Positions 1 to 27,301 of a DNA stretch of 27,301 nt are shown here, piece by piece. The stretch is from the IMG/VR virus record IMGVR_UViG_3300042876_000357, positions 1-27,301 of that record. One strand, given 5' to 3'. The notes under the pieces are model-generated. The model was not told where the DNA came from. It made no database searches and saw nothing but the letters and a program-made list of their open reading frames with translations. A program made the translations under genes and the position numbers. Source of the stretch: a virus. Numbering within the stretch: position 1 is the stretch's first letter; the number at the start of each line of letters is the position of its first letter.

Positions 1-21
1 TATTTCGCCGTCACGAGTTGA

Positions 22-48
22 GGGCCTACGGCATCCCACCGCAGGCCC
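22..48 (-). terminator. Terminator-like hairpin after the tail-fibre gene
   Basis: Just past the stop of the last leftward gene, GGGCCT (22-27) pairs with AGGCCC (43-48) and CGG (29-31) pairs with CCG (39-41). There is one A/C mismatch and a 7-base loop. No U-run follows on the minus strand, so this is not a textbook intrinsic terminator. It could be an RNA-stabilising 3' structure or a Rho-linked end of the late operon. Confidence 0.35.
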
Positions 49-55
49 CCACGAT

Positions 56-2041
56 TCAGAACCGCTCGACGCACAGGAACCGGAGGTTGATCGCGTCGTC
101 CGTGTGCCCGACTTTCCCTTGAACCGTCACCTTCTGGGCGGTGGTCGGAGCCGTCGTCACCTTGGCGGCGGTCCTGGAGATGATCGCCGTCCCCTGATCC
201 ACTTTCGTGACGACCTGGGTAAACGTCCCGTGATCCCTCGGGAGAATCACCTCGATCTCCGCCGTCCAGTCTCCCGCCGTGGCGCTCATCGTCACCTCGG
301 CCAGGGTCGCTGAGCCCAGGTCGAACTTGAGCGTAGGCGCGGCCGCACTCCCGCCGCTCGTCTTCGACCCCGCCGCCTTGATCCGCAGGCCGGTCAAGAA
401 CCCGCCCATGTTCCCCGCTACGGGATCCACGTCCACGTCGGCGTTCGTCCAAGCGTCGGCCTGTACGGTGAACGTTTTGGGTGCGGTTAGGGCTCCTCCG
501 AAGAGGTCCGCGTAGGTCAAGGAGCTCGTGCTGGTCGGGGAGTTCGAGGCCCACTTGTAGCCGGCGACGGGCGTTTCTACCCGCGTCGAGGGGTCGATCT
601 TCCAGTGAGTGATCGGCTCTCCGAGGAGCGATGCCCGGTACGCCTGCACGACGTTCGCCGGGAGGGTCATGCTTCCGATGAGGCGGTCAGAATTGCTCCC
701 CTCGGAGACGAACGACTTGCAGAGAGCCAAGAGGTTCCGGTTGCCCGCGCTGCCGTTCCAGACGTCATGATCGGGGGCGCCCCACGACGTATTACGCATG
801 GTGACCTTGCCGACGTATTGCGAGCCCGGCGTAGTCGAGTCGATGTTCACCTGGTAGTTGCTCGTCAGGGTGGGGTCTCTCAGATTGTCCTCGATCCAGA
901 CGGTATCCGTCACGATGTTATCCACCCGGTAGCCCATGTCCGTGCTGAGCCGGAACCCTTCCCCCTTGTTGCCCTGCATCGTGCATCCAGGGCCGAAGTA
1001 GATACCTGAACCGGACTGGAGGTAAACGCCCTCCCGGTAGCTGGAACTGTTCGTCCCGTTGTAGTCGAAGGTACAGGCCAGAAACTTCACCTGCGTGCTG
1101 AAGGTACGGTCGAGGCCCCCCTGTGTGGCGTCGTCGGACCACAAGCCCCGGCCAGCGTTGTTCTTCGATCGGACGTTCACAAACGTGCATTCCGAGGCGA
1201 AGCGCAGTTCAATACCGGCCTGCGAAAACCCGGAGACAAGGAGGTCTTCGAACTGCCCGTAGTAGGCCTGGGAAACGTCGTCCCACTTCCCGAGGATGAG
1301 CCCCTTGGCGATGGCCGCAGCTCCCGTGTCAGGCGTGACGTTGTTTCGGCCTTCGAGGGCGAAGTGTGCCAAGCGGAAAGCCTTAGTCGCCGCCCCGTCG
1401 CCGATCTGGATCGTGCCGTTGTAGAGGCGGGAGCCGATGGATTTCGCGTTGAGGTCTCCGGTTCCGTAGCCGAGGAGATCGACCCCACCAATGAACGTCA
1501 CCGTTCCCGCCCCAAGGTCGAGGTTCCCTGGCGGCAGATAGACGGTCTTGTGGGAGGTCGTCGGAACGGACGCGAGGGCCGCTTCCAGCCCTGCCTTCGT
1601 GGCACCGAACCATACAACCTCAACCTGCTCGACAGCCGACCCGAAGGTGAGCCCCGCGCTCCAGCCTGAGAGCCACTGCGTCATCGGAGCCTCTACACTC
1701 GCGGAAATCGTGAGCGTTGCCGACCCTCCCCGTGCGATCACGGCCCCCGGTTGGATGCGAAGGTGTAGATAGGCTCCGGTGTCGAAGTTCGTAGAGATCG
1801 TGTACGTCGCCGGGGGGAGATCGACCCAGGTGTGGGTTGTGCCGATCTGCGTCTTGATCCACGCGAGCGTCCCGACTGTTGCGGCCCCGTGATCGGTGAG
1901 GGCGGCGGAGGTGGAGACGTACCACATCCCCTTCGCCTTTTGTTCCACAACCGTGAATCGGTTCACTCCCTCAAAGGCGGTAGCCCCAAAGACCAGGGAC
2001 GGGAACAGGAGAAGGTAGGAGATCAAGCACAGACGTTTCAT
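56..2041 (-). CDS. Beta-helix tail fibre/tailspike-like protein with N-terminal signal-like peptide
   Basis: This 661-residue protein is the last gene of the leftward operon and probably a receptor-binding fibre or spike. The start at 2041 is chosen because an AAGGAGCACC SD lies directly upstream. A longer in-frame ORF reaching 2212 would overlap the upstream gene. Residues 1-20 look like a Sec signal peptide (Lys-Arg, a hydrophobic Leu/Ile/Phe core, then an F-G-A cleavage site). Residues about 85-420 are Gly/Asn/Thr/Val-rich with regularly spaced short strands, the pattern of a right-handed parallel beta-helix of the pectate-lyase type (for example LPPGNLDLGAGTV and VSGFSQAGIELRFASECTFV). 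Residues about 520-661 look like a separate beta-sandwich tip. No catalytic residues can be assigned. Position at the end of the structural and lysis genes and the fold pattern support the call; the exact receptor role is inference. Confidence 0.72.
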   Translation of the reverse strand: MKRLCLISYLLLFPSLVFGATAFEGVNRFTVVEQKAKGMWYVSTSAALTDHGAATVGTLAWIKTQIGTTHTWVDLPPATYTISTNFDTGAYLHLRIQPGAVIARGGSATLTISASVEAPMTQWLSGWSAGLTFGSAVEQVEVVWFGATKAGLEAALASVPTTSHKTVYLPPGNLDLGAGTVTFIGGVDLLGYGTGDLNAKSIGSRLYNGTIQIGDGAATKAFRLAHFALEGRNNVTPDTGAAAIAKGLILGKWDDVSQAYYGQFEDLLVSGFSQAGIELRFASECTFVNVRSKNNAGRGLWSDDATQGGLDRTFSTQVKFLACTFDYNGTNSSSYREGVYLQSGSGIYFGPGCTMQGNKGEGFRLSTDMGYRVDNIVTDTVWIEDNLRDPTLTSNYQVNIDSTTPGSQYVGKVTMRNTSWGAPDHDVWNGSAGNRNLLALCKSFVSEGSNSDRLIGSMTLPANVVQAYRASLLGEPITHWKIDPSTRVETPVAGYKWASNSPTSTSSLTYADLFGGALTAPKTFTVQADAWTNADVDVDPVAGNMGGFLTGLRIKAAGSKTSGGSAAAPTLKFDLGSATLAEVTMSATAGDWTAEIEVILPRDHGTFTQVVTKVDQGTAIISRTAAKVTTAPTTAQKVTVQGKVGHTDDAINLRFLCVERF

Positions 2042-2049
2042 GGTGCTCC

Positions 2050-2559
2050 TTACGAGGCCGTCAGAACCGGCACCCCGGTTGCGTCGATAGAAAGAAGGTA
2101 TCCCGTGTCGGTTCCGATGCTCCATTCCGTGACCGGCCCTCCCTGCCCATGCACCGAAGCGTCGTAGACGTCGGTTCCCGGCACTCCCTCGGTCGTCACG
2201 GAAAGCGCCCATTCAGGGGCGTTGTTCTCCGACGCAGCGAAGAGGACGTACCTTCGCACTGGGCGGGAAGAGGTGGTTGTGTCTGCCGTCAGGACCCCAT
2301 CGGTTGCGGAGACCGCCCACACCACCCCGGCCGAGTCCTGGACCAAGAGCGATCGCGTTTCGTGGGCGACTCCTGCGGGCCGGGTCCAGGGAATCGTCGC
2401 TTCTCTGGGCGCCATGACCGGACGGTCAGCCTTTGGGAAGGGATCTTTGCACCTCGCGCAGACGCGAAGCTTCGTCCGTGCCTCTACCGACAACTCAGAG
2501 GAGAGGAACGAGAACCCGCAGCGGTCGCAGGTTGCCGACCATTGCCCCGCTACGTACAT
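2050..2559 (-). CDS. Zinc-ribbon phage protein with C-terminal beta-rich domain
   Basis: This is a 169-residue protein. The N-terminal 45 residues carry two Cys pairs, CDRC (11-14) and CARC (34-37). They sit in a pattern that I recognise from small phage proteins found near tail genes (a G-x-W start, C-x-x-C-G-F, then V-C-x-x-C). The pairs probably bind one zinc ion. From about residue 55 a beta-rich region with repeated TTEGVPG/DATGVPV-like turns follows and may be a separate domain. The start at 2559 has an SD (GAGGAAGTAGC before ATG), and the preceding gene ends 1 base upstream. The function is unknown; a minor tail component or assembly factor is possible. Confidence 0.7.
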   Translation of the reverse strand: MYVAGQWSATCDRCGFSFLSSELSVEARTKLRVCARCKDPFPKADRPVMAPREATIPWTRPAGVAHETRSLLVQDSAGVVWAVSATDGVLTADTTTSSRPVRRYVLFAASENNAPEWALSVTTEGVPGTDVYDASVHGQGGPVTEWSIGTDTGYLLSIDATGVPVLTAS

Positions 2560-2560
2560 G

Positions 2561-2734
2561 CTACTTCCTCGGATTCAGGGCTACCGCAGACAGGAACGAA
2601 ACGACCTTTGCCAAGAAGGCATCGTCGGCCGGCGTCGGGGTCAGCTTCACGACGATGGAAGCGCCAGCCACGACGTACGCAACGGCCGAGGCGATGTCCT
2701 GCCAGTGGGCTTGAAGCCAGGTCACGTATTCCAT
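2561..2734 (-). CDS. Small single-span membrane protein, holin-like
   Basis: This is a 57-residue protein. It starts with an amphipathic or aromatic stretch (YVTWLQAHWQDI), followed by one predicted membrane helix (residues about 13-30, IASAVAYVVAGASIVVK). Next comes a conserved-looking LTPTPADD turn and a C-terminal amphipathic helix. I recognise the H-W-x-D-I ... V-K-L-T-P-T pattern from small phage proteins often labelled putative holins. The start at 2734 is preceded by GTGAGGCAGCA, a good SD. It sits in the lysis cluster next to a lipoprotein and an M15 endolysin, which supports a lysis or membrane role. The exact role is inferred. Confidence 0.72.
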   Translation of the reverse strand: MEYVTWLQAHWQDIASAVAYVVAGASIVVKLTPTPADDAFLAKVVSFLSAVALNPRK

Positions 2735-2741
2735 TGCTGCC

Positions 2742-3005
2742 TCACTTTCCGGGTACTACGCGGTCAAGGATGGTGCTGAGGGTTTCCGCGGTCATGTTGA
2801 CGGGCTGCGTCCCCTTCGTGCCGAAGTCGAGGGCCACGCTCCCATCGGCCCCGATCTTGATAACCCACTTCGCCTGTTCCTCAGATTGCTGCTTGGCGCT
2901 CGTGGCGGTGATCAGGGTGCCGTCCGGCCGCTGCATCTGGAACTTCGTGGCCGAGGAGCAGCCGGCGAGGGCTAGGATGATCAGGGCGAGAAGAGATTGT
3001 CTCAT
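2742..3005 (-). CDS. Small lipoprotein of the lysis cluster
   Basis: This is an 87-residue protein. It has a type II (lipoprotein) signal: Arg near the start, a hydrophobic Leu/Ala/Ile core, and the lipobox L-A-G-C with lipidated Cys at residue 16, followed by Ser-Ser. The mature part is about 70 residues, polar, with no further membrane helix. The start at 3005 overlaps the end of the M15 peptidase gene by 4 bases (ATGA), and an AAGGAG SD lies inside that gene. In Gram-negative phages, a small lipoprotein beside the endolysin is often the outer-membrane spanin subunit. This one lacks an obvious inner-membrane partner and is not Pro-rich, so o-spanin is only one possibility. Confidence 0.75.
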   Translation of the reverse strand: MRQSLLALIILALAGCSSATKFQMQRPDGTLITATSAKQQSEEQAKWVIKIGADGSVALDFGTKGTQPVNMTAETLSTILDRVVPGK

Positions 3006-3442
3006 GCGAAGCTCCTTGTTCCGTCTCGGTCGATGGTGAGGGCCTGTTTCCGGGGGTCCGAGCCCGCCGCCGGAATCGAAACGTGGGTCCAGGCGTTGAA
3101 CTCGCAGATAACCTGGTCGTAGGGCAGAGAGCTGGCGATGATCGCACGCACGACTTCCTCCGGGTCCATCCCGGGAACGCGGATGTCCGCCGCCTGCCCC
3201 TTGGGGTGTTGGCTCGTGGGCTTGCCTCCTACGGCCGCATTGACCGGGCCTGAGCGATACCCGCTGTTGACGAGGATCGGCCTCCCGCCGAGTGCTGGGA
3301 GCTCCCGCACCCTCTCGAGGAAGGGCGCGAGCCTTCGCAGGTTCTCCAGCGCCTCCGGACCGGGGCGGTTCGAGAGGTTCTTTCGAAGGGCGATTTCCGA
3401 ACGGGTGAGTTCCTCCAGGGTGAAGTGCGGCGAAAGGTTCAT
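3002..3442 (-). CDS. M15A-type zinc peptidase endolysin (D-Ala-D-Ala carboxypeptidase-like)
   Basis: This 146-residue enzyme probably cleaves the peptide part of peptidoglycan at the end of infection. The zinc-site signature of peptidase family M15 is visible. H79 and D86 lie in SQHPKGQAADI, H120 lies in AWTHVSI, and a candidate catalytic Glu (E114) lies in VICEF. The NSGYRS motif (59-64) before the first ligand is also typical of the family. The N-terminal FTLEELTRSE (7-16) matches the opening of the M15A phage subfamily. There is no signal peptide, so export would need a holin. The SD GAGGGGCGC precedes the ATG at 3442. It is flanked by a membrane protein gene (3450-3674) and overlaps the lipoprotein gene. 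Length is normal for a single-domain phage M15 lysin. Confidence 0.9.
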   Translation of the reverse strand: MNLSPHFTLEELTRSEIALRKNLSNRPGPEALENLRRLAPFLERVRELPALGGRPILVNSGYRSGPVNAAVGGKPTSQHPKGQAADIRVPGMDPEEVVRAIIASSLPYDQVICEFNAWTHVSIPAAGSDPRKQALTIDRDGTRSFA

Positions 3443-3449
3443 GCGCCCC

Positions 3450-3674
3450 TCACTTCAATACCATCTGCGCGATGCCGTAGACCGTCCCAAGAACCGTCAC
3501 GGCCCCGACTGCCAGTTTCCCAATCGTCGCCCACGCCTTGTGCTCGGCTCCTGCCGTGCGGAACCCCTCCAGCGATGCCCCGATTTCCTTCACCGCCGCG
3601 ATCAGGCTGTCGAACTTCTCGTTGGCCTGCTCATGGCGGAGGGAGCACATCTTTTCCGTCACGAAGTCGTCCAT
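3450..3674 (-). CDS. Small coiled-coil plus C-terminal membrane-helix protein (XhlA-like, holin-associated)
   Basis: This is a 74-residue protein. Residues 1-40 are charged and helical (EKMCSLRHEQANEKFDSL), probably a short coiled coil. Residues about 48-72 form a hydrophobic helix ending in a single Lys. This soluble-helix-then-one-C-terminal-span layout is that of hemolysin XhlA-like and related phage lysis accessory proteins. It lies immediately upstream of the M15 endolysin gene, 7 bases away. Its ATG at 3674 directly follows the stop codon of the preceding gene, with AAGGCAAGTAG as SD. Assignment as a holin or holin partner rests on topology and neighbours, not on a diagnostic motif. Confidence 0.72.
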   Translation of the reverse strand: MDDFVTEKMCSLRHEQANEKFDSLIAAVKEIGASLEGFRTAGAEHKAWATIGKLAVGAVTVLGTVYGIAQMVLK

Positions 3675-5360
3675 CTACTTGCCTTTCTTGATGCGTGAAG
3701 CCTTTCGGTGTCTCTCGGCGTGTGTTTGGGGAGGAGGTGCGTCCCGGAGCACCTTCCGATATCGCTCGCTGAGAGTCTGTGGGTAGGGTTCGGGAACCCG
3801 TTGCGGCACCGCGTCCTCGATCAGTTGCGCCTCTAGGTACGGAGGCTCGCGGGGGAGGAACTGATCTGCGCCAGCCAGGTTCCGGTCGCGGAGGATTCGG
3901 GTATCCACGGACTCGTCGATGAACCCCCCTCCAGACGGCCCAGGAAGCCACCGTTCGGGCGGGACGAGTGGGGGGCGTCCATCGGGCATGGGGATGGTCC
4001 CGGGCCCGCCAGGAGGCAATGCAAGCTGCGGAGGAGGGTACTCCACTGCGGGCACCGGCCTGGGAGCCGCTAGGCTGTCCAGTTTTGAGCCCAAGCGTTC
4101 GGCGAGGCTCCCGATACCCTCCCCTGCGCTCCGAAGGGTTTTACCTGTCTGGTAGAGGGCCTGCGCCCCCGTTACCTTCACCCACGGAAGACCTCCCACC
4201 GCCTCTACGACCGCCATTCCAGGGTGATTGACTCCGTAGATGAATTTCGCTGCGAGTCCGACGAGATCGTGGTTCCCGATTCTCGGGACGGCGCGGGTCA
4301 ACGCTTCTAGGGCGGTGATCCCCGCCCCTTCTTGAGCGTTTAGTTCGGCCACTCCTGGCAATAGGTCTTCGGTCTGCCGCTTGATGGCGTTCCCGACGCC
4401 CTTGTAGGCGCCCTGGAGAACCCGGTCCCGCCACGAGGCGCTTTTGTTGGTCTGGGTCCACCGGCTCTCTCCCCACAGCCCGCGCTTCAGGTCGATGCCC
4501 GTGTCTACCGGAACATCTAGCCCGTGGTCGGCTAGATAGTTGGCCTTCCAATTGTCTAGTACGGCTCTCGCCTTGGAAGCGTTGGGAGACTTTGCCGCAT
4601 CGGCGTACGCCCCCTTCATCCCCTCCTCCAGCGCATCGGCCACAGAGACAATCTTCCCTTCCTGCGCGCCTTGCGCGGCCATGGCGTTGACCGTCTCATG
4701 TTGCTTTTGGACGAAGTTGAGCGCCTCCTGAATCCCTCCCTCGTTCGGCCTCCATCCATTTTGTAGAATAGCCTGGACGGCTCTCTTCCTATCTGTGACG
4801 ACTTCTCCCGTTCCAGCGTCGATGGTCGCTTTCACCCACTTCTTGGAGAGAGGAAGTTTGACGGCGCTCGTCACGAGTTTTTCAGGGAGAGATTCGACGG
4901 TAGCCTTGCCTGCCGCCGCCAGCCCCTTGCCAACCATCCGAACGGAATTCGCGGGGAGCGCGGCCCCGGCCTCAAGCACAGAAGCCGTCTTCGCCAATCC
5001 ACCAAGTTTCGCGACCTTCCCGGCCGCCCCCAGAACGGGCGCTGCCAGGAGTGCCGTATCAATTGGGTTGTCGGCTGCTGCCTCCAGAACCTCACGGGCG
5101 GTCAAGGAGGAAACCCTCTCTTTCGCCGCTTGCCACGTCTTCGGGTCCAGCACGGCTTTTCCGGCGGAAATCGCAAGGTCTACCGGGTTCGACGAGGCTA
5201 GATCCCAAGCCCCTTTCGCTATCTCTGGGATGTCGCGAACGGCTCCCTTGAGGACCCGGCCCACGGTGATGGGTTTCGGCTGGAACCCCTGCGGACTTCC
5301 GAACGCCTCAGCGTACAATCCGCCTTGCGGAGCTTCGAAGGCGTCTTCGTAGAGGCCCAT
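3675..5360 (-). CDS. Putative internal virion/DNA-ejection protein
   Basis: This 561-residue protein is not recognised with certainty. The start at 5360 (MGLYEDAF) is preferred because it forms a TAATG overlap with the upstream stop and has a GAGGTGG SD; an in-frame extension to 5411 lacks these. The N-terminus holds two imperfect copies of GLYxxAFxxPQG. Residues about 75-145 are very Ala/Gly/Leu-rich with weakly hydrophobic helices (such as TALLAAPVLGAAGKVAKLGG). The middle is helical and charged, and the C-terminal 130 residues are Pro/Arg-rich and probably disordered. Large Ala-rich helical proteins between the tail adaptor genes and lysis genes of podoviruses are commonly ejection proteins. 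That role here is inference from position and composition. Confidence 0.6.
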   Translation of the reverse strand: MGLYEDAFEAPQGGLYAEAFGSPQGFQPKPITVGRVLKGAVRDIPEIAKGAWDLASSNPVDLAISAGKAVLDPKTWQAAKERVSSLTAREVLEAAADNPIDTALLAAPVLGAAGKVAKLGGLAKTASVLEAGAALPANSVRMVGKGLAAAGKATVESLPEKLVTSAVKLPLSKKWVKATIDAGTGEVVTDRKRAVQAILQNGWRPNEGGIQEALNFVQKQHETVNAMAAQGAQEGKIVSVADALEEGMKGAYADAAKSPNASKARAVLDNWKANYLADHGLDVPVDTGIDLKRGLWGESRWTQTNKSASWRDRVLQGAYKGVGNAIKRQTEDLLPGVAELNAQEGAGITALEALTRAVPRIGNHDLVGLAAKFIYGVNHPGMAVVEAVGGLPWVKVTGAQALYQTGKTLRSAGEGIGSLAERLGSKLDSLAAPRPVPAVEYPPPQLALPPGGPGTIPMPDGRPPLVPPERWLPGPSGGGFIDESVDTRILRDRNLAGADQFLPREPPYLEAQLIEDAVPQRVPEPYPQTLSERYRKVLRDAPPPQTHAERHRKASRIKKGK

Positions 5361-7024
5361 TACTTCCACCTCGAATCCGCAGCGATAGCCTTCAGGTCCG
5401 CGTCCGTCCACCCCTGTGCCTTCAGGTCTCGCAGGCGTTGGGCGGCGGCGCCCCGCGTCGGGGCTTTGTCGAGAAACCCCACGGCCTGAGAGTGATTCGC
5501 GTTTCTTCCGCCTGCGACGGCGGCCGTAGGCTTCCCGTAGATCTCGGTTTGAATCGACTGGATCTGCTCGTCGTACCCCTGTTTCCTGTTCGCAAGGTCG
5601 GGGCGGATGACCTGAGAGACGATCTCTCGCAACTGTGCCACAGTAGAAGCTTTCGAGAGGATGTCGGCGGTCTCTCTGCGAGAAGCGTCCGAGGTCTGCC
5701 CTCCTCCCGTAGCCGACGAGACGACCTTGGCGTATTCTGAGGTTCCGGTCATCAGGGCGGCATAGAACGCGGCCGTTTTCGGGTCGCCCGTGATGTTCTT
5801 GGCTCCCGCACGCAGGGCGGCGTTGATGATCGGGATTTCACTGTCAGGGATGCCTTCGGCCAGTCGTAGGGCGTTGTCGATGTTGAGTTCCGCCGTGCGG
5901 GCGAAGCTCATCACCTGGCCCCGCTGGCTCTTCAGTCGCGTGAGTTCGGCCACGCTCGACTTCCGAGCGGCGGCGTTCAACCCGATGTCGCTGACCGTTC
6001 CCCCCCTAGCCTTCAGGTCTGCCGCCATCTTGTTGAGGATCCGCACCCGCGTTGCCGCACCGGCCGACCCCATGCCCATGGGAGGGAGTTTGATCTCAAT
6101 GCCCTTCTCTGCGGCTTGGGCCGCCATCTCTTCGGCCTCTGGGGTCAAGCCGCCCAACCCCGCAGCAACACCCTTCGCGCGTTCCTTCTCCTTCGCGGTA
6201 TTCACCACAATGGCGGTAGGGGTCCCCGTCTGCCGGTAGGACCCGTCCGGTTGCCGAACGAACGACCCCGGCGTGACCGTCTGCGGAGGTTTCTCGATCG
6301 GTGCGCCCACCTGGATAAACGACCCGTCCGGTTGCCGAACCATGGACCCGGCAGGGACGTGGACAGGGTTGTTCGCCGCCTTGCGCTGTTCGAGCATGAG
6401 GGCGTCTTGCGCCCTACGTTCCGCGAGCGAAAGGGCGAGGTTTTCCTTCCGGCCTGCGAGTCGTTCCGCCTCCTGCTGCTTGTAGAGGTTCAAAACGTCG
6501 GCGTGATTCAGCGCCCCGGCTTCCACGGCCGCCGGCAACGCTCCCGCGAGCCGTGCGTTCTCCTCTGCGGCAGCGTCGTACTGGACGGCGGCGCTGTTCT
6601 GCGCGGCGGTCGGAAGGAGGGCGTCTTCGTTCGAGTCCTCTGGGACTGTGTACTGAGATGACTGCGGAGCGCCGAAGAGCTTCGGGACGGCTTGGGCGAG
6701 CGCAGAACGGGCCGCGAGGTCGTCCTTTCGCTTCTGCTCGATGGCCTGTTGAGCGAGCACCTTCTGCTTGAACGCCATCGCTTCATCGGGCTTGAGCCGC
6801 GTTATCCCGCCGTTGTTGTAGAACTTCTCCGGGTCTCCCCCCGACTGCTTCCAGAGGGCGTCGATCTCGGCCTGCCGCGCCTGCTCCTTCTGGGCTTCGG
6901 CCATCTGCATCTGCTGGACTTGGATCTGCCCGAGCCCGTGGACGTTGCGAATAGCGTTCGAATCGGCTTGCTGGATGGAGTCCGAAAGCGGAGTGCCGTA
7001 GGACTGCATGGGGTTCGAGTACAT
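5360..7024 (-). CDS. Putative virion core/ejection protein with internal sequence repeat
   Basis: This 554-residue protein has no recognised family. The start at 7024 (MYSNPMQSYG) has GAGAGG as SD, 2 bases after the upstream stop. The reading frame stays open far upstream to 8182, but that part is a shadow of the Gly-rich gene. The N-terminal 60 residues are Gln/Met-rich and helical (QIQVQQMQMAEAQ). Residues about 90-215 are Ala/Glu/Arg-rich helices likely to form coiled coils. Two near-identical blocks containing VRQPDGS follow, one around residue 229 and one 27 residues later. The C-terminal part is helical and ends with a short DLKAQGWTDADLKAIAAD motif, also seen in other phage virion proteins. 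The location suggests an internal or ejected protein. Confidence 0.6.
   Translation of the reverse strand: MYSNPMQSYGTPLSDSIQQADSNAIRNVHGLGQIQVQQMQMAEAQKEQARQAEIDALWKQSGGDPEKFYNNGGITRLKPDEAMAFKQKVLAQQAIEQKRKDDLAARSALAQAVPKLFGAPQSSQYTVPEDSNEDALLPTAAQNSAAVQYDAAAEENARLAGALPAAVEAGALNHADVLNLYKQQEAERLAGRKENLALSLAERRAQDALMLEQRKAANNPVHVPAGSMVRQPDGSFIQVGAPIEKPPQTVTPGSFVRQPDGSYRQTGTPTAIVVNTAKEKERAKGVAAGLGGLTPEAEEMAAQAAEKGIEIKLPPMGMGSAGAATRVRILNKMAADLKARGGTVSDIGLNAAARKSSVAELTRLKSQRGQVMSFARTAELNIDNALRLAEGIPDSEIPIINAALRAGAKNITGDPKTAAFYAALMTGTSEYAKVVSSATGGGQTSDASRRETADILSKASTVAQLREIVSQVIRPDLANRKQGYDEQIQSIQTEIYGKPTAAVAGGRNANHSQAVGFLDKAPTRGAAAQRLRDLKAQGWTDADLKAIAADSRWK
6240..6340 (-). repeat. Exact 20-bp direct repeat, 81-bp period, inside the 5360-7024 gene
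   Basis: The sequence GACCCGTCCGGTTGCCGAAC is present at 6240-6259 and again at 6321-6340. The 81-bp spacing equals 27 codons, so the reading frame is kept. Both copies encode VRQPDGS in a larger imperfect protein repeat (GSMVRQPDGSFIQVGAP versus GSFVRQPDGSYRQTGTP). Confidence 0.9.
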
Positions 7025-7026
7025 CT

Positions 7027-8493
7027 TTAGCCTCTCAGCCAATCCATGAAGGAGGAGGACTGCTGGGGTTGATTCTGAGTGGTCTGCATCCGGTTGTTGT
7101 AGCGGTCCATGGAGAGGTAATCCCCGAGACCTTGCTGGAGCGCGCCGCCGATCGCTCCCCCCGTGGTTCCGCCAGCGTTCATGTTCGCCTGCCAGGAAGG
7201 CGCCATGAGCCCGACCATCTGGTATCTGCGCTGAATCGCATCGTTCACCGCCTGCCGGTCGAAGGCGCTTCCGGTCTTCACGAGGTCTCTGGCGAACGCT
7301 CCCCCTTCCGTTCCGCCGTACCTCGCCCGGTACATCGCAGAGAGGTCGCCGAGTTGCCTCTGGCGCATCGCTCGCAGGCCCGGATCTCGCTGGTAGACCA
7401 GCATCGGGTTCTTCTCGGCCTGCTGCGCCCAGTCGATGGCGTCTTGTCTGTCCTGTAGATCTCCCGCCACGGCCTGCTGCTGCTGGTAGTTCTGGTACGC
7501 TCCGAGAGCAGTTTTCGCCAGCATGGCGCGGTTGTAGTTTGTTCGGTTGAGCACTTTGTTCCCCTTCCGCAGTGAGGGGTTTTGGGCCGAAGTAGACGAT
7601 GCCGTTCCCGAAGAGCCTCCAGGACTCAGGGAGGAAGGCGACGACGTGTAGGAGCCTTGGCCTCCGAATTCCCCCCCGGAACTCAGGTAGGTAGGCCACG
7701 AGGCCCCGAGCCCTCCAGCGTCCTGGGCGGCCAGAGAACCGATGCTCGTTCCACCGTACCCGGAAGCTCCTCCGTATCCGGCTGCGCTGCCGACCGTGGT
7801 TCCGCTCCCCCCTATCGTGCCGGCCTGGTTGATCCCCTGATAGCCTTCCGACCACCAGGGGTTTGCTCCTGCCCCACCGATGCTGTAGGACCCGGCTTCC
7901 GTTGCGCCTGCTGCGCCCGCTCCCGCCGATCCCGCCGCAGTGGCGCCTTCCCCGGCCGCAGCACCTTCTCCCGCCGCCGTGGACCCCGACCCACTCCCTC
8001 CGCTGCCCAGCGCCTGCGCCAGGCCGGAGAAAAAACCCGCCCGCATGTTCCTCTGATATGCTTCTCGGTCGTTGTCCGTTTCGTAGGAAATCGCTGCTCC
8101 CGCTGCGGCCCCGCCGATGGGCCCAAGAATGCCTCCGATGCTCGAAAGCAGACTTTGTGCCCACGGGTTCTTTTGAAACCACTCCGAGCCCGCCTGACGA
8201 GCGGGGACCATGTTCTTGCCAATCTCGAAGAGGTTGTCCCCCTGCCCGAGCCCCCGAAGGATGCCCACCCGGTTTCCCAGGCCTCGAACCATGTTCATGG
8301 GGTTGAACCCTCCACCCCCACGCCCATAGCCTCCGGTGCTCAAGGAAAAGCGTCCTACGTCCCCGAGGCTGTACCCGCCCGGGATACCGAAATGACTGCC
8401 GCCTCCAAACCCGGTGAACTTCCCCAGGCTTCCGATCCCGCTATCATCATCTCCGCCGAGGACTCCACCCGTGGCCGTACTCAGAAAACTCAT
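7027..8493 (-). CDS. Gly/Ser-rich virion protein, possible ejection protein
   Basis: This is a 488-residue protein. The start at 8493 has a GGGAGGAAAGA SD. Residues 1-65 are Gly-rich. Residues about 105-160 contain a Gly/Ala stretch (SSIGGILGPIGGAAAGAAISYETDND) that could be a membrane-active helix. Residues about 160-305 are almost entirely Gly, Ser, Ala and Thr and probably flexible. Residues 310-488 are helical and charged (RQDAIDWAQQAEKNPMLVYQRDPGLRA and RRYQMVGLMAP), followed by a Gln-rich end. A membrane-active Gly/Ala region plus a helical C-terminus resembles short core or ejection proteins of podoviruses (T7 gp14-type role), but I see no decisive motif. The first of three consecutive large non-enzymatic genes after the gp10-like gene. 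Confidence 0.6.
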   Translation of the reverse strand: MSFLSTATGGVLGGDDDSGIGSLGKFTGFGGGSHFGIPGGYSLGDVGRFSLSTGGYGRGGGGFNPMNMVRGLGNRVGILRGLGQGDNLFEIGKNMVPARQAGSEWFQKNPWAQSLLSSIGGILGPIGGAAAGAAISYETDNDREAYQRNMRAGFFSGLAQALGSGGSGSGSTAAGEGAAAGEGATAAGSAGAGAAGATEAGSYSIGGAGANPWWSEGYQGINQAGTIGGSGTTVGSAAGYGGASGYGGTSIGSLAAQDAGGLGASWPTYLSSGGEFGGQGSYTSSPSSLSPGGSSGTASSTSAQNPSLRKGNKVLNRTNYNRAMLAKTALGAYQNYQQQQAVAGDLQDRQDAIDWAQQAEKNPMLVYQRDPGLRAMRQRQLGDLSAMYRARYGGTEGGAFARDLVKTGSAFDRQAVNDAIQRRYQMVGLMAPSWQANMNAGGTTGGAIGGALQQGLGDYLSMDRYNNRMQTTQNQPQQSSSFMDWLRG

Positions 8494-8503
8494 TCTTTCC
8501 TCC

Positions 8504-8887
8504 CTACCACGTCACGAGGGCAGCCCTCTGCCAGGTGTCCACGTCGATACACACGTACACGAACCCGGATTCGTACGCGACCATCCCAGGGGTCCCGGTA
8601 GCCGCCGCATTGGCCGGCACCGTTCCCCATTGGAGCTTGTCGTTGAGTTGCCCCTGGATCCCGCTCGTGACCCCGTTCAAGCAGTTCAGTTCCGTTGTGG
8701 TGATCGCCGATTCAGTGAGCGTCTTGTCGGTCTTCGTGACGACGACCCGCGAGCCGTTGGAGAAGACCAACAGATTGTCCAAAGCATTGCTAAGCAGGTT
8801 CTTCAGCTTCACGAACCAGTCGATCGTGTTCGAGGTCATCCCCGAATCCTTCATTTCCACCACGGGCGGGTCCAGAATGTTAGGCAC
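8504..8887 (-). CDS. Small tail-fibre/tail-tip-like protein
   Basis: This is a 127-residue protein. The GTG start at 8887 has a GGAGG SD at 7-base spacing and overlaps the end of the gp10-like gene by 8 bases. Residues about 55-80 contain the S-A-I-T-T-T-E-L-N-C-L-N-G-V-T-S-G-I-Q motif. This motif is common in phage tail-fibre and tail-knob proteins, where Asn/Gly/Thr-rich short beta-structures trimerise. Residues 85-127 end in a small beta-domain (GMVAYESGFVYVCIDVDTWQ) that resembles C-terminal modules of fibres. The N-terminal DWFVKLKNLLSNALDNLL segment is a likely helix for trimerisation or attachment. A short fibre attached to the tail hub is the most likely role. Confidence 0.6.
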   Translation of the reverse strand: MPNILDPPVVEMKDSGMTSNTIDWFVKLKNLLSNALDNLLVFSNGSRVVVTKTDKTLTESAITTTELNCLNGVTSGIQGQLNDKLQWGTVPANAAATGTPGMVAYESGFVYVCIDVDTWQRAALVTW

Positions 8888-11051
8888 TGGACGCCTCCGG
8901 GTCGGTCGTCATGCCGAGGATGACGATCTTCGCCGCCGAGGTGGTGGTCAGGCGGAAGAGCCGGTCGGTTCTCGCGAGACCCAGGCCGAACCACTCCAGA
9001 CGGGTAGCGGTTGCGAGGAAGGATTTGGTCTCGTGGGCAACCCAGGTCTCCCCCTTGTCGTCGGAGGACTCGAGGAGAAGGGTTCCCGACGCCCCAGCGG
9101 GCTCCATGTCCACGAAAATTCGAGAGTAGGACACCCCCTTGTCCTCGGAGAAGACGTACCCGGAAACCCCGAGCCTCTGGATGGCGCGAGCCGTCGAGCC
9201 GTCGAGGTCCGTGTAGGTGGCGTAATCCATCTCCAGAATCTTCGCGTTCGTGTGGTCGGCGACGAGGTGCTTTTTCGCGAAGAACACATGGAACTTGGCC
9301 CGACTCTGGACGTAGGACGACCCGTTGTACGAGGTCCAGTCCGACCAGCACGGGAACCCTAGCCGGGAAGACTCGGCGTGATCGTAGAGCTTCGTCTCCG
9401 TCCCCACGGTCAGCGCGTAGAAGTCGTGTCGGAACTCCTTCCAGCTGATGGCCGTCGCGTTCTGGAGATCCGAAAGGGTCGAGCCCTCCAGCCACTTGGC
9501 AATCGCGGGGCTTGAAATGTCGGTCGGCTTGTACCCGCTCTCGAGCATGAAGACCGTGATGCCTCCCCGCTTCTGCTTTCCGAGCCAAGCCAACCCATCC
9601 CCCAAGGGCTGAACGGACCACGGTGCCAAGCACCCCCACGGAATCGCGGCGGTTCGGATGGGCTCGAACGGGACTTCCTCGGAGTTGCCAGGGTTCCCCC
9701 AGACTTCCGTTGAATCGCGACCGATCAGGTAGAGGTGCCCCCCAGCTTCGGGAGCGGCTGGAACGAGCATGTCGTCGGGGTCTCGCTGGGCGACTCCCAG
9801 AGAAGAAGCCCTTACGGTCGTGAAGTCGTCGGGATAGGTCGTGTACCACTGGCCGGGGTGAATCCCTTCCGTGGTGTTCGTGACGGAGTTTTGGAGGATC
9901 CCGTAGCCGTCCATCTGGGCGCAGCGTTCGGGCTGGATCGTGAGGGCATCGGTGCGAACGGCCGCGAGCCCATCTACTCCTCCATCGGGGGAGTCGGGGA
10001 GCCTTCCGACCTGCGCCGCTGTGGTCGCTTCGTCCACCGGGAGTTGCCCGACCGTCCCCGACGAGGGGTTGTCGTCGGCCGCCCCTGCCGCGCACGAGAA
10101 CGTAAACGTCGTGGGAGCGGTGACGGTGATGCTCGTTCGGGTGCCGTTGTAGGACGCATTGGTCGAGGCGAAGAAGGCATCTCGACCAGAGGTGTACCCG
10201 TGCGCCCCGTCCGTCGTACACGTCGCCGTGCCGGCGGGAGAGTTGATGATCGAGACGACGTTGATCGTGGTGAGGGAGTAGGGAAAGGTGAAGGTCTTGT
10301 CCCCCGTGACCGTGATGTTCGGAGCCCCGTTCCACTCCGAAGCCGCCGCCCCCGCGATGATCGTGTCGTCCGAGCTCGCGAGCCCGTGGTTCTCGTCGGT
10401 CGTGACCGTGGCCGTCAGCCCCGAACGGGTGATGCTCGCGATCTCGATCGGAGTCAGATTCGCGATGGTCAGGGGATAGGTGAAGGTGTTGGCCCCGGTC
10501 TTCGTGATCGAAACATCGGCGACGGTCCGATATCCGGGCTTGTCCGTCCCCCAGACCTTCGCCGTGTCCCCGGTCTCCCCACCATGGGCCGTGGCGTTGA
10601 TCGTGACCGTGACGCCGCTTCTCGTGGCGGTGTTGATGGTGGTGACGGTCGACCACTTGGAGACGGCGACGAAGGAGGAATGAACGGTATCGTAGACGTA
10701 GTATTGGCCCAGAGACCCGTCGGTGATGAGCACTTGGGTCCGGTTCCGCTTGAGATCCACGATGCCCGAGGAGGTCGAAAGCGTCCCGAGAGAGGCGGAA
10801 ATCGTCCCCGAGGTATCGGCCCGGTAAAGCTTGTCCCCCGCGACGAAATAGAGGTAGGTATCCGCCCAATTCAGCCAGCCTCGGACGGAGGCGGCGGGCG
10901 TAACCCACAGCTTCAGCCCCGGAGTCCCGACCCAATAGACCTTCTCTTTCCCGCCGGACTCGTCGGATTCAAGGTAGAAGTTCACCGCACGCCGGGAGTT
11001 GTTGGCGGTGATCCTGCCTAGACCCGTCGGCCCTACGAGGGGAATTTTCAC
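8880..11051 (-). CDS. P22 gp10-like packaged-DNA stabilisation / tail hub protein with inserted repeats
   Basis: This 723-residue protein closes the portal channel after packaging in P22-type phages and carries the tail fibres or needle. N-terminal features match the family: NNSRRAVNFYLE, then VGTPGLKLWV, then a beta-propeller-like run including YLYFVAGDKLYRAD and QVLITDG. From residue 375 the family pattern resumes (CAQMDGYGILQNS, then YLIGRDSTEVWGN, EPIRTAAIPWGCLAPWSV and GDGLAWLGKQKRGG). Between them, residues about 137-318 form three tandem beta-rich repeats that I believe are not part of the P22 version. It uses a GTG start at 11051, overlapping the upstream gp4-like gene as GTGA. P22 gp10 is shorter (about 470 residues), so the extra length is partly explained by the inserted repeats. 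Confidence 0.85.
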   Translation of the reverse strand: MKIPLVGPTGLGRITANNSRRAVNFYLESDESGGKEKVYWVGTPGLKLWVTPAASVRGWLNWADTYLYFVAGDKLYRADTSGTISASLGTLSTSSGIVDLKRNRTQVLITDGSLGQYYVYDTVHSSFVAVSKWSTVTTINTATRSGVTVTINATAHGGETGDTAKVWGTDKPGYRTVADVSITKTGANTFTYPLTIANLTPIEIASITRSGLTATVTTDENHGLASSDDTIIAGAAASEWNGAPNITVTGDKTFTFPYSLTTINVVSIINSPAGTATCTTDGAHGYTSGRDAFFASTNASYNGTRTSITVTAPTTFTFSCAAGAADDNPSSGTVGQLPVDEATTAAQVGRLPDSPDGGVDGLAAVRTDALTIQPERCAQMDGYGILQNSVTNTTEGIHPGQWYTTYPDDFTTVRASSLGVAQRDPDDMLVPAAPEAGGHLYLIGRDSTEVWGNPGNSEEVPFEPIRTAAIPWGCLAPWSVQPLGDGLAWLGKQKRGGITVFMLESGYKPTDISSPAIAKWLEGSTLSDLQNATAISWKEFRHDFYALTVGTETKLYDHAESSRLGFPCWSDWTSYNGSSYVQSRAKFHVFFAKKHLVADHTNAKILEMDYATYTDLDGSTARAIQRLGVSGYVFSEDKGVSYSRIFVDMEPAGASGTLLLESSDDKGETWVAHETKSFLATATRLEWFGLGLARTDRLFRLTTTSAAKIVILGMTTDPEASSA
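10098..10643 (-). repeat. Three tandem ~60-residue beta-domain repeats within the gp10-like protein
   Basis: Residues about 137-193, 203-257 and 263-318 of the gp10-like protein share a pattern. It runs I-x-R-S-G-x-T-x-T-x-x-T, then H-G-x-x-S/T-G-D/R, then a Y/W-N-G or PGY turn, then x-I-T-V-T-x-x-x-T-F-T-F. The copies have diverged clearly in sequence (copy 2 and copy 3 look closest), so they are not a recent DNA duplication. This T-F-T-F-ending module occurs in many phage and surface proteins. Its known or suspected role is binding or spacing, not catalysis. Confidence 0.72.
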
Positions 11052-11707
11052 TCGTCCACCACCGGCTCGAACCGAATTGAGGTCTCCTCGTTGTTCGACC
11101 CTTTCGCAAGGTCCAGGGTGTCTTTTGCTAAAGCCCGAAGCTCGGCCGAGGCCGCTTTCCCGTAATCGGGGGCCTGCCTTACGGCCAGGTTATAAACGAA
11201 CGCTTCCCGCCACTCGTCGGGCACGTCCAGCGTGTCTCCCGCCGCCATCGAGGTGAGGGGGACGTGATAGTCGAAGGTCAGCGTGAGGCCGTCTTCGTCG
11301 GGCACCGGCCAGAGGTAGAGGGTCGCGAGGGTCGTCTCCTGGTTGTAGTAGAACTGGCTTGGGATGCCCCCCGTCGTCTTCACCGACAGACCGAAGTAGT
11401 CGGACTTGCTCACCTGTCGGAGCGGGATATCCGTCCCGTCCCTCGTCAGGTAGGCGTCCAGAATCCGAATCGGGCGGGCGATGGCCACGTCTCCACCTGA
11501 GCCCACGGTGTAGCTTCCGGTCCCATTGACGAGGCTGAAGGTCTGGGAAGCCCTCGCCCAGGTCGTGAGCCCGAATTGCCTCCAGGTCACGGCCATGTCG
11601 TTCAAATCCGAAAGCCCGGCCGCAAGCTGGTTGGCCGAAATCGTCCCTCCGCTGGGGAGGACGACCAACTTTCTTAGGGCTGTTTCGATGTACTGCTGTG
11701 CCGTCAT
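11048..11707 (-). CDS. P22 gp4-like tail accessory factor / head-to-tail adaptor
   Basis: This 219-residue protein is likely to form the ring below the portal. It matches the overall pattern of the P22 tail accessory family: TAQQYIETALRKLVVL, then LAAGLSDLNDMAVTWRQFGL, then a PIRILDAYLTRDGTDIPLRQVSKSDY block (residues about 75-105), then the tail YNQETTLATLYLWPVP ... LTLTFDYHVPL and DEWREAFVYNLAVRQAPDYG. The P22 protein is shorter (about 166 residues). The gene sits 11 bases downstream of an intrinsic terminator and has only a weak SD (GGGGTAG). It overlaps the next gene by 4 bases (GTGA), so adaptor and gp10-like stopper are probably translated together. Confidence 0.85.
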   Translation of the reverse strand: MTAQQYIETALRKLVVLPSGGTISANQLAAGLSDLNDMAVTWRQFGLTTWARASQTFSLVNGTGSYTVGSGGDVAIARPIRILDAYLTRDGTDIPLRQVSKSDYFGLSVKTTGGIPSQFYYNQETTLATLYLWPVPDEDGLTLTFDYHVPLTSMAAGDTLDVPDEWREAFVYNLAVRQAPDYGKAASAELRALAKDTLDLAKGSNNEETSIRFEPVVDE

Positions 11708-11717
11708 TGACTACCCC

Positions 11718-11744
11718 AAAAAGGGGGAGGCCGAAGCCTCCCCG
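11718..11744 (-). terminator. Intrinsic terminator between head and tail-adaptor genes
   Basis: Reading the minus strand, GGGGAGGC (11743-11736) forms a perfect 8-bp stem with GCCTCCCC (11731-11724). It is closed by a TTCG tetraloop and followed by C and five T residues (11722-11718). This is a canonical Rho-independent terminator after the beta-helix gene stop and just before the adaptor ATG at 11707. It should reduce transcription of tail genes relative to head genes, unless antitermination operates. Confidence 0.9.
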
Positions 11745-11750
11745 CGATGG

Positions 11751-12728
11751 TTAGGCCGCTACGGCGATGCCGCTGGTGGCGTAGGTCGGGACGGGACCGG
11801 AGACGTACACCCCGGTCGTGGTCGAGAGCTTCGTGTTGTTGATCGACGTGCAGTTGTCGATCAGGCAAAAGCCCTGCGTCTGCTGGGCACCGAAGGCCAC
11901 GCACTGCGCCGGCACGGCGGTGGAGAGCTTGGTCGCGAAGAAGACGGAGTTGCGGATGAGGAACATCCGCTCAACGTCGGTCGCGTTGGCCCCGTAGACG
12001 TACCGGTTGTTGACGTGGCTCGCCTTCTTCCAGAAGTAGCAGTGCTCAAAGGAAACGTCCCGAGAGACCTTCCCCGCGCCTGCAAGACCTGCGGTGACGA
12101 GGACGTTGGCTCGCACGACATCGCCCGAAAGGGCGTTCGCCAGGGAGCCGATCGTGCAGTTTCGTACCTGAGCCGAGTCCCCGTTCATCACGAGTTCGGC
12201 GGCTGCGGTCTCGTCCAGGTCGGTTTCCTTGTAGATCTCGCAGCTTTCCAGGACGGTGTATTCCCCGCCTTCGACGAAGCAGTAGAGCCCCTGTGCCACG
12301 GTGTTGGCGTTTGTGAACTTGATATTGGTGAAGCTGTTTCGGATCCCTGTGTTTAGGATCGTGCCGATATCCGTCGCCGCCGTAGTCTCGTCGAGGGAAA
12401 TTTTGGCGTTCTGCCCGTACATACGCCCCGTCCCGTCGAGCCCGACGAAGTGGACGCGGTTCTTGGCGACGGTGAGCATTTCGGTAAGCGCGTGGGAAGA
12501 GTTCCCGACGAGCGCGATCACGTCGTCCTTGTTCGTCCTCGCGACATCGTAGGCTTTGTCCACGGTCTTGAAGGCGTGAGTGATCGCGTTCGTCTTGTTG
12601 TTGATCCCGTCCGAACCGGCTCCGTAGTCCACGAAGAGCACGTTGCCGGGGGTGACGGGAATCCCATCCCCCACAAGGGGGATGCCGTTGAAGGTGGGGC
12701 CGGAAGCCCCGAAACCGTAGCGTCCCAT
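11751..12728 (-). CDS. Right-handed beta-helix protein adjacent to the capsid gene
   Basis: This 325-residue protein lies immediately after the major capsid protein in transcription order. The start at 12728 has a GAAGGAGAACGC SD. The N-terminus (VTPGNVLFVDYGAGSD) opens like many phage and parallel-beta-helix proteins. Residues about 45-110 contain a DVIALVGN-type strand and a GLDGTGRMYGQ turn. From about 110 onwards, repeated units such as NIKFTNANTVAQGLYC, VLESCEIYK, VRNCTIG, FEHCYFWK and LIRNSVFF repeat every 20-25 residues, a classic beta-helix coil signature with Cys/Asn ladders. It could be a capsid-decorating fibre, a depolymerase-like spike or a tail fibre. No catalytic motif is assignable. 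An intrinsic terminator follows its stop. Confidence 0.72.
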   Translation of the reverse strand: MGRYGFGASGPTFNGIPLVGDGIPVTPGNVLFVDYGAGSDGINNKTNAITHAFKTVDKAYDVARTNKDDVIALVGNSSHALTEMLTVAKNRVHFVGLDGTGRMYGQNAKISLDETTAATDIGTILNTGIRNSFTNIKFTNANTVAQGLYCFVEGGEYTVLESCEIYKETDLDETAAAELVMNGDSAQVRNCTIGSLANALSGDVVRANVLVTAGLAGAGKVSRDVSFEHCYFWKKASHVNNRYVYGANATDVERMFLIRNSVFFATKLSTAVPAQCVAFGAQQTQGFCLIDNCTSINNTKLSTTTGVYVSGPVPTYATSGIAVAA

Positions 12729-12755
12729 GCGTTCTCCTTCACGCCCGAGGGCGCA

Positions 12756-12775
12756 GGGGGTAGTTACCTACCCCC
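12756..12775 (-). other. Perfect hairpin between major capsid gene and beta-helix gene
   Basis: GGGGGTAG (12756-12763) and CTACCCCC (12768-12775) form an 8-bp stem with a 4-base loop. On the minus strand the 3' side is followed by T-G-C-G-C-C-C, not a T-run. It lies 11 bases past the capsid gene stop. It may protect the 3' end of a processed capsid mRNA or slow polymerase, but it is not a standard intrinsic terminator. Confidence 0.6.
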
Positions 12776-12786
12776 CAAAGGGTTGG

Positions 12787-13704
12787 TTACGCGGCACCCG
12801 AGGTGCCGAAGATCGCCCGGGGCTCGTGCCAGCCGAAGACGTACCGCTCGAACCCGAACCCCTTGTAGTTCCGGGTGTCGGTGTCGTTGTCGTCGCCGAA
12901 GCTGAGAGCCTCGCGTTCCTGGTAGTCGAGCCCTTCCGAGTCCGTCTTGATGAACCACGCGCCGTTGCCGGCGTTGAAGTAGCGGTTCACCACGATCCCA
13001 TCGGGGAAGACGTTGAGATCCTTCAGAGCGTTCAGGGCGTTGTTCGCCGTGTCGTTCTGGAGAACGCTCTTGACGATCCGGGTCGCCTCAAAGACGTTCG
13101 TCGGGTCCACGATGAGGGCGCGGGGCATCACCTTCTGGGTAAAGCCGTTGTCCTCGAGCGTCTGCATGATCTGCGTGCATAGGGTCTCGATGGCGGCTTC
13201 CGAGAGATCCGCGTCCGTGGCGAGCTTGTTCGACCAGGTCGATCCGTCCGACTTGTTGACGTGGGCGGTGGAGCAGAGCACTACCCCGTCAGCCCCCGTG
13301 TACCCGGTCGTGAAAGCCCGAGAGAGGATGAGCGCGCCGAAGTTCTCCTTCGTCTGCATGAAGGCTTTGGCGAGGGCGCCGGCCTTCTTCAGGCCGTCCG
13401 GCATGTACTTGCCGTCTTTGATCGCCTCGTAGGTGACGATCATTCCGAGAGCGATGGAGACGTTCGTCAGCCGGGTGGTGTAGCCCTGTCGGAGCGAAGT
13501 GAAGCTCATCGGGGCGCCTTCGGTTTTCACCTGAGCGAGCCCGGAGCCGATGACCCCGGTGTACTCCTCGAAGGAGTGTTCCGAGGGCACGCGGTCGAAG
13601 ATCTTGACGTATTCCTTCTCCCAGGCATTGACCTTGATCCCGAACCACTTCTTGTTGCCGTCGGTCAACGCGGCGGGAAAACTGCTGGTGTTCATGGTAG
13701 GCAT
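12787..13704 (-). CDS. Major capsid protein (Mu gpT-like, HK97 fold)
   Basis: This 305-residue protein is the shell subunit. Family signatures are visible. VVLCSTAHVNKSDGSTWSN (141-159) corresponds to the conserved L-F-S-x-x-H-x-x-G-x-x-S-N segment of Mu gpT-like capsid proteins. The PRALIVDPTNVFEATRIVKS block (194-213), followed by NDTANNALNAL, corresponds to the conserved 'L-V-P-P-x-L-E-x-x-A-x-x-I ... N-x-x-N' stretch. The N-terminal arm (to about 40) and the helix around 95-130 fit the HK97 fold. The start at 13704 has a GGGAGGACTGACC SD. It has no delta-domain-like N-terminal extension; a separate scaffold-like gene (14843-15748) presumably replaces it. Upstream is a capsid-associated gene, downstream a hairpin and a beta-helix gene. 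Confidence 0.9.
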   Translation of the reverse strand: MPTMNTSSFPAALTDGNKKWFGIKVNAWEKEYVKIFDRVPSEHSFEEYTGVIGSGLAQVKTEGAPMSFTSLRQGYTTRLTNVSIALGMIVTYEAIKDGKYMPDGLKKAGALAKAFMQTKENFGALILSRAFTTGYTGADGVVLCSTAHVNKSDGSTWSNKLATDADLSEAAIETLCTQIMQTLEDNGFTQKVMPRALIVDPTNVFEATRIVKSVLQNDTANNALNALKDLNVFPDGIVVNRYFNAGNGAWFIKTDSEGLDYQEREALSFGDDNDTDTRNYKGFGFERYVFGWHEPRAIFGTSGAA

Positions 13705-13716
13705 GGTCAGTCCTCC

Positions 13717-14358
13717 CTACACGCCCGCGATGTTGTTGGTCTGCTGGAAGTTGTTGATGAGCACATCGAACACGGCGTAGGTCCCAGCCGCTCCCGCCGC
13801 GGAGATGACGTTCTTCCCTCCGGGGCAGTAAGAGAGGCCGAGGATCTTGAGGTTCAGCGTGTTCGTGGTGTTCTTCGAAGAGCTGTCGAGGTGCATCCCC
13901 GAAAGCCCTGTGACGGTCGAAGTCGCCCCGGTGAGGACGACGTTCGCGTTGAGGCCGATCGACGCGGTGACGGTAGACTCCGAATCCCCGTCTTCCCGCA
14001 CCTGATAGATCACGTTCGGGTCGTCGCAGACCATGAGGTACTCGGTATCCGCCGAAGCCTTGACGAGCTTCTGGGCAAACCCAGAGTTGGCGGCGAGCGC
14101 CCCCTGGAGATGCCCGGGCTTCACCTGACACACCCCGACGACCACGCCGATGGCCGGCCCCCCGGCGGCGGCGAGGCTGACGATCGGGTATCCCGTGGTG
14201 TCTCCGGTGCCGGTCAGCTTCACGAGGTCCCCAACGCCGATGATCTCGGCCGCCGAGGCGACGTACAGATTGAAAGCGCCGTTGTAGGGGCTTCCGTTCC
14301 GGTAGCGCACGGGCCGAAGCCCGAACGCGGTGGATTTCGTGGAATCGAGCATGGGCAT
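13717..14358 (-). CDS. Capsid-associated structural (putative decoration) protein
   Basis: This is a 213-residue protein upstream of the major capsid gene, with an AAAGGAGAACCC SD before the ATG at 14358. The N-terminal 100 residues (RPVRYRNGSPYNGAFNLY, DLVKLTGTGD, PAIGVVVGVCQVKPG) have the short-strand beta-tulip/decoration style seen in phage head-stabilising proteins. The DTEYLMVCDDPNVIYQVRED segment is also typical of proteins encoded beside podoviral coat genes. The C-terminal third is Asn/Thr/Ser-rich and ends in an Ala/Gly-rich tail. No enzymatic motif is seen. A role in decorating or stabilising capsid hexamers is inferred from position and composition. Confidence 0.7.
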   Translation of the reverse strand: MPMLDSTKSTAFGLRPVRYRNGSPYNGAFNLYVASAAEIIGVGDLVKLTGTGDTTGYPIVSLAAAGGPAIGVVVGVCQVKPGHLQGALAANSGFAQKLVKASADTEYLMVCDDPNVIYQVREDGDSESTVTASIGLNANVVLTGATSTVTGLSGMHLDSSSKNTTNTLNLKILGLSYCPGGKNVISAAGAAGTYAVFDVLINNFQQTNNIAGV

Positions 14359-14368
14359 GGGTTCTCCT

Positions 14369-14839
14369 TTACTTCCGTTCGTGGACGCGATCGCCCACCT
14401 GAACCTTTCCGTACCGATCCGGGTGGTCGACCTCGCCGAAGATGGATTCCTCGATGCGTTTGTTCCGTTCTTCCAGGGGCTTGAGGTCTTCTTCCTCCAG
14501 GGACCTGGGTTTGCACATGAGCACGCCCGTGATCCCGCCCCCGACGTGCCGGGTGACGATCTTTCCGGGCTGGCTCACTGCGGACAGACTTCCCTCGTCG
14601 TCTCCGAGCGTTCCGTCTCTCACGGGCGCCCATCCGGCTCGCTTTGCGTCTTCCACTCTTCCGTCCTTGTCGTTCACGACCCGATAGCAGAGATTCGGGT
14701 CCATCCCGTCGTAGGAGATCGCCATCCGCTCTCGGAGAAGCGTTCTCTTCAGCACCGGCTTGACGACGGGCGCGGTCTCTTCAGACTGAACAGGCACCTT
14801 CTTCTTGGGGCTGAATTTGTGACCTTTCTGAAAGGGCAT
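14369..14839 (-). CDS. Conserved-looking phage protein of the head module, function unknown
   Basis: This is a 156-residue, very polar protein with a basic N-terminus (FQKGHKFSPKKK) and no membrane segments. The middle (MDPNLCYRVVNDKDGRVEDAKRAGWAPV, residues about 46-73) resembles a motif in small proteins encoded between scaffold and coat genes of several podoviruses. It is followed by a GGGITGVLMCKPRSLEEEDLKPLEERN stretch and a helical, charged C-terminus. The start at 14839 has a GAGAGGATAAGAG SD, 3 bases after the scaffold gene's stop. It may be a minor head protein or assembly factor; no function is assigned. Confidence 0.62.
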   Translation of the reverse strand: MPFQKGHKFSPKKKVPVQSEETAPVVKPVLKRTLLRERMAISYDGMDPNLCYRVVNDKDGRVEDAKRAGWAPVRDGTLGDDEGSLSAVSQPGKIVTRHVGGGITGVLMCKPRSLEEEDLKPLEERNKRIEESIFGEVDHPDRYGKVQVGDRVHERK

Positions 14840-14842
14840 CTC

Positions 14843-15748
14843 TTATCCTCTCTTCTGGTTTCCGGCCCACACCTTGGCAAAGGCGGCCTTGTCCTGGTCC
14901 GTGTCCTTGTAAACCCCCATCGAAACCCCGTACTGGAAGTCCTTCCGGTCGCTCTCGGGGAGGCTCGAAAACGCGACGTTGGTTGAAGGCTTCGGAACGG
15001 GTCCTCTCGCCCCAGCTACGGGAGAGGGAGGCGGGCGCACCGTCTCCTTCGCCTGCCCGGTGTCTCGCTTGTAGCGGTTTAGGATCTCGATCCCGACCCT
15101 CGCGTGAGGACTCCCGTACCACCCCTGCTGAACCGCCGGCGGTTGGTTGATGAGCCACACCTGGAACTCGTCGCTCTGCATGATCTGCGGGAGATCGGCG
15201 TGAACGGCCCGCACGGCGGCGACGATCGGGGGCTCTTCTTCCTGCGGAGGAGGAGGGGCGAGCGGCGGGAGTTTCTGGAGCCTCAAGAGCTCCAGCTCGT
15301 CGTTCTTCGCCTGGTCGATGTCCCCTGCGCCCAAGGCTTGATACTTGCTCTCGGTCAACTGCCGGATTCGGGCTTCGTAATCGGCCTTCGCGGCGGTAAA
15401 TTCCTCCTGCTGGCGCCTCGCTTCCTTCTCCTGCTGCCGGCGAAGTTCCGCGAACATGCGCGTTGAAGCGGCCTTTACGTCGTCCACCTCGCGCTTGAGG
15501 GTCCCGATGCGGTCTCCGAACTCGACGAACTCCTTCGCGGGCTTCCACTTCGCCGGGTCGCCCTTGAACTCCTCCTTAGGGACCCATCCCTGTTTGCGGG
15601 CTTCGGCGTCGTAGTCGGGCGCTGCCTCCACCTCGGGCTCGGGAGTCTCTGGAGCCGTAGCGGGTTCGACCGTATCCCCAGCCAGTGCCGCGAGGGCTGC
15701 AAGCTCTTCGGCGTCCCCTTCTCCGGGGGTGTAGAGGGGCTCAAGCAT
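14843..15748 (-). CDS. Scaffold-like head assembly protein
   Basis: This is a 301-residue acidic protein. The N-terminal 45 residues are Glu/Pro/Ala-rich and disordered. The ARKQGWVPKEEFKGDPAKWKPAKEFVEFGDR block (about 50-80) is a recurrent motif of phage scaffold proteins. Residues about 85-135 are a long charged coiled coil (VDDVKAAS, then RRQQEKEARRQQEEF). The Pro-rich middle is followed by a compact helical C-terminus that probably contacts coat subunits. The gene lies between the GroES-like gene (8-base overlap) and the coat genes, which fits a scaffold role. The start at 15748 has a GGGGGTGAG SD. No protease domain is visible, so removal of the scaffold is likely by exit and not by self-cleavage. 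Confidence 0.75.
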   Translation of the reverse strand: MLEPLYTPGEGDAEELAALAALAGDTVEPATAPETPEPEVEAAPDYDAEARKQGWVPKEEFKGDPAKWKPAKEFVEFGDRIGTLKREVDDVKAASTRMFAELRRQQEKEARRQQEEFTAAKADYEARIRQLTESKYQALGAGDIDQAKNDELELLRLQKLPPLAPPPPQEEEPPIVAAVRAVHADLPQIMQSDEFQVWLINQPPAVQQGWYGSPHARVGIEILNRYKRDTGQAKETVRPPPSPVAGARGPVPKPSTNVAFSSLPESDRKDFQYGVSMGVYKDTDQDKAAFAKVWAGNQKRG

Positions 15749-16073
15749 GGCTCACCCCCAACCCGGCCAAGATGTCCGTGTCGTAAGCGAACCGGAGGAG
15801 CTTTTCCTCTTCGTCGCTGGAGGGCAGAGAAATGGCCGAGTTCTTGTTGAAGAAAACCTTCGCTCCTTCCACCACTCCCCAGGCTTCGGGACCCCCGGAA
15901 TCCGCGTAGCATTGGGGTCCGAGGGCCACGACGGTGCCGATGGACTGCATGGCCTCCTGCCGGTCTTTCGACTGCTCCGGGATGATGATTCCGCCCGCCG
16001 TCGTCCGTTCCACGGCGTCGATTCGCACGAGGACGAGGTTCCCGAAGGGCTTCAAGTCTCCGAACATCTTCAT
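15741..16073 (-). CDS. GroES-like co-chaperonin (Cpn10)
   Basis: This 110-residue protein is expected to cap a GroEL-type chaperonin and direct folding of phage proteins. The Cpn10 signatures are all in order: an N-terminal strand NLVLVRID (12-19), the mobile loop with TTAGGIIIP (24-32), the core strand IGTVVALGP (45-53), the VVEGAKVFFNKNSA block (67-80), and the C-terminal DTDILAGL (98-105) that matches the S-D-I-L-A-I-V-type end. Bacterial GroES is about 97 residues; the roof region here is slightly longer. The start at 16073 overlaps the upstream stop (ATGA) with GGAGAG as SD. An in-frame extension to 16151 is rejected because it would overlap that gene. No GroEL is in the window, so it probably uses the host chaperonin, as T4 gp31 does. 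Confidence 0.9.
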   Translation of the reverse strand: MKMFGDLKPFGNLVLVRIDAVERTTAGGIIIPEQSKDRQEAMQSIGTVVALGPQCYADSGGPEAWGVVEGAKVFFNKNSAISLPSSDEEEKLLRFAYDTDILAGLGVSHA

Positions 16074-16306
16074 CAGCTCTCTCCGTCTTCTCTGGCCCAC
16101 TCGGGGCGGTGCTCTAGGGACGCCAACCGGCCCTTTCTCTCGGAAGTCCATGCGGTATAGGTGGCGGCGATCTCGTCCGTCGTCGGCCCCATGGCTCTGC
16201 CGTCCAGAAGGGCCTGCTCCAACTCTCTCAACTCCGCTTCGAGGCTTTGAAAAAAGGCCACAGTTACGGGTTCGGCCTTCCAGCGGTCGAAATCACTCTT
16301 GGTCAT
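16073..16306 (-). CDS. Small helical phage protein between portal and co-chaperonin
   Basis: This is a 77-residue charged, helical protein. The FDRWKAEPVTVAFFQSL start and a Leu/Glu-rich helix (EAELRELEQALLDG) resemble small proteins often encoded directly after portal genes of podoviruses. Their role is unknown. It starts at 16306 inside the 3' end of the portal gene (14-base overlap) with an AAGAGAG SD and ends in an ATGA overlap with the GroES-like gene. Tight coupling suggests co-translation with portal and co-chaperonin. There are no membrane segments or Cys motifs. Confidence 0.65.
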   Translation of the reverse strand: MTKSDFDRWKAEPVTVAFFQSLEAELRELEQALLDGRAMGPTTDEIAATYTAWTSERKGRLASLEHRPEWAREDGES

Positions 16307-18434
16307 GCGCTCTCTTGATCCGATTCTGGGTTGCCGTGACGGCGGCCTTCAGGTGGGCCTCTTCCCGCTTCCTCTGAACATCCAAATGGTCGATTTCGCG
16401 CTGATGTTCGAAGTTCGCAGCGTCCATTTCCCTCTGATGGGCCTGTTCGTCCTCGGTCATGGCGTGTTTGTGGGCCATTTCCTCCCGTTTCATCTCCAAT
16501 TCCGCCATCTTCCCCTGCAAATTGCCCTCTTGACGGAGCTTTTCCGCCTCGATCGAGGGGTCTGGAGGGGTTTGGGACGGGTCGGGAGGGGGCAAAATCA
16601 AGCCCTGTTGGTCGGCCTTGGGCACCTGGAGGGCGTTGGCGTGGATCTGAGCCAACCGCTGCGGGTTGTAGGGCAACTGGCCTTCGATCCGGCCCCTTAC
16701 GAGAGCATCCGCCCTCGCCATCGCCTGCTGTTCGGAGGTGATGGAAGGATCCGCCGAAGGGGAAACGTCCGTGTCGTCGGTCTGGTAGTCGGTGGGGAGG
16801 ACCATTCCGTACCCCGGAGGCAGCCCTCTCTCCGTGGCGAGGTCTTCCGGGGTGATGTCCAAGACCTGGAAGTATTCTTCCGCCGTGAGGTGGAGGCGGT
16901 TGAGGCGCTTGATCTTCTTCAGCTCTTGGGAAAGGGCTCGGTAGAGCCGCTTGTAGATGCCCTGGAAGACCTTTTGCCCCTGCTCCAGCATGGCGAGGGT
17001 GGTAGTAGCAGGTTGGTTGGTCGGCGGGCTGTCGCCCTGCATGGAATCGGTGACGGAGGTAAGCCTCTGCGCCCACTCGACGAGCAACCCGAGAAGCTGA
17101 AAGAGGACGGCCGAGGGTCCCTTGAAGGGGAACGGGACGAGACCTTTTGAAAGATCCTCGAACGGGGCGTTGACCTTGTGCCACTCGTTCATCGCGAGCT
17201 TCTTGGAGCCCGATTTCCAGTCCTTCGCGAGACTCGACGAGATGAACCCGCCTTGCAAATTTGCAAGGGTCCCCGCGTCCACCAACTGATTGACGAGGGT
17301 GTTGATGGCCTCGTTCATCGGGAAGAGGGTGTGCCCCCAGCCGAGGCCGAGGTTCCCTCCGGTGGGGTCAGGGAAAAAGACCCATTGGGTAAAGTATTCG
17401 TCGGGGGAGATCTTCGCGACCCGCCAGCCCTCGGCTTCGATGGCTTCCCAGGAAGGGGCCTCGAACTCTTCCAAGGCGGCGCGTTTGGTGAAGACCCCTT
17501 CCCCATGGGACAGAAAGATTCCGTCGACGTAGAACCGGGGAGAGATCTTCAGGACCTTCTTCGAATCCTTCAGGACGGTGAGGACGTAGGGCTCTTCGTA
17601 GCCGTCCCCGTCCAAGTCCTTCCACCAGTGTTGTTCTAAAAGGAGGTGAGGCGTGACGGACGGGTCGGAGGGGGCTTCCGTCCCTCCTACCTTGTCCTTG
17701 ATCTCGTCCTTCGGCTGGCTCTCGGAACTCGGGTCGGACAGCTCGACGTTCAGGAACTCCCCGAAGGACTGCTTTTCGAGGATCTCCTGCCGGTGCATCG
17801 GAATGACATGGGTTTTCCGCCGGCACTTCTCGACGTTCGGGCCGTAGTAGTCCCAGACCACATCCTTGACCGAGACCCGTTCGGAGCGAATCCCCTCCGC
17901 GTCCTTGTAGGTCTTCTTGATGTCGCAGCCCATGATCGGAAGGACGTGGAGGAGAACATCCATCCCCTCTACCCAACCCTCGATCTGCTCGATGAGTTGG
18001 TAGCTCATGTGCTGGCCGATGCGCTGGGCCTTTGCCAGTTTCTCGGCCGTGGGCTGGCCGTTCACCTTCCCCTTGACCGGCTCGGGCTCCTTGACCAACT
18101 GTGGGAAGGCTCTGGAAGCGAATTGCTGGGAGGCGATGGTCATCAGGGGCATCTTGACGTTCGACGCCCCCGGCCACGGGTGGGTTTTCGACTGGACGAC
18201 CTGCATCGCCAGTTCCATGGCCTTGTCCATCCGGGTTTCCCACCCCGAACGAGACGCGAGATCCTTCTCGTAGCCTTCGACGACTTCGTTTCCGATCAGG
18301 CCCAGCTGCGTTTCGTCCAGGTGAAAGGCTAGATTTTCACCCGACTGCACGGCCTGAAGGATCTGCCCGAAGGAGAGGTTTTTGGGGGTGACGACTTCTG
18401 GCTCCACCGCTTCGCTTTGACTCGTCGCGTGCAT
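16293..18434 (-). CDS. Portal protein (P22-like group)
   Basis: This 713-residue protein is the 12-subunit channel through which DNA enters and leaves the head. The family pattern is visible. WPGASNVKMPLMTIASQQFASRAFP (about 82-106) is the conserved early block. The GHTLFPMNEAINTLVNQLVDAGTLANLQGGF block (about 368-398) is the conserved stem and crown segment. The EYFTQWVFFPDPTGGNLGLGWG stretch precedes it. The C-terminal 100 residues are a long charged coiled coil rich in Met/Glu/His (EMKREEMAHKHAMTEDEQ), matching the barrel of P22-type portals. P22 gp1 is 725 residues, so length fits. No good SD is visible before the ATG at 18434. A plus-strand promoter overlaps its first codons. Confidence 0.9.
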   Translation of the reverse strand: MHATSQSEAVEPEVVTPKNLSFGQILQAVQSGENLAFHLDETQLGLIGNEVVEGYEKDLASRSGWETRMDKAMELAMQVVQSKTHPWPGASNVKMPLMTIASQQFASRAFPQLVKEPEPVKGKVNGQPTAEKLAKAQRIGQHMSYQLIEQIEGWVEGMDVLLHVLPIMGCDIKKTYKDAEGIRSERVSVKDVVWDYYGPNVEKCRRKTHVIPMHRQEILEKQSFGEFLNVELSDPSSESQPKDEIKDKVGGTEAPSDPSVTPHLLLEQHWWKDLDGDGYEEPYVLTVLKDSKKVLKISPRFYVDGIFLSHGEGVFTKRAALEEFEAPSWEAIEAEGWRVAKISPDEYFTQWVFFPDPTGGNLGLGWGHTLFPMNEAINTLVNQLVDAGTLANLQGGFISSSLAKDWKSGSKKLAMNEWHKVNAPFEDLSKGLVPFPFKGPSAVLFQLLGLLVEWAQRLTSVTDSMQGDSPPTNQPATTTLAMLEQGQKVFQGIYKRLYRALSQELKKIKRLNRLHLTAEEYFQVLDITPEDLATERGLPPGYGMVLPTDYQTDDTDVSPSADPSITSEQQAMARADALVRGRIEGQLPYNPQRLAQIHANALQVPKADQQGLILPPPDPSQTPPDPSIEAEKLRQEGNLQGKMAELEMKREEMAHKHAMTEDEQAHQREMDAANFEHQREIDHLDVQRKREEAHLKAAVTATQNRIKRAHDQE

Positions 18435-18444
18435 TTGCTATACT
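18417..18444 (+). promoter_or_regulatory. Sigma-70-like promoter with extended -10 for the plus-strand moron
   Basis: TTGACT (18417-18422) and TATACT (18439-18444) are separated by 16 bases, and TGC immediately before the -10 makes an extended -10 element. The predicted start is near 18451, at the beginning of AAGGAGGT, so the 5' leader is very short. The -35 lies inside the portal coding sequence, read from the other strand. Confidence 0.82.
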
Positions 18445-18464
18445 CGGACCAAGGAGGTGCCGTA

Positions 18465-18677
18465 ATGGATATGACTGTTCCTAAAGGTTTTGTCCCTGTC
18501 CTTACGAAGTACGACACACCCAAGGCCGAAGCGGTCAAGTCTAAGGGCTCTGCAGGAGACCTCGTCCGCATCATCGACGGGGTGGTTGTTTGGATTGACG
18601 ACCCCGAGAAAGCCACACATACAGTCATTGGGACTTCCGATGGCTTGATGTGGTGCGATAGGCTGCCTCGTAGGTAG
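18465..18677 (+). CDS. Plus-strand moron-like small protein between large terminase and portal
   Basis: This 70-residue protein is encoded against the late operon. Evidence that it is real includes a near-perfect SD (AAGGAGGT, 18451-18458) 6 bases before the ATG, a dedicated promoter at 18417-18444, balanced amino-acid use, and a convergent stop only 2 bases from the large terminase stop. The protein is not recognised. It has a VPVLTKYDTPKAEAVKSKGSAGDL start and a beta-rich core (VRIIDGVVVWIDD, HTVIGTSDGLMW). Its base composition appears less GC-rich than its neighbours, which suggests acquisition. The 84-residue minus-strand ORF over the same bases looks like a shadow. Morons often alter the host; no function is claimed. 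Confidence 0.82.
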   Translation: MDMTVPKGFVPVLTKYDTPKAEAVKSKGSAGDLVRIIDGVVVWIDDPEKATHTVIGTSDGLMWCDRLPRR

Positions 18678-18679
18678 CA

Positions 18680-20272
18680 TCAGTACCCGCACACCGAGGA
18701 CGCTCCGGTAAAGGAGGGTTCCTCGCCATAGAAGGTTTCTTCTTCATCCGAGGAAGAGCCGTCGAGGAGGTCGGAGGAGTAGAGACGGGTTCCCACGTAC
18801 TGGAGGGATTCGTGTACGTCGGACATGGGATGGGACTTATCGGGCTCGTCTGTATAGTGCTCTCCCGATACCTGTTTTCTTTTATAGCAGTAGGCTCCCT
18901 GGAATCCCTTGCGGAGCGTTTTACATTTCGGGCCTATCTGAAACTCTGGGAGGCCCCCGATCATTCCCCTTAGCGCCCTAGAGACGCTATTGATGCGGAT
19001 AGTCGGGTTTTGCATTCCAGGCTCTACGTCAATTCCCTTGGCGGCCAGTATCTGAACACAGGTCGCTTCGCTCTTGTCTCCCTTGTACCACCCGGACGGG
19101 TCTCCGTAGTCAACGTAATTAAAGCCAGGGTACTCTTGAGCGCAGTGCTTCTTTACAACGTCGCCAAATTCGTCGATGTTTGTGTCTTTCGAAACAAGTT
19201 CGTCAAACACACGCCACCGGCCCTTTGGATCAACAAACGAAAGGCTGGAGCACGGGGTTCTTCCCCAATCCCATCCCCGGAGGATCTTGAAGCCCTTGAG
19301 TGGGGAGAAGAGATTGGGATTGAAGTGGACCGCATCGTTGTACTCGGGATAGACGGGCTTCCCTTCCACCACGAAGCCGTATTGCCCCTTGACGTAGACG
19401 TTGATCCACTCTTGAGACTTGCCGACGCAGAGGTTCGGATAGTAGCCGGGGCGGAGGTTCTCGACGTTCTCGGCTTCGGGGGATAGACCGGAGGGCTGTT
19501 TCCAGAAGCGATACTTCAGGGCGAATCGTTCGAAGGCTTTCCAGGCTTCGGCTTCGTTGCCCGCAGTCTTCGTGATCTCGGCTTCTACGGCCTCCCGCAT
19601 CCCCCGGAGAGCATCTCCGTCAAAAGCCTCCGCGATGCTCCGCAGACCATGCCATGGGTCGGAGTAGGACTTGCGATCCCGCCAAATCCGCCGCAAGAGG
19701 GGGTCGATTTCTTCCGAGAGCCGATACCACCAGTGGTCAGAGTCGGGGGGGTTGGTGTCCAAGAGAATGCCGGAACGGTACTCGGGGCAGTCCTGGATCC
19801 TCGGATATCTCCCGACGCGCCCATCGAGCATGTCGAGGACTTCCAAGGGGACTTCCCGCGCCTCGTTGATCCACCCGAAGGTGAGTTCAAGAGAGAGGAG
19901 GTTCTTGATGTCCTCCGGCTTGTCGAGGGCTCGGAACAGGAACTCGGCCTCCACCCCCTTGATCTTCCAGCGGTGAGCCATGTCGTTCTTGTGAAACGGG
20001 CCGAACTGGTTCTCTGGGAACCACTCCAGCCATGTTTTCACAGTAGTATCGAGGAGTTGGCGGTAGGTGTTCCTGATGATGCCGGCCCGGAACCTTCGCT
20101 TTCCGTCGTGGCAGGGAACGATCGTGAGGGCCTGCTTGGCGAGGTCGGCGGCGCACCCAGACGACTTCCCGCTCCCCACGGGACCCATCAGCCCGCGGAC
20201 GAAGGCGTTCGAGTCCATGAAGGATTGAACCGTCTTCGGAGGGTCGAAATGGATCGTGACCGGCTTCGCCAA
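18680..20272 (-). CDS. terL: Terminase large subunit
   Basis: This 530-residue enzyme translocates DNA into the head and cuts it. The ATPase half shows Walker A GPVGSGKSS (30-38), a Walker B segment ELTFGWINEA with catalytic Glu 137, and a coupling motif LLDTNPP (170-176). The nuclease half shows acidic residues in GWDWG (D335), VDYGDPSG (D388/D391) and SDVHESLQY (D485). The start is TTG at 20272, because no ATG lies before the conserved N-terminus. An internal ATG at 20218 would remove the adenine-binding region just before Walker A. A GGAGG 9 bases before the TTG lies in the 3' arm of a terminator hairpin and may be the SD. No recombination- or homing-type insertion is seen. Confidence 0.95.
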   Translation of the reverse strand: MAKPVTIHFDPPKTVQSFMDSNAFVRGLMGPVGSGKSSGCAADLAKQALTIVPCHDGKRRFRAGIIRNTYRQLLDTTVKTWLEWFPENQFGPFHKNDMAHRWKIKGVEAEFLFRALDKPEDIKNLLSLELTFGWINEAREVPLEVLDMLDGRVGRYPRIQDCPEYRSGILLDTNPPDSDHWWYRLSEEIDPLLRRIWRDRKSYSDPWHGLRSIAEAFDGDALRGMREAVEAEITKTAGNEAEAWKAFERFALKYRFWKQPSGLSPEAENVENLRPGYYPNLCVGKSQEWINVYVKGQYGFVVEGKPVYPEYNDAVHFNPNLFSPLKGFKILRGWDWGRTPCSSLSFVDPKGRWRVFDELVSKDTNIDEFGDVVKKHCAQEYPGFNYVDYGDPSGWYKGDKSEATCVQILAAKGIDVEPGMQNPTIRINSVSRALRGMIGGLPEFQIGPKCKTLRKGFQGAYCYKRKQVSGEHYTDEPDKSHPMSDVHESLQYVGTRLYSSDLLDGSSSDEEETFYGEEPSFTGASSVCGY

Positions 20273-20275
20273 ACG

Positions 20276-20305
20276 AAAAAGCCTCCGCTGGATGTCCAGG
20301 GAGGC
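20276..20305 (-). terminator. Intrinsic terminator directly upstream of the large terminase
   Basis: On the minus strand, GCCTCC (20305-20300), CTGG, loop ACAT and CCAG, a bulged C, and GGAGGC (20286-20281) are followed by five T residues (20280-20276). The stem is 10 bp with one bulge. The GGAGG of the 3' arm lies 9 bases before the TTG start of the large terminase, so termination and translation initiation overlap. Confidence 0.88.
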
Positions 20306-20363
20306 CCGAGGGCGTGCCTAGTTTTTTTGTGATGTTGCCGCAGCCCGAAGGCGGGGGCGCTAC

Positions 20364-20633
20364 CTACTTAAGCGTGTGCTCGTACCGTGACCTACCCCCA
20401 CGAACAGGGCTCTCGTCCTTGTGCCCCAAGTCCCAATAGTTGCACCCCTGGCGCTTGATCCGGCACCGGCGGGTTACGTCGTTCATCCCTCCCCTTGGGG
20501 GCGCGGTAGCTTCCAGTATGGCCAGAAGAGGAACTGAGTACGTGACGAAATTTGGGCGGAAGCCGATATTCTGGTCACGGATGGCTTCGAATAACGAGTC
20601 GAACACCGCTTCAGTAAACACTTCTGGAGTCAT
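20364..20633 (-). CDS. Small uncharacterised phage protein upstream of the large terminase
   Basis: This is an 89-residue protein. The first 45 residues form plausible amphipathic helices (PEVFTEAVFDSLFEAIRDQ), followed by a basic, less regular C-terminus with Cys-x(6)-Cys (CRIKRQGC). The ATG at 20633 has an AGAGGAG SD and overlaps the upstream stop as ATGA, which supports a real coupled gene. I recognise no family. A 90-bp gap containing a terminator separates it from the large terminase. Confidence 0.58.
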   Translation of the reverse strand: MTPEVFTEAVFDSLFEAIRDQNIGFRPNFVTYSVPLLAILEATAPPRGGMNDVTRRCRIKRQGCNYWDLGHKDESPVRGGRSRYEHTLK

Positions 20634-20812
20634 GGCCGCTCCTCTAAAGAGACCATCCCACCATACACCCTGACGTGCCGAGTCTCCACCCGTGTTCGAA
20701 ACCGATTCGCCAGCGCCTTGAGCGCCCCGATCTGGTGCCGGAGCACTTCGGGGGCTTCCTTCTCAAGTACCGCGATGTCGTCCAAGATGGAGGCAACCCG
20801 ATCAGGTGCCAT
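20630..20812 (-). CDS. Small helical coiled-coil phage protein
   Basis: This is a 60-residue protein. Residues 4-40 are helical and charged (RVASILDDIAVLEKEAPEVL), then a basic end (NRFRTRVETRHVRVYGG). The SD is weak (GTAGG). Its stop overlaps the next start (ATGA), and the Lys/Met-rich peptide gene ends 4 bases upstream. The function is unknown. Confidence 0.55.
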   Translation of the reverse strand: MAPDRVASILDDIAVLEKEAPEVLRHQIGALKALANRFRTRVETRHVRVYGGMVSLEERP

Positions 20813-20816
20813 CGGC

Positions 20817-20903
20817 CTACTTGCAGCCCTTTTTCTTCATGGGCATTTTGTCCTTCATCGGCATCTTGTCTTTGGACCCCTTCGAACCCTTCGCCTTGGG
20901 CAT
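20817..20903 (-). CDS. 28-residue Lys/Met-rich peptide
   Basis: This very short gene encodes a peptide in which nearly every other residue is Lys, with tandem K-M-P-M-K-D/K units and a C-terminal G-C-K. A strong AGGAGGGGATC SD before the ATG at 20903 and a tight fit between flanking genes (9 and 4 bases) argue that it is expressed. Similar Lys/Met/Pro-rich micro-proteins are often seen in phage late regions. They might bind nucleic acid or be cargo packed with DNA, but no function is established here. Confidence 0.62.
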   Translation of the reverse strand: MPKAKGSKGSKDKMPMKDKMPMKKKGCK

Positions 20904-20912
20904 GATCCCCTC

Positions 20913-21365
20913 CTAGTAGTTCCGAAGTTGTCGATAGTAGACGTACACCTTCCCCGAACAGCTTGTATCGGAGTTGTTCGTGAACTTCAAGGTCGGAGCC
21001 GTGTAGAAACAGGGTTTCGTGAGCACGCCCCCGGAAGCCGTCAAGGGGCTCGCCCATTCCGCCGCTGTCGCGTGCCGGTTGTTTGCCGCCGTACCCATGA
21101 GATCGGAACCGGCGAGATCAAGGGAGATGTCATAAGCCGTCGTACAACTCGTGACGATCTCGGTCCAAATCCCTTGGAGCTCCCCCTTGGCCGAAGAAGG
21201 AAGGGCGCAATCAGGAATCGCCCCGGTTCCGTCGTCCCCGGCAAACGCGCACGTCACCCAAGAGAGATCCCCGACGCTCGACGTCCCCGTGCAGGAGCAC
21301 GAAGACCCCGCTCCATAGGAAAGCGTCGGGAAGAGAAGTGCCAGGGCAAAGAGAAGTCGTCTCAT
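20913..21365 (-). CDS. Exported Cys-rich protein of the packaging region
   Basis: This is a 150-residue protein with a clear Sec signal peptide (MRR, Leu/Ala/Phe-rich core, cleavage near SYG-A, residues about 18-19). The mature part contains seven Cys (SCSC, then single Cys in VTC, PDC, TSC, KPC, TSC), as expected of a disulfide-bonded periplasmic or surface protein. A YDISLDLAGSDLMGTAANNR segment lies in the middle and a beta-rich C-terminus follows (KFTNNSDTSCSGKVYVYY). A GGAGTGACGA SD precedes the ATG at 21365. It may be a virion surface or superinfection-type protein. No family was recognised. Confidence 0.7.
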   Translation of the reverse strand: MRRLLFALALLFPTLSYGAGSSCSCTGTSSVGDLSWVTCAFAGDDGTGAIPDCALPSSAKGELQGIWTEIVTSCTTAYDISLDLAGSDLMGTAANNRHATAAEWASPLTASGGVLTKPCFYTAPTLKFTNNSDTSCSGKVYVYYRQLRNY

Positions 21366-21368
21366 TCG

Positions 21369-21713
21369 TCACTCCATCGTAAAGACTGTGGTCTCAGACC
21401 CCGACCCGGTAATCACCAATCGCAAAGCTACAGAAGCCGGGATCACCCGAGGAGGGACCATCCCCACGGGCCCTTTGTCCCCCGCGTCGATCGTCAACGT
21501 AGGCAGAAGCTTGTCCGAGTCGTCGGCCGCTCCGTTTCTCAGGGTCGCCGTGATCTTCTCCGACCCGTCGCTGGTCACCACTAACCCCGCGACCTTCGTA
21601 GGGACGGCCTTGATCTGTGTCGTCGCCGTACACACCGCCGAGGGTTCACAGTCAGGGATCGGGATGTTTCGCCGATCCGTGGGGAAGGTGCGGGTGAGGC
21701 GAGGTACGGTCAC
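21369..21713 (-). CDS. Small beta-rich structural-like phage protein
   Basis: This 114-residue protein starts at a GTG (21713) that overlaps the upstream stop as GTGA. An in-frame longer ORF to 21878 would run over that gene and is rejected. Residues about 45-114 are beta-rich (VAGLVVTSDGSEKITATLRNG, then LPTLTIDAGDKG, then ALRLVITGSGSETTVF). They resemble small beta-sandwich phage proteins found near decoration genes. Two Cys occur near residues 21-27. It precedes the exported Cys-rich gene by 3 bases. Its function is unknown. Confidence 0.6.
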   Translation of the reverse strand: MTVPRLTRTFPTDRRNIPIPDCEPSAVCTATTQIKAVPTKVAGLVVTSDGSEKITATLRNGAADDSDKLLPTLTIDAGDKGPVGMVPPRVIPASVALRLVITGSGSETTVFTME

Positions 21714-22123
21714 TTTAGGCGCTCGATCATGTTGTCTTCCATGGCTTCGACGATTTCTCGGGCTAGAGGCTCGCGGTAGTTCTTCGACCGAATCGCCCTG
21801 GCCCAGCGGGTCCGCTCTTCTTGCCGAGCAAGCGTGAACACCTCTTCCCTCTCGGTAAGGGTCGGTGCCGGCCTCCACTCTTGCACGTAGGGCTTTGAGG
21901 GCGCAGAGCAGAGAAACCCGCCGGGCAGGGACCGCAACATTGCCGCGTCCTGAAGCTGCGTCAGGAGAGCCGCCGCGTCTCGGAGAACTCTCGCCAACTC
22001 CCGCGCCAGCGTGTCCGTTACCATTAGGTACCTTGAACCTTCAGGAACGTCCTCGTCGGACCCGAGTCTCGGCGCTCGGTCGAATTCGTCTGCGATACGG
22101 GTGAGACACGTCCGATCCACCAT
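21710..22123 (-). CDS. Uncharacterised helical phage protein
   Basis: This is a 137-residue protein with mostly charged helices (TLARELARVLRDAAALLTQLQDA around 38-60) and an Arg/Glu-rich C-terminus (RTRWARAIRSKNYREPLAREIVEA). There are no membrane or Cys motifs. A GGATGAGGGG SD precedes the ATG at 22123, and a 4-base gap follows the metallopeptidase gene. The gene end overlaps the next start (GTGA). Confidence 0.6.
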   Translation of the reverse strand: MVDRTCLTRIADEFDRAPRLGSDEDVPEGSRYLMVTDTLARELARVLRDAAALLTQLQDAAMLRSLPGGFLCSAPSKPYVQEWRPAPTLTEREEVFTLARQEERTRWARAIRSKNYREPLAREIVEAMEDNMIERLK

Positions 22124-22127
22124 CCCC

Positions 22128-22466
22128 TCATCCTCTCTCGGTCTCGCCGTCCCAATCTGCGAGGGCGTCGTACTCCGCCGTCGTGAGGGCCTGGTGAAGC
22201 AATCCGGCGAGCATATCTACGAACGCTTCTTCCTGCCGAAGTTCGTTCCGGCCCATGGCATCGAGGGCGAAATGGAGAAGCTCATGGAAAAACGTCTGCT
22301 CAACGGCTTCGGGTTTCCTTGGGCATCCCTCCGTACAGGGCTGTAGGGCAATCTCGTTGGTCCGGTAGCGTGCCGCCCCTACGATATCGTCCTTGGCGAC
22401 AAGCTTCTCCTCAAAGACCACCTCGATGGTCTGCCCGAGGAGTTTGAACCGCTTCGGGATCCTCAC
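22128..22466 (-). CDS. Small HExxH metallopeptidase-like phage protein
   Basis: This is a 112-residue protein with the zinc-binding signature F-F-H-E-L-L-H-F (HELLH), about residues 62-66, followed by an EEAF-D block (about 78-83) that could supply a third ligand. The N-terminus (IPKRFKLLGQTIEVVFEE) and the N-E-I-A-L beta-strand before the motif match a common short phage peptidase-like family, related in style to SprT/ImmA-type proteins. The start is a GTG at 22466, overlapping the upstream stop as GTGA. A longer ORF to 22607 would overlap the previous gene. The substrate is unknown. Confidence 0.78.
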   Translation of the reverse strand: MRIPKRFKLLGQTIEVVFEEKLVAKDDIVGAARYRTNEIALQPCTEGCPRKPEAVEQTFFHELLHFALDAMGRNELRQEEAFVDMLAGLLHQALTTAEYDALADWDGETERG

Positions 22467-22864
22467 GCCTTCATCCTCTCTCGGTACATCTTCTGTCGCT
22501 CGGCTGCCGTCAGGTCCGATTTCGGGCGGCCCCTCCGAGGTTGCCGGGGTGGTTCCGTCGCCATGCTTACTGAGTCGTGGGGAGCGACCCCTGCTCGTGT
22601 TCGGCACTCGTGCGGCCCCGGCAGTTCCTTCGGGGGACGGGACGCCAACTCCTTCTTCAGCATCCGGTTCTCAGCCTGCAACGCTTCCACCTCGGCCCGC
22701 AGTACCGCTATCGTTTCAGCCCGTTGAGATATTCCAGGGGTTTTCTCAACGCCCGTTGAGTTATTCCCCCTTTTCTCAACGCTCCCTTTCCACTCCGACA
22801 TCGCGCAGGTCTGGTGCCCCCACTCCGCTTTCCCGCAGACCTTACACTTCGGTGCTTGGGCCAT
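22463..22864 (-). CDS. Zinc-ribbon and coiled-coil protein with AT-hook-like tail
   Basis: This is a 133-residue protein. Residues 7-20 hold C-x-x-C-x(6)-H-x-x-C (CKVCGKAEWGHQTC), likely zinc-binding. Residues 50-74 are a short coiled coil (VLRAEVEALQAENRMLKKEL). The C-terminus has a G-R-P-K AT-hook-like segment followed by a helical TAAERQKMYRERMK tail, a pattern common in small phage DNA-associated proteins. The start at 22864 has an AAAAAGGG SD. Residues about 29-47 are encoded by the tandem inverted repeats at 22722-22781. The position between small and large terminase suggests a packaging or regulatory role, but this is inference. Confidence 0.68.
   Translation of the reverse strand: MAQAPKCKVCGKAEWGHQTCAMSEWKGSVEKRGNNSTGVEKTPGISQRAETIAVLRAEVEALQAENRMLKKELASRPPKELPGPHECRTRAGVAPHDSVSMATEPPRQPRRGRPKSDLTAAERQKMYRERMKA
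22722..22781. repeat. Two tandem inverted repeats made of four CGTTGAG half-sites
   Basis: CGTTGAG lies at 22722-22728 and 22754-22760, each paired with CTCAACG at 22745-22751 and 22775-22781. The two units are 30 and 28 bp long and separated by 2 bases. The centres are also similar (ATATTCC versus TTATTCC, then a T-run). They lie inside the coding sequence of the zinc-ribbon gene. This layout fits a protein-binding array or two strong hairpins. Confidence 0.9.
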
Positions 22865-23199
22865 CAGAACCCTTTTTGTGAATTTCGACGAGAGAAGAGG
22901 GCGCCTACTAGCAGCGCCATCGCCGAAGTTTGGTCCCCCGGGGTCTCACACCCCCACCCCTCCCTTGAGTCCTCACGCCCTACAAGACCACGGCCCACAG
23001 AGCCCCGGAGGAGGGACGGAGCAGAGGGGCCGCGCCTTGTCGAGTTGGCTGTGTGTGAAGCCGACATAATACACGTTATCAGACGGTGCAAGCGCACAAG
23101 GCCTGAATGCCGCCACTGCGTGGGCTTCCTGCCTCACAATCGAGAACGCATACACGTTCATCGCTCGTGAAGAAAGGGGGCGACCACAACATATAGTAG
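22865..23199. other. 335-bp stretch with no convincing gene
   Basis: This lies between the small terminase and the zinc-ribbon gene. Minus-strand ORFs of 77 residues (22864-23097, stop overlapping the next ATG as TGATG) and 62 residues (22973-23161) exist. They lack SDs and have Arg/Ser/Gly/Pro-rich, shadow-like composition. I see no intrinsic terminator or clear promoter; TTGCAC at about 23084-23089 with weak -10 candidates downstream is below what I would call. A minor GGCGC/GCGCC stem lies near 22900-22917. A packaging site or an untranslated regulatory region is possible. Confidence 0.5.
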
Positions 23200-23634
23200 T
23201 TACTCATCTGCATCAGAGGCCCTCTGAACGGTCCCGAGCACGAACTGGACGCCTTGGAGGCCGTCGTGTTTGACCGTCTGAACGTCGCTCCAGTCCCGCT
23301 GCTTCAGGGCAAAAATAGCGCCCCCGTAGCCGTTTGAGGTCAAAAGGCGCTCGTAGTCCTCCTCAACTGCAAGCGCCGCCTCTTTTAGAGGTAACACCCA
23401 TTCCTCTGTGACGCCCTCCGTTTGTTCGGTCAGGTAACGCCACAAGGTCTGCCTCGACTCCAGCCCTGCCACTCGAGCAACGCCCGTCCACAGGGGCCGT
23501 TCCTTGGCTTCCCTCTGGGCTTCTACGTAGGCTTGCAGGGCTTCCCTTAGGGCTTCGGGGCTCTCCCACCTGCGGAGCAACAGAGGCGCGTTCTGTTCGG
23601 GTAGCGTCCCGTCTGCGCGGTAGGGGGCGGGCAT
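23200..23634 (-). CDS. terS: Terminase small subunit (P22 gp3-like DNA-packaging protein)
   Basis: This 144-residue protein is likely to recognise the packaging site and recruit the large subunit. The order of conserved blocks fits. SPEALREALQAYVEAQ (25-40) is followed by RPLWTGVARVAGLESRQTLWRYL (about 46-68, a helix-turn-helix of the G-L-A-x-x-L-G type). Then come a helical run ending in EEDYERLLTSN and YGGAIFALKQRDWSDVQ (about 103-119). The C-terminus probably contacts the large subunit. The start at 23634 has an AGGGAGAGAT SD and a TAATG overlap with the previous gene; an in-frame extension to 23742 would overlap that gene. P22 gp3 is 162 residues. Confidence 0.87.
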   Translation of the reverse strand: MPAPYRADGTLPEQNAPLLLRRWESPEALREALQAYVEAQREAKERPLWTGVARVAGLESRQTLWRYLTEQTEGVTEEWVLPLKEAALAVEEDYERLLTSNGYGGAIFALKQRDWSDVQTVKHDGLQGVQFVLGTVQRASDADE

Positions 23635-23780
23635 TATCTCTCCCTCTGGGGCGCGTTGATTGCGGGGCGATCCTGTGAAGCTGAGAGCATCCTGCCGATG
23701 TCCTCGGCGATCTCCACTTGGCGGCTGAGAATGCGGGGCCACTCTCTATTGCCGTGCTTCCAAAGGGCTTCGATCGTCAT
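23634..23780 (-). CDS. 48-residue gene immediately upstream of the small terminase
   Basis: This small gene is too short for common ORF cut-offs. Its start (23780) overlaps the preceding gene as ATGA and its stop overlaps the small terminase ATG as TAATG, so it is locked into the operon. The protein starts MTIEALWKHGNREWPRI and continues with a charged helix (LSRQVEIAEDIGRML), then a Pro/Arg tail. Leader genes of this size just before small terminases are common. The function is unknown. Confidence 0.72.
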   Translation of the reverse strand: MTIEALWKHGNREWPRILSRQVEIAEDIGRMLSASQDRPAINAPQRER

Positions 23781-24097
23781 GCCTGTGCTCTCTGTGCGCG
23801 TCGGCCGATGCCCGTCAGCGCGCCGTGCGGTGTTGACTCGAAGCCTCGAATCCGGCAGGGGCCAGCATCGCCAGCCCCGCCTTTGCGAACGTCCAGCGCA
23901 TGCGAGATCGTTGTACGCGGTGGCGCAGGCTCGCGGTTGGAGAGTGCCTCACGGGTCAACCGGTTCATCTCGCGGTGATAGACTCTGTTCCAGGCCTCGG
24001 ATCGGCTGCCCGGGGCATACCTGGACTCCCGATTGGCGACCCGCTCGGCGGCTGGGATTTGAGCGTTGCGGATTGTCTCGTACTCGGTGTCGGTCAT
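23777..24097 (-). CDS. Uncharacterised basic phage protein
   Basis: This is a 106-residue protein with a GAGGGGAGT SD before the ATG at 24097 and an ATGA overlap with the next gene. The first 55 residues are helical and charged (IRNAQIPAAERVANRESRYAP, AWNRVYHREMNRLTREAL). The last half is Arg/Gly/Pro-rich and probably disordered. No known motif is recognised. Confidence 0.6.
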   Translation of the reverse strand: MTDTEYETIRNAQIPAAERVANRESRYAPGSRSEAWNRVYHREMNRLTREALSNREPAPPRTTISHALDVRKGGAGDAGPCRIRGFESTPHGALTGIGRRAQRAQA

Positions 24098-24104
24098 ACT
24101 CCCC

Positions 24105-24266
24105 TCAGTGCTGGTGTCCGTAGGGGGCCAGGTCGCTCACAGTAGCCGCTACTGCGGCCCCTCGTAAGGGTTGCGCCGCCCAAACGCCCCCGGCCTGAGC
24201 CAAGAGCATGGAAGCTACGGCCAAACGCTGTTGAGTGCGCTGCGCCCTCGCTGCCCCTACGTCCAC
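24105..24266 (-). CDS. Possible small Ala-rich hydrophobic protein (low confidence)
   Basis: A GTG-initiated 53-residue ORF fills most of the gap between two likely genes. It contains LAVASMLLAQAGGVWAAQ (about 15-32) and AAVAATVSDLA, which could form a weak membrane segment, and its third-codon GC is high. There is no SD before the GTG or before the internal ATG at 24209. It is reported because the neighbours are tightly packed. Confidence 0.28.
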   Translation of the reverse strand: MDVGAARAQRTQQRLAVASMLLAQAGGVWAAQPLRGAAVAATVSDLAPYGHQH

Positions 24267-24277
24267 CGACAATCACG

Positions 24278-24550
24278 CTACAGCCTCTCGACCGTCTTCC
24301 CGTTGTCGTTGCAGAGGAATGCGGCGCCTTCCGTTTCGATCCAAACGTGTTCCCCGGCAGCGTTGTGGAATGAGATCCACTTGACGGGCCACGGGCCATC
24401 TCCTGCCCTGGTGCTCAGCTCATAAATGTGTTGCGAGCCGTCGTCCCCCCGTACTCGCGGACTGTCGGGGGCAAATACGCCCGTCCTGATCTGCCCCGTG
24501 ATGCCGCCCCACACGTCAAACCCGTCTCCCTTGCATACCTTGACGATCAT
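24278..24550 (-). CDS. Uncharacterised small phage protein
   Basis: This is a 90-residue protein with a mixed beta pattern (VCKGDGFDVWGG, HIYELSTRAGDG, PVKWISFHNAAGEHVWIETEGAAFLCNDNG). The amino-acid balance is good for a globular domain. A GGGAAGGCAGAC SD precedes the ATG at 24550. It has no recognised family. It lies in the leftward transcription unit that starts at the promoter near 24945. Confidence 0.6.
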   Translation of the reverse strand: MIVKVCKGDGFDVWGGITGQIRTGVFAPDSPRVRGDDGSQHIYELSTRAGDGPWPVKWISFHNAAGEHVWIETEGAAFLCNDNGKTVERL

Positions 24551-24661
24551 GTCTGCCTTCCCTTCCTGTCTGCTCTCGCGGGATTGCGAGCTGTCTATCT
24601 TCGATCTGGGGGAGGGCGTACTCCCCGGATGCGCCCGGCTGGCTCCGGTCGCCTGCTCCTC

Positions 24662-24920
24662 TCACCAGTAATACACATGCGGCTTGCGATCGTCCGGCCA
24701 GATGGCCGCCTCTGGGTCCGCGCCTCGGAGGATGGACCGCTCTACCCTGCGTGTAGCTCTCCTCTGTGGGCGCGTCATCCATAGGCGTATCCACCAGGAG
24801 GGCGTCGAGTAGTGGTGGCCTCGATTGCGTGTGCGGCTCATCTCCTGCTTCGAACGCAACAAGGCCCTCAAGGCTCGAGTCCTGGAGGGCCGCAAATTCA
24901 GGCACTTCCGCGCTGTTCAT
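24662..24920 (-). pseudogene. First gene of the leftward operon, interrupted by an apparent 1-nt frameshift
   Basis: From the ATG at 24920, about 58 codons read as a protein-like acidic sequence with GC-rich third positions (EVPEFAALQDSSLEGLVAFE, then VDTPMDDAPTEESYTQ). After a GGG at 24747-24745 this frame turns Arg/Gly-rich with poor third-position GC. The +1 frame becomes coding-like instead (VERSILRGADPEAAIWPDD, ending HVYYW with a TGA at 24662). Skipping one base would give a continuous protein of 85 residues. A sequencing error, a real mutation or +1 frameshifting could explain this. There is no SD, but the ATG lies 9 bases after a -10 element, so initiation may be leaderless. Confidence 0.5.
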
Positions 24921-24929
24921 TTAACCGAC

Positions 24930-24959
24930 AGTTTACCAGCCCTGTACCGGATCCGTCAA
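24930..24959 (-). promoter_or_regulatory. Leftward sigma-70-like promoter of the late/packaging block
   Basis: On the minus strand, TTGACG (24959-24954) and TAAACT (24935-24930) are 18 bases apart, with TGG just before the -10 (an extended -10 element). The ATG at 24920 begins 9 bases after the -10, so the transcript would have almost no 5' leader. Confidence 0.7.
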
Positions 24960-25040
24960 GAGATACCTGTATGCCTACCCAGTCCAGCCTATCTGCTCAA
25001 AAATAATTCATGTCCCCTCGAAAATATGTCGATTCATCCC

Positions 25041-25069
25041 TTGACTAACCTAACCGCTTGGGCTATCCT
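25041..25069 (+). promoter_or_regulatory. Rightward sigma-70-like promoter of the small-gene block
   Basis: TTGACT (25041-25046) and TATCCT (25064-25069) have an optimal 17-base spacer. Transcription would start near 25076, about 108 bases before the first rightward ATG (25184). An AT-rich, partly symmetrical element (TCGA arms, 25019-25033) lies just upstream between the two divergent promoters and could be an operator. Confidence 0.75.
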
Positions 25070-25183
25070 CCGACCATACAACGAGCACGGGCACCGAGGG
25101 CAGCCCACTGAAGCCCTCTGCGGATACCCACGACTCCAGACTCAGAGCTAGCGTCACTATGGGAGGCGAGGAAAGGAACGAAC

Positions 25184-25369
25184 ATGGCGACTCTATTAGA
25201 ACTCATGGACCGTATGGTCAACATCATATATGACCACAGGTATCAGGCCGCCTGGGACAGGGCCACGATACGCAACCACTCCGAGGACGTCGACCCGAGA
25301 GCAACCGATCGGTATTGGACCGAGCACAGGATTGCCGACGCCGCAGAATGGGACTCCGATCCCGGCTAA
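25184..25369 (+). CDS. Small acidic protein, first gene of the rightward block
   Basis: This is a 61-residue protein with a GAGGAAAGGAACGAAC SD region before the ATG. The first 25 residues are helical (MATLLELMDRMVNIIYDHRY), followed by a polar part rich in Asp, Arg and His and a W-rich end (DRYWTEHRIADAAEWDSDPG). It resembles many small early phage proteins in size and charge. No family was recognised. Confidence 0.68.
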   Translation: MATLLELMDRMVNIIYDHRYQAAWDRATIRNHSEDVDPRATDRYWTEHRIADAAEWDSDPG

Positions 25370-25448
25370 CCCCCTCTCTCGCCTCTCACAGCGGCGCTAG
25401 CTCACGAGTCAGACCTAACCACTCCACCCCATGAGAGGAGATAGACCG

Positions 25449-25610
25449 ATGATGATCATTTGGGTTCGTGTAGATAATCGCATGGGCACCAAACACCCGC
25501 TGTTCCTGCTAAATACCGGAGCAGGCGAAGTGCTCGGTGCCACCGTTTGGACGGACGCCTTTGGAGTTACCCATTGGACGAGCGACTTGACAAGCGGCGC
25601 CACCCGTTGA
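25449..25610 (+). CDS. Small beta-rich protein of the rightward block
   Basis: This 53-residue gene is too short for the common length cut-off. The ATG at 25449 follows GAGAGGAGATAGACC, the same leader as its neighbours. The sequence is balanced and beta-rich (IIWVRVDNRMG, HPLFLLNTGAGEVLGATVW, then FGVTHWTSDL). It ends at 25610 within a repeated boundary sequence. The function is unknown. Confidence 0.68.
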   Translation: MMIIWVRVDNRMGTKHPLFLLNTGAGEVLGATVWTDAFGVTHWTSDLTSGATR

Positions 25611-25621
25611 CTCCCCACGGT
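25606..25621 (+). repeat. Boundary repeat copy 1 (GTTGACNCCNCACGGT)
   Basis: GTTGACTCCCCACGGT spans the stop of the 53-residue gene. A second copy differing at 2 of 16 positions lies at 26365-26380, at the stop of the 150-residue gene. Confidence 0.75.
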
Positions 25622-25623
25622 AG

Positions 25624-25641
25624 GAGCTCCGAGAGGGGCTC
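25624..25641 (+). other. Hairpin with GAGA tetraloop between rightward genes
   Basis: GAGCTCC (25624-25630) pairs with GGGGCTC (25635-25641), including one G-U pair in RNA, around a GAGA (GNRA-type) loop. It is followed by TGTCC with no T-run, so it may stabilise RNA or mark processing more than stop transcription. Confidence 0.55.
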
Positions 25642-25679
25642 TGTCCGTGAGCAGCCAACCACCAGAGAGAGGAGAAACC

Positions 25680-25916
25680 ATGCGGGCTCAAAGCATTCTA
25701 TGTGATCCGACCTGGGCGAAATTCGAATGCGACCACGGCGCGCGATGGACCGAGGTTGTGGAATATGGCCTCACGTCCCACGAGGGCGATACCTGCTGTT
25801 TCAGTGGTTGCGCGGCCGATCACTCCATCCATTGCCGAGGCACGACCGAGGACACGGGCGAGGCTCACGCCTGGTTCCGGCGCCCCCAAATAACCGCAGA
25901 GGAGACGAAACCATGA
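25680..25916 (+). CDS. Small Cys/His-rich protein of the rightward block
   Basis: This is a 78-residue protein. The ATG at 25680 follows AGAGAGGAGAAACC. It is rich in Cys and His in a spaced pattern (SILC, FECDHGARW, DTCCFSGC, ADHSIHC) that could bind a metal ion, although it is not a textbook zinc finger. It ends in an ATGA overlap with the next gene. An ORF start 33 bases upstream is not preferred because it lies before the SD. Confidence 0.66.
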   Translation: MRAQSILCDPTWAKFECDHGARWTEVVEYGLTSHEGDTCCFSGCAADHSIHCRGTTEDTGEAHAWFRRPQITAEETKP

Positions 25917-26365
25917 CGACACACACCCCTACCGTAGCGCAATTTGCCCGATGGGCTCGTAACCACCACGAGCTCGCCCACGCCGTCTGTCTCTCTATGG
26001 CCTTCGCACAGGTCGAACGAGAGCGCGTCAACGCCTACATCCTGCCGATCTTTCAGCGGTACGGGTTCCGGGACGACGAGGGGAAGCCGATCACCAACCC
26101 CGAGCGCCTCTACACCTGCACTGATGAGGAACGGGTTGCCGCCTACTACGAGGAATGCGACCGAGCCCATAGAGAGCACGGATTCACGGGTCCGAAGGGG
26201 CACTGTCCCGCGCTCACCGCCGAAGATGCTTTGGTCAAGGCCGAGAACGCCCTCATTCGCGCTGCCTCCGCGCTGACGGGTATTGAGGTTGGGGAGGTCT
26301 ACCTGGAATCGCGGAGGAAATACTTGGATATCCTGCTGGGCGCGTGCATCAAGAAAGCGGCCTAG
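25913..26365 (+). CDS. Uncharacterised helical protein of the rightward block
   Basis: This is a 150-residue protein. The start at 25913 overlaps the preceding stop (ATGA) and follows GAGGAGACGAAACC; the upstream in-frame extension to 25727 is a shadow of the Cys/His-rich gene. It is mostly helical (VAQFARWARNHHELAHAV, RVNAYILPIFQRYGF). A NPERLYTCTDEERVAAYYEECDRA segment and a GHCPALTAEDALVKAENALIRA segment are probably conserved features of the family, although I cannot name it. Early phage proteins of this size often interact with host factors; that is not shown here. Confidence 0.72.
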   Translation: MTTHTPTVAQFARWARNHHELAHAVCLSMAFAQVERERVNAYILPIFQRYGFRDDEGKPITNPERLYTCTDEERVAAYYEECDRAHREHGFTGPKGHCPALTAEDALVKAENALIRAASALTGIEVGEVYLESRRKYLDILLGACIKKAA

Positions 26366-26380
26366 TTGACGCCTCACGGT
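26365..26380 (+). repeat. Boundary repeat copy 2 (GTTGACNCCNCACGGT)
   Basis: GTTGACGCCTCACGGT begins at the last base of the stop codon of the 150-residue gene. It matches copy 1 at 25606-25621 at 14 of 16 positions, including conserved GTTGAC and CACGGT blocks. Confidence 0.75.
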
Positions 26381-26452
26381 TGCGCCCCTCTGTGGACGTG
26401 ATTCAGTTTGACACAAGAACAGCCCACGATTTGGGGCGAGAGGAGAGAGACC

Positions 26453-26953
26453 ATGTACGACATCGCCTGTCCTGAATGCAACGCCCGCCTGTCCGAGTGC
26501 GGCTCAAACGAGCACGGTTATCGGCTGCCCAGTGAAATGTTCGCGGTCGGCCTGCCCGCGCGCGGGAGCATGGGGCATGCCATGTTTTTTACTAACGATG
26601 GTCGCACGGCCCTCTGTAGCGCAAAACGTCTTGCCGCCGTCTCCCTCGGCCGCAGGGGGGGGCTCGCCAAGTCTAAAGCCAAGGCCGCCGCGTCTCGAGA
26701 GAATGGGCGGCGAAACGGCCGGCGCCTCTACTTGGGCCAAATCAACGCGGAATTGGAGCGGCTCCGCGTTGGCTCTGAGGATCTCGGCCCCTGCGATTCC
26801 ATCGTGGCCAGCCAACAGGGGGATCTCTACCAGCTCGCGGATGATGGCGCTAACGTTTCGGCCTCTGCTCGTCGGATCTTGCGGCGGCTCCGCCCTCTAC
26901 CGGACGGTGCGGGTTATGAGGCGACATGGGCGGCGCTGGCCGATCTCGCGTAA
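26453..26953 (+). CDS. Zinc-binding-like protein with basic GRxGG-type region
   Basis: This is a 166-residue protein. The start at 26453 follows GAGAGGAGAGAGACC; a TTG 45 bases upstream is not preferred. The N-terminus has C-P-E-C (7-10), then further Cys (18, 54), so a metal site is possible. Residues about 61-90 (VSLGRRGGLAKSKAKAAASRENG, then RRNGRR) are a strongly basic G-R-x-G-G ... A-A-x-R-x-N-G-R motif. This motif is known from many phage and plasmid small proteins, probably DNA- or RNA-associated. The C-terminus is helical (INAELERLRVGSED and ARRILRRLRPLPDGAGYEATWAALA). A convergent hairpin follows 7 bases past the stop. Confidence 0.75.
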   Translation: MYDIACPECNARLSECGSNEHGYRLPSEMFAVGLPARGSMGHAMFFTNDGRTALCSAKRLAAVSLGRRGGLAKSKAKAAASRENGRRNGRRLYLGQINAELERLRVGSEDLGPCDSIVASQQGDLYQLADDGANVSASARRILRRLRPLPDGAGYEATWAALADLA

Positions 26954-26960
26954 GTCTCCC

Positions 26961-26978
26961 GGCCCCCGCAAGGGGGCC
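26961..26978. terminator. Convergent hairpin with GCAA loop between rightward block and lipoprotein gene
   Basis: GGCCCCC (26961-26967) and GGGGGCC (26972-26978) form a perfect 7-bp stem around a GCAA (GNRA) tetraloop. It lies between two converging genes (stops at 26953 and 26981). Downstream on the plus strand is TCTCACTCC, only weakly T-rich. It is likely a shared transcript end or 3' stabiliser. Confidence 0.6.
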
Positions 26979-26980
26979 TC

Positions 26981-27238
26981 TCACTCCTTCACCAGCGAGC
27001 ACTCCCCTGAAAATCCGTGCTTCGCCGCTGATCCGTTGCAGATTTGAAGCGCCTTCTTCTGCGCGGTCTCCTGGTCGGGCGCCCCAGCCCACATCCCCCA
27101 GGCCGTTCTGCCGTTCTCGTAGATCACCGCTGCGGCTCGATGGGGCGGTTTTGTGCGGAATTCTGACATTGCTGTTCCGAAGTTGTTCTCGGTTGTCGCG
27201 CACCCGGAGAGGAGTAGGCAGAAGAGGAGTTTTCGCAT
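26981..27238 (-). CDS. Small lipoprotein with C-terminal DUF4189-like pattern
   Basis: This is an 85-residue protein with a very short lipoprotein signal (MRKLLFCLLLSGC, lipobox L-S-G-C, lipidated Cys 13). The mature part contains AAVIYENGRTAWGMWAGAP and QKKALQICNGS, ending GECSLV. This alternation of a beta-strand, a helix with A-x-x-x-A-L-x-x-C and a final Cys-containing strand resembles small periplasmic DUF4189-type domains. Two Cys in the mature part could pair. An AAGGGGG SD precedes the ATG at 27238. A TACACT -10-like element (27272-27267) lies upstream but lacks a good -35. As a leftward gene at the right edge it may be a lysogenic-conversion or surface protein; no role is claimed. 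Confidence 0.75.
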   Translation of the reverse strand: MRKLLFCLLLSGCATTENNFGTAMSEFRTKPPHRAAAVIYENGRTAWGMWAGAPDQETAQKKALQICNGSAAKHGFSGECSLVKE

Positions 27239-27301
27239 GGTGTCCCCCTTGTGAGAGTTTCGGGGGAGTGTAGCGCACGAGATAGGGGTCGGCTAGCCTA
27301 G

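Follow-up and report, generated by a model that had tools for sequence, protein, structure and literature searches.

The term moron goes back to Juhala et al. (2000, as cited in PMC7067206). Phage morons have been described as genes often transferred together with terminators, and in the same work an inverted gene without a terminator was treated as a prospective moron (PMC2147016). In addition, a gene lying antisense to the lytic genes of a prophage, driven by its own promoter and expressed in lysogeny, was reported for the Salmonella prophage ST64B (STMMW_20121), and lying antisense to lytic genes while having a promoter of its own was regarded as characteristic of accessory loci (PMC7067206).

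The window analyzed here is an entire virus record of 27,301 bases, which represents a genome fragment. In this window, a gene for a 70-aa protein (P0001; 18465 to 18677, plus strand; ATG at 18465, TAG at 18675-18677) is located between the genes for the large terminase and the portal protein, both of which are encoded on the minus strand. The large terminase gene (terL; Terminase_3; 18680 to 20272) was identified by PHROGs and Pfam, its relatives including TerL of BcepC6B, and the portal gene (16293 to 18434) was identified by PHROGs. A gene for a GroES-like co-chaperonin (PHROG 3188; 15741 to 16151, minus strand) was found directly downstream of the portal gene; a GroES-like co-chaperonin is also annotated near the portal in three loci of relatives (L083, L084, L085).

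P0001 is probably a phage moron, inserted in reverse orientation, that carries a host sigma-70 promoter and encodes a soluble accessory protein. Features shared with phage morons included a single gene placed between genes that are adjacent in relatives, its own sigma-70-type promoter and transcriptional isolation by inversion. Its GC content is below that of the portal gene and the window, but equals that of the adjoining terL end. P0001 differed from them in that it has no terminator, its protein is an orphan and its expression is predicted. Since a terminator-less inverted gene was accepted as a prospective moron in PMC2147016, the missing terminator lowers the moron claim without overturning it. 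Like STMMW_20121, P0001 is antisense to lytic genes, has its own promoter and is a candidate for an accessory or regulatory role; however, the expression of STMMW_20121 was measured in the lysogen and that of P0001 is predicted, and the likeness is one of arrangement.

An earlier note on this DNA had described a promoter of the form TTGACT-N16-TATACT with an extended -10, which was indeed present on the plus strand (18417 to 18444), consisting of TTGACT (18417-18422), a 16-nt spacer and TATACT (18439-18444), with TG at 18436-18437. Judged by consensus match only, it agreed with 10 of 12 consensus positions and was the best sigma-70-type site of the 27.3-kb record and the sole one of at least 10/12 on either strand. 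As claimed, the promoter lies at the portal start, flanking the start codon (18432-18434). The Shine-Dalgarno (SD) sequence AAGGAGGT (18451 to 18458, plus strand) is located 6 nt before the ATG, and its predicted duplex (-12.7 kcal/mol) was stronger than that of every minus-strand start site compared. When the transcription start was placed 7 nt past the -10, it fell at about 18451, the first base of the SD, predicting a leader of 14 nt in agreement with the very short leader proposed before. The start of P0001 had been set at 18417, which turned out to be wrong: at this position the -35 hexamer begins, and its TTG was counted as a start by the ORF lister. The stops of P0001 and terL are 2 bases apart (18678-18679), as noted previously.

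In 3 kb, one promoter of at least 9/12 was found against 0.7 expected, so that a promoter of this quality alone is not rare. In 150 Markov simulations with the same trinucleotide make-up as the record, by comparison, sites of at least 10/12 with TG numbered 0.027 per record, and a promoter, SD, start and ORF (at least 40 codons) occurred together in 1 of 150 simulations, or 0.007 times per record. The unit found at P0001 is unlikely to be due to chance.

Elsewhere in the record, three clustered 9/12 promoter-like sites were found on both strands between 24930 and 25069 (+25041, -25032, -24959), and plus-strand ORFs are located to the right of them (25184-25369, 25727-26365, 26408-26953, 26926-27273). 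This is perhaps a divergent early control region, and the leftward block may then end near 25 kb. No integrase or repressor was recognized among the genes scanned in the record, which is incomplete, and searches for Rfam families and tRNAs gave no hit.

The terminase and the portal have separate sets of relatives: the 80 loci of terminase relatives are BcepC6B-like, and none contained a recognizable relative of this portal, the portal relatives being drawn from another set. This suggests that two modules are joined where P0001 lies; L082, in which relatives of this terminase and this portal lie side by side, runs counter to it. Among 66 portal relatives preceded by a long ORF, the terL-portal gap was 30 nt or shorter in 53 and longer than 100 nt in 12; the preceding ORF was chosen for its size and location rather than for a terminase match in every case, and similar contigs contributed separate counts. 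The two genes abut in L082/L089, L083, L084, L085 and most other relatives. A 1-nt overlap of terL stop and portal start (TRATG) was present in 14 of the 49 relatives listed in detail; the portal starts on the terminase stop in L082, L084 and L085 and 1 nt past it in L083.

The long gaps, six of which were read fully and the others via ORF lists, contained a filler ORF on the strand of terL and the portal, and the same was found in three further gaps in genome contigs, one of them in Zavarzinia marina. These inserts (L095, L102, L107, L111-L113, L116, L138, L151, L171, L176) occupy the same junction as P0001, but they differ from it in strand and have no detectable sequence similarity to it. 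The inserts of L102, L107, L112, L113 and L116 (170 to 201 aa, no Pfam match) are perhaps one family recurring at this junction. In the Z. marina locus L171, the gap is occupied by a same-strand ORF of 157 aa (2454-2927) that overlaps the end of terL; its sequence may resemble a self-compartmentalized protease-like N-terminus. Further, a scan of 1.55 Mb of relatives' loci for units of promoter, SD and ORF revealed, among the units listed, none on the opposite strand between terL and portal; almost all of the opposite-strand units listed were upstream of terL. The comparison of gene order suggested in the earlier note thus showed computationally that the relatives examined have no opposite-strand gene at this junction, which supports a moron-like insertion, the empty site being known only from relatives whose portals are about 46% identical or less.

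The sequence of the junction suggests how the insertion is built. In the window, terL ends with GGGTACTGATG, an ending shared with L089/L082, the nearest of the portal relatives, where the ATG at this place starts the portal gene. The terL stop is accordingly overlapped by an ATG (TGATG; 18678 to 18682, minus strand) matching the portal start of relatives, but here this ATG (18680-18678) opens a frame extending to 18438, where it closes; the portal gene starts at a new ATG at 18434, with a weak predicted SD duplex (-2.5 kcal/mol). We infer that the insertion generated this new portal start. Portal homology resumes about 300 nt beyond the terL stop. Because the first approximately 18 portal residues are missing in most relatives (median shift -18, 49 loci), the insert may span up to 300 nt (18378 to 18677), including the whole promoter. 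Equally long portal N-termini occur in L123, L133, L153 and L167, so that a shorter, minimal insert (18435 to 18677) is also possible. Among the repeats flanking the insertion, no convincing target duplication was found.

The frame opened by the former portal ATG (P0007; 18438 to 18680, minus strand, 80 aa) is in codon register with P0001. It begins at the TGATG on the terL stop and its TAG stop lies 3 nt before the portal ATG, a placement ideal for translational coupling, and in some relatives unrelated same-strand genes occupy the terL-portal junction. Both points would fit a gene on the minus strand, namely P0007 as a coupled member of the late operon, with the plus-strand signals arising by chance. 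However, codon usage favored P0001 over P0007 by 15.5 bits when scored with genes of this phage and by 18.9 bits with genes of the relatives, in a test whose sign was correct for approximately 98% of segments from known genes. Of 279 antisense shadows, none reached the score of P0001. An open in-register antisense frame was present in 65% of 70-codon segments in genes of this phage, and 75% was predicted for P0001; the openness of P0007 is therefore expected by chance, and selection for an open antisense frame was not supported. Position-specific GC, in the correct frame, did not separate the two strands. No relatives of P0007 were found, and a conserved minus-strand protein, named in advance as the observation that would speak against the plus-strand gene, was absent in the relatives examined. 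A minus-strand gene would also leave the unit of promoter and SD unexplained. P0007 was judged to be a shadow and rejected as a gene on codon odds, and the late-operon gene is a very unlikely explanation; by computation, the coding strand is that of P0001. It is likewise doubtful, but conceivable, that the insertion remodeled portal expression such that P0007 is translated from the old portal ATG, preserving terL-portal coupling; one stretch of 240 bp would then be translated from both of its strands, and the moron promoter would also encode the new portal N-terminus. If true, this would explain why the insertion leaves the essential portal gene on.

A role of the plus-strand transcript itself was considered in the same way. 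The transcript had been described as antisense to terL mRNA; this holds for the terL-portal intercistronic RNA, but would hold for the terL coding sequence only if transcription reads past 18679. No intrinsic terminator was found in 17000-20000, nor any T-run after the hairpins downstream of P0001, so the RNA could run on into terL antisense. The candidate dampening of late genes would need such read-through, interference between convergent promoters or intercistronic pairing. The possible read-through, the weak portal SD and a promoter that faces the late operon where the portal gene begins would all suit an RNA acting mainly in regulation, as an antisense RNA or through convergent transcription, to reduce expression of portal or terL, with the protein being secondary. 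In contrast, an SD stronger than at any other start compared and the coding-like frame indicate a protein, and the predicted RNA start lies outside the portal coding sequence, making a primarily regulatory RNA improbable. Regarding the origin of P0001, the GC content was 53.5% for P0001, 60.3% for the portal gene, 57.8% for terL and 61.9% for the window, and 2.5% of 213-nt windows had GC as low as P0001. The last 630 nt of terL, however, were level with P0001 (54%); the description of P0001 as less GC-rich than its surroundings is hence correct relative to the portal gene and incorrect relative to the adjoining terL end. Pattern scans of IMG/VR and GTDB, which catch close relatives only, revealed no homologue of P0001, and tblastn against phages and plasmids gave nothing significant; two plasmid matches (E 4-5) were judged to be noise. 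No significant match was obtained with the HMM libraries Pfam, PHROGs, NCBIfam and PADLOC or with PDB sequences, which yielded no known anti-CRISPR, exclusion or defence family. Homologues were likewise absent from the whole records of 50 relatives, from 9 genomes behind portal relatives and from 385 + 398 bacterial genomes. A single-sequence AlphaFold model with four strands at residues 33-65 was unreliable, and its pLDDT of 47 was too poor for a fold search. The lack of a homologue of the protein, which leaves transfer from elsewhere a presumption, the missing terminator, the lack of a close relative of this phage and the GC shared with the adjoining terL end were counted against the moron reading. 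The lack of a foreign homologue and the GC of the terL end would also be expected of an old lineage-specific gene, for example for early host takeover, rather than a recent import. This alternative overlaps the moron reading with respect to expression. Against it, none of the relatives examined has a counterpart of P0001 at the junction, and we regard it as a possible but less likely origin.

For the preferred reading of P0001 as a moron, the claim of a moron-like gene on the opposite strand with its own expression unit was backed by the statistics of the unit, the coding strand and the presence/absence pattern at the junction. Promoter activity, timing and function class are inferred as follows. 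A segment of approximately 243-300 bp with a complete transcription and translation unit would have been inserted in reverse between the terminase and portal genes in a tailed phage, keeping the TGATG and moving the portal start to the new ATG inside the promoter of P0001. Recognition of this promoter by host sigma-70 polymerase would yield an mRNA with a leader of approximately 14 nt dominated by the strong SD. The product (7.7 kDa, pI 6.5) lacks hydrophobic stretches of the membrane-helix type and is most likely a soluble protein. Judged from position and signals alone, it is most likely an accessory protein whose production is early or constitutive. It would not depend on the late programme and would appear early in infection, and also in the lysogen should the phage be temperate. 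Expression during lysogeny, which had been proposed before, is possible. The target is most likely the host or a competing phage (anti-defence, superinfection exclusion or host modulation), and a role in the virion is less likely. Morons are a known kind of gene, of which P0001 is a fresh orphan example. It adds an orphan accessory gene with a directly testable expression unit and, if the proposed insertion is correct, shows a route by which a reverse-oriented gene may enter one of the tightest junctions of the phage late operon.
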